A stretch of DNA of 64,000 bases, taken from assembly GCF_030678915.1 (NCBI RefSeq), contig NZ_JAUUTZ010000012.1:1-64000 (forward strand). The letters are read 5' to 3'. Positions 1 to 64,000 of the stretch are shown in pieces (the first letter of the stretch is position 1; every line of letters begins with the position of its first letter). The position numbers were made by a program, and so were the translations under genes. Below the pieces are notes generated by a model. It did no database searches. It was not told the origin of the DNA and saw nothing but the letters and a program-made list of their open reading frames with translations. This DNA is from Paracoccus wurundjeri (GTDB lineage Bacteria > Pseudomonadota > Alphaproteobacteria > Rhodobacterales > Rhodobacteraceae).

Positions 1-430
1 CCCCCGCACCCTCGCAGACTGGCCGTGTTTTTCCGGGGCTGTAGGTTTGTGGCGGCCTCCCTAGCCTCCCCGGGCCGGGGCGCCCCCCCCCCCCCCCCCC
101 CCAGACCGGGTTTCAACCCGTAACAGTTTTAGACACGGGGTTCAGAAGGCCAGTGGCAGCCGGCCGTTAAAACCCCAAGGGAAGAAGAAATATTCTTCAT
201 CACCCTACCACATCACAAGATCCGAAGCGACTTCCGATCACGACGTGGCTTGTCCCCCAAATGCGACGTGAATCGCAGCCTGAAATTTGCAACAGTGAGA
301 CCGTTTGTGCAACTGAACTATGCGCTTGACAGAGATTGCCGGTGAACGAATCTGCAATCTCATTGACTCATAAGAGAAAATTTCAAAATTGTTGAGTTTG
401 AAAGACTTAGCTTTATTCTCTGCAAATGCG
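1..430. other. Gene-free left edge, includes C20 tract
   Basis: I find no convincing gene here. A run of 20 C lies at 83-102. The rest is moderately AT-rich towards 340-430. In many Rhodobacterales dnaA lies downstream of rpsT in the same direction, so dnaA would be expected just left of the window, and this stretch could hold its promoter. That is inference: dnaA itself is not visible. The first 100 bases, rich in G and C runs, may be poor-quality sequence near a contig end. Confidence 0.5.
83..102. repeat. C20 homopolymer
   Basis: Twenty consecutive C residues follow a GC-rich stretch (71-82). Two much longer homopolymers in this window (55571-55619 and 63334-63378) sit in copies of a hairpin repeat. 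The flanks here do not clearly match that repeat, so this may be a separate or badly resolved instance. A sequencing or assembly artefact is likely. Confidence 0.8.
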
Positions 431-475
431 AAAAACCAAAGCCGGACATACGGTTATCCGCATGTCCGGCTTTGG
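431..475 (-). terminator. Intrinsic terminator of rpsT
   Basis: Perfect 14-bp inverted repeat: CCAAAGCCGGACAT at 436-449 pairs with ATGTCCGGCTTTGG at 462-475 across a 12-nt loop. Read on the minus strand it is followed at once by TTTTT (435-431). It lies about 60 bases past the rpsT stop codon. Confidence 0.9.
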
Positions 476-533
476 TGATTACGGCTTATCATACCGTATC
501 AAAGCGTTTTTCCGTTGTGCCGAAGCAACTGGC

Positions 534-803
534 TCAGGCTGCGGAAAGTGCTTTCACACGAGAAGAAAGGCGCGACATTTTCCGCGCTGCAGTATTTTTG
601 TGCACGATGCCTTTGGTGACGCCACGCATCAGCTCGGGCTGGGCAGCTTTCAGTGTTTCGCGTGCGGTTTCGGCGTCACCCGAGGCAATCGCCTCTTCGA
701 CCTTGCGCAGATAGGTACGAATGCGCGACCGGCGGGCTTTGTTGACCTCGGTCTTGCGCAGGGTCTGACGCGCGCGCTTCTTGGATTGGGGCGTATTTGC
801 CAT
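534..803 (-). CDS. rpsT: 30S ribosomal protein S20
   Basis: An 89-residue basic protein that binds 16S rRNA in the body of the small ribosomal subunit. The family signature is clear: start [13 protein letters not shown], a Lys/Arg-rich first helix, then a central [14 protein letters not shown] segment typical of S20. The length matches the usual 86-90 residues. The gene has its own strong terminator at 431-475 and about 105 bases of upstream space for a promoter. In many Rhodobacterales rpsT sits between an enoyl-CoA hydratase gene and dnaA, and the hydratase neighbour is present here. Confidence 0.97.
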
Positions 804-842
804 ATCTATGCGGTTCCGACTGTTTTCGGGTGAATTCTTGAA

Positions 843-862
843 GCCGCGCTTCTACGCGCGGC
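843..862 (-). terminator. Hairpin after enoyl-CoA hydratase gene
   Basis: GCCGCGC (843-849) and GCGCGGC (856-862) form a 7-bp GC stem with a 6-base loop. It lies 46 bases beyond the hydratase stop codon on the minus strand and is followed by TTCAAGAATT, so the T tract is weak. Confidence 0.55.
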
Positions 863-908
863 AGAAAAGCAAGTCAACCGTTCCCGGCGATTCTTTTCGC
901 ACATCCAC

Positions 909-1685
909 CTATTTGTCGCGGAACTGTGGCTCGCGCTTTTCGATAAAGGCGGCCATGCCCTCTTTCTGATCCTCGGTCGCGAACATGGAATGGAAGCTGC
1001 GGCGCTCGAACAGAAGGCCCTCGCGCAGGCTCGTCTCGTAGGAACGATTGACCGATTCCTTTACCGCCTTGACTGTAACCGTGGATTTCTCGGCAATCTT
1101 CCGGGCCGCGGACATGGCCTCGGGAATCACTTTCGGGGTCGGCACCACGCGGCTGACTAGGCCCGAGCGTTCCGCCTCGGCCGCATCCATGAAACGTCCG
1201 GTCAGATTCATGTCCATGGCCTTGGATTTGCCGACGAACCGGGTCAGGCGTTGGGTGCCGCCGATCCCCGCCACCACGCCCAGATTTATCTCGGGCTGGC
1301 CGAATTTGGCATTCTCGCCGCAAATGATGAAATCGCACATCATGGCCAGTTCACAACCGCCGCCCAATGCATAGCCGCTGACAGCGGCGATCATCGGTTT
1401 GCGCACGCGCTGAATCGCCTCGATCTTCGCGCCGAAAAGGTCCTCGCCATAGACATCGACGAAACTTTTCTCGGACATCTCCTTGATATCCGCACCCGCA
1501 GCAAAGGCCTTTTCGTTCCCCGTCAGGACAATGCAGCGTACCTTGTCGTTCTGGTCCGCCTCGGTCAAAGCCCGCGACAGCTCATCAACAAGCTTGCTGT
1601 TGAGAGCGTTAAGAGCCTCGGGACGATTAAGACGAATCAGGGCAATCTGATCCTCGATTTCCACGATTATCGTTTCATAAGCCAT
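909..1685 (-). CDS. Enoyl-CoA hydratase
   Basis: A 258-residue crotonase-family protein, cytoplasmic, expected to hydrate trans-2-enoyl-CoA to 3-hydroxyacyl-CoA in fatty-acid or amino-acid breakdown. The oxyanion-hole segment AAGADIKEM is near residues 62-70. The two catalytic glutamates expected for true hydratases are present, E112 in GGGCELA and E132 in GQPEINLG, 20 residues apart as in mitochondrial ECH. I chose the start MAYETIIVE; an upstream in-frame ATG at 1700 would add MRADL and is less typical. Upstream of rpsT and codirectional with it. Confidence 0.93.
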
Positions 1686-1784
1686 TAGATCGGCCCTCAT
1701 TGCTGTTAAGCATCGCCCGACTCCTAGCAGGGTGCCGGCAAGGTGGCCAGTATCGCGATGACGGATCCCGCCATCATTCCCCGA

Positions 1785-2381
1785 TCAGTCGATATGCGCC
1801 GACAATGCCCGTCCAAGTGCGAATGCGCGCTGTTCAAGCAGCACCGGTGTTTCGCAGACATAGGTCAGGGACTGCTGGCGCTCGGTAAGGATACGCTGAT
1901 CCCAGTCAAGCGCCTCTTCCTCGGCGTCGATCGCGTCGAAATCGGGTTCCTCAGCGGCTTCCATTTCTTCCATCCGGGCGCGGCGTTCCTCTATCCTTTT
2001 GGAAATTGCGACCTGACTTTCGCCGTAACGCGCAATTCCGGCGATGATCGCGCTCCTCTCGGGCTCGATCCGATCGAAGATCGCCACCATAAGCGCCGTA
2101 AGCCTGGATGCATCCGCCTGTTTGGCGAATTCGGCAATTTCGGCCTCGGCCTCTTCCAGAGGCAGGCGGCGTTGCTCCAACCGGTCGGCCAGAGCGGCGA
2201 TCTCGGGATCCCTCGCCAATTCCTCGGTTTCTTCATCCGGTGGGGGTCCGGACCAGACCTGCCCAAGGGATAAATGCGGCTGCTTGCGTTGAATGCATGG
2301 CCAGGTCGGGTCGACGCCGCCGCTTGCCGCCAAAGCCGAGCCCGCTGCCATCGCAAGAATCAGTGTCAGGATATATTTCAT
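1785..2381 (-). CDS. Secreted protein of lut/PQQ-associated operon
   Basis: A 198-residue protein with an N-terminal signal peptide (MKYILTLILAMAAGSALA, cleavage after about 18-20), so probably periplasmic. I do not recognise a catalytic domain. The mature part has a conserved-looking start (WPCIQRKQPHLSLGQVW) and then a long charged helical region rich in E, R and A that could form a coiled coil; one Cys lies near each end. The start is set by an ATGA overlap with the upstream permease stop and by the signal peptide; an ATG eight codons earlier is less likely. It is the last gene of the leftward operon beginning at 6805. In the lut cluster of Methylorubrum several exported proteins of unknown function occupy comparable places. 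Confidence 0.8.
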   Translation of the reverse strand: MKYILTLILAMAAGSALAASGGVDPTWPCIQRKQPHLSLGQVWSGPPPDEETEELARDPEIAALADRLEQRRLPLEEAEAEIAEFAKQADASRLTALMVAIFDRIEPERSAIIAGIARYGESQVAISKRIEERRARMEEMEAAEEPDFDAIDAEEEALDWDQRILTERQQSLTYVCETPVLLEQRAFALGRALSAHID

Positions 2382-3199
2382 GCCCTTCCCTTTCTTCGCG
2401 CCCAAAGGCCCTTTGCCGGATCATACATGAATACCGCTGCCCCGAAGAACCCCGCCAAACAGCCTAAAACCACCCCCAAAGACAGCCAGTTCACCTGCAT
2501 ATACAGCGCGAAACGAATCAATTCGACAGCGTGGGTGAATGGGTTGAAGGCGCAGATATCGTGCAGGATCGTCGAACTCTCACGCATCCGCCACAAAGGA
2601 TAAAGCGCGGAAGAGGCAAAAAACATCGGAAAGATGACGAAATTCATCACTCCGGCGAAATTCTCGAGTTGCCTGATCGCCGAGGACAGGAACAGCCCCA
2701 TCGCCCCCAGCATCAGCCCCGACAGGATCAGGGCGGGCAGAACCGCCAGATAGCCGGATATGGGCGGGCGCACATCCCAGAACCACGCGATGGCAAGGAA
2801 TGTGTAGACCTGGATCACCGAGACCACCACGCCCGCGATCAGCTTCGCGCCCAGCAGAAACCAGCGGGGAAACGGGCTGACCAGCAGGGTCCGCATTGCC
2901 CCGGTCTCCCGGTCATAAACCATCGACAGCGAGGATTGCATCCCGTTGAACAGCTGAATCATCGCGCAAAGGCCGGGCGTCACATAGACCTCGTAAAGCA
3001 CATAGGTCTGATAAGGCTCGGTGATCGACAGGCCCAGAACGGCGCGGAACCCGGCGGCGAAGATGAACAGCCAGACCAGCGGTCTGACAAGCGCCGCCAG
3101 AAACCGCCCCCGCTGGTTGACGAAGCGCAATGTTTCACGGCGGGCAATACCAAGGAAGGCCGTAAACCATGCGCGGGGCGGAAAGGCGATATCGCTCAT
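2378..3199 (-). CDS. ABC transporter permease, PQQ/lanthanide-associated
   Basis: A 273-residue ABC-2 type inner-membrane permease with about six hydrophobic segments, including LVRPLVWLFIFAAGF near residue 40 and a C-terminal GVVLGCLAGFFGAAVFMYD. It resembles the permeases found next to PQQ-dependent alcohol dehydrogenase genes (PedC-type). It overlaps the ATPase gene upstream and the secreted-protein gene downstream by 4 bases each (ATGA), so the three are translationally coupled. In lanthanide-using methylotrophs the equivalent (LutF) serves lanthanide uptake; ABC-2 permeases otherwise more often export, so direction of transport is uncertain. Confidence 0.88.
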   Translation of the reverse strand: MSDIAFPPRAWFTAFLGIARRETLRFVNQRGRFLAALVRPLVWLFIFAAGFRAVLGLSITEPYQTYVLYEVYVTPGLCAMIQLFNGMQSSLSMVYDRETGAMRTLLVSPFPRWFLLGAKLIAGVVVSVIQVYTFLAIAWFWDVRPPISGYLAVLPALILSGLMLGAMGLFLSSAIRQLENFAGVMNFVIFPMFFASSALYPLWRMRESSTILHDICAFNPFTHAVELIRFALYMQVNWLSLGVVLGCLAGFFGAAVFMYDPAKGLWARRKGRA

Positions 3200-3918
3200 G
3201 CCGCGACACCGGTCAGATCCAGGAATGCCTGTGTCAGCCCCCGCTGGCCCGCGATCTCGGTGGCGGTTCCCCGCCGCAATACCTCGCCCCGATGCAGGAT
3301 CACCAGATCGTCTCCGGGCTGGATTTCATCCATGAGATGCGTGGCCCACAGGACCGAAACGCCATTCCTTGCGATCAGATCGCGGGTCAGTTCCAGCACC
3401 TCGGCCCGGGATTTGACATCAAGCCCCACCGTCGCCTCGTCCAGCAACAGGATATCCGGCTGATGAATCAGGGCGCGGGCGATCTCGGCCCTGCGCTGCT
3501 GGCCGCCCGACAGCGACGACACCCGGTCCCCGGCCTTTCCCTCCAGTCCGACCTGAGCAAGCATCTCGCCTATCCGCCCAGCCGCCTGACGGCGCGGAAT
3601 ACCATGCAGGCTGGCGTGATAGGCAAGGTTCTGGCGCACGGTCAGATCGGCATCCATGGCGCGGCTTTGGAACACCACGCCCAGACGGGCAAGCGCCTGT
3701 GCGGGTTGACGCCGCAGATCATAGCCCGCGACCCGGATCACACCGGAACTATTGTTGTAAAGCCGCGTGATCAGCGAAAACAGCGTGGTCTTGCCCGCGC
3801 CGTTCACGCCCAACAATGCCGTGAACCCGCTGCCTGGCACCGTCAGAGAAACATCCTTCAGCGCCTCGACGGCGCCGAAGCTGTGACTGACCCGATCTAT
3901 TTCAAGAGCTGCGGGCAA
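3196..3918 (-). CDS. ABC transporter ATPase, PQQ/lanthanide-associated
   Basis: A 240-residue ATP-binding subunit. Visible motifs: Walker A GVNGAGKTT near residue 38, Q-loop VVFQS, signature LSGGQQRRAEIARAL near 140, Walker B ILLLDEAT, and the switch His in WATHLMDE. It pairs with the permease that overlaps it by 4 bases. The family matches ATPases of PQQ-dependent alcohol dehydrogenase systems and LutE of lanthanide uptake. It starts 6 bases after the acidic-protein gene. The assignment as an ABC ATPase is firm; the substrate is inferred from context. Confidence 0.93.
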   Translation of the reverse strand: MPAALEIDRVSHSFGAVEALKDVSLTVPGSGFTALLGVNGAGKTTLFSLITRLYNNSSGVIRVAGYDLRRQPAQALARLGVVFQSRAMDADLTVRQNLAYHASLHGIPRRQAAGRIGEMLAQVGLEGKAGDRVSSLSGGQQRRAEIARALIHQPDILLLDEATVGLDVKSRAEVLELTRDLIARNGVSVLWATHLMDEIQPGDDLVILHRGEVLRRGTATEIAGQRGLTQAFLDLTGVAA

Positions 3919-3924
3919 TGTTGG

Positions 3925-4494
3925 CTACTGAATGTTGAACACGGCTTGCTGCGTTTCACCGGAAGATCCGGGGATCGACAAGGTATAGCGCCCGGGAACA
4001 ATCGCGATAAAGCTCATGCTGGCGGTGCCGGCATCATCGAATTCAAGGCTGTGTACCCCCATCGGCCGGATCTCGATATCGTTGATGACAACCTCGTTCA
4101 CCCAGACGGCGCGGAAGAAATCCCCACCGGAAAGAGCCAGTTCCTGACTGCCATCCGCATTGATATCGATCCGGTAATAACCGCCGGATTTCAGGGTATA
4201 CTCGTCGCTCGCCACCGGCTGCCCCGAGGCAAGCGTCAGCGGCGCCAGGTCGGTGCGGTTGTCCCGTGCCAACACTCCGGAAAAGCCATAATCGAACTTG
4301 CCGGCCGCCTCGTGAACGCCTTCGCCGCCGCCACCGGCTTCCTCATCGTCGTCGTCCTCATCATCGTCCTCCTGAGTGGCAACTGCCGCCGCGTCGGAAT
4401 TTTCCGTTGCGGAATCGCCCCCGGTTTCGTCCTGCGCAGCGGCCGGCACGGCCAGCCCGGCCAGGATCATCAGAATTGCCAGTATACGGGTCAT
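3925..4494 (-). CDS. Secreted protein with very acidic segment
   Basis: A 189-residue protein of unknown function. Residues 1-20 form a signal peptide ending AAAQ. Residues about 22-60 are low-complexity and acidic, with the run EDDDEDDDDEEAGGGGEG. Residues about 65-189 look like a compact beta-rich domain (FDYGFSGVLARDN, YTLKSGGYYRIDI, IVPGRYTLSIPGS), reminiscent in pattern of cupredoxin-like or immunoglobulin-like folds, but I cannot assign a family. It lies between beta-propeller and ATPase genes in the lut-like operon. A periplasmic acidic stretch beside a lanthanide-dependent dehydrogenase system invites a metal-binding hypothesis, which the sequence alone does not prove. Confidence 0.8.
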   Translation of the reverse strand: MTRILAILMILAGLAVPAAAQDETGGDSATENSDAAAVATQEDDDEDDDDEEAGGGGEGVHEAAGKFDYGFSGVLARDNRTDLAPLTLASGQPVASDEYTLKSGGYYRIDINADGSQELALSGGDFFRAVWVNEVVINDIEIRPMGVHSLEFDDAGTASMSFIAIVPGRYTLSIPGSSGETQQAVFNIQ

Positions 4495-4540
4495 GTCTCT
4501 CTCCTTGAATTTCCGAATCCTTCAAACCACGCGGATTCCC

Positions 4541-4644
4541 TTTTCTTCTTCTTTGTCCAAATACCTCCGGGGGTCACCGGCAGGCGCGCCACTGGTTCGA
4601 GAACCAGCCGGCGACGGGCAGCGCCCCGGCCATCGCGGGACGCA
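4541..4644 (+). repeat. Dispersed hairpin repeat, copy A
   Basis: Begins with TTTTCTTCTTCTTTG, continues CCAAATACCTCCGGGGGT and ends CCATCGCGGGACGCA, the same borders as copies at 42890, 63291 and, inverted, 36084 and 55558. Its apex is enlarged and carries its own small hairpin, CTGGTTC/GAACCAG. It lies between two codirectional operon genes, so it may affect mRNA stability or partly terminate. Confidence 0.85.
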
Positions 4645-4646
4645 AA

Positions 4647-5606
4647 TCAGTCCGGAGCGACAACCACCCCCCAGGGCTGCTGCCCCACCGGCACGGATTT
4701 CACCACCTCGAGCGATTCGACATCGATCACCGAGACATCGTTCGAATTGCCGTTGGTCGTGAACAAAAGCTTCTCATCCGGAGTGAAAGCCATCTGCCAG
4801 ACGCGCTGCCCGACCAGCAGATATTCCAGCACCTCGTCGGTTTCTCCGTCGATCACCGCAACCCGGTTCGCCGGGCCAAGGGCCACGAAGACGCGGCTGC
4901 CATCCGATGTGACCCGCACACCCACCGGCTGAATAGCCTCTGGCAGAACACCGGGGATCTCGAATTCGATCTTATGCACGATCTCCTGCGTCGACGGATC
5001 GATCACGCTGACCGTTCCGCCGATTTCCGCACTGACATATAGCTTGCTGCCATCGTGATTATATTCCGCAAAGCGCGGACGGCTGTCGACCAGCACATTG
5101 GCGGTGATCTCGAATGTCTCGCTGTCGATGAAATGGGCCATATTGGTGGTTTCAGAGGTATTGATCACCACCTTGCCATCCGGGCTGACGCCCATCCCCT
5201 CGGGTTCGACGCCCACCGGGATCTCGGCCAGCACCTGATGGGTTTCCGTATCCACGACCGTCACCAGGTTATCGTCCTCGTTTGCGATATAAAGCGGGTT
5301 TCCGGACGGGTGCAGCACGAATAATTCGGGATCGGGACCGGACGGAAGCGTGTGGGTCTCTTCCATCGTCTCCGGGTCGAAAACCCGCACCAGATCATCG
5401 TCCGAGGCACAGACATAAAGTTCCTTGCCGTCCGGGCTGATGGTGATGCCACGCGGGCGGTTGCCGACAGGATAGCTGCCGATCACCTCGAGCGTTTCGC
5501 TGTCGAGAACGGTGACATCGTTGCCTTTCTCGTTACTGACGAACACCCGGTTGGCCAACACAGGAGTCGCAGCAAGGCAAAGTACAAGCGTCAGAAGATG
5601 TTTCAT
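4647..5606 (-). CDS. PQQ-associated YVTN beta-propeller protein
   Basis: A 319-residue periplasmic protein: signal peptide (MKHLLTLVLCLAATPVLA), then seven or so repeats of about 42 residues in the pattern V-x-D-x-E-T-x-x-V...IPVG..P.G...SPDGK, the hallmark of YVTN-type beta-propellers. It matches the family found with PQQ-dependent alcohol oxidation. In Methylorubrum a beta-propeller of the lut cluster (LutD) has been reported to bind lanthanides. I chose the start at 5606 because GAGGTGA lies just upstream; an in-frame ATG at 5627 would lie inside the preceding gene. Follows the binding-protein gene by 8 bases. Confidence 0.9.
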   Translation of the reverse strand: MKHLLTLVLCLAATPVLANRVFVSNEKGNDVTVLDSETLEVIGSYPVGNRPRGITISPDGKELYVCASDDDLVRVFDPETMEETHTLPSGPDPELFVLHPSGNPLYIANEDDNLVTVVDTETHQVLAEIPVGVEPEGMGVSPDGKVVINTSETTNMAHFIDSETFEITANVLVDSRPRFAEYNHDGSKLYVSAEIGGTVSVIDPSTQEIVHKIEFEIPGVLPEAIQPVGVRVTSDGSRVFVALGPANRVAVIDGETDEVLEYLLVGQRVWQMAFTPDEKLLFTTNGNSNDVSVIDVESLEVVKSVPVGQQPWGVVVAPD

Positions 5607-5614
5607 ATCACCTC

Positions 5615-6805
5615 TCAGAAGGTACATTCGGTTTCGGAGCGGTCGATGCCCAATGTGTCAAGCTGACTGACCTGATGCAGATATTCGTCCTGCGGGCTGA
5701 CCGAGGTCAGCAGCAGGTCGGTTGCCAGCAGGATGGGCTGACGAACCTGATGGTCCCAATCGCGCATGGTCAGTTTTTGTCCCTTGAACCCGGCGACTTC
5801 GAACTGGTCCGACAGCATGAATTCCTTGAGCGTAGCGGGATCGCTGGACTGGCTGCGCGTCGCCGCCTCGCCGATCATGCGAAGGGCAAGCCATGTCAGG
5901 TAATCCTCGTCCCGCATCGGACGGTTGGTCAGTTTCTCGAAGCGGTTCTGGAACTGGCTCGCGCCCCATGCTTCCATGGCCGCATGCCATGCACGGGGCA
6001 TCAGCCCGGCCGAACCGGTAACGGGCCGCGGATCCCATGTCTGATAAGGCAGATATCCGGCGAAGATCCCGGCGTCATCGGCAGCGACCACGACGTCATG
6101 TTCGGCCGCGCGCTGGGTAAAGACCGGCATCTGCTTCTGGACCTGCACATGACCGGAATCGGTCCGGCGGGCGCCTCCGGTATCCTCGTAAACCCGCTCT
6201 TCCACGATCTTCGCGCCGAATTTCGTTGCCGAGCGGCGCAATGCCTCGGCGAAAGCGGTATCTTCGGGATGACTGCCCTCGATCAGGAACCAGCGGGACC
6301 ATTTCTTCCACATGAGGAACTGCGCCAGACCATCAGCAAGCATCGCGTGACTGGGCGCGACGTGAATCGTGTTCGCCCGGCAATCCGCGCCGCGCAGGTT
6401 GTCGCCATGTGCGGTCGCATTGAACAGCATCACCCGATCGCCCGCGTGATCGGCAAGCGACAGCATGGTTTCGTCATCGGCCAGAATCACAATGAACTCC
6501 ACGCCCTCGTCGATCAGGCGATCCATTTCACCCGCAGCGGCGTCAGGCGTCGTGACGACCTCCTCCGCTTCGAAATCCTGGCCCATGAAACGGCCCGTGG
6601 TATCGTTATCCTCGATAGCCAGACGCGCGCCGGCAAAGCCCAGATCCTCGGGTGGCAATTCCAGTCGGGAAATGGGCGGCAGGCCGGCTTCCTCGACGCG
6701 CAGAACCGCCGAGGGAATAAGCGTCACCTCGGGTTGATCCTGCGCCGCGACCGGAGCGGACATCATCCAGACTCCAGCCAAAAGTAGTATGATTCTCTTG
6801 AACAT
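5615..6805 (-). CDS. Periplasmic binding protein, PQQ/lanthanide-associated
   Basis: A 396-residue secreted protein (signal peptide MFKRIILLLAGVWMMSAPVAAQ) with the two-lobe plan of type-1 periplasmic binding proteins: a first lobe to about 130 with VEFIVILADDETML, a hinge near ATAHGDNLRG, and a second lobe with WKKWSRWFLIEGSHPED. It matches substrate-binding proteins linked to PQQ-dependent alcohol dehydrogenases, the family of LutA. It is the first gene of a six-gene leftward operon and would deliver substrate to the ATPase/permease pair. Two conserved-looking cysteines occur (GADCRAN and C-terminal ETECTF). Ligand identity is inference. Confidence 0.88.
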   Translation of the reverse strand: MFKRIILLLAGVWMMSAPVAAQDQPEVTLIPSAVLRVEEAGLPPISRLELPPEDLGFAGARLAIEDNDTTGRFMGQDFEAEEVVTTPDAAAGEMDRLIDEGVEFIVILADDETMLSLADHAGDRVMLFNATAHGDNLRGADCRANTIHVAPSHAMLADGLAQFLMWKKWSRWFLIEGSHPEDTAFAEALRRSATKFGAKIVEERVYEDTGGARRTDSGHVQVQKQMPVFTQRAAEHDVVVAADDAGIFAGYLPYQTWDPRPVTGSAGLMPRAWHAAMEAWGASQFQNRFEKLTNRPMRDEDYLTWLALRMIGEAATRSQSSDPATLKEFMLSDQFEVAGFKGQKLTMRDWDHQVRQPILLATDLLLTSVSPQDEYLHQVSQLDTLGIDRSETECTF

Positions 6806-6986
6806 TTCGTTCCTCTCCCACTCCGTATACTGCGGGCAGGAAGGTCCTGCGACAAGCCGGTTTATCTTCCCGGTTGTATCGGGAACATTTGGCTACAGCT
6901 TTGGTCTTATGGACGTCGATCAATGCGGCGTGCAATTTCGTTCCGGCCCGCCATTCACGGCGAATTACTGTAAAGGAACAGGGAAT
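6806..6986. promoter_or_regulatory. Divergent promoter region, lut-like operon and mxaD-like gene
   Basis: These 181 bases separate two divergent transcription units. They contain the sequence ATCGGGAACATTTGGCTA (6878-6895), which matches 16 of 18 positions of a sequence in the xoxF upstream region, and so may hold a shared regulator site. The ribosome-binding site for the rightward gene is AAAGGAACAGGG ahead of ATG 6987. Confidence 0.6.
6878..6895. promoter_or_regulatory. Candidate shared operator, site 1
   Basis: ATCGGGAACATTTGGCTA. It lies 73 bases from the lut-like operon start and 91 bases from the mxaD-like start. A near-identical sequence occurs at 12630-12647 upstream of xoxF in the same orientation relative to the leftward genes. 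No regulator is encoded nearby. Confidence 0.4.
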
Positions 6987-7547
6987 ATGAAACTGAAAGC
7001 GCTTGCCGCCGTCGCATTTGGCGCGGCTTTGGTATTCGCGAGTATGGCGAATGCGCACGGTCCCTCGCGGCAAAAAGTCGAGATGAGTGTGACGCTGAAT
7101 GCCAGTCCGGACGAAGTTTGGGAATTAATCGGTAATTTCAACGACATGAGCTGGCATCCCGCTATCGATTCCACCGAGATGACACCGGAAGGCGCGCCCG
7201 CCGACGTGCCCGATGAATCCACCCGTGTGCTGCATCTGAAGGCCGATGAAGGCGATCCGACCATCACTGAACAGCTGATGGCGATCGATCCCGAGAAACA
7301 CATGTATAAATACATGATCACCGAAGTCGCCGTCGAGGTCCTGCCGGTCACGAATTACTCGTCGACCCTGCAGGTCAATGACAAGGACGGCAAGGCCGAG
7401 GTGGTCTGGAAAGGCGGGTTCTATCGCGGTTTTCCGAATAACAATCCACCGGCAGAACTGAATGACGAAGCTGCCATCGCTGCGGTCGAGGGCATCTATC
7501 AGGCCGGTATCGATGCATTGACCGAGCAATTCGGAAAGGCGGAGTAA
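6987..7547 (+). CDS. MxaD-like SRPBCC-family periplasmic protein
   Basis: A 186-residue protein with a signal peptide (MKLKALAAVAFGAALVFASMANA) and one SRPBCC/START-like domain: VEMSVTLNASPDEVWELIGNFNDMSWHPAI is the typical first strand and helix, and the long C-terminal helix begins near AAIAAVEGIYQAGI. This is the class of MxaD, a periplasmic protein that in Methylorubrum aids electron transfer between methanol dehydrogenase and its cytochrome. I chose the internal ATG at 6987 because it begins the signal peptide and has AAAGGAACAGGG in front. Followed 3 bases later by a beta-propeller gene, probably cotranscribed. Confidence 0.85.
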   Translation: MKLKALAAVAFGAALVFASMANAHGPSRQKVEMSVTLNASPDEVWELIGNFNDMSWHPAIDSTEMTPEGAPADVPDESTRVLHLKADEGDPTITEQLMAIDPEKHMYKYMITEVAVEVLPVTNYSSTLQVNDKDGKAEVVWKGGFYRGFPNNNPPAELNDEAAIAAVEGIYQAGIDALTEQFGKAE

Positions 7548-7550
7548 ACC

Positions 7551-8516
7551 ATGCGGCGCGCACCGGCATCCATGATACGCCGGGTGCGCCTGTTCATTAT
7601 GGCGGTATTTTTGCCATTTTCTCCGGCAGCCGCCGGGGATCTGGCGTTTATCACGTCACAGAACGGCAATGCCGTCTCCATTGTCGATCTGAACAGCCAT
7701 GAAATCATTGCGGATAGCCCCGTGGACGGCGCTCCGGCTCCGGTCGCTTATGATCCGCGCGGCGGGCGTGCCTATGTGATTTCAGCCGATACCGGACGGC
7801 TTAGCGTATTGGACGAAGAGGCCCGTATCATCGATCGGCGGGAGCTGGGCGAAGGTGCCTTTGGCGTCGCAGTCGCTCCGGATGGCGGCGTATTCGTGAC
7901 CGATTGGTACCGTGGAAGGCTTTTGCGGCTGGATGGCGCGCTGCAAGAGCTATGGGCCGTTGATACGGGCGCAGCCCCGGCAGGGGTAGCGGTCAGCAAT
8001 GACGGGCTGCTGGTCGCAACCGCGGATCGCGACGACAATCAGGTCAGCCTGTTCGACAGCCGCACCGGACGGCTGATCCGCAAGATAAAAACCGCGGGCG
8101 AACATCCCTTTGCCGTCACCTTTCACGCAGGCCGGATCTGGACCGCCGATGTCCAAAGCGACACCGTTTCCGTCATCGATCCCCTGAAGGGGCAACTTGT
8201 CGGCCAGATTGAAACCGGCAGTCACCCTTACGGCGTCGCCTTTGCTGGCGGACACGGGTTTATCACCAATCAATATGCCAGCACACTGACAGTTTTCGAC
8301 CCCGACAGCCTTGAAGTTCTGGAAGAGATCGAAGTTGGAGATTATCCCGAAGGCATCGCCCCCCTGCCCGATGGTAGCGGCGTGGCCGTCGCCAATTGGG
8401 ATTCCGATACGGTCGTGATTGTCGATGCGAAAACATTTGAAATTACGGCAGAAATCGAAACCCCCGCAGGACCACGCGCTTTTGGGCAGTTCACGGGTCG
8501 ACAGGTTCAGCCCTGA
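7551..8516 (+). CDS. Second YVTN beta-propeller protein
   Basis: A 321-residue protein with a signal-like N terminus (RLFIMAVFLPFSPAAAG) followed by repeats of about 40 residues with the beta-propeller pattern (AFITSQNGNAVSIVDLN, EVGDYPEGIAPLPDGSGVAV, SDTVVIVDAKTFEITAEI). It is a paralogue in plan of the propeller at 4647-5606 but shorter in its repeats and clearly divergent. Probably periplasmic and linked to methanol oxidation by context. Its 3' end overlaps the convergent CXXCW gene by 26 bases. No catalytic residues are evident, so a binding or scaffold role is likely. Confidence 0.88.
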   Translation: MRRAPASMIRRVRLFIMAVFLPFSPAAAGDLAFITSQNGNAVSIVDLNSHEIIADSPVDGAPAPVAYDPRGGRAYVISADTGRLSVLDEEARIIDRRELGEGAFGVAVAPDGGVFVTDWYRGRLLRLDGALQELWAVDTGAAPAGVAVSNDGLLVATADRDDNQVSLFDSRTGRLIRKIKTAGEHPFAVTFHAGRIWTADVQSDTVSVIDPLKGQLVGQIETGSHPYGVAFAGGHGFITNQYASTLTVFDPDSLEVLEEIEVGDYPEGIAPLPDGSGVAVANWDSDTVVIVDAKTFEITAEIETPAGPRAFGQFTGRQVQP

Positions 8517-9021
8517 CCAGATCCGGGCCAAGCGTCTCTTGCCACGCATCCGTGCCGCCAGAAAACCACATCACCTGCGTGTAACCCATCGAAACAGCCC
8601 GTTTCGCAGCATTCCAGCTCATCCAGCAATCGGCGCGGCAGAAGATCACCAACGGAGCAGCCTTGTCACCGCCCGTCACCTGCTCCAGACCTTTTGCCAG
8701 CCGGGATTCCTCGGCAGAGGACAGGTTCTGATAGCCGGTATCCCACAGCCAGACCGCGCCGGGAATCGTATCGTGGCGCGGTTCATGCCAGAACGTATCC
8801 TCGGGCAAATTTTCGGGTTTCCGGGTGCGAGGATAGACATCGACGAAAGGGATGCCCTCGTCATGCAGATCCAGGGCCCGCTCCGCCTCGATGGTCTCTG
8901 CCCCGGCGAGCGTTTCGGGTACCGGGGCGTTATAAGGTTCGCCCCGGTAGCCCTGCGGCTCGGGTATCTGCGCCAGAACCGGGGCGGCCGCAAGTATGGC
9001 AGCCGCCGCCAGTCGGATCAT
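8491..9021 (-). CDS. PQQ-associated CXXCW motif protein, rhodanese-like
   Basis: A 176-residue secreted protein (signal MIRLAAAAILAAAPVLA). The diagnostic motif CRADCW is near residues 128-133 in VIFCRADCWMSWNAAKR, in the loop where rhodaneses carry their catalytic Cys; the surrounding GYTQVMWFSGGTDAWQE is rhodanese-like. Proteins with this motif accompany PQQ-dependent alcohol dehydrogenases; their reaction is not known, though thiol-disulfide chemistry is plausible. It is the last gene of the leftward xoxF operon and overlaps xoxJ by 4 bases (ATGA). It also overlaps the convergent beta-propeller gene. Confidence 0.9.
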   Translation of the reverse strand: MIRLAAAAILAAAPVLAQIPEPQGYRGEPYNAPVPETLAGAETIEAERALDLHDEGIPFVDVYPRTRKPENLPEDTFWHEPRHDTIPGAVWLWDTGYQNLSSAEESRLAKGLEQVTGGDKAAPLVIFCRADCWMSWNAAKRAVSMGYTQVMWFSGGTDAWQETLGPDLVRAEPVDP

Positions 9022-9833
9022 TGCAGCAATTCCTTGCCGTAATCGTCAACCAGCGGCACTCCTGCATCCCGCAAAAGCTGATCGATCTCGTCCTTGTGAC
9101 GGCGCAGCAAGCTGTTCAGCTCGCGCTTCCATTCCTGTTCTTCGGGACGGACGCCCATGGTGATGCGATAAAACATCTTGGGCCCGGACGTCTCTTTCAG
9201 AAGCGGCGTGAACTGCAGATCGGGATCGTCCTTGATCCGGGGCCCAGCCACGGGCCCCCACAAAACCGCAGCATCAAGTGCGCCGTCGCTGACGTCTGTC
9301 AGCAAATCGCCGATTGGATCCATGACCCGGCGATCCACCATCAGATCCGTGCCCTTCATATCCTTGGCCAGTCCCGCCTGGGCCATGATCGTGGCCGGGG
9401 GCGTGCCTGCGACGACCCCGATAGGATGGTCCTTTAGCGCTGGATCGGTCAGATGATCGACCGCCGCCAATTCGTTATCCTTGCGGGTCACGATCCCATA
9501 GACAGAGGTGTAGTAATGATTGGTGTTCTGCACCAGCTCGTCACCCTGCGCATAACCCATCACCACGTCACAGGTGCCTGCGCGCAACGTCTTGGCGATG
9601 AACCCCATTCCCGAGGGAAACCACGTGTAAGTCACCGGCCTGTCCATGATCTTTCCGAACAGATCGGCCAGCTTGTTCTCGAACCCCGAGCCGTCCTTGA
9701 CCGACATCGGCGCATTCGCGGGATCCGCGCAGACGCGGAACTGCGTGGTCGAACGCAGATCGGCCACCTGCGCGGTGGCCAGCCCGGACAGGCTGAGCCA
9801 CAATGTCAACGCCGTGGTGAAGATTTGCCTCAT
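9018..9833 (-). CDS. xoxJ: XoxJ-like periplasmic binding protein
   Basis: A 271-residue protein: signal peptide MRQIFTTALTLWLSLSGLATAQ, then a type-2 solute-binding fold (RVCADPANAPMSVKDGSGFENKLADLFGKIM at the start; GVVAGTPPATIMAQAG and DAAVLWGPVAG later). This matches the quinoprotein-dehydrogenase-associated binding proteins MxaJ/XoxJ. XoxJ is thought to help mature or activate XoxF rather than import a solute. I chose the start at 9833, one base after the cytochrome gene stop, because it opens the signal peptide; longer in-frame starts run into the cytochrome gene. Overlaps the CXXCW gene by 4 bases. Confidence 0.92.
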   Translation of the reverse strand: MRQIFTTALTLWLSLSGLATAQVADLRSTTQFRVCADPANAPMSVKDGSGFENKLADLFGKIMDRPVTYTWFPSGMGFIAKTLRAGTCDVVMGYAQGDELVQNTNHYYTSVYGIVTRKDNELAAVDHLTDPALKDHPIGVVAGTPPATIMAQAGLAKDMKGTDLMVDRRVMDPIGDLLTDVSDGALDAAVLWGPVAGPRIKDDPDLQFTPLLKETSGPKMFYRITMGVRPEEQEWKRELNSLLRRHKDEIDQLLRDAGVPLVDDYGKELLQ

Positions 9834-9834
9834 G

Positions 9835-10422
9835 TCACATCGACATACAGGAATCTTCGGCGGCGGTAAACTCGTCAGGTTTGTCGGCCTTTTTCGGCGG
9901 ACGCCCCCGCGGAATCGAGTCGGTGCCACGCGCCAGAAGATAAACATAGATGTCATCGACATAGCACCAGACATTCTTGTTCGTGCCGAAAGCCGGCATC
10001 ACCTGATTTGCAGAATTGCTCACCTCTTGCTTGCCCGAAGCGACGACCTCCTGATAATCGTAGTAATCCATCCGCAGGACCGAATTCTTCAGTGCTGGCG
10101 CATAGGTCGAGCCCTCACCATCCGGTCCGTGACAGACATGGCATTCCGCGTGATAACGGCGGTAGCCCGAAAAGGTGGCGTAATCGACTGTGCCATCCTC
10201 TTCGACCTTGAAGGTCGGAATGCCTTCCTCGTTATACCAGCGACCGTCCGTCATCTCGGACGGGGTGATGTCATGACCGCTTGGCATGACAGTCTGATCT
10301 TCTTTCAGTTCGACTTCTTCATCGCTTGGCTGAGCGTTTTCACTGGTTTCATCCTGCGCGATGGCCGTGCTGGCCAGGGTCGCGCCAAGAACCAGCGCCG
10401 CAAGGCTGGTGATGGCTTTCAT
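9835..10422 (-). CDS. Methanol-metabolism c-type cytochrome, XoxG-like
   Basis: A 195-residue periplasmic cytochrome. Signal peptide (to about residue 22), an acidic linker, then a single haem site C94-H-V-C97-H98 and a likely axial Met at M142 (NQVMPAFGT). Two extra cysteines, C153 (NVWCYV) and C192 (DSCMSM), fit the four-cysteine subgroup related to cytochrome c-553i of Paracoccus. It should accept electrons from XoxF. It lies directly downstream of xoxF and is preceded by GGAGGAAACTCGACC. The intergenic hairpin at 10470-10494 may lower its expression relative to xoxF. Confidence 0.93.
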   Translation of the reverse strand: MKAITSLAALVLGATLASTAIAQDETSENAQPSDEEVELKEDQTVMPSGHDITPSEMTDGRWYNEEGIPTFKVEEDGTVDYATFSGYRRYHAECHVCHGPDGEGSTYAPALKNSVLRMDYYDYQEVVASGKQEVSNSANQVMPAFGTNKNVWCYVDDIYVYLLARGTDSIPRGRPPKKADKPDEFTAAEDSCMSM

Positions 10423-10469
10423 GGTCGAGTTTCCTCCAAATGTCTAACGCCCGCTCTCCTCAGACGTAA

Positions 10470-10494
10470 CCGCCCCAGTTTATCGCCGGGGCGG
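10470..10494 (-). terminator. Hairpin between xoxF and cytochrome gene
   Basis: CCGCCCC (10470-10476) pairs with GGGGCGG (10488-10494) across an 11-base loop. No T run follows on the minus strand, so it is more likely an mRNA-stabilising or attenuating hairpin than a full stop. Confidence 0.5.
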
Positions 10495-10549
10495 CCCTTT
10501 CACAGATCAACTTTGCTCTTTCGGAACGAAAGTATTAGCCCGAGGTGGA

Positions 10550-12481
10550 TTATTCCGCCGGAGCTTCTTCTTCGGCTGGCGCCTCTTCTGCCGGTGCCTC
10601 CTCTGCGGGCGCTTCCTCGGCAGGGGCCGCCTCAGTCTCAGCAGGTGCGGCTGCTTCACCGGCGGATGCCTGTACGTCGTCACCCGGAAGTTCGAACACC
10701 GTCAACTGACCGCCGAGTTCGGTATAGTCGCTAAGTGCGGCATAGCCGCCCACGGCGCCCAGACCGTCATTCGGGTTGGTCAGACCGGCAGCAAGACCGA
10801 TACCGGCCCAGCCACCGACACCGGACAGAACAGCGATATACTGCTTGTCGTTATGGGTGTAGGTCGTCACGTTGCCGATGATGCCCGATGGGGTCTTGAA
10901 CTTGTAAAGCTCGTCACCCGTTTCCGCATCAACCGCTTTCAGATAACCTTCAAGCGTACCGTAGAAAACTACCCCGCCAGCCGTCGCAAGCGCGCCGGAC
11001 CAGACCGAGAACTGCTCGGGCAGCGACCACTTGATCTCGCCATTGATGTTATCCCAGGCGATGAAGTTACCCATGCCACCATGACTGTCAGGTGCCGGAT
11101 ACATCGACAGCGTTGCGCCGACATAAGGCTGACCTGCGGTATAGGCGACGCGGAACGGTTCGTAGTCCATGCAAACATGGTTGGTCGGCACGTAGAACAG
11201 GCCGGTATCGGGTGAGTAGGCGGCCGGTTGCTGGTCCTTGGTGCCAAGTGCGGCCGGGCAGATACCGGTGCTGTTGGTATCCTCGCCATTCTGTTCGGTC
11301 GAGAATTCGGCGACCACCGCCGGGCGGCCATAAGTCTCGGATTCCGGATCCATATCGACGCCGCTGGTCCAGTTCACAGCCGGATCGTATTTCTCGGCCA
11401 CCAGAAGCTCGCCGCTTTCACGATCCAGCGTATAGGCCAGGCCGTTCCGGTCGAAATGGGTCAGAAGCTTGCGCATCTCGCCATCGATTTCCTGATCGGT
11501 CAGGATCATCTCGTTGACGCCGTCAAAGTCCCATTCGTCATGGGGCGTCATCTGATAGAACCACTTGGCCATGCCGGTATCGGCATCGCGAGCCATGATG
11601 GTCATGGACCATTTATTGTCGCCCGGACGCTGCGACGGGTTCCAGGTCGAGGGGTTCCCGGTGCCATAATAAATCAGGTTCAGCTCTGGATCATAGGAAT
11701 ACCAGCCCCAGGTAGTGCCGCCGCCGATCTTCCACTGATCGCCTTCCCAGCTTTCCAGCGAGCTGTCCGGACCGATGGGCTTGCCCAGATGTGTGGTTTG
11801 CTCGGGGTCGACCAGCATTTCTTCATCAGGGCCGGTCGAATAGGCTTTCCAGACTTCCGAGCCATCGGCAAGGCTATAGGCCGTCACACGACCCCGGACA
11901 CCGTATTCACCGCCTGAAACGCCGACGATAACCTTGTCGCCAACCGGCAGCACCGTCGCGGTATTGGTTTCGCCAACGGCCGGATCACCGGTCTTGACCT
12001 TCCATTTTTCCTCGCCTGTCTTGGCATCAAGCGCCACCAGCGTGGTATCGGCCTGATGCATCAGGATCAGGCCGTCGGCATAGGCGACGCCGCGGTTGAC
12101 CGTGTCACAGCACATCACAGCAATGACTTCGGGATCCTGCTGGGGCTTGTAGCTCCACAGGATCTTGCCGTCCTCGTTCAGATCCAGCGCATAGACGTTG
12201 TTCGGGAACGGCGCATGGATATACATGATCCCGTCGATGATCAGCGGGCCGCCTTCATGACCGCGCAGAACCCCGGTCGAGAAGCTCCATGCAACCCGCA
12301 GATCGCCGACATTGTCCTTGTTGATCTGATCCAGTTCCGAATAACGGGTATTGGCATAGTCGCCGGTCTGGATTCCCCATTGGCCAGGCGTCTCGATCGC
12401 CTCTGTGACACTTTCATTGGCATATGCCGCAGCGCCTGATAGCAGCAGCGCGACCGCAGCGCTGTTGAATAGGTGTTTCAT
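10550..12481 (-). CDS. xoxF: XoxF-type lanthanide-dependent methanol dehydrogenase
   Basis: A 643-residue periplasmic PQQ eight-bladed propeller enzyme that oxidises methanol. Signal peptide [21 protein letters not shown]. The vicinal cysteines C124-C125 ([11 protein letters not shown]) form the ring near PQQ. Expected metal ligands are E192 (GGEYG), N276 (TGNPSTW) and D318; D320 in [11 protein letters not shown] is the extra aspartate that marks lanthanide-dependent XoxF as against calcium-dependent MxaF. The family is usually near 600 residues; the excess is a C-terminal tail of about 40 residues made of APAEE-type repeats. Start chosen at the signal peptide with GGAGGAG upstream. First gene of a four-gene operon. 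Confidence 0.97.
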
Positions 12482-12582
12482 GGATGTGCTCCTCCGATTC
12501 TGGATCATCCGCTGCGGGCTCTCCTATCCGCAGCTCGTCCAATGAAGTCAGTCTTGGGTGCACACCCTTCTGCGTCAATCTG

Positions 12583-12630
12583 TCGCCCTGCCAATTCCCC
12601 CTAAAGTCTGATGGTTTTTTGGCAGGGCGA
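12583..12630. promoter_or_regulatory. 12-bp inverted repeat upstream of xoxF
   Basis: TCGCCCTGCCAA (12583-12594) and TTGGCAGGGCGA (12619-12630) are perfect inverted repeats with a 24-base spacer. The T run lies in the spacer, not after a stem, so this is not a normal terminator for fghA. It could be a two-site operator or a terminator with a large loop. Confidence 0.5.
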
Positions 12631-12647
12631 TCGGGAATATTTGGCAA
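12630..12647. promoter_or_regulatory. Candidate shared operator, site 2
   Basis: ATCGGGAATATTTGGCAA, 149 bases upstream of the xoxF start. Sixteen of 18 bases match 6878-6895 in the lut-like/mxaD-like divergent promoter. Note that it lies only a few bases from the fghA stop codon. Confidence 0.4.
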
Positions 12648-12651
12648 TCGC

Positions 12652-13485
12652 CTAAATCAGCCGTTCCGCATGCCACATCACATGGTCATTCATGAAGGTC
12701 TGAACGAAGAAATAACTGTGATCATAACCCGGTTGCATGCGGAACTGACCGGGCTGACGGCGGGCCATCATGGCATGGGCAAGCGATTCGGGTTTCAGCA
12801 GATCAAGAAACTGGTCGCTGCTGCCCTGATCGATCAATATTTCGCCCGGATAGCCTTTTTCGGTCATCAGCACGGTCGAATCATGGGCACGCCATGTGGA
12901 CTCATCGCTGCCCAGATAGGCGCCAAGCTGCTTTCTGCCCCAATCGGACTCGGTCGGGTTTGCAATCGGCGCAAAGGCCGAAACGGATTTATACCGCTCG
13001 GGATGGGTCATGGCGATGGTCAATGCGCCGTGACCGCCCATCGAGTGACCGGTGATCCCCATCCGATCACGATCAACAGCGAAATTATCGCCAAGCAATT
13101 CGGGAAGTTCATGCACGATATAATGCCACATCTGGAAATGCGGCTTCCACGGATCCTGCGTGGCGTTCACATAAAAGCCTGCACCCTTACCCAGATCATA
13201 AGCCTCATCATCGGCGACTTCATCGCCGCGCGGCGAGGTATCGGGAAAGACGATGGCGATCCCTGCATCGGCGCATAACTGCTGGGCAGCGGCTTTGGTC
13301 ATGGCGTTTTCATGGGTGCAGGTCAGGCCCGACAGATACCACAGAACCGGAACGCGAGCATGTTCCGCCAGTTCCGGCATGAACAAGCCAAAGGTCATAT
13401 CGGTGGCGGTTGCCTGCGATTTATGGCGATATACGCCCTGCGTACCACCAAAGCTGCGGTTTTCGGAAAGGGTCTCAAGGCTCAT
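12652..13485 (-). CDS. fghA: S-formylglutathione hydrolase
   Basis: A 277-residue cytoplasmic alpha/beta hydrolase that splits S-formylglutathione to formate and glutathione, the third step of glutathione-linked formaldehyde oxidation. The catalytic triad is visible: S148 in GHSMGG, D224 in DQGSSDQF and H256 in GYDHSYFF. Other esterase-D signatures include YLSGLTCTHEN and the length, which is typical. It is the last gene of a leftward run from flhA through the ClpP-like and acetyltransferase genes, overlapping the latter by 11 bases. The upstream gene flhA makes its substrate. Confidence 0.97.
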   Translation of the reverse strand: MSLETLSENRSFGGTQGVYRHKSQATATDMTFGLFMPELAEHARVPVLWYLSGLTCTHENAMTKAAAQQLCADAGIAIVFPDTSPRGDEVADDEAYDLGKGAGFYVNATQDPWKPHFQMWHYIVHELPELLGDNFAVDRDRMGITGHSMGGHGALTIAMTHPERYKSVSAFAPIANPTESDWGRKQLGAYLGSDESTWRAHDSTVLMTEKGYPGEILIDQGSSDQFLDLLKPESLAHAMMARRQPGQFRMQPGYDHSYFFVQTFMNDHVMWHAERLI

Positions 13486-13990
13486 CGGATTCTCCGTTCA
13501 GATCGTGGAACATGACAAGGGCATCGACAGGCCCTTTCTGCGGGTGAAGAAATGCGCCGGGAAGGCGGCCGACAACCTCAAATCCGGCTTTCTGCCACAA
13601 ATGGACGGCATCCAGATTTGTCGACACGACGAAATTGAACTGCATGGCCCGGAATCCCTGCGCCCGCGCCCATGTTTTCGCGTGTTCGACCAATCCGCGG
13701 GCGATCCCCTTGCCGCGCGCACGCGGATGGGTGGCGAAAGAGGCGTTCGCGACATGTGACCCGCCGCCGGGCCGGTTGGCCCCGACATGGCTTGTCCCCA
13801 GAATTTGCCCGTCCAACTCGGCCACGAAGACGGTGAACGGCTGCGCGAACCAGTCGGCCAGGGCATCCGCGCGCGTGATGTCGCGCGGAATGCAATAGGT
13901 TTCACCAGCCCGATAAACGGGTTCCAGAACAGTCCAGATAGCGCCGTGATCGCGGTCTTCCGCCCTGCGGATCACGACCGGCACATTCAT
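13475..13990 (-). CDS. GNAT-family N-acetyltransferase
   Basis: A 171-residue protein with the GNAT fold: VIRRAEDRDHGAIWTVLEPV at the N terminus, acetyl-CoA pyrophosphate loop THPRARGKGIARGLVEHA near residues 95-112, and the C-terminal NLDAVHLWQKAGFEVVGRLPGAF segment. The acceptor substrate cannot be read from sequence. It overlaps fghA by 11 bases and the ClpP-like gene by 4 (ATGA), so it is embedded in the formaldehyde-oxidation run; whether it acts there is unknown. Confidence 0.9.
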   Translation of the reverse strand: MNVPVVIRRAEDRDHGAIWTVLEPVYRAGETYCIPRDITRADALADWFAQPFTVFVAELDGQILGTSHVGANRPGGGSHVANASFATHPRARGKGIARGLVEHAKTWARAQGFRAMQFNFVVSTNLDAVHLWQKAGFEVVGRLPGAFLHPQKGPVDALVMFHDLNGESDEP

Positions 13991-14616
13991 TTCAACTCAT
14001 CCACCGAGGTGATGACCTTGCCCAGAAGGCCGTAATCAAGCGCCTCTTGCGTGTTAAGCCAGAAGTCGCGCTGCGTATCCTTTTCGATCTTTTCGACCTT
14101 CTGGCCGGTTGCCTCGGCGAAGATCTGATTCAGCCGGTCACGCATCAGGCGAACCTGTTCGGCCTGAATCATCATATCGGACGAGGTGCCGCCGATTCCG
14201 CCGGATGGCTGATGGATGAGAAAGCGGGTATTGGGCAGGCAATAGCGGTTTTCCTTCGCCGCACCAACGAAGATAAGTGCCCCGGCGCTTGCCACCCAAC
14301 CCGAGCCGATCGTGCGGACAGTCGGACGGATGAAGCGGATCACGTCATGGATCATGTCGCCGGATTCGACATGGCCGCCCGGCGAAGAGATCAGCATATT
14401 GATCGTTTCGTCGCTTTCTTCGGCGAGGGCCAGCAGATGCGCCACGGTGCGCTGCGCAAGCTTGTCATTGATCGTCCCCGCAACGATCACCGTGCGGGAT
14501 TTGAAATACAGCTTGCCGATATTGTCGCCCTCGGGAAGGCCCAGCCCTTCTTTTTCGCCCTGTTTCGGGTCGTCGTCCTGATCGTCGTCGTCATCGTCAA
14601 GCCACTGGTGCCGCAT
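13987..14616 (-). CDS. ClpP-like protease subunit
   Basis: A 209-residue protein of the ClpP family. The serine-protease triad is kept: S110 in GWVASAGAL, H135 in RFLIHQP and D184 in DTQRDFW. SSPGGHVESGDMIHDVI corresponds to the substrate/oxyanion region. It is divergent from standard ClpP and has a striking N terminus, MRHQW followed by ten Asp in twelve residues. I chose ATG 14616 because GAAGGAGAG stands 8 bases before it; ATG 14634 would lie ahead of this site. It may be a second ClpP paralogue rather than the housekeeping one. Located between flhA and an acetyltransferase gene. Confidence 0.85.
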   Translation of the reverse strand: MRHQWLDDDDDDQDDDPKQGEKEGLGLPEGDNIGKLYFKSRTVIVAGTINDKLAQRTVAHLLALAEESDETINMLISSPGGHVESGDMIHDVIRFIRPTVRTIGSGWVASAGALIFVGAAKENRYCLPNTRFLIHQPSGGIGGTSSDMMIQAEQVRLMRDRLNQIFAEATGQKVEKIEKDTQRDFWLNTQEALDYGLLGKVITSVDELK

Positions 14617-14644
14617 CGGACTGCTCTCCTTCATTCACATGGCA

Positions 14645-14669
14645 ACGGCGGAGCCGGTGGCCCCGCCGT
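14645..14669 (-). terminator. Hairpin after flhA
   Basis: ACGGCGG (14645-14651) pairs with CCGCCGT (14663-14669), 11-base loop, 28 bases past the flhA stop codon. No T run follows, so it is a weak terminator or processing hairpin ahead of the ClpP-like gene. Confidence 0.45.
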
Positions 14670-14696
14670 ATTCACTACCTAAGCAGCGATGAAGGA

Positions 14697-15824
14697 TCAG
14701 TAAAGCACGACTGACCGAATCGACTCGCCGTTATGCATCAGGTCGAACCCTTTGTTGATGTCGTCCAAAGGCATGGTGTGGGTGATCATCGGGTCGATCT
14801 CGATCTTTCCGTCCATGTACCAATCGACGATTTTCGGCACGTCGGTACGGCCACGCGCGCCGCCGAATGCGGTGCCTTTCCAGACCCGGCCAGTGACAAG
14901 CTGGAACGGCCGGGTGCTGATCTCGGCTCCGGCGGCCGCAACGCCGATGATCACCGACTGGCCCCAGCCGCGATGGGTGCATTCCAGCGCGTCACGCATG
15001 ACCTTGGTGCTGCCGGTGGCGTCAAAGCTGTAATCCGCGCCGCCGATCTGATCGAACGGGGTTTTCGTCATCTCGACGATTTCCTGAACGACATTCTCGA
15101 CATTCTTCGGGTTGACGAAATGGGTCATGCCGAATTTCTCGGCCATTTCCTTCTTGTCGTCATTCAGATCGACACCGATAATCATATCGGCCCCGGCAAG
15201 GCGCAGGCCCTGAATTACGTTCAGGCCAATGCCACCCAGACCAAAGACCACTGCTTTCGCGCCGATCTCGACCTTGGCGGTATTGATGACCGCGCCAATA
15301 CCTGTCGTCACGCCGCAACCGATATAGCAGATCTTGTCGAAAGGCGCGTCTTCGCGAACCTTGGCGACCGCGATTTCCGGCAGAACCGTGTAATTCGAGA
15401 AAGTCGAGCAACCCATGTAGTGATGGATCACTGTTCCGTCATCAAGGCTGAAACGCGAGGTTCCATCGGGCATCAGCCCCTGCCCTTGCGTCGCGCGGAT
15501 CCGGGTGCAGAGATTGGTCTTGCCCGACAGACAGGACGCACATTCGCGGCATTCGGGCGTGTAAAGCGGAATGACATGATCGCCGGGTTTCACGGATTTA
15601 ACGCCCGGGCCAACCTCGACCACGACACCGGCGCCTTCATGGCCCAGAATCGCGGGAAACAAGCCTTCCGGGTCGGCGCCCGAGCGGGTGAATTCGTCGG
15701 TGTGGCAGATGCCGGTCGCCTTGATCTCGATCAAGACCTCGCCTTCCTTCGGCCCTTCGAGATTGACCTCTATCACTTCCAGCGGTTTGCCTGCCTCGAA
15801 GGCTACGGCGGCACGGGTTTTCAT
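14697..15824 (-). CDS. flhA: S-(hydroxymethyl)glutathione dehydrogenase
   Basis: A 375-residue class III alcohol dehydrogenase (also known as adhC) that oxidises S-hydroxymethylglutathione to S-formylglutathione with NAD. Catalytic zinc ligands lie in [14 protein letters not shown] and [12 protein letters not shown], structural zinc in the [16 protein letters not shown] cluster near residues 95-110, and the Rossmann site in [20 protein letters not shown] near 195. Length is typical. In Paracoccus denitrificans flhA is essential for methanol growth. It lies 98 bases downstream of gfa with a hairpin between them. The name collides with a flagellar flhA, which this is not. Confidence 0.97.
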
Positions 15825-15866
15825 CGCAATTCTCCTATCAATCTCAACAACTTCGTGTCATGACCG

Positions 15867-15892
15867 AAAGGGCCGCATCATACCGGCCCTTT
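15867..15892 (-). terminator. Hairpin between gfa and flhA
   Basis: AAAGGGCC (15867-15874) pairs perfectly with GGCCCTTT (15885-15892) across 10 bases, 31 bases past the gfa stop. It could terminate or attenuate gfa transcription. Confidence 0.55.
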
Positions 15893-15922
15893 CCTCACCT
15901 ATCGTGCCCGGTACAGTTCCCG

Positions 15923-16507
15923 TCAAGCAGGAAGCGCACCGGATTTTTTCGCCACATGGGTCGCAATCGCGTCCATCAGCGGTGGCGACAAAGCGTCATA
16001 AGGCTCGAGTCCGATCTCTCGCAGACGCGACCTGATGCCATCCATACGCGACGCATCGACGCCGGATTCGATGATCGAGCTTACGAATGCGGCAAATTCC
16101 GGCGCGGACCAGCCCGCTTCCGAGGAAAGCTCGGTATGGACGAAATCAAGGCCGTAGAACGGGTGGTCCTTGTTTTCGATGCGGCCATACATGTGAACGC
16201 CGCAATCGCGGCAACGGTAACGCTGGATCGCCGCCGAGGCATCGACAATTTCAAGCTTGTCCGCGTTTTCGATGACTTCCACCGCATCGCGCGAAACGAC
16301 GGCAATCTGGCTGAAGACCGCCCCGTCGGGTTTCCAGCATTTGGTGCAGCCGCAAACATGATTATGCGCTGTCTGGGCTCCGACGCGAACCTTCACCGGA
16401 TTGCTGGCGCAATGACAGGTGAGTGTGCCGCCCGAAAAGTTTGAGTTACCCGATTTGATGCCGTTATCAACGGCGGGATGAATTAGCACCCCATCTGTAT
16501 TCGCCAT
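15923..16507 (-). CDS. gfa: S-(hydroxymethyl)glutathione synthase, Gfa family
   Basis: A 194-residue zinc protein of the Gfa family, first found in Paracoccus denitrificans, linked to combining formaldehyde with glutathione. Cysteines for two zinc sites are visible: [11 protein letters not shown] and [12 protein letters not shown] in the first half, and [13 protein letters not shown] near residue 115. Length fits the family (about 190). It is the first of the gfa-flhA-fghA set and faces left with them. Whether Gfa is a true catalyst or a glutathione carrier has been debated in the literature. Confidence 0.95.
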
Positions 16508-16610
16508 GGTCCCCTCCTGCGATGACCGAATATCCCAAAGGTCGCGCGGTCAGGAAGAATCGGCAAGTCAGAGGAAGGTTGTAGCGTAACGCGCCGTCAA
16601 CGGGCCGATT

Positions 16611-16641
16611 GTGCCGTCTTTCACCCCAGGAGAGACGGCAC
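16611..16641 (-). terminator. Hairpin after grpE
   Basis: GTGCCGTCT (16611-16619) and AGACGGCAC (16633-16641) form a perfect 9-bp stem with a 13-base loop, about 80 bases past the grpE stop codon and upstream of gfa. No T run, so either a factor-dependent terminator or a regulatory hairpin. Confidence 0.5.
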
Positions 16642-16721
16642 GCAAAGCCCGCCCATTGGCGCAATGGGATGACAATCGCCGCTTGTCGCCGGGCCATATC
16701 CGGCACTCGTAGAAGCCGTGA

Positions 16722-17273
16722 TTATTCGGCCGGAGTCGATGAAACCCCTACTTTTGCCGGGCGCAGCAGGCGATCATGCAGGCGGAAACCATTTTCCATG
16801 ACCTGTATGATCTCACCCGCTCTGGTATCCGGGACAGCGGCTTCGAACATGGCCTCATGCCAGGTTGGATCGAATTTCTCACCGATTTCCGGAGTAATGA
16901 CAGTGACGCCATGCTTGCCGAAAACATTGGACAATTCGCGCAGCGTCAATTCAACGCCCTCTATCAATGCTTTGGCCGAGGCGCGCTGCTCTTCGCCGGC
17001 GGCGTCGAGGGCACGGCTCAAGGCATCGTGAACAGGCAACAGGTCGCGGGCAAGACGAGACCCGCCATATTGCTCGGCATCGCGGCGATCCTTGTCGGCG
17101 CGTTTGCGGGAATTCTCGGCATCGGCAAGCGCCCGCATGAACTTGTCGCGGAATTCGTCCCGTTCCGCGATCAGACGATCAACCTCATCGGCCAGTTCCT
17201 CGGCCTCGGTCAGCAATTCTTCGGTCATGTCGTCATTCGGTTCTTGATTCTGCTCGGTCATTCCAACTTTCAT
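16722..17273 (-). CDS. grpE: Nucleotide exchange factor GrpE
   Basis: A 183-residue DnaK nucleotide-exchange factor. A disordered acidic N terminus leads into a long coiled-coil helix (LTEAEELADEVDRLIAERDEFRDKFMRALADAENSRKRADKD), then the four-helix segment and beta wing (FGKHGVTVITPEIGEKFDPTWHEAMFEA). Length is typical for alphaproteobacteria. Its start overlaps the hrcA stop by 4 bases (ATGA), so repressor and cochaperone are coupled. A second in-frame ATG four codons in (MTEQNQE) is an alternative start. Confidence 0.96.
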   Translation of the reverse strand: MKVGMTEQNQEPNDDMTEELLTEAEELADEVDRLIAERDEFRDKFMRALADAENSRKRADKDRRDAEQYGGSRLARDLLPVHDALSRALDAAGEEQRASAKALIEGVELTLRELSNVFGKHGVTVITPEIGEKFDPTWHEAMFEAAVPDTRAGEIIQVMENGFRLHDRLLRPAKVGVSSTPAE

Positions 17274-18325
17274 CCTTTCCGGCCGGACAGGACCCGCCCA
17301 ACCAGTTGCGCGGTATAATCGACAATCGGAACGATACGGCCATAATTCAGCCGGGTCGGTCCGATGACGCCCACCGCGCCTACAATCTTTCGGTCGGCAT
17401 TCATATAGGGAGAAACCACCAAAGCGGAACCCGAAAGAGAAAAAAGCTTGTTCTCAGAGCCAATAAAAATGCGCACACCGTCGCCCTGCTCGGCCAGTTC
17501 GAGAAATTCAACGATGTCACGTTTGCGTTCCAGATCGTCGAACAATACCCGGATACGGTCGAGATCCGCCGCCTCGCTGTCCAGAAGATTCGCGCGACCG
17601 CGCACGATCAGGCGCGGATCGAAGCTTTCGCCGTCCCACAGGGCAAGCCCGGATTGCACCAGTTCCGCCGCAAGGATATCCAGTTCGCGCCGACGTTCAG
17701 CCAATTGGCTGGCCATGTGTCTACGCAATTCGGCAAGTGTCTTTCCCTCGGCCATGGCATTCAGGAAATTGCCCGCTTCCCTCATGGAAGAGGGTGTCTG
17801 GCCTTCGGGCGGAATGAAAATCCGGTTCTCGACATGGCCATCCGCAAAAACCAGCACCACAAGGGCGCGATCCGGAGCAAGGCTGACGAACTCGATATGA
17901 CGGATAGGCGCCTCGTGCTTGGGCATCAGGACCAGCGAGGCCCCGCGCGTGATCGTGCTAAGCGCCGTACTGACACGATCCAGCATGACATTCGTATCCG
18001 AGTCGTCATTGCCCAGGGTCCGGTCCATGACGGCCTGATCGCCGGGATCGACGCTATCCACTTCCATCATGCCATCCACGAAAAGCCGCAGCCCCAGATG
18101 CGACGGCAGCCGCCCGGCAGAGGTATGCGGGCTGTCAAGCAGGCCCATGAATTCGAGATCCTGCATGACATTACGGATCGTCGCGGCGCTAAGCTGTTCC
18201 GACATGCTGCGTGTCAGGGTGCGGGAGCCCACCGGATCCCCCGTCTCGAGATAGGATTCGACCACCCGCCGGAACACTTCACGCGAACGGTCGTTCAGTT
18301 CTGAAAGTAGCGATTCCTGACTCAT
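17270..18325 (-). CDS. hrcA: Heat-inducible transcription repressor HrcA
   Basis: A 351-residue repressor of chaperone genes. The N-terminal winged helix contains VESYLETGDPVGSRTLTR and LSAATIRNVMQDLEFMGLLDSPHTSAGRLPS, the latter the family's most conserved stretch. The rest fits the HrcA effector domain (VVSPYMNADRKIVGAVGVIGPTRLNYGRIVPIVDY at the end). I chose MSQESLLSEL as start; upstream in-frame codons run into the rph promoter region. HrcA binds CIRCE palindromes; I saw none in this window, so targets such as groESL should lie elsewhere. Divergent from rph. Confidence 0.95.
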   Translation of the reverse strand: MSQESLLSELNDRSREVFRRVVESYLETGDPVGSRTLTRSMSEQLSAATIRNVMQDLEFMGLLDSPHTSAGRLPSHLGLRLFVDGMMEVDSVDPGDQAVMDRTLGNDDSDTNVMLDRVSTALSTITRGASLVLMPKHEAPIRHIEFVSLAPDRALVVLVFADGHVENRIFIPPEGQTPSSMREAGNFLNAMAEGKTLAELRRHMASQLAERRRELDILAAELVQSGLALWDGESFDPRLIVRGRANLLDSEAADLDRIRVLFDDLERKRDIVEFLELAEQGDGVRIFIGSENKLFSLSGSALVVSPYMNADRKIVGAVGVIGPTRLNYGRIVPIVDYTAQLVGRVLSGRKG

Positions 18326-18399
18326 GGCCTGCTTGGGCTTGCGTGAACGATACTTGGGGCGGTATTGGGCAGCCTGATCATGAATGAAAGGATAACCCG

Positions 18400-19113
18400 A
18401 TGCGCCCCTCTGGCCGGAACTTAAGCCAAATGCGTCCGATTTCAATTGAAACCGGAGTGATGCGGCACGCAGAAGGGTCTTGCCTGATCCGCTGCGGCGA
18501 TACGCATGTACTTTGCAGCGCTTCGATCGAGGATAATCCGCCGCGTTTCCTGAAAGGTACCGGGCTGGGCTGGGTCACCGCGGAATATGGAATGCTGCCG
18601 CGCGCCACGAATACGCGAAACCGAAGAGAGGCCGCGCAGGGGAAGCAATCGGGGCGGACACAGGAAATTCAACGGCTGATCGGACGCAGTTTGCGCGCGG
18701 GCGTGGATCGCGTCGCACTAGGCGAACGTCAGATCACTATCGATTGCGACGTGTTGCAGGCGGATGGTGGAACGCGCTGTGCTTCGATAACCGGGGGTTG
18801 GGTGGCTTTGCGGCTGGCGGTCAACAAACTTCTGGGCGCGGGCGTGCTGACCAGTGATCCGATCGTTGATCATGTGGCGGCGGTGAGTTGCGGCATTTAC
18901 GCCGGCCAGCCGGTGGTCGATCTGGACTATGCCGAGGATAGCGAGGCAGGGACCGATGGGAATTTCGTCATGACCGGAGCCGGTCGCCTGATCGAGGTAC
19001 AGATGTCTGCCGAGGGGGCGACATTCTCGCGCGATGAAATGGGGAAATTGCTTGATCTGGCCGAGGCCGGGATCGGCGAATTGGTTTCCGCGCAAAAGGC
19101 CGCGCTGGAATGA
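18400..19113 (+). CDS. rph: Ribonuclease PH
   Basis: A 237-residue phosphorolytic 3' exoribonuclease that trims tRNA precursors. Conserved segments: [63 protein letters not shown] (phosphate site) and the C-terminal [22 protein letters not shown]. Full length for the family. First gene of the rightward run rph-rdgB-ridA-hemW-ybaN, in which consecutive genes abut or overlap by a few bases. Confidence 0.97.
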
Positions 19114-19718
19114 GGAAATTCACCGAAAAGCGCCTGTTGATGGCCACGCATAACGCCGGAAAGCTGAACGAGATGCGCGCATTGCTGGCCCCCTACGGCG
19201 TCGATGTGACGGGGGCGGCGACAGCCGGGCTGAGCGAACCGGAGGAGACCGAAGATAATTTCATCGGCAATGCGCGGATCAAGGCCCGTGCCGCCATGGA
19301 AGCGACGGGTTTGCCAGTGCTTGCCGATGACAGCGGGATTTGCGTGGATGCACTGGATGGCGCTCCGGGTGTGTATACTGCCGATTGGGCCGAGACCGGG
19401 AATGGTCGCGATTTCGGCATGGCCATGAAGCGGACATGGCGTGAACTGGAAGATCTGAACGCGCCGGAACCCCGTAACGCACAGTTTCGCTGTACGCTGG
19501 TTCTGATGTGGCCTGACGGGCATGATGAAATATTTGAAGGCATATTGCCGGGTCGGGTCGTCTGGCCCCCGCGCGGCACCGAAGGGCATGGATACGATCC
19601 GATATTCGTGCCCGAAGGGCAGAAGCTTACATTGGGTGAAATGGCACCTGACATGAAAAACCGCCTCAGCCATCGGGCATTGGCCGTTGCAAATATGATA
19701 AGAGGTTGTTTTGCATAG
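19110..19718 (+). CDS. rdgB: dITP/XTP pyrophosphatase
   Basis: A 202-residue HAM1/RdgB-family enzyme that hydrolyses non-canonical purine triphosphates and keeps them out of DNA. Signature [15 protein letters not shown] at the N terminus, [24 protein letters not shown] in the middle with metal-binding Asp residues, and [10 protein letters not shown] at the end. Overlaps rph by 4 bases (ATGA) and the RidA gene by 8. Confidence 0.96.
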
Positions 19719-20085
19719 AATTTCTACTGGATCGCCTTTTGAGGCTTCGATGGGATACAGCCGAGCATTGGTTAAGGGAAACTGGTGCTTTGTCTCTGGG
19801 GTGACGGGCTATGACTATACCGCCATGACCATGCCTGAAACGGCAGCCGAGCAAGTAAAGAATTGTTTTGATACAATTTTCCGGGTTCTGGACGAAGCTG
19901 GTTTTACCGCGGATGATATTGTCCGTGTGCAATATACCGTCATCGATGCGACCCTGGTGGATGAGATAGCACCGGTTCTAGGAGAGGCAATGGGCAAGAT
20001 TCGCCCGGCTGCAACCATGGTCATTTCCGGCCTGATCCGTCCCGAAATGAAGGTCGAAATCGAAGTGACCGCGATGCGCGAATGA
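19711..20085 (+). CDS. RidA family protein
   Basis: A 124-residue protein of the YjgF/YER057c/UK114 family, which deaminates reactive enamine or imine intermediates of amino-acid metabolism or has related roles. Visible features: YSRALVKGNWCFVSGVTGYD at the N terminus, the AAEQVKNCFDTIFRVLDEAGFTADDIVRVQYTV helix-strand unit, and the C-terminal MVISGLIRPEMKVEIEVTAM, where the family's substrate-binding Arg occurs (R in IRPEMKVEIE). Subfamily is unclear, since the N terminus differs from E. coli RidA. Overlaps its neighbours slightly on both sides. Confidence 0.88.
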   Translation: MHRISTGSPFEASMGYSRALVKGNWCFVSGVTGYDYTAMTMPETAAEQVKNCFDTIFRVLDEAGFTADDIVRVQYTVIDATLVDEIAPVLGEAMGKIRPAATMVISGLIRPEMKVEIEVTAMRE

Positions 20086-21263
20086 CCCAGAAAAGCGTTT
20101 TCCGGTATGACGAAGATTGGCATGCCGGAGGATTCGGGCTGTATGTGCACTGGCCATTCTGTGCTGCCAAATGCCCCTATTGCGATTTCAACAGCCATGT
20201 TGCCGGATCCGTAGATCAGGCCCGTTGGGCGCAAGCACTAGGCGCAGAGATTGCACGGCTGGCTGAAGAACTTCCCGGACGAATTCTTGGCAGTATTTTT
20301 TTCGGGGGCGGCACTCCGTCATTGATGGCGCCAGAAACTGTGAATTCCGTGCTTCGTTCGGCACGAGCCGGATGGGGTTTTGCCAATGATATCGAAATCA
20401 CTCTGGAAGCCAATCCGACCAGCGTCGAGAAGGAACGCTTTCACGGCTATGCCGAAGCTGGGGTCAATCGTCTGTCTATGGGTGTGCAGGCACTTAACGA
20501 CGACGATTTGCGCCGACTTGGACGAATGCATACGGTGGCAGAGGCGCAGGCCGCATTCGATGTGGCGCAAGATTGTTTCTCGCGCGTGAGCATGGATCTG
20601 ATCTATGCGCGGCAGGGACAAACGACAAAAGCATGGCGGAATGAGCTGCGCGAAGCGTTAAGCATGGCGGTGGATCATCTGTCGCTTTATCAACTGACGA
20701 TCGAACCGGGCACGGCTTTCGGAGCGCGTGCAGCGGCGGGCAAGTTGCGGGATTTGCCGGATGACGATCTGGCTGCCGACATGTATCTGGAAACGCAGGA
20801 GATCTGCGAGGCATCAGGAATGCCCGGTTACGAGATATCAAACCATGCCGCCAAGGGATCGGAAAGCCGCCATAATAAGGTTTATTGGATGCAAGGCGAT
20901 TGGGCGGCGGTTGGGCCGGGCGCCCATGGGCGAATCACCCTACCTCGTGGCCGCGTCGCGACGGAAGCGCACCGTGTACCCGGCGCATGGCTGGATTCTG
21001 TCGAGCGTCATGGAACGGGTGAATTACCGCGGGAGTTGTTATCCTTCAGGGATCAAGCGACGGAATATTTGTTGATGTCGTTAAGATTGAACGAAGGTTT
21101 GGATGAGGAGCGGTATGCTCGACTTGCGGGCAAAGCGCTAAACGAAGCGTCTGTTGCGCAGTTAATGGAGCTGAAGATGGTTGAACGGTGTGCGGGGCGC
21201 TTGAAGGCCAGCCGTGAAGGACGCCCGGTCCTGAATGCAATTTTGCGAGAATTGGCCGATTAG
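20082..21263 (+). CDS. hemW: HemW, radical SAM haem chaperone
   Basis: A 393-residue protein formerly called a coproporphyrinogen III oxidase-like enzyme, now known as a haem-binding chaperone. The radical SAM cluster motif is FCAAKCPYCDFNSH near residues 26-39; the SAM motif GGGTPSLM and ERFHGYAEAGVNRLSMGVQ follow, and a HemN C-terminal domain ends the protein. HemN enzymes have extra N-terminal residues which this lacks, supporting HemW. Overlaps the RidA gene by 4 bases. Confidence 0.94.
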   Translation: MTQKSVFRYDEDWHAGGFGLYVHWPFCAAKCPYCDFNSHVAGSVDQARWAQALGAEIARLAEELPGRILGSIFFGGGTPSLMAPETVNSVLRSARAGWGFANDIEITLEANPTSVEKERFHGYAEAGVNRLSMGVQALNDDDLRRLGRMHTVAEAQAAFDVAQDCFSRVSMDLIYARQGQTTKAWRNELREALSMAVDHLSLYQLTIEPGTAFGARAAAGKLRDLPDDDLAADMYLETQEICEASGMPGYEISNHAAKGSESRHNKVYWMQGDWAAVGPGAHGRITLPRGRVATEAHRVPGAWLDSVERHGTGELPRELLSFRDQATEYLLMSLRLNEGLDEERYARLAGKALNEASVAQLMELKMVERCAGRLKASREGRPVLNAILRELAD

Positions 21264-21617
21264 ATGCCTATCGTCTGGTATTCGATCGGCGCAATTGCGT
21301 TTGGCCTGGGTGTAATTGGCATTGTGCTGCCGATTCTTCCCACTGTTCCTTTTCTGTTGATCGCGGTCTGGGCCTTCGCTCGATCTTCGCCACAGCTACG
21401 TCAGAGAATATTGAACCATAGAGTTTATGGCCCCCCGATCAAGGCATGGCAGGAACGAGGTGCAATCGGCCGGATTGCCAAGATATGGGCAGTTTCCGCA
21501 ATGACGGCAGGTATAGCGATTGCCCTTTGGGCTGGGTTACCGGCCTGGCTGATTGCCGGTCAAACTATCATCTGTCTGAGTGTAGGTCTGTATGTGATTA
21601 CGCGACCGGAAGCCTGA
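21264..21617 (+). CDS. YbaN-family (DUF454) inner-membrane protein
   Basis: A 117-residue membrane protein. Three to four hydrophobic segments, GAIAFGLGVIGIVLPILPTVPFLLIAVWAF, AVSAMTAGIAIALWAGLPAWL and IAGQTIICLSVGLYVIT. The phrase LPILPTVPFLLIAVWAFARSSP and HRVYGPPIKAW are typical of DUF454. Function is unknown. It begins immediately after the hemW stop codon and ends the rightward run. Confidence 0.88.
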   Translation: MPIVWYSIGAIAFGLGVIGIVLPILPTVPFLLIAVWAFARSSPQLRQRILNHRVYGPPIKAWQERGAIGRIAKIWAVSAMTAGIAIALWAGLPAWLIAGQTIICLSVGLYVITRPEA

Positions 21618-21684
21618 ATCTATCGCCTGTCGGAAATCTGGCTTTGATTTCCAGCGCTATGTAGCCTCTTGGTTTGAGGTTGGC

Positions 21685-21740
21685 GGGATTTGCTGCAAGT
21701 GTGATTTCAACCCGCTGAAGCAGAAAACGCAGCAAATCCC
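21685..21740. terminator. Inverted repeat between convergent ybaN and parB
   Basis: GGGATTTGCTGC (21685-21696) and GCAGCAAATCCC (21729-21740) are perfect 12-bp inverted repeats with a 32-base spacer, placed between convergent genes. A bidirectional terminator is the simplest reading, although the loop is large and T runs are absent. Confidence 0.5.
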
Positions 21741-21753
21741 TTAGGCGGCCCGA

Positions 21754-22638
21754 TTACCGATTGCCGCCCAGTAACTGACAAAGCTCATCAAGCTGATCGA
21801 GTTCTTTATAAGTGATCGTCAGTTGCCCGCCATCTGCACCGGCATGTTTAATCGATACTCGCATACGAAGATGCGCAGAAAGATCAGACTCGAGTGCGCG
21901 GGTGTCGGCGTCCTTGTCTGCTTTACTTGAAGATTTGCTTGCATTGTTGGCGGGTTCTTCGTTTTGCTTGCGCACAAGCTCTTCTGTCTCGCGAACGGAC
22001 AAACCCTTGTCAATCACCTTACGCGCCAGCTGTTCGGGGTTTTTTGCGGTTACGAGAGCCCTCGCATGGCCGGCACTGATCTGACCATTCTTGAGAAAAT
22101 CCTGTACGGAATCCGGAAGATTCAGCAGGCGGAGCAAGTTCGCAATATGGCTTCGACTTTTATTCAGCGATTCAGCAAGCTTTTCCTGTGTATGACCGAA
22201 CCGATTCATCAGCTGGCGAAAGGACGTCGCCTCTTCAATTGCATTCAAATCCGCCCGCTGAATATTCTCGATGATCGCAACTTCAAGAACCTCGGAATCG
22301 CTCAGATCACGAATCAAAACGGGAAGTTCATGAAGCTGCGCCATTTGCGCGGCGCGCCACCGACGTTCTCCGGCAACGATCTGATATAACCCTTCGTCGC
22401 TTGGATGAGGCCGAACAATCAGGGGCTGAAGCACACCCCGGTTTTTAACCGACTCCGCAAGCTCTTGCAGATCTTCGGGTTTGAACTGCCGCCTCGGCTG
22501 ATCGGGATTAGCGGTAATCTGTTCTATCGGAAGCGTAGAGCTTCCGTTTTTCTCCGGGCTGTTAACATCGATATCAGCCATAAGCGCCGATAAACCACGG
22601 CCGAGCCCTCTTTTTACGCTTTTATTTTCGGACATCAT
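21754..22638 (-). CDS. parB: Chromosome partitioning protein ParB
   Basis: A 294-residue DNA-binding protein that loads at parS and spreads, using CTP. N terminus KRGLGRGLSALMADID is typical; ParB/Srx CTPase domain near residues 36-125 with VAGERRWRAAQMA and ENIQRADLNAIEEA; helix-turn-helix FGHTQEKLAESLNKSRSHIANLLRLL near 150; C-terminal dimerisation domain ending ITYKELDQLDELCQLLG. Overlaps parA by 4 bases. Two matching parS sites lie 1.3 and 3.2 kb upstream. Confidence 0.97.
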   Translation of the reverse strand: MMSENKSVKRGLGRGLSALMADIDVNSPEKNGSSTLPIEQITANPDQPRRQFKPEDLQELAESVKNRGVLQPLIVRPHPSDEGLYQIVAGERRWRAAQMAQLHELPVLIRDLSDSEVLEVAIIENIQRADLNAIEEATSFRQLMNRFGHTQEKLAESLNKSRSHIANLLRLLNLPDSVQDFLKNGQISAGHARALVTAKNPEQLARKVIDKGLSVRETEELVRKQNEEPANNASKSSSKADKDADTRALESDLSAHLRMRVSIKHAGADGGQLTITYKELDQLDELCQLLGGNR

Positions 22639-23420
22639 GCTGCCTCTGGTGCAAGATTGAGACGATTGACAAATTCTTCCGCGAACTTACGGTACGCAAG
22701 ACTGCCTTTTGAGTTCGGGTCGTAAATCAGCACTGGTTGAGCATGCGATGGTGCTTCGGAAACACGAACATTTCGTGGAATCACCGTCGTATATATCAAT
22801 TCGCCAAGGGTAGCACGCGCGTCAGCCTCGACCTGTTGTGACAAATTATTGCGATAATCCGACATCGTTAGCAAGACTCCGTTCACACGAAGCGCTGGAT
22901 TCGCAGTTTGTCGAACATGACGAATAGAGGTCAGAAGCTGTGAAAGCCCTTCCAGCGCATAGAATTCAGCTTGAAGGGGTACCAAAACGCCGGCCGCCGC
23001 TACCATCGCATTAATGGTCAGAAGGCCTAGAGCGGGTGGACAATCTATCAGGATGATTTTCTCGGGGTCCGTCTCGACAAGCTTGTTCCGCAGTAGCTTG
23101 GTTCGATTTTCAGCATTGGAGAGCTCCACATCTGCCGAAGCCAAATCCGATGTTGTCGGCACAATATGAAGATTATCAATATCGGTTTTTTGCGCAATAC
23201 TTTCGAGTGAGCTTTCACCCAGCAAGAGGTCGTAAACCGTCTGTTGCCGCATATCCGCGTCAATGCCCAAACCTGTTGACGCATTCCCCTGCGGATCAAG
23301 ATCAACAAGGATTGTCTCATGCCCCGCTTGAGCGAGTGCCGCGCCGAGATTAATCGCCGTTGTGGTTTTTCCAACGCCGCCCTTCTGATTGGCAATAGCT
23401 ATTATTCTATGGTTTGGCAT
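22635..23420 (-). CDS. parA: Chromosome partitioning ATPase ParA
   Basis: A 261-residue Walker-type ATPase that works with ParB to separate origins. Deviant Walker A KGGVGKTTTAINLGAAL near residue 14, DLDPQGNASTGLGID, Walker B region IILIDCPPALGLLT near 125. Chromosomal type by length and by linkage to parB, rsmG and mnmG. Overlaps rsmG by 14 bases. Confidence 0.97.
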   Translation of the reverse strand: MPNHRIIAIANQKGGVGKTTTAINLGAALAQAGHETILVDLDPQGNASTGLGIDADMRQQTVYDLLLGESSLESIAQKTDIDNLHIVPTTSDLASADVELSNAENRTKLLRNKLVETDPEKIILIDCPPALGLLTINAMVAAAGVLVPLQAEFYALEGLSQLLTSIRHVRQTANPALRVNGVLLTMSDYRNNLSQQVEADARATLGELIYTTVIPRNVRVSEAPSHAQPVLIYDPNSKGSLAYRKFAEEFVNRLNLAPEAA

Positions 23421-24009
23421 CTGTCACCTCACTGATCTTAAGTAACGCGGCGCCCGGTCTGGAAGTGCTTGGTATCGGAAGGACATTAAATTTCCACTTA
23501 TGGCGAGCATCTACAACTTCTTCCTGCCAGTTCTCACCTTTCATAATCCAAGCTTGTCCATATTCTGCCAAATGCCGGTGAAGATATGACATAAGGCGCG
23601 GCAGAGGAGCAAGCGCACGAGCGGATAGATAGGCGGCATTCAGCGGATCAGCGTCCTCTATACGCCGGCTATCCACCTGGGTATTTTCCAGCGAAAGTTC
23701 ACGGATAACTGTCCTAAGGAAGGCGGCTTTTCGTTGATCGCTTTCCAAAAGCCTAAACTGTACCGGGCGGTCAGAGAAGACGGTCGCCAGAACGATGCCC
23801 GGAAAACCCCCTCCACTTCCGAGATCCGCCCAAATACCTGATTCTGGATTGGCATGATTGGAAATTTGTAGGCAATCTTCGATATGCCGTGTATCGAACT
23901 GAGATATCGTTGAAGGCGCCACAAGATTTATTCGCGGATTCCAACGAATTACCAAATCCTTGAATCTCGCAAGACGGTCCATTGTTTCACGTGAAACATT
24001 GTCGGTCAT
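23407..24009 (-). CDS. rsmG: 16S rRNA (guanine-527-N7)-methyltransferase
   Basis: A 200-residue SAM-dependent methyltransferase of the GidB family. Motif I is [15 protein letters not shown] near residue 62, followed by [19 protein letters not shown] and the late [16 protein letters not shown]. The N-terminal codons VSRET are written by the parS palindrome at 23983-23998, so this short segment serves both as coding and as ParB site. Overlaps mnmG by 4 bases. Confidence 0.96.
23983..23998. promoter_or_regulatory. parS site 1
   Basis: TGTTTCACGTGAAACA, an exact 16-bp palindrome matching the bacterial parS consensus bound by ParB. It lies inside codons 4-9 or so of rsmG (VSRET). Confidence 0.93.
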
Positions 24010-25877
24010 GCTCGTTTTCGCTCTGCACTTCGGCTTATCGCAATTAATAACGTCAATGCAGCAGGCGTTATGCCTTCGATCCTGGCGGCGGCAGCCAATG
24101 TATTCGGACGAGCATCAGTCAGCTTCGTACGTAGCTCGGCTGAAAGTCCTGCGATATTGTAGTAATCAATATCCGTAGTAAGTGGAACATTCTCGTCTGC
24201 CTTTAGCGCTTCCGCATCACGTTTTTGCCGACTCACGTATTGATGATAAAGAGCATCGTTCATGAGCTGTTGTAGCGTTCCCGGGTCGAGCTTCTCCAGC
24301 CATGGTGCGATTGCGTAAACTTTTTGTATTGGAAGCTCTGTCATTCCAAGAAGCGAAAAAATCGAGCGTCTCTGGCCGTCCAGACGTACCTGAATATCTG
24401 TCTGCAGCAATTCATTGGGCGAATGTGACTGCTCCTCTGCCCTGCTACGCGCAGAAAGATACCTGGACTGTCGAGCTTCATATTTTTCTCGCCGCTCGGT
24501 TCCAACACAGCCGATCTCTATACCGAATGGTGTCAGCCGCTGATCGGCATTATCGGCGCGTAGCGTCAGGCGAAACTCCGCCCTGGACGTAAACATGCGA
24601 TACGGTTCACTTATCCCGCGAGTAACCAGATCATCGATCATCACGCCAATATAGCTGTCTGCCCGGCTAAAAACTGCCGGTGCGTTATTCAAAGCAAAAC
24701 GGGCCGCGTTAAGGCCAGCCACTATCCCTTGTGCAGCGGCTTCTTCGTACCCAGTAGTACCGTTAATCTGGCCAGCAAAATACAGGCCTTCAAGGGATTT
24801 GACCTTCAGGCTCGAATCCAGCGCCCTTGGATCAACGTAATCATATTCAACCGCATATCCGGGCTGCATAACAACTGCATTTTCAAGCCCCTTTATCGTA
24901 TGGACATAGGCGGTCTGAACATCTTCCGGCAGCGAGGTTGAGATACCATTCGGATATACGGTATTATCTTCCAGTCCTTCCGGTTCAAGAAAAATTTGAT
25001 GGGAGTTCTTATCCGAAAATCGCACAATCTTATCTTCAATGGATGGGCAATATCGCGGACCTTTCCCTGAAATATGCCCTCCGTACATCGCTGAGCGATT
25101 TAGATTTTTTTGAATAATATCATGCGTATGGGTGTTCGTATGAGTAATTGCGCAAGATATCTGACGCAATGACGGTGACCTCGATAGATACGAGAACATG
25201 ACAGGATTGTCATCTCCCGGCTGCTTCTCCAACTGGTCCCAATCTATTGTGCGCCCGTCAAGTCTCGGTGGTGTTCCGGTCTTTAGACGCCCCATTGGAA
25301 GATTTAAGCCGTAAAGAGAATCAGCAAGCCTGTTGGAAGCGGTATTACCCCAACGCCCCGCCTTTCTACTTACATCTCCAATATGGATAACACCGTTAAG
25401 GAATGTACCAGTGGTAAGAACAACGGCCGTTGCGCTTAAGCAAGTGCCATCCACAAGCTCGACACCATCAATTCGATTTGAATCACCGGTAAATGCTGCA
25501 ACTTCACTGAACACCAGTTCCAACCCCGGTATACCACGCAAATAAGTTAATGCATGTTTTCGGTATACCGCCCTGTCCATTTGCGCACGAGGTCCCTGAA
25601 CGGCCGGTCCTTTACGTCTATTAAGCAGACGAAATTGAATACCTGCGCTGTCAGCTATCCGCCCCATAAGTCCATCCAGCGCGTCAATCTCACGGACCAG
25701 ATGGCCTTTTCCCAAGCCGCCAATAGCGGGATTACAGGAAAGTGCGCCAATATCGTCTTCCCGCATAGTGATCAACGCGCTTTGAGAGCCCATGCGAGCC
25801 GCAGCCGCAGCCGCCTCGGTCCCCGCATGGCCGCCTCCGATCACTATCACATCGAAATGTTTCACGTGAAACACCAT
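24006..25877 (-). CDS. mnmG: tRNA U34 carboxymethylaminomethyl synthesis enzyme MnmG
   Basis: A 623-residue FAD-dependent partner of MnmE that modifies uridine 34 of certain tRNAs. FAD site [23 protein letters not shown], the GidA signatures [22 protein letters not shown] and [13 protein letters not shown], and a C-terminal helical domain ([20 protein letters not shown]). Length is typical. I chose [10 protein letters not shown] as start, the common form in alphaproteobacteria; the codons FHVKH are written by a parS palindrome. An ATG four codons upstream is possible but overlaps mnmE. Confidence 0.96.
25858..25873. promoter_or_regulatory. parS site 2
   Basis: TGTTTCACGTGAAACA, identical to site 1 and 1.9 kb away, inside the second to seventh codons of mnmG (FHVKH). 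Confidence 0.93.
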
Positions 25878-25878
25878 C

Positions 25879-27147
25879 TCACTTCCCAATACAAAATGAG
25901 CTAAAGATCATTCCCAGATACTCTTCTGCACCGATTCTGCCAAGCAACCTATCCAGAGACGTTGCGGCCGCCCTTATAGATTCTGCTAACAATTCCGGCG
26001 GCAGCGCCTCTATATCTGAAAGACATGCGCTTGCATCAACCAGGGCCGTCAGCTGCCTTTCATGACTAATGGTTCGAGCACCAACAACCATTAAAGAGAG
26101 CCTATCATATAGCCGTGAAAGTAATACGTCGATTCCATCACCCGTGGAAGAAGAAATAGCAATATCACCAGCTATGCTATCTCCAAGATCTGATTTCGTT
26201 CTGATCGAAATATCCCCGTTTTTCCACAGGTCGGTAACAACATCTCCGGTTTCCGATAGATGAAGACGCAAATCGGCGGCCATCGCTCGTTTCTTTGCAA
26301 GGCCAACACCCAATTTCTCGATCTCATCTATAGATTCGCGTAGCCCTGCAGTGTCCAAAATTGTGACTGCCAGCCCATAAAGATCCAGTCGGACCTCGAT
26401 AATATCCCTTGTGGTACCTTCGATATCCGAAACCAGCGCAATATCCCGCCGGGCAATTCGATTTATCAGGCTGGATTTTCCAGCGTTTGGCGGACCGATA
26501 ACTGCAACTTCAAGGCCTTTTCTCAATCGCTCTGTTGCAGAGAACCCGTTTATCTCACTATCGAGGTCATCCCTGAGCTGCGATAGAATTTCATATGCTT
26601 CCAAGGGAACCTGCTCTGGCACCTCTTCATCCGCGAAGTCAACACTTGCCTCGACAAGAGCCCCGGCTCGAATAAGCGCTCCCCGCCAAGCTTCCGTCTT
26701 ATCGCTCAATTCGCCACTGGCAACGCGAGTGGCAAGCTGGCGCTGAACTTCGGTTTCCGCTTCCAGAAGATCTCCCAAACCCTCGACTTCGGCAAGATCC
26801 ATGCGGCCATTCAAGAATGCACGCTTCGTAAACTCCCCGGCTTCCGCCCACCGCAACCCCATCTCCAGCAAGGCGCGCGAGATCCGCTTCACAATAACCG
26901 GAGCACCATGAAGGTGAAGTTCAACAACTTCTTCGCCGGTAAAGCTGCTCCCTTCTTCAAACCAAAGTACAAGCGCGCGATCTATGGTTTCATCACCAAC
27001 ACGAATATCACGCAACTCAGCATACCGTGGCCGCGTCAACGGCCCGGTAAGTTTCTCCGCTACGGTGCGCGCATTATCTCCACTAAGACGAATAACCGAG
27101 ACACCCCCCCGCCCAGGAGAGGTGGCCTCGGAAAAAATCAAATCCAT
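25879..27147 (-). CDS. mnmE: tRNA modification GTPase MnmE
   Basis: A 422-residue GTPase that acts with MnmG on tRNA U34. N-terminal folate-binding-like domain ([22 protein letters not shown]), G domain inserted in helices with P-loop [16 protein letters not shown] near 215, [16 protein letters not shown] and DTAGLRE, and the obligatory C-terminal CIGK whose Cys is catalytic. The G4 motif is not textbook. Slightly shorter than the E. coli protein (454). It lies 10 bases downstream of rho and just upstream of mnmG. Confidence 0.96.
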
Positions 27148-27157
27148 GACGACCTCG

Positions 27158-28429
27158 TCAGGCGTTCATCGAGTCGAAAAATTCGGCATTTGTCTTTGTC
27201 TGCTTCAGCTTCGAAATCAGAAACTCGACCGCGTCCGTCGTTCCCATCGGATTCAAGATACGACGCAGCAGATAGGTTTTCTGCAAATCTCGTGCTTCCA
27301 CCAGAAGTTCTTCTTTTCGGGTTCCGGACTTAAGGATATCCATTGCCGGGAAGACCCTTTTGTCAGCGACTTTCCGGTCAAGTACGATCTCACTGTTACC
27401 CGTACCCTTGAACTCCTCGAAGATCACTTCATCCATACGCGAACCGGTATCAATCAGGGCTGTCGCGATAATGGTCAACGAACCACCTTCCTCGATATTC
27501 CGCGCCGCACCAAAGAAACGCTTAGGCCGCTGCAACGCATTCGCATCGACACCACCAGTCAAGACTTTGCCCGAGCTTGGAACAGTAGTATTATAGGCCC
27601 TACCAAGTCTAGTGATTGAATCCAAAAGAATAACAACATCTCGTTTATGCTCAACAAGACGCTTAGCTTTCTCAATAACCATCTCGCTCACGGCGACGTG
27701 CCGGCTCGCCGGTTCATCGAACGTCGAAGCAATTACTTCGCCGCGCACGCTTCGCTGCATGTCGGTCACTTCTTCCGGGCGTTCATCGATCAGCAGGACG
27801 ATCAGATAGCATTCCGGATGATTGCGCTCGATGGAATGCGCAATATTCTGCAATAGTACCGTCTTACCTGTGCGCGGAGGGGCCACGATAAGTGAACGCT
27901 GACCCTTGCCGATCGGGGCAACCAGATCGATGATCCGGGCGCTACGATCCTTGCTGGTCGGATCCTCGATCTCCATGTTAAGCCGCGCATTCGGGTATAA
28001 TGGTGTCAGGTTGTCGAACGCGACCTTGTGCCGCGCCTTCTCCGGATCTTCAAAATTGATCCGTTCTACCTTCGTCAACGCAAAATAGCGCTCATTCTCA
28101 CCCGGCGCCCGGATTACACCCTCAACCGTATCGCCGGTTCTAAGCGAATACTGCCGGATCATATCCGGGCTGACATAGATATCGTCAGGCCCGGGAAGAT
28201 AGTTCGCTTCGGTAGATCTCAGGAAGCCAAACCCGTCCTGAACGACTTCAAGAACTCCCTCGCCACCGATATCCCACCCCTCGTCAGCGTGTTCTTTCAG
28301 GATCGAGAACATCATCTCGCCCTTGCGCATCGTCGAAGCGTTCTCGATTTCCCATTCCTCTGCCATAGCCAGCAGATCTGCAGGACTCTTGGCCTTGAGA
28401 TCGGACAGATTCAGGCGTTCGTCGCTCAT
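27158..28429 (-). CDS. rho: Transcription termination factor Rho
   Basis: A 423-residue hexameric RNA helicase. N-terminal Rho domain ([26 protein letters not shown]), RNA-binding cold-shock-like domain with [33 protein letters not shown], ATPase with Walker [17 protein letters not shown] near residue 180, [12 protein letters not shown], and [12 protein letters not shown] at the C terminus. Full length. Preceded by 124 untranslated bases after hemJ, room for a leader that could be autoregulated as in other bacteria. Confidence 0.98.
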
Positions 28430-28553
28430 TATGTAACCTCATCGATGCCAGCATGACGACTGGCGAAAGTATCAATATCATGGAGATTCCCGTACCGGAC
28501 GGCCGGGTTTCCGCATCAGATAGGCTGTAAAGACGGACGAGTCAATCTTGACG

Positions 28554-29000
28554 TCAGTATTTAAGGATAACCGACAAAACGATCACAATCATCAGCAGGG
28601 TCGGAATCTCGTTCATCAGACGATATCGTTTTCCGCTAGACCATACGCCTCGGATCAATGCTTGCCGCTGTCCTGCACACCAGCCGTGAAACCAGGTCAT
28701 GATCAAAACGCATCCGGCCTTGACCCACGGCCAGTTCATGGACCAGTCGACCACACCAGGCGTAAGAACCAGAACTAAACCGCTGACCCATGTCGCAATC
28801 ATGGCGGGTCTCATGATCAGACGAAGCAACTTGTCTTCCATGATCAAAAGACTTGCTGCAGGCTCATCCTTCCCCGCCCCTCGCTCGACATGGTAAACAA
28901 ACAGGCGTGGAAGATAAAACAAGCCAGCCATCCATGATATGACAGCCATCACATGGAATGCCTTCACATACAGATAGATCAAGGGCAGGAACCCGGTCAT
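28554..29000 (-). CDS. hemJ: Protoporphyrinogen oxidase HemJ
   Basis: A 148-residue integral membrane protein of the HemJ/CopD-like family that oxidises protoporphyrinogen IX in haem synthesis. Four to five hydrophobic helices; the conserved His in AFHVMAVISWMAGLFYLPRLFVYHVE near residues 15-40 and the Lys/Arg-bearing MEDKLLRLIMRPAMIATWVSG fit the family. In other alphaproteobacteria hem genes border the replication origin, and this one borders the candidate oriC. Confidence 0.92.
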   Translation of the reverse strand: MTGFLPLIYLYVKAFHVMAVISWMAGLFYLPRLFVYHVERGAGKDEPAASLLIMEDKLLRLIMRPAMIATWVSGLVLVLTPGVVDWSMNWPWVKAGCVLIMTWFHGWCAGQRQALIRGVWSSGKRYRLMNEIPTLLMIVIVLSVILKY

Positions 29001-29147
29001 GAAATCTCTCCAGTTAAGACTCCTCTAAATAAAATAAAGAAGAAAAGAAATGTTGTTGTTGTAGGCGTTGAGGAAAACTGGATTAACGAGTTATCCACAA
29101 CGGCATCCCCAGTATGAATGGCTAGGTGAGGCATCATGAAAGCAGCT

Positions 29148-29199
29148 ATTATTCATACAATATCTTTTTATTTCAATATATTAATAAAAATAATAAGTG
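29148..29199. other. AT-rich putative unwinding element
   Basis: About 52 bases, almost entirely A and T (CTATTATTCATAC..., then TTTCAATATATTAATAAAAA and TAATAAG), the most AT-rich run I noticed in a GC-rich window. It sits between the perfect DnaA box at 29091 and the box-bearing palindrome at 29223, as expected for a DNA unwinding element. Confidence 0.6.
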
Positions 29200-29222
29200 A
29201 TCGACAAGATCCGGATCATCTC

Positions 29223-29242
29223 ACTTGTCCACAGGGACAAGT
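29223..29242. promoter_or_regulatory. Palindrome overlapping a DnaA box
   Basis: ACTTGTCC (29223-29230) and GGACAAGT (29235-29242) are perfect inverted repeats separated by ACAG. The left arm and spacer also form the DnaA-box-like TTGTCCACA. It could be a protein-binding site within the candidate origin. Confidence 0.5.
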
Positions 29243-29494
29243 ATGCCAGCTTCCTGTAGTCCCCTTGTGGATAGTCGGTCTTCGTTTACCTTATGTTCAC
29301 CGTGAGTTTCGGTCATAAGCATCATGGCTGGCAGATATTCGCAAATTGTCCCCAGGGATATCCAGCATTTCATCCACTTGGGTGAGTCTGAACTGCCACA
29401 ATGACTGCCCGTCCTGCATATCCGCTCTTTTATTGCGGCGGGCATGTACCCTACTCTACTCAAAGCCTGAAAGATGAGATAACTTATTGTTGTG

Positions 29495-30349
29495 ATGACC
29501 GAAGATTCGCCAGAAAGCCAGTCACGGCACGCGCCATTGGCCGGAGTGATCGGGCAGCCAATCATGCATTCGCGTTCGCCGAAGCTGCATGGTTACTGGT
29601 TGAAGCGTTATTCTATCGACGGGCATTACATCCCTATGCCCGTTAAGCCCGAAAACCTTGCTGAAGTGCTTCGCGCGCTGCCCCATCTTGGTTTCGTTGG
29701 AATTAATGTCACCATCCCGCATAAAGAGGCCGTTCTGACGCTTGCCGATGTCGTTACCGATCGTGCGGCATTGATCGGCGCCGCAAACACCCTCATTTTC
29801 CGCCCTGACGGAAAAATTCATGCCGATAACACAGATGGTTATGGATTCATCGCCAATTTGCGGCAAGCAGCGCCCGACTGGGATGCGGATAACAGTCCCG
29901 CCGCGGTCATAGGTGCTGGTGGCGCTGCGCGGGCGGTTGTCGCATCGCTTCTGGACAGCGGGGTCAAGGAGATCCGGATTACCAATCGGACCCGTGTCCG
30001 AGCCGAACAAATTCGCGCAGAGTTTGGTGCGCGCGTGATCGTCTATGATTGGGCGCAGGCCGGAAATATGCTTGAAGGTGCAGTGACTGTCGTCAATGCC
30101 AGTTCCCTTGGAATGCAGGACAAGCAGCCGCTCAGGATTCCGTTGGATGCGTTGTCCCCCGACGCCCTGGTAACCGATCTTGTGTATACGCCGCTGATGA
30201 CGCAGTTTCTGGTCGATTCTCAGGCGCGCGGCTGTCGGGTTGTCGATGGGTTGGGAATGCTTCTGCATCAGGCGGCGCCCGGCTTTGAAAGATGGTTTGG
30301 ACAACGCCCTGCCATAGATGATGAAACCCGCCGGGTCGTGCTTGAATGA
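29495..30349 (+). CDS. aroE: Shikimate dehydrogenase
   Basis: A 284-residue NADPH-dependent enzyme that reduces 3-dehydroshikimate in aromatic amino-acid synthesis. N-terminal substrate site GVIGQPIMHSRSPKLHGYW, NVTIPHKEAVL with the catalytic Lys, NTDGYGFIANL with its Asp, and the nucleotide-binding VIGAGGAARAVVASLLDSG near residue 140. ATG 29495 is preferred; GTG 29492, one codon upstream, is an alternative. First gene right of the candidate origin; overlaps coaE by 4 bases. Confidence 0.96.
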   Translation: MTEDSPESQSRHAPLAGVIGQPIMHSRSPKLHGYWLKRYSIDGHYIPMPVKPENLAEVLRALPHLGFVGINVTIPHKEAVLTLADVVTDRAALIGAANTLIFRPDGKIHADNTDGYGFIANLRQAAPDWDADNSPAAVIGAGGAARAVVASLLDSGVKEIRITNRTRVRAEQIRAEFGARVIVYDWAQAGNMLEGAVTVVNASSLGMQDKQPLRIPLDALSPDALVTDLVYTPLMTQFLVDSQARGCRVVDGLGMLLHQAAPGFERWFGQRPAIDDETRRVVLE

Positions 30350-30933
30350 CGTACAAGCTTGGGTTGACCGGCAGTATCGGAATGGGAAAATCCACCACAG
30401 CTCAGATGTTCCGTGATCTTGGCCATCCCGTCTGGGATGCGGACGGGGCTGTGCATCGCCTTTACGCACAGGGTGGGGCAGCCGTTGCTCCGATTTCGGT
30501 TCTGGTGCCGGATGCTTTGAAAAACGATGCTATAGATCGGGAGGCGTTGAAACTTGCCCTGAAAGCAGATCCGGGCCTGATTGAGAAACTGGAATCCATC
30601 GTTCATCCACTTGTAGCCCAGAATCGCGCGGATTTTTTGCAGAGAAATTCAAACAAGGATCTGATAATTCTTGATATTCCTTTGCTTTTCGAAAAATCTG
30701 CGGATCACTCTTTCGATGGCGTGGCAGTTGTTTCCACCGATGCCGATACGCAGAAAGCCCGGGTATTGTCCCGGCCCGGCATGTCCGAGGATCATTTCAG
30801 GATGCTTCTGTCCCGCCAGATGCCCGATAGTGAGAAGCGTGCCCGTGCCGATTGGGTGATCCCAACGGATGATCTGGAAACCGCGCGCGCCGCTGTCGAA
30901 CGAATCTGCAAGGAGATTCTTGCCAATGCGTGA
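30346..30933 (+). CDS. coaE: Dephospho-CoA kinase
   Basis: A 195-residue enzyme for the last step of coenzyme A synthesis. P-loop GLTGSIGMGKSTTAQMF near residues 7-23, then VWDADGAVHRLY with the conserved Asp, a lid region EKLESIVHPLV, and the LLFEKSADHSFDGVAVVSTD strand, all typical. It overlaps aroE by 4 bases and dnaQ by 8, forming a tight three-gene operon common next to alphaproteobacterial origins. Confidence 0.96.
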   Translation: MTYKLGLTGSIGMGKSTTAQMFRDLGHPVWDADGAVHRLYAQGGAAVAPISVLVPDALKNDAIDREALKLALKADPGLIEKLESIVHPLVAQNRADFLQRNSNKDLIILDIPLLFEKSADHSFDGVAVVSTDADTQKARVLSRPGMSEDHFRMLLSRQMPDSEKRARADWVIPTDDLETARAAVERICKEILANA

Positions 30934-31630
30934 AATCGTCATGGATACGGAAACCACGGGATTCGATGCCGAGAAGGATGACCGCATCGTCGAGATCGGT
31001 GCGCTTGAATTGCTTAATCACCTGCCTACGGGCAATACATTCCACGTATATATCAATCCGGAACGCTCCATGCCGACCGAAGCATTCGAGGTTCACGGTC
31101 TTGGCGACGATTTCCTGCGCGACAAGCCGAAATTTTCGGAAATTGCTCAGGGTTTCCTTGATTTCATAGGTCAGGATTCCAAGCTGGTGATCCATAACGC
31201 CAGTTTCGACATGAAATTCCTGAACGCAGAGCTTAAACGTGCCGGCCACCCCGTCCTGCCATGGAACCGCGCACTCGATACGCTTGCCATCGCGCGCGAG
31301 AAATTTCCCGGTTCTCCGGCGTCTCTGGACGCGCTTTGCAGACGTTTCGGCGTTGATAACTCAAACCGCGAGCTGCACGGGGCCTTGCTTGACTCGGAAC
31401 TTCTGGCAGAGGTCTATCTGGAGCTTATCGGCGGACGGCAGCCCGATCTCGTGCTGGATCAGCCTGCGGAAAGCCGGGTTGCCAATATGGCAGACACACC
31501 CGGTTCACAGAAGGCCAGGGCAAGGCCGGTTCCATTGCCTTCCCGGCTGACCAGGGAAGAGGCGGCCGCCCACGCAGAGTTTCTGAGTGGGCTGGGTGAC
31601 GATTCAATCTGGTCGCGTTATTCTGTCTAG
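30926..31630 (+). CDS. dnaQ: DNA polymerase III epsilon subunit
   Basis: A 234-residue 3'-5' proofreading exonuclease. Exo I VMDTETTGFD, Exo II VIHNASFDMKFLN and Exo III HGALLDSELLAEVYLEL are intact, with all expected acidic residues. The C terminus after about 175 is likely the flexible tail that binds the polymerase alpha subunit. I chose MREIVMDTETTG as start; a longer in-frame reading back to 30869 lies inside coaE and adds no recognisable sequence. Confidence 0.96.
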   Translation: MREIVMDTETTGFDAEKDDRIVEIGALELLNHLPTGNTFHVYINPERSMPTEAFEVHGLGDDFLRDKPKFSEIAQGFLDFIGQDSKLVIHNASFDMKFLNAELKRAGHPVLPWNRALDTLAIAREKFPGSPASLDALCRRFGVDNSNRELHGALLDSELLAEVYLELIGGRQPDLVLDQPAESRVANMADTPGSQKARARPVPLPSRLTREEAAAHAEFLSGLGDDSIWSRYSV

Positions 31631-31681
31631 ATGCGGTCATGTCCAACCAGGGCAAGTCCGTAATCGTGTCAAGGAGAACCG

Positions 31682-32536
31682 ATGCTGGTTCTGGTTAAAA
31701 GGTTTTGGTCATTCTGGCAGGCTGTTTTCGAGCGTATGGACGAAAGCCATATGGCTCTTATCGCAGCAGGTGTCGCATTCTATGCCATGTTCGCGGTTTT
31801 TCCCGGCCTTGCGGCAATCATTGCATTATGGAGCCTGTGGTTCGAACCCAATGTCATCATGACATATGTCGATGTCGCGCATGAATTCCTACCCGAAGAC
31901 GCGGCAGGCATCATAGATACTCAGATCAGATCGCTTACGGCAGGAGGACGGACCACCATCGGATGGACCTCTGTCATTTCCTTCGTAGTCGCTACGGTAT
32001 CCGCGCGTGCCGGTGTCGATGCCCTTATCCGGGGGCTGAATGCAGCGCATGGCGCGCGCAGCCGCTCGACATTGGTCGGATTTATCCGCGCATATGTACT
32101 CACTCTGGCCATGGTGGGAATTTCTTTGGCCGGGATGGCGACTATTGTCGTTGTTCCGATATTGCTCAAATTCATGGTCATAGCACCGATAAGGGCGGCG
32201 CTGCTGACCGCCCTGCCATGGGCAGGAATGTTCGTTCTGGTCAATATCGGGATCGGGATCCTTTATCGCTACGGACCGAATGTCGGTGCGCAGCGCACAT
32301 CTTTGCTGACATGGGGCGGCTTGTTCGCAACGCTTCTATGGTCGGCGGCCTCTATCGGATTCTCGGCCTATCTGGGCAGCTTCAACAGCTATAACCGCAT
32401 CTACGGCTCTATCGGGACTGTTGTCGCATTGCTCATGTGGTTCTATCTGGCGGGCTTTTCCGTGCTGTTGGGCGCCGTCATTAATATCGAGCTTGCGCAG
32501 AAGAAACGGCACCGCAAGACGCCCGCCGAACAATAG
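31682..32536 (+). CDS. YihY/BrkB-family inner-membrane protein
   Basis: A 284-residue membrane protein with about six transmembrane segments. Family features: the N-terminal ESHMALIAAGVAFYAMFAVFPGLAAIIALW, RSTLVGFIRAYVLTLAMVGISLAG, LLTWGGLFATLLWSAASIGFSAYLGSF and YGSIGTVVALLMWFYLAGFSVLLGAVINIELA. The family was once annotated as ribonuclease BN, which is not supported; function is unknown. A strong ribosome site (AAGGAGAA) precedes the ATG. Its stop lies 44 bases from the convergent phyR stop. Confidence 0.9.
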   Translation: MLVLVKRFWSFWQAVFERMDESHMALIAAGVAFYAMFAVFPGLAAIIALWSLWFEPNVIMTYVDVAHEFLPEDAAGIIDTQIRSLTAGGRTTIGWTSVISFVVATVSARAGVDALIRGLNAAHGARSRSTLVGFIRAYVLTLAMVGISLAGMATIVVVPILLKFMVIAPIRAALLTALPWAGMFVLVNIGIGILYRYGPNVGAQRTSLLTWGGLFATLLWSAASIGFSAYLGSFNSYNRIYGSIGTVVALLMWFYLAGFSVLLGAVINIELAQKKRHRKTPAEQ

Positions 32537-32552
32537 GCGGCCAGTTCTTTCG

Positions 32553-32568
32553 ATCAGACCGCTCTGAT
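32553..32568. terminator. Short hairpin between yihY-like and phyR
   Basis: ATCAGA (32553-32558) and TCTGAT (32563-32568) with a 4-base loop, in the 44 bases between convergent genes. Short stem without a T run, so only a weak candidate. Confidence 0.35.
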
Positions 32569-32580
32569 TGATAGACCTGC

Positions 32581-33384
32581 CTAGACCGCCAGACCTTCCG
32601 TCGTGGCAAAGAACATCGCTTGGGACACGGCCGAGCGTACCTGTTCCTCGGTATAGGGTTTCGGGATCAGGAAGGCCGGCTCGGGTCTGTCGCCGGTCAG
32701 CAAGCGATCCGGGAAGGCGGTGATGAAGATCACCGGCAAATCACCCAGATTGTTCAGCAGATCATTCACGGCATCTATTCCGGAAGAGCCATCCGCAAGC
32801 TGGATATCCGCAAGAATTAGATCGGGACGCTCTTTACCGGCCAGTTCAAGCGCGGCGGAATGCGTGCGGGCGATGCCCGTCACCTCGTGACCCATCGCCT
32901 GCGCGATGCCCCTGAGATCCATGGCGATGATCGTTTCATCCTCGATCACCATGACCCGGCCGGCGACTGCGCTGCTCATTTCATTCAATGCGATCCCGAC
33001 CAGTTCTTCGGCTTCGGACTGGCTGATATCCATGACCCGGGCGATCTGGTCGTAGCGAAGTTCTTCGATCGTCCGCAAAAGCAGGGCCTCGCGGGAATTC
33101 GGCGTCAGCTTGCGCAGCCGTGCCTGTGCGGCCTTCTCGCGAATCGTGGCCCCGGCGTCATCCACCGGTTCGCCCGTGCTTTGCCAGATTGCATGAAAGG
33201 CGCGGAAAAGGCCGATCCGGATCTCGGTCTCGCCCTCCATGATAGATCGATCCGTCAGGATCGCCTCCAACGTTGCGGCGGCATAATTGTCGCCCGCGTG
33301 TTGACTGCCGGTCAGCGCGCGCGCATAGCGGCGCAGATACGGGAGCTCGCGTCCCACGGATTGAGCCAGTTTTTCAGCGGACAT
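32581..33384 (-). CDS. phyR: General stress response regulator PhyR
   Basis: A 267-residue anti-anti-sigma factor. Residues 1-125 are a sigma-factor-like domain (LRRYARALTGSQHAGDNYAAATLEAIL and LRKLTPNSREALLLRTIEELRYDQIARVMDISQSEAEELV), and residues about 140-260 a response-regulator receiver with VIEDETIIAMDLRGIAQAMG, the phosphoacceptor region DLILADIQLADGSSGIDAV and IFITAFPDRLL. When phosphorylated it sequesters NepR and frees EcfG. It is divergent from nepR-ecfG, the standard alphaproteobacterial layout. Confidence 0.97.
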   Translation of the reverse strand: MSAEKLAQSVGRELPYLRRYARALTGSQHAGDNYAAATLEAILTDRSIMEGETEIRIGLFRAFHAIWQSTGEPVDDAGATIREKAAQARLRKLTPNSREALLLRTIEELRYDQIARVMDISQSEAEELVGIALNEMSSAVAGRVMVIEDETIIAMDLRGIAQAMGHEVTGIARTHSAALELAGKERPDLILADIQLADGSSGIDAVNDLLNNLGDLPVIFITAFPDRLLTGDRPEPAFLIPKPYTEEQVRSAVSQAMFFATTEGLAV

Positions 33385-33416
33385 TGCAGTCTATCCTCGA
33401 TTTTCGCATGTTGGGC

Positions 33417-33442
33417 GGAACCATTTCCTATACCTACAGGTT
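33417..33442 (+). promoter_or_regulatory. Likely EcfG-dependent promoter of nepR-ecfG
   Basis: GGAAC (33417-33421), 17-base spacer, GGTT (33439-33442), 38 bases before the nepR start. The EcfG consensus is GGAAC-N16/17-CGTT, so there is one mismatch. It implies positive autoregulation. Confidence 0.65.
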
Positions 33443-33480
33443 GGAAGAGGGGCGCACAAGATTACCGGGGCTGACGAAAG

Positions 33481-33627
33481 ATGACACCTAAGCGAGAAAA
33501 TGACCCTAGGGACGCGATCGAGAAACAGATCGATGAAAACCTGAGGCGGGTGTATGAAGAGGACAGCACCGAGCAGATCCCGGACCGATTTCTGGAATTG
33601 CTGCAAAAACTGCGCGAGCAGGAGTAA
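33481..33627 (+). CDS. nepR: Anti-sigma factor NepR
   Basis: A 48-residue protein that holds EcfG inactive until PhyR is phosphorylated. The NepR core is clear: IEKQIDENLRRVYEED as the first helix, then QIPDRFLELLQKLREQE, the conserved IPDRF-LL-L motif of the second helix. It begins MTPKRENDP. Its stop is three bases before the ecfG start, so they are cotranscribed, and a probable EcfG promoter lies upstream. It is shorter than many NepR proteins but keeps both helices. Confidence 0.93.
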   Translation: MTPKRENDPRDAIEKQIDENLRRVYEEDSTEQIPDRFLELLQKLREQE

Positions 33628-33630
33628 CAT

Positions 33631-34230
33631 ATGGCACCTGCCGACAAATCCGGTGGTGAGCACGACAATGCTTCCGCCCAGCCCGACCCGCGCGACGACC
33701 TGGTCAGCCACCTTCCCGCGTTAAGGGCATTTGCCCTTTCGCTCACCCGCGAAAGTGCGTCCGCCGATGACCTGGTGCAGGACACCATCGTCAAAGCGTG
33801 GACAAATATGGATAAATTTCAGGCCGGTACGAATTTGCGGGCTTGGCTGTTCACAATTTTGCGCAACACATTCTATTCGGCCCGGCGCAAGACCAAGCGG
33901 GAAGTCAGCGATAGCGACGGACTTTATGCCGCCCGGCTCTCGACTCGTCCGGATCATGACGGGCGCCTTGCCCTGCGGGATTTCCGCGCCGCGTTCGAAC
34001 AACTGCCCGATGAACAACGAGAGGCATTGATTCTGGTTGGCGCATCGGGTTTCTCTTATGAAGAAGTCGCCGATATGACCGGCGTGGCTATCGGAACTGT
34101 GAAGTCCCGTGCCAATCGCGGTCGGCGTAAGCTGGCGGAACTTCTGCATCTGGGAGAAAACGAAGAGTTGAACATGAATGATCAGGTTACTCTTGCCGTA
34201 ATGGCGCCGAATCATCCTGTCCGCCGCTAA
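33631..34230 (+). CDS. ecfG: General stress sigma factor EcfG
   Basis: A 199-residue ECF sigma factor of the EcfG group. Region 2 is LVSHLPALRAFALSLTRESASADDLVQDTIVKAWTNMDKFQAG with LRAWLFTILRNTFYSARRK; region 4 is FEQLPDEQREALILVGASGFSYEEVADMTGVAIGTVKSRANRGRRKL. Length and context (nepR upstream, phyR divergent, histidine kinase downstream) fix the identity. The C-terminal 30 or so residues after HLGENEEL look like a non-conserved tail. Confidence 0.96.
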   Translation: MAPADKSGGEHDNASAQPDPRDDLVSHLPALRAFALSLTRESASADDLVQDTIVKAWTNMDKFQAGTNLRAWLFTILRNTFYSARRKTKREVSDSDGLYAARLSTRPDHDGRLALRDFRAAFEQLPDEQREALILVGASGFSYEEVADMTGVAIGTVKSRANRGRRKLAELLHLGENEELNMNDQVTLAVMAPNHPVRR

Positions 34231-34242
34231 ATCGGTCTGTAG

Positions 34243-36039
34243 GTGTTACTTCAGCGTCTGACCGAACGGTTGAGTTTCACCAAGCGGCTGGGCTTTCGGC
34301 TTGGCACATTGCTTTCGGTTGCGATCCTCCCCGTCGGGCTGATGTCGCTGGTACAGAACCTGAATCTTTCGCAAGAGGCTGATCGTAGCGCAGAAATCGC
34401 GTTGCTGGGCCGCACCGCCTCGGCCGCAGCGGGGGAACGGGCCCTGCTGCAAAGCGCATTGGGATCGGCGGATGCTCTTGGCCCGGCAGTTCTTGATGCG
34501 CTTGACCAAAAGCGCGGCTGCGCAGATCTCATGAAGAATTTCATCGAACGAAGCGCGACCTATATCTATGTCGGCTTTGTGCCGATGAATGGTCTCAGCA
34601 CCTGCCACTCGCGTGCGGATATGGCCGAGGTCATGGATATGCGTGAATCCCCGGCCTATGAGAAATTCATTGCCGAGCCGGGCACACTGGTTACCTCGGT
34701 AGACGACGCATTCGGTTCCGAGCGCTCGATAGTGTTGGTGATGCAGCCGCTATATCGCGATCGGGATTTGTTGGGATATGTCTCGGTCGGCCTGACGCAT
34801 GAATTGCTGCGCTCGACCCATTCGATCGGTTTCGGTACCGAAGGCGCAAGGATCGCAACCTTCAATCACCGCGGAGAAATCCTGACTGCTGATCGTGGCG
34901 AAGGAGATAACGCGACGGATATCCTTCCGCAGGGCGTTAAGCTGGTCAGCCTTCTGTCACGGACAGAAACAACGTTCCGGGATTATTCCAATACTGGTGA
35001 ATCGCGGGTTTTCACCGTCGTTCCCGTTGTGCCGGGACTTGTATACGCACTGGGCAGCTGGAGCCCGAAGATTGCCGGTATCGGGTTCCTGCAGCTTTCT
35101 CGATTTGGAGCGGTGGTACTTCCCATCATCCTTTGGCTGATCTCCTTGGCGGTGGCCTATTTCGCGGTTTTTCGTCTGGTCCTGCGCCATATCAGCGAAT
35201 TGCGTGGCCAGATGCGCCGCTTTGCAATTGGCAGCCGGCATCAGGCTCCGCGTGTTCTGACAGAGGCGCCAACCGAGATCGCCGATGTCAGCCAGACATT
35301 CCATAATATGGCTCGCATCCTGATCCGCGACGAAGAAGCGATGGAGCAGGCAGTGGCCGAAAAGACGGTGCTTCTGAAAGAACTGCATCACCGGGTGAAG
35401 AACAATCTTCAGCTCATCGGGTCGATCATCAACATGCAAAGCCGGATGATCGCGGATAACGATGCTAAGCGGGTTTTACGCTCGGTTCAGGACCGGGTGG
35501 CGGCACTGGCGACGATCTACCGGAATCTCTATCAGGCCGAGCATCTCGACGCGGTAGAGGCCGACCGCCTGCTGGGCGATATCATCAACCAAATGGTGAA
35601 TGTATCGCTTGAACCCGGTTCGAATCTCAAGGTTGAAACCGAACTCGAACCGGTAACGCTGCTTCCGGATCAGGCTGTTCCGTTGTCGCTGCTTGCGACG
35701 GAAGCCTTTACCAATGCTTTGAAATACGCCGGGAAACCGGATGACGATAGTCAGGCATGGGTGCGCGTCAGTCTTACCAGTGACGGCGGTTCAAACGGTG
35801 TTCTGGAAATCGTGAATTCGGTAGGTAAACGCGAAAACGAGGCCGAGGGAACAGGGCTGGGCAGTCAGTTGATCGAGGCGTTCGCCACGCAGTTGCAGGG
35901 TGAACCGGTTTTCGGAGAAGACGGAGATACCTTTGTCATGCGGCTGCCCTTCCGGATCGAATTGCCCAAGCCGGATCAGTTGCCCGACAGTACCAATATC
36001 GTGCTGACTTCAGCGGCACGCGAAGGCGCGAAACATTAA
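34243..36039 (+). CDS. Membrane sensor histidine kinase, HWE/HisKA_2 type
   Basis: A 598-residue kinase likely to phosphorylate PhyR. A transmembrane helix (residues 17-32) and a second (ALGSWSPKIAGIG to VVLPIILWLISLAVAYFAVFRLV, about 275-310) flank a periplasmic sensor domain of about 230 residues, plausibly a Cache-like fold. HAMP-like linker, then phosphoacceptor box LLKELHHRVKNNLQLIGSIINMQSR near 385-410, and ATPase N box LATEAFTNALKYAGK with a glycine box GTGLGSQLIEAF. GTG start 13 bases after ecfG; a ribosome site is not obvious, so coupling to ecfG is likely. Confidence 0.9.
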   Translation: MLLQRLTERLSFTKRLGFRLGTLLSVAILPVGLMSLVQNLNLSQEADRSAEIALLGRTASAAAGERALLQSALGSADALGPAVLDALDQKRGCADLMKNFIERSATYIYVGFVPMNGLSTCHSRADMAEVMDMRESPAYEKFIAEPGTLVTSVDDAFGSERSIVLVMQPLYRDRDLLGYVSVGLTHELLRSTHSIGFGTEGARIATFNHRGEILTADRGEGDNATDILPQGVKLVSLLSRTETTFRDYSNTGESRVFTVVPVVPGLVYALGSWSPKIAGIGFLQLSRFGAVVLPIILWLISLAVAYFAVFRLVLRHISELRGQMRRFAIGSRHQAPRVLTEAPTEIADVSQTFHNMARILIRDEEAMEQAVAEKTVLLKELHHRVKNNLQLIGSIINMQSRMIADNDAKRVLRSVQDRVAALATIYRNLYQAEHLDAVEADRLLGDIINQMVNVSLEPGSNLKVETELEPVTLLPDQAVPLSLLATEAFTNALKYAGKPDDDSQAWVRVSLTSDGGSNGVLEIVNSVGKRENEAEGTGLGSQLIEAFATQLQGEPVFGEDGDTFVMRLPFRIELPKPDQLPDSTNIVLTSAAREGAKH

Positions 36040-36083
36040 CCACAATGTTTCCTGTGTATGACGGCATATTCTACGCCCTGCAA

Positions 36084-36139
36084 TGATGACCGGGGGCGCT
36101 GCCTCCAGGACCCCCGGGATATTTGAGTGAAGGGGAAGG
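36084..36139 (-). repeat. Dispersed hairpin repeat, copy B
   Basis: TGATGACCGGGGGCGCTGCC, then CAGGACCCCCGGGATATTTG and a purine-rich GAAGGGGAAGG end. It is an inverted, shortened version of the repeat at 42890-42958, keeping the GGGGG...CCCCC hairpin. It lies between the histidine kinase and the pqi operon. Confidence 0.75.
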
Positions 36140-36230
36140 ACGCGAATCCAGTCGGGCACGACATACTCTAATTGCGTTTTGAGTAAGCTTGCCTGCTTGC
36201 GCCTGCTCGCTGCCGGTTTATCTTGTAGGC

Positions 36231-36929
36231 ATGGATACAAATGGCCAACGCAGCTATAATCTTGAAACCGGCGAAGGGCTGATGGCCTGTCCTCGCTGCG
36301 ATGCGCTTCATATAGAAGAAGAACTTACCGCCGGTGAAACCGCTCGCTGCATCCGCTGCGGAACGGTTCTTGCCAATCCTCGCGGCGGCGCGTTCCTTCA
36401 GCTTATTGCTCTGGCTTTCACGACAATGGTTCTGATGGTCGGTGCGGTGTTCTTTCCCTTTCTGGAAATATCGCGGATGGGTTTCGGCAATGCGACCTCG
36501 CTTTTCGGTGTGGCACTTTCCTTCGCGGATGGTGTGTTGCTGCCGCTGGTGCTGGCGGTTCTGCTGATGATTGTCGGATTGCCGGTGCTGCGTTCGTTCC
36601 TGCTGCTTTATACGTTGGTTCCGCTGGCACAGGGCCGGCCTGCCCGCCGTCATGCTGCTACGGCTTTTCGCCTGTCAGAGCATCTGCGCCCGTGGTCAAT
36701 GGCCGAGATTTTCGTCATCGGCACCTCGGTCGCCCTGGTCAAGGTTGCCGGTTTGGCCAGTGTGCATCTTGGCCCGGCATTCTGGGCATTCTGTGCCTTG
36801 ATCTTCGTCAATATCGCGTCGCGGGGTTTCATGTGTCAGACCACCATCTGGGACGCGATCGAAGACAGCGGCGTGAGGACTGATGGCCGGGAAATGGTCG
36901 AAACGCCAAAACCTGATATATCCACATGA
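36231..36929 (+). CDS. PqiA-family membrane protein, first half
   Basis: A 232-residue inner-membrane protein equal to one of the two repeats of E. coli PqiA. An N-terminal zinc-ribbon with CPRC and CIRC (residues about 19-45) precedes four transmembrane segments, among them FTTMVLMVGAVFFPFLEISRMGFG and VLLPLVLAVLLMIVGLPVL; EIFVIGTSVALVKVAGLASVHLG is typical of the family. It works with MCE proteins in lipid transport between membranes. ATG 36231 is chosen over an earlier ATG because the zinc ribbon then has a normal lead. Overlaps the second PqiA gene by 4 bases. Confidence 0.9.
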   Translation: MDTNGQRSYNLETGEGLMACPRCDALHIEEELTAGETARCIRCGTVLANPRGGAFLQLIALAFTTMVLMVGAVFFPFLEISRMGFGNATSLFGVALSFADGVLLPLVLAVLLMIVGLPVLRSFLLLYTLVPLAQGRPARRHAATAFRLSEHLRPWSMAEIFVIGTSVALVKVAGLASVHLGPAFWAFCALIFVNIASRGFMCQTTIWDAIEDSGVRTDGREMVETPKPDIST

Positions 36930-37621
36930 ATGGCGAAACCTCAAACAACCATGATGCCCGTCCGGTGCTGACGGCACATCGGGCAGGTCTGATCGGGTGT
37001 CATAGCTGCGGGCGGGTCTGGCCCACGGATCACGTCAGATGCGAGCGTTGTGGTGAAACACTTACCCCGCCCGATCGCAGGCGGCTTCAGTTTGTCTGGG
37101 CATGGCTGGCGGCGGGGATCATCACCTATATTCCTGCGAATGTCTTTCCGATGATGAGCACGCAGACCTTTGCGGGTCTTCAGGGCAGCTCCGAAGCGAC
37201 GATTCTGGAAGGCGTGGTGGAATTGATCCATCATGGCAGCTACGATATTGCGGCCATCGTGTTCGTGGCCTCGGTCGTGGTGCCGATTGCCAAATTCGTG
37301 GCGATTTCCTGGCTGGCGCTGGTTGCCGGTCGTCCCGCGACTGTCGAACAGGCGCATGTCAGGCTGAAAGTATATGAAGTCGTCGAATTCATCGGGCGCT
37401 GGTCCATGATCGACGTGTTCGTGGTGGCGATCCTTTCGGCACTGGTGCAATTGGGCTTCGTCGCGTCGATTCATCCGGGACCGGCGGCGGTTTCTTTTGC
37501 CTTGTCAGTTGCTTTTACGATGCTTTCTGCGCAAAGTTTCGATCCAAGGCTGATCTGGCGAGGGCTTCCCCTCCGCAGCCGGAGTGATGGTAACGATGTG
37601 CGGGAAACACGGGCAGAATGA
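36926..37621 (+). CDS. PqiA-family membrane protein, second half
   Basis: A 231-residue homologue of the preceding protein: zinc ribbon with CHSCGRVW and CERCGETL near residues 24-45, then transmembrane segments (FVWAWLAAGIITYIPANVFPMM, VVVPIAKFVAISWLALVAG, MIDVFVVAILSALVQLGFV). The motif YIPANVFPMM is diagnostic for PqiA/LetA. In E. coli the two halves are fused in one 417-residue protein; here they are separate, coupled genes. Overlaps the MCE gene downstream by 4 bases. Confidence 0.92.
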   Translation: MNGETSNNHDARPVLTAHRAGLIGCHSCGRVWPTDHVRCERCGETLTPPDRRRLQFVWAWLAAGIITYIPANVFPMMSTQTFAGLQGSSEATILEGVVELIHHGSYDIAAIVFVASVVVPIAKFVAISWLALVAGRPATVEQAHVRLKVYEVVEFIGRWSMIDVFVVAILSALVQLGFVASIHPGPAAVSFALSVAFTMLSAQSFDPRLIWRGLPLRSRSDGNDVRETRAE

Positions 37622-39678
37622 GCGATACCCAAGGTCCGATCAAACCGGCAAGCCCGGTGCGTAAAACTGCGGCACGGGCAGCGCAGGCCGGTGTCAATGT
37701 CGTATGGCTGGTGCCAATTCTGGCGTTGGTCGTGACGCTTGGCGTTGCATGGAATTCCTATGCCAATCGTGGTGCCCTGATCGAGGTTGAGTTTGCCGAT
37801 GCGACCGGCATTACGCCCGGGGAAACCGCCTTGCGCTTCCGCGAAATTACCGTTGGACAGGTTGAATCGGTCAGGTTCACACCGGATCTTTCCAAGGTCA
37901 GCGTTCAAATCCGCATCGATTCCGATGTGGCGCAATATATCGACGATCAGGCCAGCTTCTGGATCGTTCGCCCTCAGGTGACCGCACAAGGGGTTACCCG
38001 ACTCGATACCGTGCTGTCGGGGGCGTTCATCGAGGGTTACTGGGATTCCGAGGTTTCTACCCGGGAAACCCATTTCACCGGGCTTGAACGTCCTCCGCTG
38101 GTTCGCAGCGATGCCGAGGGAAGCTGGATCGTTTTGCGAATGAGCAATGCCGACGGAATCTCGGAGGGCGCGCCGATCCTTTATCACGGGGTTCAGGTCG
38201 GCCAGATGGACAATATCCGATTGGCCGAGGATGGCTCGGACATGGTGGTTGCCAACGCCTTTGTCGAGGCACCGCATGACAAGCGTCTGACGACTGCGAC
38301 AACCTTCTGGGATACGTCGGGTTTCTCGCTTTCCCTGGGCACGAGCGGGGTATCGTTCAATGTGAACTCCCTTGCGTCACTGCTGCAGGGTGGCGTTGCC
38401 TTCGACACGCTGGCCTCTGGCGGAAGGCAGGTCGAGACGGGGCAGGTCTTTACCGTCTACCCCGATGAAGACACCGCCAGAAGCAACATGTTCATCGAGG
38501 ACCAGTCCGAACAGCTTCATCTTAATGTGCTGGTGGATAATTCCGTTTCCGGTCTTTCCAAAGGCTCGGACGTTCAGTTCTTCGGGCTCAAAGTCGGCAC
38601 GGTCACCAATATTTCCGTTTTCGTGCAAGAGCCGGATAACGAAGATATGCCGCCGGTCACTCTGCAAAGGGTAACGATCGCGGTTTCGCCCAGCAGGCTG
38701 GGGCTGGATACCGATGCGACGCCCGAGGATGCGCTTGAATTCCTGCAGGATTCGGTTCAGTCGGGCCTTCGCGCCCGGGTCGCCAGCACCGGTTTCTTTG
38801 GCAGTGCTCTGATGATCGAGTTGGTCAATATTCCGACCGCGCCCGCGGCCGAGATCGATATGGACGCCAAACCCTACCCGATCGTTCCCGCGGTCGAGGG
38901 CGATCTGTCCAATTTCACGCAAACCGCCGAAGGGTTCATGAACCGTATCGGTGATCTGCCGATCGAACAGGTGCTGGTATCCGCGACCGACATGATGGAC
39001 AGCATCACCGCAATCGCCAGCGCACCGGATACAAGGGCAATTCCCGAAACTCTGCGCAAAACCATTGACGAGGCGCAGACGGCCCTGATCGATGTCACGA
39101 CGATCACGAAAGAGCTTCGTGAAAGCGGCGCGGCAAAGAATATGGGCACTATGGTTGACGAGGCAACCGCGGCATTCATATCTGTTCAGGAGGCTGCCGA
39201 CGAAGTCCCTGCAATGGTGGAAGAAATCGATCAGATCGCCGCGAAGATAAATGAGGTGGATTTCGCGGCAATCGGCGCCCAGGCAGAGGGCATATTGGCA
39301 GATCTCCGGGCGATGCTTGGCAGCGAGGATGCCGAGGCATTGCCGCGCAATCTGTCCAACACGCTTGAAGCCGCCGCAGGGCTGCTGAACGATCTGCGGG
39401 ACGGCAATGCCACCGAAAGCCTGAACAGCGCACTGAATTCGGCAAGTATCGCCGCCGACGAAATCGCGAAAGCCGTTCAGGATCTGCCCGAACTGATCCA
39501 ACGTCTGCAAGTCACCGCGGCGCGTGCCGATACGGTTCTTGCGGCATATGGCAATCGTTCGGCATTCAATACCGAGGCCATCAACATGCTGCGCGAATTG
39601 CGCCGGGCGACGGAATCATTTGGCTCTCTGGCCCGCATGATTGAACGTAATCCGCGCGCCTTTATTCTGGGACGATGA
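37618..39678 (+). CDS. pqiB: PqiB-like MCE-domain lipid transport protein
   Basis: A 686-residue periplasmic protein anchored by one N-terminal helix (WLVPILALVVTLGVAW). Three MCE domains follow, starting near residues 48 (IEVEFADATGITPGETALRFREITVGQVESV), 160 (VLRMSNADGISEGAPILYHGVQVGQM) and 290 (LNVLVDNSVSGLSKGSDVQFFGLKVGTV). A long helical C-terminal part, about 430-650, fits the coiled-coil needle of PqiB. It should form a hexameric channel across the periplasm. Coupled to pqiA upstream and followed by a lipoprotein gene. Confidence 0.94.
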   Translation: MSDTQGPIKPASPVRKTAARAAQAGVNVVWLVPILALVVTLGVAWNSYANRGALIEVEFADATGITPGETALRFREITVGQVESVRFTPDLSKVSVQIRIDSDVAQYIDDQASFWIVRPQVTAQGVTRLDTVLSGAFIEGYWDSEVSTRETHFTGLERPPLVRSDAEGSWIVLRMSNADGISEGAPILYHGVQVGQMDNIRLAEDGSDMVVANAFVEAPHDKRLTTATTFWDTSGFSLSLGTSGVSFNVNSLASLLQGGVAFDTLASGGRQVETGQVFTVYPDEDTARSNMFIEDQSEQLHLNVLVDNSVSGLSKGSDVQFFGLKVGTVTNISVFVQEPDNEDMPPVTLQRVTIAVSPSRLGLDTDATPEDALEFLQDSVQSGLRARVASTGFFGSALMIELVNIPTAPAAEIDMDAKPYPIVPAVEGDLSNFTQTAEGFMNRIGDLPIEQVLVSATDMMDSITAIASAPDTRAIPETLRKTIDEAQTALIDVTTITKELRESGAAKNMGTMVDEATAAFISVQEAADEVPAMVEEIDQIAAKINEVDFAAIGAQAEGILADLRAMLGSEDAEALPRNLSNTLEAAAGLLNDLRDGNATESLNSALNSASIAADEIAKAVQDLPELIQRLQVTAARADTVLAAYGNRSAFNTEAINMLRELRRATESFGSLARMIERNPRAFILGR

Positions 39679-39679
39679 C

Positions 39680-40324
39680 ATGAATATGAAGTTTCACCCG
39701 GTGCGTTCTTCCGCCCTGCTGCTGGGCATGCTGCTGGCGCTGACCGCCTGTTCGAATCCAGAAAAAACCGGCAGATTCCTGATCGATCCCCCGTCCGGAT
39801 CCGGACAGGTGCCGAACCGTCTGGGATCCGCAGAACTCAAGGACGTGTCGCTGCCTGAATATGCCTCTGATCAAGAGGTGATGTGGCAGACCGAAGATGG
39901 CGCGATCCGTTCGAACCCTGACAATCTCTGGGCGGACAATCCCCAGCGCGCCTTCACCCTTGCCCTTGCGCGAGAGATCTCGGACATCTCGGGCGCGACA
40001 GTCATCGGCGAGCCCTGGCCGCTGGCCGAGCCTCCGCAGCGCGAGCTTGTCGTCCGGGTCGAAAAGGCGCTTGCGCAGGCCGATGGGATCTATCGCCTAA
40101 GCGGGCGTTATTTCGTGTCGGATCAATCCAGCGGCGGCACGAATCACGCCCGCAGCTTTGATATTTCCGTTCCGCTACAAGGAAATCAACCCGCCGCGAT
40201 CGCGCGCGCGATGTCGCAGGCGATCGGCCAGCTTGCCGGGCAGATTGCCACTCTTGGCGGGCCGGGCCGGACGATTGCGACCAGCGCATCGCCTGATCCA
40301 TTTGCACTGGACCCGATTTTCTGA
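39680..40324 (+). CDS. PqiC-like lipoprotein
   Basis: A 214-residue protein with a lipoprotein signal (LLLGMLLALTACS, Cys near residue 22). The mature part fits the ABC-type transport auxiliary lipoprotein family that includes PqiC: LWADNPQRAFTLALAREISDISGA and RELVVRVEKALAQADGIYRLSGRYFV. Probably in the outer membrane as partner of PqiB. It starts right after the pqiB stop codon; its own stop overlaps a short ORF by one base (TGATG). Confidence 0.88.
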   Translation: MNMKFHPVRSSALLLGMLLALTACSNPEKTGRFLIDPPSGSGQVPNRLGSAELKDVSLPEYASDQEVMWQTEDGAIRSNPDNLWADNPQRAFTLALAREISDISGATVIGEPWPLAEPPQRELVVRVEKALAQADGIYRLSGRYFVSDQSSGGTNHARSFDISVPLQGNQPAAIARAMSQAIGQLAGQIATLGGPGRTIATSASPDPFALDPIF

Positions 40325-40431
40325 TGAACAGGCCGCTGACCCGGTTTTGCGCGGATCTGCCCTTTCGTTCGGGCGTCCCGCGCCCCATATTGCGGGCAAC
40401 CGTTGATCTCAGCCGATTGGGGGCAAAATGA
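40324..40431 (+). CDS. Possible 35-residue coupling ORF
   Basis: An ATG overlapping the pqiC-like stop (TGATG) opens a 35-codon frame starting MNRPLTRFCADLPFRSG and ending with a TGA that overlaps the start of the next gene (ATGA). No family is recognised, and the peptide is basic. It may be a translated spacer that couples ribosomes into the thioredoxin-like gene, or it may be chance. No clear ribosome-binding site. Confidence 0.3.
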   Translation: MNRPLTRFCADLPFRSGVPRPILRATVDLSRLGAK

Positions 40432-41342
40432 CCATGCTGTTCGATGGCGCCGATAACGCGCCACAGACTGGTGAATTCATCCGTGACGTGACCGAAGCCG
40501 ATTTCATGGCTGAGGTTGTCGAGAAGTCCATGGAAGTTCCGGTCGTCGTGGATTTCTGGGCGCCATGGTGCGGCCCGTGCAAGACGCTTGGCCCACAGCT
40601 CGAGGCGGAAGTGGCGCGGCATAAGGGCCGGATCCGCATGGCCAAGGTCAATATCGACGAAAATCAGATGATTGCCTCGCAATTGCGCGTGCAGTCTGTT
40701 CCAACCGTTTATGCCTTCTTTCAGGGCCGCCCTGTGGATGCCTTCCAGGGCGCGGTTCCGCAAAGCCAGATCAAGCAGTTCGTGGATAAGTTGGCAGCGC
40801 TTTCCGGTGACGACGGCGGTTTGTCCGAGGCACTTGCCGCCGCCGAGTCGATGCTTGACGAAGGCGCGGCAGGTGACGCGATCGAAACCTTTGCCGCCAT
40901 TATCGGCGAAGAGCCCGAGAACGCCGAGGCCTGGGGCGGTCTGATCCGTTCGCATCTGGCCGCCGGAGACGCTGCGGCCGCTGCTTCGACATTGCAACAG
41001 GTGCCCGCCGGAATTGCCGAATCCGCGCCGGTCGAGGCCGCGAAGGCACAACTGCAACTGGCCCAGCAGGCCGAGGATGCCGGTCCCATCGGCGATCTGC
41101 AGGCGCGTGTCGAGGCGAATCCCGACGATCAGGAAGCTCGGCTGGAATATGCCAGGGCGCTTCATGCAGCCGGTCAGGTCGAAGAGGCGGTGGATACGCT
41201 TCTGGACAGTTTCCGTCGCGACCGCGAATGGAATGACGGTGCGGCCAAGGCGCAGCTTCTGACGATTTTCGAAAGCCTCAAGCCGAATGATCCGATTGGC
41301 CAGAAAGGCCGCCGTCGGCTTTCCTCGCTGATCTTCGCGTGA
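40428..41342 (+). CDS. Thioredoxin-fold co-chaperone, CnoX/YbbN-like
   Basis: A 304-residue protein. Residues about 20-125 are a thioredoxin domain with an intact active site VDFWAPWCGPCKTLGP and the cis-proline region QSVPTVYAFFQGRPVDAF. Residues about 130-300 form TPR-like helical repeats (LSEALAAAESMLDEGAAGDAIETFAAIIGEEPENAEAWGGLIR; YARALHAAGQVEEAVDTLLDSFR), as in YbbN/CnoX, a holdase that protects clients from oxidation. An in-frame ATG two codons in is an alternative start. Overlaps the LON-domain gene. Confidence 0.92.
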   Translation: MTMLFDGADNAPQTGEFIRDVTEADFMAEVVEKSMEVPVVVDFWAPWCGPCKTLGPQLEAEVARHKGRIRMAKVNIDENQMIASQLRVQSVPTVYAFFQGRPVDAFQGAVPQSQIKQFVDKLAALSGDDGGLSEALAAAESMLDEGAAGDAIETFAAIIGEEPENAEAWGGLIRSHLAAGDAAAAASTLQQVPAGIAESAPVEAAKAQLQLAQQAEDAGPIGDLQARVEANPDDQEARLEYARALHAAGQVEEAVDTLLDSFRRDREWNDGAAKAQLLTIFESLKPNDPIGQKGRRRLSSLIFA

Positions 41343-41968
41343 TGGCTTTCCGGTTCGATCTGCCCTCGCGGATCGCGCTGTTTCCGCTGGCCGAGGCGGT
41401 CATGCTGCCTCGGGCCAAGCTGCCATTGCATGTTTTCGAGCCCCGTTATCTTCAGATGCTTGATGACACGCTGAAAACCGATCACCGGCTGATTGGCATG
41501 ATCCAACCCGTTGACGACGGGCTGGCCGATATCGGTTGCGCGGGACGGCTTGTCGCCTTCTCTGAAAGCGACGATGGGCGGATGATGATAACATTGCGCG
41601 CCGTCTCGCGGTTCCGCCTGACCGGGATCGAGGAAGGTTTCGCCCCGTATCAGCAAGCACAGATAGATTGGGCGGAATTCGCGCGGGATCTTGGCGGGCC
41701 GGAATTCGATCCTGACCTTGACCGCCCGGCTTTACTGGACAGGCTGTGCCGCTATGCCGAGTTGCGTCAGCTTTCGACCGATCTGAAAGAGGCGGGGAAA
41801 GCTGCCGATGAAGTCCTGATCAACGCATTCTCAATGCTGTTGCCCTTTTCACCCGGCGAAAAGCAGGCTTTGCTAGAAACCCGAACCCTGACCGAGCGCC
41901 GGGAACTTCTTGAGGGGCTGATCGATTATGCCCTTCGCTGCGGCGAAAATGACGAGCCTTTGCAATGA
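41342..41968 (+). CDS. LON substrate-binding domain protein
   Basis: A 208-residue protein consisting of the N-terminal substrate-binding domain of Lon protease without ATPase or protease parts: [33 protein letters not shown] is the domain's signature, with [29 protein letters not shown] following. Role unknown; possibly an adaptor. Starts either at this ATG, which overlaps the previous stop (TGATG), or at a GTG one codon earlier. Overlaps the Trm112-like gene by 4 bases. Confidence 0.92.
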
Positions 41969-42159
41969 CAGATAACGCGCGCCCCGAATTCGACCGCCAC
42001 ATGCTGGAGGCCCTGGTATGTCCGGTGACCCATACGGTGCTGTATTACGACCGCGACCGGCAGGAACTTGTGTCGAAAGCAGCGGGGCTGGCATTTCCGA
42101 TCCATGCGGGGATCCCGATCATGCTGATCGATGAGGCTCGCCAGATCAAGGCGGATTAA
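41965..42159 (+). CDS. Trm112-family zinc-ribbon-like protein
   Basis: A 64-residue protein of the Trm112/YcaR family. [51 protein letters not shown] is the standard core; the usual zinc cysteines are reduced to CPVTH, as in many alphaproteobacterial members. Relatives activate methyltransferases in eukaryotes, but the bacterial role is not settled. Overlaps the LON-domain gene by 4 bases. Confidence 0.9.
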
Positions 42160-42166
42160 GCGTCAG

Positions 42167-42841
42167 ATGGCACTCGACCGCCCCTCCCTGCCTTTGTGGA
42201 TCAGGATTCTGATCGTAACGTGCTGTGCAATCGAGGCGGCTTTCTGGCTGGCTCCGGTTGTGGGGTTCGACCAGCCATTGCGGGCCATGGCGAATCTGAC
42301 CGGTGCGTTCTGGCTGCCGGTTTTCCAAAGCGGGAAAGGTCTGTATCCGGGTCAGCCCCTTGTCATGTTCCTGACCTACGGGCTGCTGCACGGCGGATTG
42401 ATGCATCTGGCGATGAACATGTTTTCCCTTGTCGCGGTGGCAAGGGAGCTTGCCCGCTTCATGCGCCCGCTGCGGATGGGTCTGGTCTATCTTGTTTCGC
42501 AGATTGCCGCTGCTTTGGCATTTGCGTGGATGTCTGTACTGACAGCTCCGATGGTTGGCGCGTCAGGTGCGATTTTCGGTGTTGCTGCGGCACTGATCGC
42601 TCAGGCAATCAAATGGCGTCTTCACAACGCGATGTCGATGCGACCGATCTGGCGGACGGTACTGATCATCGGCGGGCTGAATATCGCCCTGACTTTCGCC
42701 GTGCCCAATATCGCATGGCAGGCGCATCTGGGCGGAACCGTGGCGGGCTTTGTTCTGGGGCTTTTGCTGCCGCTGAGACCGGAATTCAAACAACCGCACC
42801 GGTCTCGGTTTCCAACGGTAAATCCACGGAATACGCGATAA
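42167..42841 (+). CDS. Rhomboid-family intramembrane protease
   Basis: A 224-residue protein with six transmembrane segments. The catalytic Ser is in MVGASGAIFGVAAAL (GASGA near residue 135) and the His in AWQAHLGGTVAGFVLGL near 187; LLHGGLMHLAMNMFSL carries the conserved HxxxN. All rhomboid active-site features are present, so an active serine protease is expected. ATG 42167 chosen: 7 bases after the Trm112 gene, with the first helix beginning soon after. Confidence 0.92.
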   Translation: MALDRPSLPLWIRILIVTCCAIEAAFWLAPVVGFDQPLRAMANLTGAFWLPVFQSGKGLYPGQPLVMFLTYGLLHGGLMHLAMNMFSLVAVARELARFMRPLRMGLVYLVSQIAAALAFAWMSVLTAPMVGASGAIFGVAAALIAQAIKWRLHNAMSMRPIWRTVLIIGGLNIALTFAVPNIAWQAHLGGTVAGFVLGLLLPLRPEFKQPHRSRFPTVNPRNTR

Positions 42842-42889
42842 AGGCTGGAATCAAGCGGCCTGATTTACCGGAACGATCTCCGGCGTCCC

Positions 42890-42958
42890 TCTTCCTTCTT
42901 TTTTGTTCAAATACCTCGGGGGTCCGGGGGCTGGCCCCCGGCCATCGCGGGACGCAGA
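42890..42958 (+). repeat. Dispersed hairpin repeat, copy C
   Basis: The cleanest copy: CTTCCTTCTTTTTTG, TTCAAATACCTCGGGGGT, then CCGGGGGCTGGCCCCCGG as a perfect short hairpin, and CCATCGCGGGACGCA. It lies between the convergent rhomboid and cysNC genes, where it may act as a bidirectional terminator. It is the reference for what the homopolymer-bearing copies should contain. Confidence 0.9.
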
Positions 42959-43042
42959 TAGCCGGCGTTTCCGATTCAATGCGACGCGCTCTGACCGGAA
43001 GCGGACGCGAACGCCCGCTTCCGGAATGCAAACCGATATCCG

Positions 43043-44965
43043 TCAGCGCGATGACTTGAGGATATAATCGACCACCTTTTCGGCGGCTTCCTCGGCGCTC
43101 AGCTCGACTGTGTTAACGGTCAGCTCTGCGGTTTCGGGCGCTTCATAGGGACTGTCTATACCGGTGAAGTTCTTCAACTCGCCGGCGCGCGCCTTCTTGT
43201 ACAGACCCTTGACGTCGCGTTGCTCGGCGACTTCAAGTGGCGTGTCCACATAGACCTCGACGAACTCGCCATCTGTCAGAAGTTCCCGGACCATCCGCCG
43301 CTCGGAACGGAAGGGCGAGATGAACGCCGTCAGCACGATCAGACCGGCATCGGTCATCAGCCGCGAGACTTCACCCACGCGGCGGATATTCTCGACCCTG
43401 TCCGCATCGGTAAAGCCCAGATCCCGGTTCAGCCCGTGGCGAACGTTATCGCCGTCCAAAAGGAATGTATGCTTTCCAAGCGCATGCAGTTTCTTCTCGA
43501 CGATATTCGCGATTGTCGATTTGCCCGAACCCGAAAGACCAGTGAACCAGACGACAGCGGCCTTCTGATTCTTAAGCGCGGCATGCGCGTCACGGTCCAC
43601 ATCGACGGCTTGCCAGTGGATGTTCTGGCTGCGCCGCAGGGCGAATTTGATCATCCCCGCCGCGACCGTGGCATTGGTCATCCGGTCGATCAGGATGAAG
43701 CCGCCCAGATCGGGGTTTTTGTCATAAGCCTCGAAGGGGATCGCCCGGTCGGTAGAGATATTGACCGCCCCGATCGCATTCAGCCCCAGCGTTTTCGAGG
43801 CCAGATGCTCCAGCGTGTTGACGTTCACCTCGTATTTCGGCTCGGTCACGGTCGCGGTGACGCTTTGTGTGCCGATCTTGAGGATATAGGGACGGCCCGG
43901 CAGCATTTCCTCTTCGGACATCCAGACCAGCATTGCCTCGAACTGGTCGGCGACCTCGCAGGGTTCGTCGGATTTCACGATCACATCGCCACGCGAACAA
44001 TCGATCTCGTCCTCGAAGGTCAGCGTTACGGATTGTCCGGCGATGGCCTGATCCAGATTGCCGTCATAGGTGACGATGGATTTGACGCGCGTGGTCTTGC
44101 CCGAGGGCAGAACCCGGATCGCGTCGCCCGGGCGTACCACGCCTGCACCGATCTGGCCGGCAAAGCCCCGGAAATCCAGATTGGGACGGTTCACCCATTG
44201 CACGGCCATACGGAATGGATGGTCCTGCATGCGCGCATCGCTGATCGGGGCCTGTTCCAGATGACCCAGCAGGGTCGGGCCCTGGAACCAGGCCATATTT
44301 TCGCTTTTGGTGACGATATTATCGCCCTTCAGCCCGGAAATCGGGATCGGAAGGAAGCTTTCCATGCCGATCTGCTTGGCGAAATGCGAATATTCGCCGA
44401 CGATCTCGTAGAACCGCTCGGCCGAGTAATCGACCAGATCCATCTTGTTGATGGCCAGCACGACATTGCGGATGCCCAACTGATTCACAAGATAGCTGTG
44501 GCGCTTGGTCTGGGTCAGAACGCCCTGACGCGCATCGATCAGGATCACAGCCAGATCGGCGGTCGAGGCACCGGTCACCATATTGCGGGTATATTGCTCA
44601 TGTCCCGGCGTGTCGGCGACGATGAATTTCCGCTTGTCGGTGGCAAAGAAACGATAGGCCACGTCGATGGTGATGCCCTGCTCGCGCTCGGCGGCAAGAC
44701 CATCGACCAGAAGCGCGAAATCGATCTCGCCTGCCTGTGTGCCGACATTTTTCGAGTCGTTCTCCAGGCTGGCAAGCTGATCCTCGAAGATCATCTTGCT
44801 GTCGTAAAGCAACCGCCCGATCAGCGTCGATTTGCCGTCATCGACCGAGCCGCAGGTAATGAAGCGCAGCATGGTCTTGTGCTGATGCTTCAGCAGATAG
44901 GCGTCGATATCCTCGGCGATCAGCGTATCGGTGAGGTATACGGGATCTTTGGTATCCAGGGTCAT
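43043..44965 (-). CDS. cysNC: Bifunctional sulfate adenylyltransferase subunit 1 / APS kinase
   Basis: A 640-residue fusion. Residues 1-440 are CysN, an EF-Tu-like GTPase driving ATP sulfurylase: P-loop [29 protein letters not shown] and NKMDLVDYS. Residues about 450-640 are CysC, adenylylsulfate kinase: P-loop [33 protein letters not shown] and the [12 protein letters not shown] phosphosulfate loop. Together with CysD it makes PAPS from sulfate. The fusion is common in alphaproteobacteria. Its start shares one base with the cysD stop. Confidence 0.97.
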
Positions 44966-45900
44966 CAGAAATACCCCTCTTGTTTCTTTTTCTCCATCGA
45001 GGCGGCGCTATCGTGGTCGATCGCGCGGCCCTGACGCTCGGACGTGGTGGTCAGCAGCATTTCCTGAATGACCTCGGGCAAGGTCTTCGCTTCGGATTCA
45101 ACCGCGCCGGTCAGCGGATAGCAGCCAAGCGTCCGGAAACGGACGGATCTCATCTGCGGCGTTTCGCCTTCATTCAGCCGGAAACGGTCGTCATCCACCA
45201 TGATCAGCAATCCGTCACGCTCGACCACCGGGCGCGGCTCCGAGAAATAGAGCGGCACGATCTCGATGCCTTCCAGATGGATATATTGCCAGATGTCCAG
45301 CTCGGTCCAGTTCGACAGCGGGAAGACCCGGATCGATTCGCCCTTCGCCTTGCGGGTGTTGTATTGCCGCCAAAGCTCGGGCCGTTGGTTCTTCGGATCC
45401 CAGCGGTGATTGGCCGAGCGGAACGAGAAGATCCGCTCTTTCGCGCGGGATTTCTCTTCATCGCGACGGGCGCCGCCGAAAGCGACGTCGAAATTATACT
45501 TGGTCAATGCCTGTTTCAGACCGTCGGTCTTCCACATATCGGTGTGCAGGCTGCCGTGATCGAACGGGTTGATGCCCTTCTCGACTGCCTCGGGATTGTG
45601 GTGAACGATCAGCTTCATCCCGGCATCTTCGGCCGCGCGGTCGCGCAACTCGTACATGGCGCGGAACTTCCACGTCGTGTCGACATGCATCAGCGGGAAA
45701 GGCGGAGAGGCCGGATAAAACGCCTTCTTCGCCAGATGCAGCATGCAGGCGGAATCCTTGCCTACGGAATACAACATCACGGGGTTGTCGGCATTTGCCA
45801 CAACCTCGCGCATAATATGAATGCTTTCAGCTTCAAGACGCTGCAAATGAGTCAGCGTTGCCGTGCTGAGTTCAGGTTCAGTGGCGGGCTGGATTGTCAT
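44965..45900 (-). CDS. cysD: Sulfate adenylyltransferase subunit 2
   Basis: A 311-residue PP-loop ATP pyrophosphatase that forms adenylylsulfate with CysN. The PP-loop is [16 protein letters not shown] near residue 46 (S-x-G-K-D-S), [18 protein letters not shown] follows, and the C-terminal [20 protein letters not shown] is conserved. I chose [11 protein letters not shown] as start rather than an ATG 11 codons earlier. First of a two-gene sulfate-activation operon; 170 bases of non-coding DNA precede it. Confidence 0.96.
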
Positions 45901-46070
45901 GGCTATAACTCTTTGTCCTATGCGGTCTGGCATGTGGCAGATCTGGGCGATAATACCAAGGGGGGGCAGCAGAATTACGCTTAAGATTCTGCTTAAATCG
46001 GCAAAGTCGGTGTAAACTCTTCATGATTTCATCGGCGTTGACTTAATTGCGGTTCGCTGCCGCTTGCCGG

Positions 46071-46829
46071 TTAATCAAATCGCCTTACCTCGATTCCGGC
46101 ATCGGTCAGGGTTTTCCTGACTGTTGAGGCCATGGCAACCGCCTGGGCAGAATCACCATGAACGCAGATCGTGTCGATTCGGCAGGGGATCCGCTTGCCG
46201 CTGCCGGTAATGATCGCGCCCTCGCGGATCATCTCGACCATGCGTTTCCCCGCCTCGTCCGGGTCGTGCAGCACCGCTCCGGGCTGGCTGCGATCGACCA
46301 GCGAGGCATCGTCGTTATACGCCCTGTCCGCGAAAATCTCGGAAGCATATGCCGCGCCCAGATCGCGCGCCGCCGCTTCCAGTGCCGTACCGGCCAGCAC
46401 GACAAGGACCAGTGACGGATCGACCTTCAGGACGGCTTCATAGCAGATGCGGGCAAGCTCGGGTTCGTCCGTGGCCATGTTCGACAGGGCTCCGTGCAGC
46501 TTCAGATGTCGTAGTTCCACGCCCGCCATGCGCGCCATGCCGATGGCCGCGCCGACCTGATAGGCAACCATGTTTCCCAGCTCTTCCGCGCTCAGCCGGA
46601 TCCGGCGGCGGCCGAATCCCTGCAGATCGGCGAAACCCGGATGGGCGCCGATACCGACGCCACGGGCATGGGCAAGAGCCATGGTGCGGGCCATGACATC
46701 CGGATCACCGGCATGAAAACCGCAGGCGATATTGGCCGAAGTGATGATATCCAGAAGCGCGTTGTCATCGCCCATCACCCACGGCCCGAAGCTTTCGCCC
46801 ATATCGGAATTCAGGTCGACACGCATCAT
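46071..46829 (-). CDS. pxpA: 5-oxoprolinase subunit A (LamB/YcsF family)
   Basis: A 252-residue protein of the PxpA family: RVDLNSDMGESFGPWVMGDDNALLDIITSANIACGFHAGDPDVMARTM is the family's most conserved stretch, with VGIGAHPGFADLQGFGRR next. With PxpB and PxpC it splits 5-oxoproline to glutamate using ATP. Start at 46829, where ATGA overlaps the pxpC stop; longer in-frame readings extend into pxpC and are spurious. Last of the mutY-alkB-pxpB-pxpC-pxpA run. Confidence 0.95.
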   Translation of the reverse strand: MMRVDLNSDMGESFGPWVMGDDNALLDIITSANIACGFHAGDPDVMARTMALAHARGVGIGAHPGFADLQGFGRRRIRLSAEELGNMVAYQVGAAIGMARMAGVELRHLKLHGALSNMATDEPELARICYEAVLKVDPSLVLVVLAGTALEAAARDLGAAYASEIFADRAYNDDASLVDRSQPGAVLHDPDEAGKRMVEMIREGAIITGSGKRIPCRIDTICVHGDSAQAVAMASTVRKTLTDAGIEVRRFD

Positions 46830-47839
46830 TGATCCTCCAGTTCTCGACCCGCGGTCACGCCGCCGATCAGTTGATAGGCCAGCAGATCCGGCATCAGGGC
46901 CGGATCGCGGACCAAGGGACGGCAGGCTGCCGCGGCGGTCTGGATTTGCCGGGTTTCGGTTTGCCAAAGCCTGTCCGCCTCGTCCAGTGGCAGACGTTGA
47001 AAACGTAGTTTCGCGCCGGGCGCGGCCTGTGCCGCGATGGGCAGATCGGCGGGAATGACCGTCCCGATACGCGGATACCCTCCGATGGTCTGGCATTCGG
47101 CCATCAGGACAAAGGGCACGCCATCGCCGGTCATCTGCAGATCCCCCGGCCCGATGAGATCCGAGGCCAGTCCGGCAGCCAGATCCGAGGTGAAGTTCCG
47201 TTCAGCGTCGAACCTGACCCCCTGGCGATTGCCGCGATCCGAGCGGATGAAGGTGGTTTCATGAAAACCGGCAAGGACCTCGTCGCCGAACAGCCCGGTT
47301 TGCGGCCCGTCGATCACCCTGATCGTGCCGCCATTGAAGCGACGGACAGGCTCGATCAGTTGCGACGGTCTGTCGGGTTCCGGATCGTCCCCGACGGGCA
47401 GGTTGCATGGCGATAGCGGCGCAAGGATTCCGATGCTTAGATGGGCCGAGCGGCTGCCCAGCCATTCCTCGGTCGCCATCCCTCCGGCGGGTGTCAGGTA
47501 GCCGTAGCTTCCCGCCTGCACTCCTCCGATCCGCAGGCTTTGCCCCGGCAGGATCAGATGCGATGCGTGCCATCGCAGCGGCGCGTCATCCAGCGTTGCG
47601 GTCATCGGTGCGCCGGTCAGGGCGATACGCATCGGCTGATCGGTTTCGAAAATCCCGCCCGCGCCTGCCATTTCGATTGCGGCAAGCGGTGCGTTCGCGC
47701 CCAACAGCGCCGCGGCTTCGATCAGTGCAAGCCGGTCCATGGCGCCGCCGCGGGACAAACCACTGGCCAGATGGCCCGGACGGCCCATGTCCTGAACCGT
47801 CAGAAGCCCGTCGACCCGGCGCAGATGCAAAACGCTCAT
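46826..47839 (-). CDS. pxpC: 5-oxoprolinase subunit C
   Basis: A 337-residue protein of the biotin-dependent carboxyltransferase/allophanate hydrolase subunit 2 family: LLTVQDMGRPGHLASGLSRGGAMDRLAL at the start, IRVIDGPQTGLF and the late DGVPFVLMAECQTIGGYPRIGTVIPADLPIAAQ are typical of PxpC. It pairs with PxpB, whose gene overlaps by 4 bases. Often mis-annotated as a urea amidolyase component, but the trio with pxpA indicates 5-oxoprolinase. Confidence 0.94.
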   Translation of the reverse strand: MSVLHLRRVDGLLTVQDMGRPGHLASGLSRGGAMDRLALIEAAALLGANAPLAAIEMAGAGGIFETDQPMRIALTGAPMTATLDDAPLRWHASHLILPGQSLRIGGVQAGSYGYLTPAGGMATEEWLGSRSAHLSIGILAPLSPCNLPVGDDPEPDRPSQLIEPVRRFNGGTIRVIDGPQTGLFGDEVLAGFHETTFIRSDRGNRQGVRFDAERNFTSDLAAGLASDLIGPGDLQMTGDGVPFVLMAECQTIGGYPRIGTVIPADLPIAAQAAPGAKLRFQRLPLDEADRLWQTETRQIQTAAAACRPLVRDPALMPDLLAYQLIGGVTAGRELEDQ

Positions 47840-48603
47840 CGCAGCACCTTCAGTTTTGCGCCACCGGACAGATCGCCCGCTTGCTCAAGCGCCTCGATCT
47901 CGGGGCCGGGTGCCTGCTCAAACCGGATCGCGTCGCCGGCTTTCAGCGGCATGGGTGTGTCCTGCCTGGGGCGAAAGCTGCGAAATGCGGCGCGCCCGAC
48001 CTGTCGCCAGCCCGTCGCAGAGGCCGCACCGAACATCACAATCTGCCGCACGGCGACGACGATTGCCCCGGCGGGAACCTCGGGCGTCAGGCCGGATTGG
48101 CGCGGCAGGTTCCATTCCTCGGGCAGCAGGCCGATATAGGGCTGGCCGGGGGCAAATCCGATCACCAGCACCCGCAGATCCGCGTCGCAGATCTGACGGA
48201 TGGCATCCTCGGGGCGACAGCCGACCGCCTGCGCCACCTCGTCAAGCTGCGGCCCGTATTCCTCGCCGAAGGCGACGGGGATCGTCCATCTCCGGGCGGG
48301 ATCGGGGATGTCCTGCGCGCGCTGCCGAATGCGCTGTGCCCGGGTCAGAAGTTCCTCTGCCAGTACTGTCCGCGCCGTTTTCGCAGGGTCAAAGCGCAAC
48401 AGGACCGAGACAAGCCCCGGCGCGATCTCGATCACTCCGTCAGGGGTGCGATCCTCCAGATCGGCCGCCAGTCGTTGCGCCGCCGCCATTGCCGCAGGCT
48501 CGGGGGTCAGTGCAAAGCGCAGCAGCACGCCGTCCATTCCAGCCCAAAGCACCCGGGGTTCCGTGTCTTGCAGGGTTTCACGCGACATGAAAACCTCGTT
48601 CAC
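47836..48603 (-). CDS. pxpB: 5-oxoprolinase subunit B
   Basis: A 255-residue allophanate hydrolase subunit 1-like protein. WAGMDGVLLRFA near the N terminus, IPVAFGEEYGPQLDEVAQAVG, and FAPGQPYIGLLPEEWNLPRQ with PAGAIVVAVRQIVMF are family signatures. The start overlaps the alkB stop by 4 bases; an ATG five codons in (MSRETLQD) is an alternative. Together with pxpA and pxpC it forms a complete pathway step. Confidence 0.94.
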   Translation of the reverse strand: MNEVFMSRETLQDTEPRVLWAGMDGVLLRFALTPEPAAMAAAQRLAADLEDRTPDGVIEIAPGLVSVLLRFDPAKTARTVLAEELLTRAQRIRQRAQDIPDPARRWTIPVAFGEEYGPQLDEVAQAVGCRPEDAIRQICDADLRVLVIGFAPGQPYIGLLPEEWNLPRQSGLTPEVPAGAIVVAVRQIVMFGAASATGWRQVGRAAFRSFRPRQDTPMPLKAGDAIRFEQAPGPEIEALEQAGDLSGGAKLKVLR

Positions 48604-49739
48604 AGCGCATTTCGAGGCATTGGCAGCTCTCCGCGATTATAGGGACCCCAATCCTCGATATCGGGATAGAATTGCCGCCGCCATGCGCGAACGCGCGGGT
48701 TCATCCGCCGCCGCCACCAGGGCGGAACCATGGCCACGAATGTCATCGCCGGATAGCCGAAAGGCAATTGCGGCGCCTCATCCTCGCCATAGGTTTGCAG
48801 CAAGGGAAAGCGGCGGTCGGGCTTGTAATGATGATCCGAGTGACGCTGAAGATTGATCAGCAGCCAGTTCGAGCCCTTGTGCGAGGCGTTCCAGCTATGG
48901 CGGGGCAGGATATGTTCGTAACGGCCCTCGCCCAGATAGCGACGGGTCAGGCCGTAATGTTCGACGTAATTCGTCAGCTCAAGCTGCCAGACGGCGATAA
49001 ATGCCTGAAAGACGAACAGCAAAAGCCCCTGCCAGCCGCCCAGCCACAGCGCCAGCCCCAGCATGGCAAGCTGGATCGCCGCATAGCGCCAGAACGGATT
49101 GCGCCGGTCGAACGGCCCTTTGCGGCCCCGCGCAAGCTTGCCGGTTTCGGCGCGCCACGCACTGACGGGGCCATCGCGCAGCACGCGCCAGAAGAAGCGG
49201 TAGAAATTCTCGTTATAGCGGGCAGATACCGCGTCACGGGGGGTTGCGACCCATGAGTGGTGAACCAGCAGATGCTCGGTGCGGAAATGCGAGTACAGGA
49301 CCGAACCCAGCAGAAGATCACCCAGCCAGCGCTCCAGCGCGGTTTTCTGATGCAGCAATTCATGCGCGTAGACGATGCCGATAGAGCCCGACAGCACCCC
49401 GATACCAAAGAACAGGCCAAGTTTTTCCAGCCCGGACAGATGTCCCGTGGCGGTCACATACCAGATCGATCCGAAAATCGCCGCGAATTGCAGCGGGAAC
49501 CAGATGATCGTGACCGCGCGGTGCCAGAAAAGCTGTGGTAGGGCGGTTTCGGGATCGGGGTTATCCTCGTTCAGGCCCAGAACGCCATCAAGCGCCGTGG
49601 TCAGATACCATGCATAGGCGGGCAGCAGCATCCACCAGAACCCCCCTTGCCACGCGGCAAGCGCGACCAGCGGCGGCATGGCGGCCGACATCCAGAAAGG
49701 AGCGGCTGCGGGAAGAGGACCAGATGATTTTCCACTCAT
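48600..49739 (-). CDS. Alkane 1-monooxygenase-like di-iron membrane enzyme
   Basis: A 379-residue AlkB-family fatty-acid-desaturase-fold protein with about six transmembrane helices. The histidine boxes are intact: HELLHQK, EHLLVHHS, and HSDHH, plus the AlkB-specific NYVEHYGL. Such enzymes hydroxylate the terminal carbon of alkanes with rubredoxin and oxygen. No rubredoxin or regulator lies nearby, and the gene overlaps mutY and pxpB by 4 bases each, so substrate and function here are open. Full length compared with AlkB (about 400). Confidence 0.9.
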   Translation of the reverse strand: MSGKSSGPLPAAAPFWMSAAMPPLVALAAWQGGFWWMLLPAYAWYLTTALDGVLGLNEDNPDPETALPQLFWHRAVTIIWFPLQFAAIFGSIWYVTATGHLSGLEKLGLFFGIGVLSGSIGIVYAHELLHQKTALERWLGDLLLGSVLYSHFRTEHLLVHHSWVATPRDAVSARYNENFYRFFWRVLRDGPVSAWRAETGKLARGRKGPFDRRNPFWRYAAIQLAMLGLALWLGGWQGLLLFVFQAFIAVWQLELTNYVEHYGLTRRYLGEGRYEHILPRHSWNASHKGSNWLLINLQRHSDHHYKPDRRFPLLQTYGEDEAPQLPFGYPAMTFVAMVPPWWRRRMNPRVRAWRRQFYPDIEDWGPYNRGELPMPRNAL

Positions 49740-50776
49740 GCTTGTTCCTTCAGACTGCCATGTTCTGCTTGTGCCACATCCCAGACCTTGCGCATCAATC
49801 CCGGCAACCCGTTCCTGTCAAGATCCTGCGCCGGGACCAGATGCCCCCGCTGCGGCGGCCCCGCCAATTTCCCCTGCAGCACTGTCAGGGACAGGTTGAA
49901 ATGGGTGAACACATGCCGCACCTCTCCGATTTCGCGCCAATCGGCCTGACCGGGAGGAGGCAGATCGCGCCCGTCCCACCCCGCCGAGGGGAAACTCATC
50001 ATTCCGCCAAGCAATCCTTTGGCGGGCCGTTCTTCGAGTAGCAGCGAACCGCCCTGCCATGCCACCCAGACAACGCCCTTTCGGTTTGGCTTGGCAGTTT
50101 TCCGCAATTTGCGCGGCAGCTCCGCCGCGATTCCCTGCTGGCGCGCATCGCATTCGCCGGTAAGCGGGCAGATGCCGCAGGCAGGATTGCCCGGTGTGCA
50201 GATCGTGGCGCCCAGATCCATCATCGCCTGCGCGTAATCGCCGGGCCTGTGTCCTGGTGTCAGGCCGCCGGCAAGGGTGACCAGTTCAGGCTTGGCCGTG
50301 GGCAGCGGAGTTTCAATGGCAAACAGCCGCGCCACGACCCGTTCGACATTACCGTCAACGACGGTTTCGGGCAGGTCATAGGCGATGGCGGCAATGGCGG
50401 CGGATGTATAGGGGCCGATGCCGGGCAATGCCTGCAAGCCTTCACGAGTCGTCGGGAAACCGCCCGCTTCGGAAACCTGCCGCGCACATGCCAGCAGGTT
50501 CCGGGCGCGGGCGTAATAACCCAGCCCCGCCCATTCGGCCATCACCCGGGCATCCTCTGCCGCTGCAAGTGCCTGCACCGTTGGCCAGAGATCGATGAAC
50601 CGTTCGAAATAAGCTTTCACCGCGGCAACCGTGGTCTGCTGCAACATGATCTCGGACAGCCAGACGCGATAAGGATCGGCATTGCCCCTGCCCGGCGGCA
50701 CGCGCCACGGCAGGATGCGGGCATGGCGGTCATACCATTCCAGAAGCTGCGCTCCGATCACCTTGCTGTCACGCAA
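49736..50776 (-). CDS. mutY: Adenine DNA glycosylase MutY
   Basis: A 346-residue glycosylase that removes adenine opposite 8-oxoguanine. PYRVWLSEIMLQQTTVAAVKAYFERF carries the catalytic Glu, helix-hairpin-helix LPGIGPYTSAAIAAIA leads to the catalytic Asp in VVDGNVERVVAR, and the iron-sulfur loop is C-x6-C-x2-C-x5-C (CTPGNPACGICPLTGEC). The C-terminal NUDIX-like domain (LEERPAKGLLGGMMSFPSAGW) is present. Divergent from dciA, with dsbA next, as in other Rhodobacterales. First gene of a leftward run ending at pxpA. Confidence 0.97.
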   Translation of the reverse strand: MRDSKVIGAQLLEWYDRHARILPWRVPPGRGNADPYRVWLSEIMLQQTTVAAVKAYFERFIDLWPTVQALAAAEDARVMAEWAGLGYYARARNLLACARQVSEAGGFPTTREGLQALPGIGPYTSAAIAAIAYDLPETVVDGNVERVVARLFAIETPLPTAKPELVTLAGGLTPGHRPGDYAQAMMDLGATICTPGNPACGICPLTGECDARQQGIAAELPRKLRKTAKPNRKGVVWVAWQGGSLLLEERPAKGLLGGMMSFPSAGWDGRDLPPPGQADWREIGEVRHVFTHFNLSLTVLQGKLAGPPQRGHLVPAQDLDRNGLPGLMRKVWDVAQAEHGSLKEQA

Positions 50777-50860
50777 TTTTCAGAACTCCGACCATTCGCA
50801 AGCTTTCATCCGGGCCTGCTGCTGGTTAAGGATATATTATGGATAACCGAACAGACAGGT

Positions 50861-51406
50861 ATGGCCCAGATATCGCACAGCCCGAATAAAAGCACAAACC
50901 GTCGGAGGCGCGGTTTTCAGGCGGCGTCTTCAGTGCTGGCGAAGCAGGTGCAGAAGGCAGCCGAGGGTCGTGGTTTCGCCGTGACCCGGCTGTTGACGCA
51001 TTGGCCGGAAATCGCGGGCGAGCAGCTTGCCCGGCAGACCCGCCCGGTGCGCATCAGCTATGGACGGGGCGGGCTTGGCGCGACATTGATCCTGCTGACC
51101 ACCGGTCCGGCTGCGCCGATGGTCGAGATGCAGCTGCCGCATCTGCGCGAGCGTATCAATGCCTGTTATGGCTATAATGCGATTCAGAAGATTTCCCTGA
51201 CCCAAACCGCGGCAAGCGGCTTTGCCGAAGGTCAGGCACAGTTCACTTTGGCAGCCCGTCGCGAGATGCGGCCCCCGGATCCCGAAGCGTTGGCCGAGGC
51301 AAGGCAGGTTGCCGGGCAGTTCGAGGATCCGCAGCTTGCCGAGGCCATGGCGCGACTGACACTGAATATCTCATCCCGAACAAACCGAAAGGATTCTTCA
51401 TGCTGA
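50861..51406 (+). CDS. DciA-like DUF721 protein
   Basis: A 181-residue DUF721 protein. The core is LTHWPEIAGEQLARQTRPVRISYGRGGLGATLILLTTGPAAPMVEMQLPHLRERINACYGYNAIQKISLTQT, resembling DciA, the helicase loader of bacteria that lack DnaC. The C terminus is low-complexity and helical. ATG 50861 chosen: it follows the divergent mutY promoter space; longer in-frame readings run through mutY in antisense. Overlaps dsbA by 7 bases. Confidence 0.85.
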   Translation: MAQISHSPNKSTNRRRRGFQAASSVLAKQVQKAAEGRGFAVTRLLTHWPEIAGEQLARQTRPVRISYGRGGLGATLILLTTGPAAPMVEMQLPHLRERINACYGYNAIQKISLTQTAASGFAEGQAQFTLAARREMRPPDPEALAEARQVAGQFEDPQLAEAMARLTLNISSRTNRKDSSC

Positions 51407-52041
51407 CCCGCTCTTTCGTTGCCGCATTGGCGTTGTCGCTGGCAACACCCGCCTTGGCGCAGGACGAGGCCGCGACCGCCGAGGCCGAAACCGAGGCCAG
51501 CGAAGCGCAGACCGTTCCCGATATCGCGTTGGGAGCAGAGGACGCGCCGCTGACAATCATTGAATATGCCAGCTTCACCTGCGGGCATTGCGCCAATTTC
51601 CATGAGGAAAACTGGCCCAAGCTGAAATCGGAATATGTCGATACGGGCAAGGTCCGCTTCATCCAGCGCGATGTCTATTTCGATGCGGTCGGCCTTTGGG
51701 CCGGTATTCTTGCCCGCTGCGGTGGTGATGACAAATACTATGCCGTGTCGGACATGCTGTTCGACGATCAGGAAAAATGGTTGTCCGGTGGGTCTGGTGA
51801 TGAAATCGCGTCGAATTTGCGCAAGATCGGCCTGAAAGCGGGCATGTCGGAAGAGCAGATGACCGCCTGCTGGGATGACAAGGGCACTGCCGAAAGCCTG
51901 ATCAAGACCTTCCAGGACAATGCCACCGCGGATGAGATCGAGGCGACGCCGACCTTTATCATCGGCGAGGAAAAGGTAATGAACCAGCCTTGGGATGATA
52001 TGAAAAAGATCATCGACGACAAACTGGCCGAGGCGGAATAA
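51400..52041 (+). CDS. DsbA-family thiol-disulfide oxidoreductase
   Basis: A 213-residue periplasmic protein with a signal peptide (MLTRSFVAALALSLATPALA), a short acidic Ala/Glu-rich linker, then a thioredoxin fold with active site FTCGHCANFH near residues 63-72, a helical insertion, and cis-proline region EATPTFIIGEE. The CGHC centre and the single domain fit the DsbA/Com1 group that oxidises or isomerises exported proteins. Ends in the strong terminator at 52063. Confidence 0.92.
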   Translation: MLTRSFVAALALSLATPALAQDEAATAEAETEASEAQTVPDIALGAEDAPLTIIEYASFTCGHCANFHEENWPKLKSEYVDTGKVRFIQRDVYFDAVGLWAGILARCGGDDKYYAVSDMLFDDQEKWLSGGSGDEIASNLRKIGLKAGMSEEQMTACWDDKGTAESLIKTFQDNATADEIEATPTFIIGEEKVMNQPWDDMKKIIDDKLAEAE

Positions 52042-52062
52042 GCCAACGCATGATCCGGTTCG

Positions 52063-52108
52063 CGGCCCCTTGTCGCTTCCTGGCGAAAGGGGCCGTCTTC
52101 ACTTTTTC
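52063..52108 (+). terminator. Terminator of dsbA-like gene
   Basis: CGGCCCCTT (52063-52071) and AAGGGGCCG (52087-52095) form a 9-bp stem, followed on the plus strand by TCTTCACTTTTTC. It lies 22 bases past the stop codon and overlaps the 3' end of the convergent ABC ATPase gene. Confidence 0.8.
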
Positions 52109-53178
52109 GGAAACACGAAAACCCGGTCGCGGCGCAACATCAGCCACATCGGCGTATCGGCGCGTGGCAGGAATACCCCCGGAACTGTCGCGTTCAGGAT
52201 GATTTCCCCGTTATCGGTGATAAACTCGACCAGGGATTCCCTGCCCAGAAACCGCGCGCGTCTGACACGGGCAAGCGCCGCGCTGCCGTTTTCCGCCGTA
52301 GGGGCAGGCCCCCGCCCGGCCCGGTCGAAGTCGATTTTCAGGTGCTGCGGGCGGATAACGATTTCCACCTCTTGCCCGTCCGCGACCCCCGGCGCAAGAA
52401 ATTCGCCAAAGGGCGTATTCGTTAACGCGCCCTGCACCTTCCCAGTCAGAATATTGATATCACTGAAAAACCCGGCTGCCTCGCGGTCGACCGGCGCATT
52501 ATACAGGTTATAGGGCGCGCCCTGCTGCACGATCCGGCCCCGGCGCATCAGCAGGATCTGATCTGCCATGCGCATCGCCTCGTCGGGTTCATGCGTGACC
52601 AGCAGGACTGCGGTGCCCTCTTCCTTCAGCAGGGCCAGTGTTTCGTCGCGGATCCCGTCGCGAAGACGCTCATCCAGACCGCTGAAAGGCTCATCCATCA
52701 ACAGGATGCGCGGCTGTGGTGCAAGCGCACGGATCAGGGCTACGCGCTGTTGTTCGCCGCCCGAAAGCTGATGCGGATAGCTGTCGATATGGGATGACAT
52801 CTGCACGCGCGCCAGCAGTTCCCGTACGCGGTCGCGATTGGCGGAAAAACCGCCCTTCAGCCCGAAGGCGACATTCTCGCTGACCGGCAGATGCGGAAAA
52901 AGCGCGAAATCCTGAAACATCAGCCCGACCGAGCGGCGTTCGGGCGGAACATGTGTCGCGGCGTCGCACATGGTTCTGCCATCGACAAGGATATGCCCGC
53001 TATCCGGCATATCCACCCCGGCCACCAGCCGGAGCGTTGTGGATTTCCCGCAGCCCGAGGGGCCCAGAAGGCAGGCTACCTGCCCTGCCTCGACCGAAAA
53101 ACTGACATTTTCCACAACAGCTTGCCCGTTGAAGGAACGGGTCAGGCTTTGAACTTCCAGTCGGGGCGGTGCTGTCAC
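52099..53178 (-). CDS. ABC transporter ATPase, FbpC-like
   Basis: A 359-residue importer ATPase. Walker A GPSGCGKSTTLRLVAG near residue 38, signature LSGGEQQRVALIRAL near 135, Walker B RILLMDEPFSGLD, switch VTHEPDEAM, then a C-terminal TOBE-like regulatory domain after about 240. The pattern is closest to iron(III) or spermidine/putrescine importers of the FbpC/PotA type. No permease or binding-protein gene is next to it, so it is an orphan here and substrate is a guess. Confidence 0.88.
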   Translation of the reverse strand: MTAPPRLEVQSLTRSFNGQAVVENVSFSVEAGQVACLLGPSGCGKSTTLRLVAGVDMPDSGHILVDGRTMCDAATHVPPERRSVGLMFQDFALFPHLPVSENVAFGLKGGFSANRDRVRELLARVQMSSHIDSYPHQLSGGEQQRVALIRALAPQPRILLMDEPFSGLDERLRDGIRDETLALLKEEGTAVLLVTHEPDEAMRMADQILLMRRGRIVQQGAPYNLYNAPVDREAAGFFSDINILTGKVQGALTNTPFGEFLAPGVADGQEVEIVIRPQHLKIDFDRAGRGPAPTAENGSAALARVRRARFLGRESLVEFITDNGEIILNATVPGVFLPRADTPMWLMLRRDRVFVFPKK

Positions 53179-53384
53179 GATGAGACGACGCTTTCACCAA
53201 GGCTTTTCGTTGCCTAGCAGGCGCGATTTCGCGCTGCAACTGCCATCAGCTCTGCCTGTGCCGTGTTCGGCGTTGAAATATGGTTTTCCGGTCGCACTGT
53301 TACGGCCAGCGCGAAATGATCCGGGGCGCTTCACCCGCAAGGCCACAAACGCTATCTATAACCAGAATATAGGGGAGGGCAGAG

Positions 53385-54863
53385 ATGACCATTCTGGCAA
53401 TGGACCAGGGTACAACCTCGTCACGGGCATTGGTGTTCAGCGACGATTTGCAGGTGCAGGCAAGCGCACAGCAGGAATTCGAACAGCATTTCCCGCGCTC
53501 GGGCTGGGTCGAGCATGATGCGGATGACATCTGGACGACAAGCGCCGCGACGGCGCGGGGCGCGATCGAAAAGGCGGGTAATCCGCGCATTGACGCTATC
53601 GGGATCACCAATCAGCGTGAGACGGTCCTGATCTGGGACCGCAAGACCGGAAAGCCCATATATCGCGCCATTGTCTGGCAGGATCGCCGGACGGCGGATC
53701 TTTGTGACCGCTTGAAGGATGAAGGGCACGAGGATGCCGTCCGGGCGGTGACCGGGCTGCTGCTTGACCCTTATTTCAGTGCGACGAAAATTGCCTGGAT
53801 ACTGGATCAGGTCGAAGGCGCGCGGGCGCGGGCCGAAGCCGGGGAACTTGCCTTTGGCACGGTGGATTGCTTCCTGATCTGGAAATTGACCGGCGGCAGG
53901 TCTCATGTGACGGATGCGACGAACGCCTCGCGGACATTGCTTTACGATATCCGCAAGGGCGACTGGTCGGATGACATGTGCCGCCTGTTCAACGTGCCAA
54001 GGGCGATCCTGCCTGATGTTCTGGACAGCGCCGCCGAGTTCGGCACCACCCGCGCCGATCTGTTCGGGCGCGAAATTCCCATTCAGGGCGTGGCGGGCGA
54101 TCAGCAGGCGGCGACAGTGGGTCAGGCCTGTTTCGACCCGGGCATGATGAAATCAACCTATGGCACCGGCTGCTTTGCGCTGCTGAACACGGGCGAACAG
54201 GCGGTGACCTCGGAAAACCGGCTGCTTACGACCATCGCCTATCAGTTGGATGGCAAGCCGGTCTATGCGCTGGAAGGGAGCATCTTCATCGCCGGAGCAG
54301 TGGTTCAGTGGTTGCGCGACGGGCTGAAACTGATCCGCGAGGCGAAAGAGACGCAATCCCTGTCCGAGCAGGCCGATGACAGCCAGCAGATCATCATGGT
54401 TCCGGCATTCACCGGGTTGGGCGCGCCGCATTGGAACCCTCGGGCGCGAGGGGCGGTGTTTGGGCTGACGCGCAATACCGGTCCGGCGGAATTCGCCCGT
54501 GCCGCGCTTGAAAGCGTTGGCTTCCAGACCCGCGATCTTTGGCATGCCATGGCCGCGGATTGGCAAGGCACCGGCGATGCGGCGGTGCTGCGGGTCGATG
54601 GCGGCATGACCGCCAGCGAGCCGGCAATGCAGTTTCTGGCGGATATTCTGGGCGCACCGGTCGATCGCCCCGTGAATACCGAAACGACCGCACAAGGCGC
54701 TGCCTGGCTGGCAGGTTTCCGCGCAGATTTATGCCCGGGACCACAGGAATATGCCAAAGCGTGGCGGCTTGATCGCAGATTCGAACCGCAAATGAGCGGG
54801 ACAGAGCGTGACCGGCGATATTCCGCATGGCAAAGGGCTGTTCAGGCGGTCATGGCGGTCTGA
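53385..54863 (+). CDS. glpK: Glycerol kinase
   Basis: A 492-residue FGGY kinase that phosphorylates glycerol to glycerol 3-phosphate. [19 protein letters not shown] is the phosphate-1 motif, [31 protein letters not shown] the glycerol-binding core, and [15 protein letters not shown] plus [20 protein letters not shown] later motifs. Full length for the family. A strong ribosome site (GGGGAGGG) precedes the ATG. No glpF or glpD is visible nearby. Divergent from the FbpC-like gene. Confidence 0.97.
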
Positions 54864-54932
54864 TTCGGGCTTTGTGATTTTACGCAAGCGCGTTTTTCCG
54901 TAATATTACAAAAAAACGATAAGAGGGCAGTG

Positions 54933-55514
54933 ATGAACAGGTTTCTGAAACTCGCGATCGTCGCGCTTGTCGCCTCATGCGGGGGCGGCAACTACAAGGC
55001 GCCACGGAATCTTGACAATGCGTGTGCCATCGTGGCCGAGCGCCCGGCCTATCTGAATGCGATGAGAAAGGCTGAAAGGCGCTGGGGAATACCTGTCCAT
55101 GTGCAGATGGCGACCATCCATCAGGAATCCAAGTTCATCGGCAATGCCCGCACCCCGCATCGCTATCTTCTGGGCGTGATCCCGATGGGGCGGCAAAGCA
55201 GCGCCTATGGATATTCACAGGCGCTGGACGGCACCTGGGAAGAATATGTCGAGAAAACCGGAAAGCGCCGCGCAAGACGTGACCGGATCGACGATGCGAC
55301 CGATTTCATGGGATGGTACATGGATGGTTCGGCAAGAAGGCTTGGCATCTCGAAACTGGACGCGACATCGCAATATCTGGCCTATCACGAAGGTCGCGGA
55401 GGTTTCTCACGCGGATCCTATCGGTCCAAGGGATGGCTGATGAACGTGGCGAACAAGGTCGGATCGCGCTCGGAAACCTATCGCATGCAGCTGGCGTCCT
55501 GCGGAAGAGGGTGA
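54933..55514 (+). CDS. Lytic transglycosylase-like lipoprotein
   Basis: A 193-residue protein with a lipoprotein signal (MNRFLKLAIVALVASC, Cys at about 16). The mature part looks like a soluble lytic transglycosylase: a catalytic Glu in MATIHQESKFIGNART, YGYSQALDGTWEEY and YLAYHEGRGGFSRGSY match the SLT-type fold. It should cleave peptidoglycan at the periplasmic face. ATG 54933 chosen with GAGGG upstream; a GTG one codon earlier is possible. Followed by copy D of the hairpin repeat. Confidence 0.85.
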   Translation: MNRFLKLAIVALVASCGGGNYKAPRNLDNACAIVAERPAYLNAMRKAERRWGIPVHVQMATIHQESKFIGNARTPHRYLLGVIPMGRQSSAYGYSQALDGTWEEYVEKTGKRRARRDRIDDATDFMGWYMDGSARRLGISKLDATSQYLAYHEGRGGFSRGSYRSKGWLMNVANKVGSRSETYRMQLASCGRG

Positions 55515-55557
55515 TTTTTCCCGTCTGAAGCGAAATGCCGGTGTTGCGGCGGCAGAT

Positions 55558-55660
<103 letters not shown>

Positions 55661-55764
55661 AGGAAATGAATCCGGGCCGGGCGCGAGAGAAGGCAATAGC
55701 TACCCCATGGCCCGAGCCTTTATGAAACGCAGAGCATGATCCTTATATCCGGCGGTGGCGGGCT

Positions 55765-58700
55765 CTATGCCTGAAGGCTGCGCACGCCCACCTCGCCCTC
55801 GTCACGGGACCTGATCGCGGCGACGGCGGCTATGCTGCCTGCAGCGGTCGTGAAATAGGGGATTTTGTCATATAAGGCGACGGCGCGGATTTCGCGAGAA
55901 TCCGCAATGGCCTGTACCCCTTCGGTCGTGTTCAGGACCATCGTGATCTCGCCATTCTTCAGCCGGTCAACGATATTGGGGCGGCCCTCATAGACCTTGT
56001 TGACGCGTTGCGCCTCGACATTCCTGGCGGCCAGGAAATCGGCTGTCCCGCTGGTGGCGATGATCTGGAAGCCCATGTCGATGAGATCGCGGGCGGCGGA
56101 GGCCATGGCGTCGGTCTTGTCGGCATCCTTGATCGACAGGAAGATTTGCCCATCATGCGGCAGATTGCTTCCCGCCCCAAGCTGCGCCTTAAGGAAGGCG
56201 CGCGGGAAATTGCGGTCCCAGCCCATCACTTCGCCGGTCGAGCGCATTTCCGGGCCCAGCAGCGTATCGACACCGGGGAACCGGGCGAAAGGCATCACTG
56301 CCTCCTTGACCGAGAACCACGGTGTGTTGGGATCGGCCAATGTCAGCGGATCGGCGAAAGGCAGATCGTCTTCGGGACCGACCCCCTCGGGATAGGGATC
56401 GCGGGCGGGGAAATTCGACATAGGCTCGCCCGCCATCAGCCGCGCGGCAATCGAGGCGATGGCGCTGTCGGTGGCCTTGGCGACGAAGGGAACCGTGCGC
56501 GATGCGCGGGGATTTACCTCGAGCACATAGATATCACCATCCTTGAGCGCGAATTGCACATTCATCAGGCCGACGACATGCAGGGCGCGCGCCATCTCGA
56601 TGGTCTGGCGTTTCAGTTCCTGAATGGTCGCCTGATCCAGTGTATGCGGAGGCAGCGAACAGGCCGAGTCGCCGGAATGGACTCCGGCTTCTTCGATATG
56701 TTCCATGATTCCCGCGACATGGACATTTTCGCCGTCGCAAAGGGCGTCAACGTCAACCTCGATCGCGCCGGTCAGATAGCTGTCCAGCAGCACCGGGTTC
56801 TTGCCCGACACCACCACGGCCTCGTTGATGTAGCGTTTCAGGTGATCCATGTCCCGCACGATCTCCATCGCGCGGCCGCCAAGAACATATGACGGCCGGA
56901 TCACCAGCGGGAAGCCGATTTTCCCGGCGATTGCAATGGCATCGCTGTCGCTATGCGCGATGCCATTAACCGGCTGCTTCAGGTTCAGATCGTTCAGAAG
57001 CTTCTGGAACCGCTCGCGGTCCTCGGCAAGGTCGATCGCGTCCGGGGTGGTGCCAAGGATCGGGATTCCTTCGGCTTCAAGCGCATTGGCGAGTTTCAGT
57101 GGGGTTTGACCGCCGAACTGTACGATGACGCCGTGAAGCGTGCCGTTTTCCTTTTCGACCCGCAGGATTTCCAGCACATGTTCCAGTGTCAATGGCTCGA
57201 AATACAGTCGGTCCGAGGTATCGTAATCGGTGCTGACGGTCTCGGGGTTGCAGTTGACCATGATGGTTTCATAACCGGCATCGGTCAGTGCGAAACAGGC
57301 GTGACAGCAGCAATAATCGAACTCGATCCCCTGCCCGATCCGGTTCGGGCCGCCGCCAAGGATGACGACCTTTTTCGCCGCGGTCGGCCGGGATTCGCAT
57401 TCGACCTCACCCATCGCCGGGCTTTCATAGGTCGAATACATATAGGGCGTCTGCGCCTCGAATTCGGCGGCGCAGGTATCGATGCGCTTGAAGACCGGGC
57501 GGATATCCATCGAAACCCGGGCGCGGCGGATATCGTCCTCTTCCCGACCGGTCAGCATCGCAAGGCGGGCATCGGAAAAACCCATCATCTTGAGCGCCCG
57601 CAGGTCTTCGGCATCTGTCGGCAAGCCGTTTTCGCGGACCTTGTTTTCGGTATCGACGATTTCGCGCAGGCGTTGCAGGAACCACGGGTCGAAATGGGTG
57701 ATCCGCTGGATTTCATCGTCGCTCAGCCCGAGACGCATTGCCTGGGCGATAACGCGCAAACGGTCGGGCGTCTGTTTCGACAATGCGGCGATGACGGCAG
57801 GCTTGCCCTGTTCCGCAAAACCCTCGATGTTGATTTCATCCAGCCCGGTCAGGCCGTTTTCCATCGAGGTCAGGGCTTTTTGCAGCGATTCATGGAAGCT
57901 GCGGCCGATGGACATCACCTCGCCCACGGATTTCATTGCGGTTGTCAGCTCGGGCTTGGAGCCGGGGAATTTCTCAAAGGCGAAACGCGGGATTTTCGTC
58001 ACGACATAATCGATGGACGGCTCGAAGCTTGCCGGTGTGACTTTGGTGATATCGTTGTCCAGCTCGTCCAGCGTATAGCCGACGGCAAGTTTTGCGGCGA
58101 TTTTGGCGATCGGGAAACCTGTGGCCTTGGAGGCCAGCGCCGAGGAACGGCTGACGCGGGGGTTCATTTCGATCACGACCATACGGCCATCGGCGGGGTT
58201 GATCGCCCATTGCACATTCGATCCGCCGGTTTCAACGCCGATTTCGCGCAGCACCGCGATGCTGCCGTTCCGCATCATCTGATATTCGCGGTCGGTCAGT
58301 GTCAGGGCGGGGGCGACGGTGATCGAATCGCCGGTATGCACGCCCATCGGATCGACGTTTTCGATGGAACAGACGATGATGGCATTGTCGTTGCGGTCCC
58401 GCACGACCTCCATCTCGTATTCCTTCCAGCCCAGAAGGCTTTCGTCGATCAGAACCTGCGCCATGGGCGAGGCATCCAGCCCCGAGCGCACGATCCGTTC
58501 ATAATCGTCGCGGTTATAAGCTACCCCGCCACCGGTCCCGCCAAGGGTAAAGGCCGGTCGAATGATCGCGGGCAGGCCGATTTCCTCGAGCGCCTCCATG
58601 GCCGTGTTGACGCCGGCATTGATATCATATTTGCCGCTGGCGAGTTTTGGGGCCGAAACGATGGTCGCAAGCGGATTCTCCAGCCCGATCCGGTCCATGG

Positions 58701-59103
58701 CTTCCCGGAACAGCTTTCGATCCTCGGCCATTTCGATGGCGGAACGCTGCGCCCCGATCAGCTCGACGCCATAGCGGTTCAGCACACCCGAATCGGCAAG
58801 TGCAAGCGCGGTGTTCAGACCGGTTTGCCCGCCCATCGTCGGCAGCAGCGCGTCCGGGCGCTCTTTGGCGATGATCTTCTCGACGATTTCGGGGGTGATC
58901 GGCTCTATATAGGTCGCGTCCGCCATTTCGGGATCGGTCATGATCGTGGCGGGATTGGAATTGACCAGGATGACGCGATAGCCCTCTTCGCGCAGCGCCT
59001 TGCAGGCCTGTGCACCTGAATAATCGAACTCGCAGGCTTGCCCGATCACGATGGGTCCGGCACCGATGATCAGTATCGATTTGATATCGGTTCTTTTCGG
59101 CAT
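55765..59103 (-). CDS. carB: Carbamoyl-phosphate synthase large subunit
   Basis: An 1112-residue enzyme making carbamoyl phosphate for arginine and pyrimidines. Two ATP-grasp halves: the first begins [22 protein letters not shown], the second [21 protein letters not shown] near residue 600. [14 protein letters not shown] and the ATP sites are intact, and the C-terminal allosteric domain ends GVRSLQA. Slightly longer than E. coli CarB (1073). carA is not in the window. A long opposite-strand open frame here is a shadow. Confidence 0.98.
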
Positions 59104-59204
59104 GGTTCTGCCCCCGGCATGTCTAGGAGTTGCGCAAATCGTCCGGGGTTATAGCCAAGCGTGGCCTGTGCGCAAGGTGGCAACTGCCACAAGGTCCGAC
59201 AATG

Positions 59205-60839
59205 TCAGAAAAACGGGCCGGGATTGGCCAGCAATGTGAGCGCGGCGCTATAGCGATTCACGGCGAATGAATCGCTTGTCTGCGAACGTGCAAGATAGGT
59301 GCGAAGCAGCCGTTCGGTCGTTTCCTCCCCGGCGATATCCTTGAATGAATCGGTTCCAAGGACGCGTCTGGCGGCCTTGGAAAACTCATCCGCCTGCCGG
59401 TCGACATCCAGGCTCGCCATATATGGACCAAAGCCGAATGCGCCCTGAAACACCTGCCGCAAAGGTGGATTGCTGAGCAATTCGAACCAGTTCGCCCGAT
59501 CACTGCGGCCAGCCTCGGCTATGCGTGCGATCTCGCGCCGTGCATTCAATGCGAGCCGAAGGGATTCATCACTTTGCCCGATTCGGGATTCGAATTCACG
59601 ATCAACATAAGCCGTGGCGACTTTTTCCGCGGAATCGGTCATTTGCGATGAATCGTCGATCTTTTCCCTTGTCCGCAGCCGGAAGACATGACGGCGGAAG
59701 ACCTGTTCCAGTTTTGCGGGATCCGCGAATTCCGTCAGCGATTCGACATCGAAGATACTCTTCGCCTTTTCGGTGAATATCTCTTCTTTCTTCAGGAAGG
59801 AAAGCTTGCTGAAATCTTCGCCCAGATCGAACGCGCTTGTCAGGACATCTTGCAAATTATCGTTGCGCAGCAGCGCAAAGGTAATCGTGGCGTCCCGATC
59901 CTTGATCTCGAAAACCTTCTTCATCGTATCATGCGCTTTTTGGGTCGCACTGATCGTATCCTTGTCGAAACCGGTCAGGCCGATATTGCGAAGGAAAATT
60001 TCCGTTTGGTCTGATTTCGGCAGATTACGCCAGGTTTGCGCTTCGGTATCGGCCTCGATCTTCTGTTGAATGATGAAATCACGGTCATTAAACACATAGG
60101 CGCGGATAAGTTTCTCTGCCGTTGAGGGGTCGGCCAGTTCCTTGAAACTTTTGACACCGACAACCTCCTCCAGCGCTTTCAGAATCTTGGCCTTTTCGAC
60201 CGCGGGCCGGCTTTCCGTGGTGATCAGCAGTTTTTGCTCGCCCGAGCTATCGGTGTAGGAGGTGGATTTCCCGAAACCGTCCGGCAGGTTTAGCGCGACC
60301 GTCATCATTTTCCGCAATGAGGGGCTCTTGCGGGCTTTTGTCCAGAAAGCATGATCGTTCGTTGTGCTTTCTGCCAGTTTGACGATCTCGTCCTTTCGCC
60401 GCGTGGCAAAACCGGACACCTCTCTGGAATATCCCCTGAGGCCGATCCTTTCTTCTATCGGAACGCTCGCATCGATGCCGCCCGAGGCTTTGCGGTTGAA
60501 GTCGAAGCTTTCCGCAAGCCGAAGATATCGCTTGTCCGCAAGCCGATTGGCAAGCGAGCGGGGATCGTTCAGATCGGATTCCAGAACCTTCTTGATAAGC
60601 CCGCGATAATTTATTTCCGTTTCAAGCCCATGCGCCTTTAGCGCAACGCTTAACAGGCGGTAATCGCCCACCAGATCATCAGCGGTTTCGACATGCTGTA
60701 TGCGGTCGCGGTAGTAGTCGATTTCCCGCTTTACCACCGGATCGCGCGCAAGCACCTGTTTGCTTTTGGCTTCCGTGCGTTGCAGCAGATTCCATCCGGC
60801 GGGACCGCCGATACCCAAATTTACCGAAAACACCATCAC
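59205..60839 (-). CDS. DUF1217 domain protein
   Basis: A 544-residue protein matching DUF1217. It opens MMVFSVNLGIGGPAGWNLLQRTEAKSKQVLARDPVVKREIDYYRDRI and shows at least three related blocks, each with a LADPSTAEKLIRAYVFND-like or FADPAKLEQVFRRHVFRL-like end (residues about 130, 260, 400, 530). DUF1217 proteins are usually associated with flagellar loci in Rhodobacterales; none of those genes is visible here. No signal peptide; function unknown. Lies between carB and xthA, in the same direction. Confidence 0.85.
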   Translation of the reverse strand: MMVFSVNLGIGGPAGWNLLQRTEAKSKQVLARDPVVKREIDYYRDRIQHVETADDLVGDYRLLSVALKAHGLETEINYRGLIKKVLESDLNDPRSLANRLADKRYLRLAESFDFNRKASGGIDASVPIEERIGLRGYSREVSGFATRRKDEIVKLAESTTNDHAFWTKARKSPSLRKMMTVALNLPDGFGKSTSYTDSSGEQKLLITTESRPAVEKAKILKALEEVVGVKSFKELADPSTAEKLIRAYVFNDRDFIIQQKIEADTEAQTWRNLPKSDQTEIFLRNIGLTGFDKDTISATQKAHDTMKKVFEIKDRDATITFALLRNDNLQDVLTSAFDLGEDFSKLSFLKKEEIFTEKAKSIFDVESLTEFADPAKLEQVFRRHVFRLRTREKIDDSSQMTDSAEKVATAYVDREFESRIGQSDESLRLALNARREIARIAEAGRSDRANWFELLSNPPLRQVFQGAFGFGPYMASLDVDRQADEFSKAARRVLGTDSFKDIAGEETTERLLRTYLARSQTSDSFAVNRYSAALTLLANPGPFF

Positions 60840-60988
60840 ATCACCCCGATTACCGGAACATTCCGAACAGAATCTGCGGAACAGATGTAACGCGGCAGAG
60901 GCTGATAATTTATGAACGGATCGCTTGCGGGCGGCGGCTTGTAATTAAATCTTTAGATAACCCGCCCTGGTCGCTTCCGGACGATGCT

Positions 60989-61774
60989 TCAAAGATCGAA
61001 ACTCGCGAAGACCGGGGCATGATCGCTTGGTTTTTCCCAGCCGCGGACATCGCGCAATACCCGGCTGTTATGACCGGAATTGGCGATATCCGGGCTGGCC
61101 CAGATGTGATCCAGCCGGCGACCCTTGTCGGCGGCATCCCAATCCCGTGCGCGATAGCTCCACCATGAATAAAGCTGGCCGTCGGGAATATCCTTGCGGG
61201 TGATATCCACCCATTTCCCGGCGTCCTGCGCCTGCATCAGGTGTTCAACCTCGATGGGCGTATGGCTGACCACTTTCAGCAATTGCTTGTGCGACCAGAC
61301 ATCGTCTTCGCGCGGCGCGATGTTGAAATCACCGACCATGATCGAACGGCTGGGCCGCTCGGCATGGAAAACATCGCGCAGCTCGGTCACGAAATCCAGC
61401 TTCTGGCCGAATTTCGGGTTCAGTTCGCGGTCGGGAATATCGCCACCTGCCGGGATATACATGTTGTGGATGGTGATCCCGCTTTCGGTCCGTGCGGCAA
61501 CGTGGCGGGCATGGCCAAGTCCGGCGTAATCCCGGTCGCCCGCATCCTCGATCGGCAGGCGGGACAGGATCGCGACACCATTATAACCCTTCTGGCCGCG
61601 CGCGACGATGTGGTGATAGCCAAGTTCTCGAAATCCCTCCAGCGGGATCTTCTCGACCGGCGATTTGCATTCCTGAAGGCACAGGATATCCGGGCCTTCC
61701 TCTCGCAATAGCCGGGTGACCAGGGCTTCGCGCAGGCGGACGGAATTGATGTTCCAGGTGGCGAGTGTGAACAT
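60989..61774 (-). CDS. xthA: Exodeoxyribonuclease III
   Basis: A 261-residue DNA-repair nuclease of the exonuclease III/AP endonuclease family. MFTLATWNINSVRLREALVTRLLREEGPDILCLQECK has the active-site Asn and Glu, SIMVGDFNIAPREDDVW the catalytic Asp and Asn, and RRLDHIWASPD with a C-terminal SDHAPVFASFDL the His. Length is typical. Divergent from the MFS gene at 61926. Confidence 0.96.
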   Translation of the reverse strand: MFTLATWNINSVRLREALVTRLLREEGPDILCLQECKSPVEKIPLEGFRELGYHHIVARGQKGYNGVAILSRLPIEDAGDRDYAGLGHARHVAARTESGITIHNMYIPAGGDIPDRELNPKFGQKLDFVTELRDVFHAERPSRSIMVGDFNIAPREDDVWSHKQLLKVVSHTPIEVEHLMQAQDAGKWVDITRKDIPDGQLYSWWSYRARDWDAADKGRRLDHIWASPDIANSGHNSRVLRDVRGWEKPSDHAPVFASFDL

Positions 61775-61925
61775 ATGCGGGCTCCTTTGTTCGGGAACCT
61801 AGCCGCGGGATAAAGGCATGTCGAGCCAGAGCGGCGGGGCAAGCCGTCTTTTCCGCCATATTGACGCTTGGTGAAATGCGGCGCAGCAGCTAATGAGGGC
61901 GACAAAGTGAAAAAAGGGACGGCCC

Positions 61926-63242
61926 ATGCAGATCACCGTTGACGACGCTTTGGCACGGGGCGGCACAGGGCGCTTTCAATGGCGCCTGCTGGGGATATTC
62001 GGGCTTGTCTGGGCGGCGGACGCGATGCAGGTCATCGCAGTTGGCTTTGCCTGGCCATCGGTTGCCGCAAGTTTCGGGGTAGAGCGGGTCACCGCGCTTC
62101 AGATCGGAACGCTGTTCTTTCTGGGGATGTTCGTGGGCGCCTATGGTTTCGGACGGATTGCCGACCGGATCGGGCGGCGCAAGGTCTTGCTGCTGACCGT
62201 CGCGATGGATGCGATATTCGGCCTTGCCTCGGTGCTCGCCAATGATTTCACATTCTTGCTGGCAATGCGCTTCATGACCGGCGTCGCCGTCGGAGGCACC
62301 CTGCCCGTCGATTACGCGATGATGGCCGAGTTTCTGCCGCCGAAGAACCGGGGGCGCTGGCTGGTCTGGCTTGAAGGTTTCTGGGCGGTGGGAACCGTCG
62401 TCATCGCCGTGACCGCGTGGATTGCCACCTCGCTCGAAGCAGCCGCGCCCTGGAGATGGATCTTCGCGATTGCCGCCCTGCCCGCCCTGATCGGGATCTG
62501 GCTGCGGCTTTGGGTGCCGGAATCGCCCATGTACCTTATCCGCAACAAACGCGAACCCGAGGCGCGGCGGGTCGTCAATCGCGTTCTTTCGGTGAATGGG
62601 GCACCGCTGTTGGACGAAGGGACGCAGATCATTCCGGCTCCTGTTTCCGACGCGGCCGAACGTTCGATCTTCGGTCCGGCCCTGCGTGACCGGAGCATCG
62701 GGATTCTGGCCGTCTGGTTCCTTGTCTCGCTTTCCTATTACGGAGTGTTCGTCTGGGTCCCGGGGGAACTTGCGACCGAGGGTTTCGGTTTCGTGCGCGG
62801 CTTCGGCTTCGTGGTCATCCTCGCTCTTGCGCAGATACCGGGATATATGCTTGCCGCCTGGGGCGTCGAGGCGGTCGGGCGGCGCAATACGCTGATGGGC
62901 TTCCTGATCCTGAGCGCGGCGGGATGCGCATTATTCACGATTGCCGGTTCAACGGCGATGATCGCCATTTCGCTGATCATGATGAGCTTTGCGCTGCTTG
63001 GCACATGGGGCGCGCTTTACGCCTTTACGCCTGAACTCTATCCCACGAATCTGCGCGGCACCGGCATGGGCACCGCAAGCGCCGTTGCCCGGCTGGGCGG
63101 TATTCTCGCGCCCAGCCTTCTGGCATACGTCTTCGTCAAAGGATTTGGTTTCGCCATAGGCGTATTCGCCCTGCTTCTGCTTTTGGGGACAGCCGCCCTG
63201 TTGCTGGTGAAAGAGGAAACCCGCGATCGGGCAATCGGTTAG
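61926..63242 (+). CDS. MFS transporter, metabolite:H+ symporter-like
   Basis: A 438-residue major-facilitator protein with about 12 transmembrane helices. The conserved loop GFGRIADRIGRRKVLLLTVAMDAIFG lies near residue 75, and its equivalent between helices 8 and 9 is AWGVEAVGRRNTLMGFLIL near 318. FMTGVAVGGTLPVDYAMMAEFLPPKNRGRWL is typical of the sugar/aromatic-acid symporter subfamily. Substrate unknown; no enzyme neighbour hints at it. Confidence 0.9.
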   Translation: MQITVDDALARGGTGRFQWRLLGIFGLVWAADAMQVIAVGFAWPSVAASFGVERVTALQIGTLFFLGMFVGAYGFGRIADRIGRRKVLLLTVAMDAIFGLASVLANDFTFLLAMRFMTGVAVGGTLPVDYAMMAEFLPPKNRGRWLVWLEGFWAVGTVVIAVTAWIATSLEAAAPWRWIFAIAALPALIGIWLRLWVPESPMYLIRNKREPEARRVVNRVLSVNGAPLLDEGTQIIPAPVSDAAERSIFGPALRDRSIGILAVWFLVSLSYYGVFVWVPGELATEGFGFVRGFGFVVILALAQIPGYMLAAWGVEAVGRRNTLMGFLILSAAGCALFTIAGSTAMIAISLIMMSFALLGTWGALYAFTPELYPTNLRGTGMGTASAVARLGGILAPSLLAYVFVKGFGFAIGVFALLLLLGTAALLLVKEETRDRAIG

Positions 63243-63290
63243 GCGGCTTCGCGCTAAACATGGCGCATCATGCCTGACCTGCCTCTTTAC

Positions 63291-63391
<101 letters not shown>

Positions 63392-63410
63392 GGCAGCTTG
63401 CATGCCCGGT

Positions 63411-64000
63411 TCAATGCAGCCTGTTTTGACGCGCGTCAAGAAAGGCACATGCCGCCAGTCCCGCGCGCCTTCCCAAAGCAAGACATCCCGTGATCAGATA
63501 GCCGCCTGTCGGGGCCTCCCAATCAAGCATTTCGCCTGCGACGAATACGCCCGGCAGTGCCTTCAACTCCAGATCCGGGGTGATCGCGCTGCCCGCTACT
63601 CCGCCTGCGGTCGAGATCGCATGTTCAATCTCCATCGGTCCGTCATGACGCAGTATCAGGTTCCTGGCCAAAGCCGCCCAATCATCCGGGTCGTCAGGTC
63701 GAGGTTGTCCCCATTCCAGCAACAGCGCCGTTTTGACCGGATCTCCAAGTACCCGGCGCAGCCAGTTCCCGACCGAAAGCTTGCGCCTGGGCCTTCGAAA
63801 ACGCCCGGCAAGCACCTGATGGTCAAGATCCGGTACCAGATCGATATGGGCCACCTGACCGTCCCGAATCCGGGCGGCGATTTCATAGATGCCGCCGCCT
63901 TCGATCCCGTCGCGCGTGATGACCCATTCCCCACGGCTGACCTGTTCTCCGGCACGAAGGGCCACGCCCTTGACGGCCGATCCGAAAAAGCGCGCCATTT
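63411..64000 (-). CDS. BaiN/HI0933-like flavoprotein, C-terminal part
   Basis: Only the last 196 or so residues lie in the window; the gene continues past the right edge. GVFVAGEMLDWEAPTGGYLITGCLALGRRAGLAACAFL is the closing FAD-binding segment of the HI0933/BaiN-type NAD(P)/FAD oxidoreductases (also TIGR03862 type), and GAIYEIAARIR-like and HAISTAGGVAGSAITPDLELKALPG precede it. Redox role is unknown. No start can be given. Confidence 0.85.
   Translation of the reverse strand, partial: MARFFGSAVKGVALRAGEQVSRGEWVITRDGIEGGGIYEIAARIRDGQVAHIDLVPDLDHQVLAGRFRRPRRKLSVGNWLRRVLGDPVKTALLLEWGQPRPDDPDDWAALARNLILRHDGPMEIEHAISTAGGVAGSAITPDLELKALPGVFVAGEMLDWEAPTGGYLITGCLALGRRAGLAACAFLDARQNRLH

Follow-up and report, generated by a model that had tools for sequence, protein, structure and literature searches.

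A Paracoccus lut-type gene module adjoining xoxF

Gene content of the lut-xoxF locus

The window (the whole stretch of DNA analysed, 64,000 nucleotides from Paracoccus wurundjeri) carries a lut-type module, lutA-B-C-E-F-G (1785-6805, minus strand), joined to an xoxF locus. A reading made from the sequence only had already described the leftward six-gene run, the MxaD-like gene, the second propeller and the xoxF block, all of which were recovered in place. The 4-base overlaps that it noticed between some of the genes are real and are located at lutF/lutE (3196-3199) and lutG/lutF (2378-2381, the latter if lutG starts at the ATG at 2381). The locus comprises the following genes:

1785..2381, minus strand: lutG, secreted protein, predicted all-helical, with invariant Cys29 and Cys176
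2378..3199, minus strand: lutF, ABC-2 type permease (TIGR03861, PF01061)
3196..3918, minus strand: lutE, ABC ATPase (TIGR03864)
3925..4494, minus strand: lutC, secreted protein, acidic and variable towards the N-terminus, its conserved core cupredoxin-like
4647..5627, minus strand: lutB, YVTN propeller (TIGR03866), probably starting at the ATG at 5606
5615..6805, minus strand: lutA, periplasmic binding protein (Peripla_BP_6; TIGR03863), falling in clade X of the LutA tree
6987..7547, plus strand: MxaD-like SRPBCC protein, divergent from lutA
7551..8516, plus strand: second YVTN propeller, 3' of the MxaD-like gene, its 3' end overlapping the CXXCW gene
8491..9021, minus strand: PQQ-associated CXXCW rhodanese-like protein (TIGR03865)
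9018..9833, minus strand: xoxJ, periplasmic binding protein (TIGR03871)
9835..10422, minus strand: xoxG-like c-type cytochrome (TIGR03874)
10550..12508, minus strand: xoxF, lanthanide-motif methanol dehydrogenase, likely start ATG at 12481
12652..13485, minus strand: fghA, S-formylglutathione hydrolase
14697..15824, minus strand: class III alcohol dehydrogenase/S-(hydroxymethyl)glutathione dehydrogenase
15923..16507, minus strand: gfa, S-(hydroxymethyl)glutathione synthase

Four of the six lut products exceed the curated cut-offs of ABC-transport families associated with PQQ dehydrogenases, namely LutA (TIGR03863, 478 bits, cut-off 413.6), LutB (TIGR03866, 527.2 bits, cut-off 287.3), LutE (TIGR03864, 329.5 bits, cut-off 302.25), and LutF (TIGR03861, 405 bits, cut-off 241.35). 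The lutC and lutG products matched no family above cut-off in the profile search, and the second propeller stays below the cut-off of TIGR03866 (99.2 against 287.3 bits). The xoxF product scores 764.8 bits against the PQQ-ADH family TIGR03075 (cut-off 480) and carries the lanthanide motif DFD, which includes the second Asp of the lanthanide site; its closest solved structure is XoxF 6oc5. The xoxG-xoxJ neighbourhood agrees with a possible placement in clade XoxF5. The C-terminal tail of this XoxF is rich in Ala, Pro, and Glu. The locus is the Paracoccus form of a lanthanide system already described as lut in Methylorubrum and as PedA1A2BC in Pseudomonas putida, and it probably transports lanthanide. 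To call it incompletely described, as the earlier reading did, is apt as far as LutC, LutG, and the second propeller are concerned, but the system as a whole is already known.

Distribution of lut genes and LutA clades

Among the best 80 of 104 named loci found, 55 belong to Paracoccus, P. denitrificans included, and the nearest is that of P. onubensis (LutA 98%), in keeping with a Paracoccus-type version. The grouping of these genes is not due to chance, since 73 of these best 80 have the whole set lutA, B, C, E, and F.

Co-occurrence was determined in 198 genomes of the family, which are not independent of each other. The sequence-only reading had named a predominance of homologues without xoxF as counting against it, and taken literally this is what was found, XoxF being absent in 34 of the 57 LutA genomes. 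The lanthanide reading stands nonetheless, because 32 of these 34 carry a PedH-like dehydrogenase, and for 27 of these 32 the lanthanide Asp motif was seen in the sequence itself. Within the sample, XoxF or a PedH-like enzyme is present in 55/57 LutA genomes, and LutA in 55/58 genomes having either enzyme. This co-occurrence with lanthanide-motif enzymes argues against a non-lanthanide cargo of the ABC transporter (PQQ, alcohol or a metabolite), as older family names would have it. Such a cargo would fit the ABC-2 type of the permease and the NCBIfam name of TIGR03861, 'alcohol ABC transporter' permease. It is highly improbable, as loss of the P. putida transporter affected growth via the lanthanide enzyme PedH, not via the Ca enzyme PedE, and left growth on oxidised carbon substrates unaffected (PMC6839425, excerpts).

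The LutA tree shows two clades, X and P. LutA and LutB each divide into two clades that follow the partner enzyme, or the context of that enzyme, with a single change, while LutC, LutE, and LutF segregate less cleanly (3, 4, and 5 changes, respectively). All six genomes with both XoxF and a PedH-like enzyme hold LutA of both clades. Among the 25 X-clade family loci for which 9.3 kb or more of downstream DNA was available, 11 do not have lutE/lutF next to lutA-B, and the same is true of 6 of the 41 P-clade loci; when the lutE/lutF set was sought in 20 further stretches, it was found only in genome G106.

Permeases of the ABC-2 type are usually found in exporters, and LutF, being one of them, therefore sits oddly with import. 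NosDFY is the maturation complex of nitrous oxide reductase; a complex of this kind would combine an ABC-2 permease, an ATPase and a periplasmic partner that act on a metalloenzyme, and the Lut system has the permease and the ATPase. By this analogy, LutA-B-C-E-F might be less an importer than an energy-driven maturation complex that inserts Ln3+ or Ln-PQQ into its own partner dehydrogenase in the periplasm. The permease type would suit such a machine, as would the single-change splits of LutA and LutB and the two LutA clades in dual-enzyme genomes, given that one transporter would suffice for a shared metal pool. It is nevertheless quite unlikely: co-inheritance or co-regulation may account for the pairing of LutA clade and enzyme, segregation is less clean for LutC, E, and F, lutE/F are detached from lutA-B in several loci, and no paper linking NosDFY with lanthanides was found in the literature searched. 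In addition, Methylorubrum lutA, lutE, and lutF mutants show periplasmic La deposits (PMC7391723, excerpts), and transporter-dependent cytoplasmic uptake is cited in PMC6839425 (excerpts).

LutC, LutG, and the outer membrane

The conserved core of LutC spans about residues 74-189, behind an acidic, variable N-terminal region. Its AlphaFold model (blockwise pLDDT of 90-96 from residue 81 onwards) matches a Cu nitrite reductase in Foldseek (E 4.8e-6), and structure comparison gives a top Z of 10.2 over 97-111 residues, so that a cupredoxin fold of the core is predicted. Across 35 sequences, Cys does not exceed 23% in any column, and the best His and Met columns are H148 (74%) and M145 (83%); LutC lacks the conserved Cys and His ligands of a copper cupredoxin. 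Positions D114, E151, and E180 are D/E in all 35 sequences. LutC may bind Ln; it is present in 22/23 LutA genomes with XoxF and in 30/34 without (absent in 1 and 4, respectively).

The distribution of LutG and the MxaD-like protein tracks XoxF, not the transporter: LutG is present in 23/23 LutA genomes with XoxF versus 0/34 without, the MxaD-like protein in 20/23 versus 0/34, and neither gene occurs in any of 41 P-clade loci. This suggests that lutG serves the XoxF enzyme rather than the pump, although part of the pattern may stem from linkage, lutG often lying within the xoxF neighbourhood. Single genomes depart from it, with LutG present without XoxF and LutA (G047) or an XoxF fragment present without LutG (G008). 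As a less probable alternative, LutG would be a dedicated subunit of the X-clade transporter and not an XoxF accessory. Among LutA genomes LutG coincides with XoxF and hence with X-clade LutA, lutG overlaps lutF by 4 bases in the window, and in Methylorubrum the growth of an mxaF lutG mutant resembles that of mxaF lutA (PMC7391723, excerpts). On the other hand, 15 loci (9 + 6) have lutG apart from the transporter, on the other strand and upstream of adh, and G083 has LutG and an XoxF fragment without LutA. Methylorubrum lutG mutants show a lag and then slow growth (PMC7391723, excerpts).

No TonB receptor was found in the first 24 kb of the window, as noticed before, and the 13 PF00593 matches of the genome all lie off the window's contig C4. 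In locus L149, a lutA-B-C-E-F-G cluster is followed, 430 bases beyond lutG, by a LutH-like receptor, and this receptor, not AM1 LutH, served as query. At E 1e-10, LutH-type receptors were found in 0/198 family genomes and in 13/38 control genomes, one being the query's own; the best of the genome's 13 TonB receptors reached 24% over 314 aa, which is no LutH-type match. Lanmodulin is likewise absent from the window (no frame under 700 aa with two EF loops). Two secreted EF-hand proteins lie on other contigs (PF13499 search, E up to 1), and both score below the cut-off of 135 of the LanM model NF053806 (38.8 and 23.8 bits).

The sequence-only reading had proposed that the two secreted proteins do part of the work of the missing receptor and lanmodulin. 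The empty receptor searches, the EF-hand scores, and the acidic, secreted nature of LutC would fit this, but it is very unlikely: LutC and LutG coexist with a LutH-like receptor in L149, and with lutH and lanM in Methylorubrum (PMC7391723, excerpts). Furthermore, LutG is predicted to be all-helical and follows XoxF, and LutC also accompanies LutA in most genomes without XoxF.

Proposed function and comparison with known systems

The Paracoccus lut module and XoxF locus probably form two functional layers, a lanthanide core and an XoxF accessory set, with Ln3+ entering without LutH. In the first layer (LutA-B-C-E-F), LutA, the LutB propeller, and cupredoxin-like LutC would bind Ln3+ or an Ln complex in the periplasm and hand it over to the inner-membrane ABC transporter LutE/LutF, import being the presumed direction in Paracoccus. 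This layer would serve either lanthanide-type PQQ dehydrogenase, XoxF or PedH-like. The second layer (LutG, the MxaD-like protein, the second propeller, XoxJ, and CXXCW) would act in XoxF maturation or cytochrome coupling and not be part of the transporter. Passage of the outer membrane would use a route other than LutH. It is rather unlikely that a separate Lut lineage is dedicated to each lanthanide dehydrogenase, even within one cell, with the Lut complex supplying or maturing its own periplasmic enzyme instead of a shared pool, LutC being a cupredoxin fold switched from copper to lanthanide and LutG an XoxF-specific maturation factor.

The comparison sorts the lut genes into a transport core and accessories of XoxF, a division that can be tested, with LutC and LutG as uncharacterised secreted candidates for lanthanide handling and a family sample without LutH-type receptor. 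Paracoccus is now provided with concrete genes, a lut-xoxF locus in at least 55 named records and, at another place in the genome that holds the window, a PQQ dehydrogenase whose motif is of the calcium type.

In relatives, Ln-dependent growth and uptake phenotypes are shown for lut and ped mutants (PMC7391723, PMC6839425, excerpts). The lut cluster of Methylorubrum extorquens AM1 has, by locus numbers, the same order of binding protein, exported protein(s), ATPase, permease, and exported lutG; its lutE and lutF mutants do not grow on methanol with La until suppressors arise, and its MxaD homologue aids XoxF1-dependent growth with La (0.11 per h without it versus 0.16 in the wild type) (PMC7391723, excerpts). 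AM1, compared through the literature, has lutH and lanM, whereas the Paracoccus genome has no LutH-type match, its EF-hand proteins fall below the lanmodulin cut-off, and its lut genes adjoin xoxF and glutathione formaldehyde genes. PedA1A2BC of P. putida KT2440 shares binding protein, propeller, ATPase, and permease and supports La-dependent growth, with no LutH homologue found there (PMC6839425, PMC12997753, excerpts); it differs in serving PedH, not XoxF, and in having no lutC/lutG within the four-gene operon (PMC6839425, excerpts). In Roseobacter-group strain La 6 and in Rhodobacter sphaeroides, the xoxF5 locus resembles the present one in xoxF-xoxG-xoxJ with adhI (PMC5934484, excerpts); 'ABC' and 'transporter' each occur 0 times in the main text of that paper, lut genes thus being undiscussed under those words.

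The Sinorhizobium loci found here are closely similar in layout to Paracoccus lut-xoxF, and Sinorhizobium and Bradyrhizobium belong to another order of bacteria than Paracoccus. Their described lut homologues comprise lutA, B, E, F, and G, xoxF is clustered with glutathione-pathway genes, and S. meliloti 2011 has no obvious LutH (PMC12628762, excerpts). The Sinorhizobium loci differ from the Paracoccus arrangement by a gfa match downstream of lutF and by lutG being located upstream of adh or outside the stretch examined.

Gene content of the lut-xoxF locus

All genes named by the sequence-only reading are present in the window, and four of the six lut products exceed curated family cut-offs in the profile search. 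The lut genes and the gene diverging from them are as follows.

1785-2381, minus strand: lutG, no family over cut-off
2378-3199, minus strand: lutF, TIGR03861 over curated cut-off
3196-3918, minus strand: lutE, TIGR03864 over curated cut-off
3925-4494, minus strand: lutC, no family over cut-off
4647-5627, minus strand: lutB, TIGR03866 over curated cut-off
5615-6805, minus strand: lutA, TIGR03863 over curated cut-off
likely start 6987, divergent from lutA: MxaD-like gene

Orthology of these products to the Lut proteins of Methylorubrum extorquens AM1 rests on families, gene order, and literature. Four-base overlaps occur between lutF and lutE and between lutG and lutF, and the genes encoding a second propeller, a CXXCW protein, XoxJ, XoxG, XoxF, FghA, a class III ADH, and Gfa are found as expected. 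The 3' ends of the second propeller and CXXCW genes converge with a 26-base overlap (window 8491-8516). XoxF harbors a 10-residue motif including the second aspartate of the lanthanide site, and its closest solved structure is XoxF 6oc5. Another PQQ dehydrogenase of the same genome (contig C56) is 52% identical to XoxF; its motif, HDEWDYAGVN, has alanine where the lanthanide aspartate would stand, so that it is probably a calcium-type enzyme like MxaF.

The C-terminal tail of XoxF (window 10550-10700, minus strand), an EEAPAEEAP-type repeat in the window, is Ala/Pro/Glu-rich and hypervariable in some Paracoccus (loci L168-L225). Some species lack this acidic tail altogether and in others it is well over 100 residues long, for which reason it was discarded as a lanthanide feature. 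A conserved element upstream of xoxF (window 12600-12660, minus strand) is a candidate operator; in Paracoccus-group loci it shows ACTTT (53/54), ACTTTAGGG (in 32), and the palindrome CCTAAGACTTTAGG (in 5). An operator common to xoxF and lutA was rejected, as no consistent match was obtained within 350 bp upstream of lutA in 59 loci with a matrix built on just 17 sites: the match there ranked first in 5, second in 4 (after xoxF's own site or another), and was not among the matches listed in 20. A frequent match just inside lutA corresponds to signal-peptide coding sequence. GCCAAAT[A/G]TTCCCGAT, a candidate pattern drawn from two sites, matches exactly at both, 6878-6893 (minus strand, in the gap separating lutA from the MxaD-like gene) and 12630-12645 (minus strand, upstream of xoxF).

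Lut modules and their dehydrogenases in Rhodobacteraceae

Among 198 sampled family genomes, LutA exceeds the cut-off in 57, weaker matches being excluded from this count (72 genomes match at E 0.001). XoxF is found in 25/198, two of them by fragments (G008, G083), with G139 (41%) and matches of 52-53% left out; a PedH-like dehydrogenase, at least 80% identical to one reference, is found in 39/198, with G002 (57%) left out. The PedH-like motif REGWD[YF]DG was read in 31 family loci adjoining lutA and in two more loci. The closest solved structures to this enzyme are 6zcv/6zcw ('quinoprotein ethanol dehydrogenase'), which are PedE/PedH of P. putida.

The sequence-only reading named homologues occurring mostly without xoxF as its refutation. 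Taken literally, this is what is seen, with 34 of the 57 LutA genomes being devoid of XoxF, but XoxF or a PedH-like enzyme is present in 55 of the 57 (exceptions: G113, G191). Likewise, LutA is present in 55 of the 58 genomes with either enzyme (exceptions: G008, G083, G098). At loci L127 and L129, the latter from G113, a third type of PQQ dehydrogenase adjoins LutA, with the motif NDPFDYDATN and Asp at the lanthanide position too.

The proteins appear to fall into two layers. LutC is encoded in 22/23 LutA genomes with XoxF and in 30/34 without, whereas LutG (23/23 versus 0/34) and the MxaD-like protein (20/23 versus 0/34, G184 left out) are, among these LutA genomes, present only with XoxF; therefore, LutA-B-C(-E-F) seems to be a module for lanthanide enzymes in general, whereas LutG, the MxaD-like protein, and the second propeller seem to be XoxF accessories. 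The second propeller accompanies the MxaD-like gene, as an opposite-strand propeller is found in 77/83 loci with this gene and in 0/97 without (window included). LutG and XoxF occur together in 24/198 family genomes, LutG alone in G047 and a XoxF fragment alone in G008, and family neighborhoods show lutG in 14/25 loci of the LutA clade of XoxF context (X-clade) and in 0/41 of the clade of PedH-like context (P-clade). Linkage and shared ancestry weaken the two-layer reading; the co-occurrences do not represent independent events, and relatedness is not accounted for in the Fisher p-values calculated for them. LutG without LutA is seen in G047 (C16:469045), which lacks XoxF as well, and in G083 (C74:1582).

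Each enzyme seems to be accompanied by its own LutA. In the LutA tree, proteins of XoxF context (19 beside xoxF, 3 assigned by MxaD-like or xoxG/J neighbors) split from 31 beside a PedH-like gene with one change. With loci labelled by LutA clade, one change is needed for LutB, three for LutC, four for LutE, and five for LutF (over-long reading frames trimmed to their last part, as in the LutA tree). At least two LutA genes are found in 6/6 genomes with both enzymes versus 4/49 with one, counting sub-cut-off second copies in G039, G153, and G168, and each of the six dual-enzyme genomes has LutA of both clades. The distance between the X-type LutA gene and xoxF is about 95 kb in G130 and about 17 kb in G161. 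The pairing may reflect delivery specific to each enzyme, or no more than joint inheritance and regulation.

Of 25 X-clade family loci with 9.3 kb or more of sequence downstream, 11 show no strong lutE and lutF matches next to lutA-B (two further X-clade loci end early, and L101 has lutE alone); the same is true of 6/41 P-clade loci. Nine of the 11 have lutC beside lutA-B. The X-clade loci without strong lutE/lutF within about 9 kb downstream are L080, L081, L087, L100, L104, L105, L106, L110, L114, L125, and L128. Among 20 further stretches from nine genomes, a separate lutC-E-F set is found only in G106; G001, G066, and G088 are single-lut genomes.

Receptor, lanmodulin, and the secreted proteins LutC and LutG

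A complete lack of outer-membrane receptors is ruled out by 13 PF00593 matches in the window's genome, none of them LutH-like: the best of the 13 aligns with 24% over 314 aa to the LutH query, a receptor encoded 430 bases after lutG in L149. LutH-type receptors are found in 0/198 family genomes versus 13/38 in a control set, which comprised 36 genomes with LutA from the class outside this family and two from within it (one of the 13 being the query's own genome), and no receptor gene was found in the best 80 of 104 named loci or in the family loci. A different receptor could serve the window's lut system: the Methylotuvimicrobium receptor reportedly shares less than 20% identity with its M. 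extorquens counterparts (PMC6839425).

Two secreted EF-hand proteins are encoded in the window's genome (G000) away from the lut locus, one on contig C2 (L252, about 32.6 kb) with three canonical EF loops and an incomplete fourth, the other on contig C14 with two loops. They score 38.8 (C2) and 23.8 bits (C14) with the LanM model (cut-off 135) and have no proline at loop position 2, a lanmodulin hallmark, so that neither qualifies as lanmodulin under this threshold. They may still play a role in lanthanide binding.

The proposal that the two secreted proteins LutC and LutG stand in for the receptor was not borne out, since L149 carries both together with a LutH-like receptor. Most of the acidity of LutC resides in its N-terminal region, which is variable. 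The poly-acid run was dismissed as a core feature: a run of at least four D/E is found in 21/53 family and 47/71 named sequences with the anchor motif, so it is optional. The conserved core is predicted to adopt a cupredoxin fold without a conserved copper cysteine and with acidic positions that are invariant or nearly so, which makes LutC a plausible candidate for lanthanide binding. LutG is modelled with confidence as helical (mean pLDDT 93.3); two of its cysteines are invariant, and its fold matched nothing in Foldseek at E up to 0.001. Sequence searches for solved relatives of LutC or LutG gave none that is credible.

Comparison with known lut systems

The closest named locus belongs to Paracoccus onubensis (LutA 98%). 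The scan found 104 relatives, and 55 of the best 80 are titled Paracoccus. Stretches around these best 80 loci contain lutB (80/80), lutE (78), lutF (78), lutC (73), lutG (69), and, in 72/80, xoxF with the HDEWD[FY]DG motif.

Literature searches, with most subscription journals outside their range, found no paper linking NosDFY with lanthanide, none joining ABC-2, lanthanide, and XoxF, and none joining cupredoxin, PQQ-dependent, and lanthanide-binding; given that range, these absences show little. For lutG and lanthanide, only Methylorubrum papers were related by title among the matches listed.

According to published reports, lut genes and an MxaD homolog contribute to XoxF1-dependent growth with La in Methylorubrum AM1 (PMC7391723), PedA1A2BC contributes likewise for PedH in P. 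putida, where a LutH homolog was not found (PMC6839425), and homologs of lutA, B, E, F, and G occur in Sinorhizobium and Bradyrhizobium (PMC12628762). The Paracoccus locus therefore belongs to an already known kind of system.
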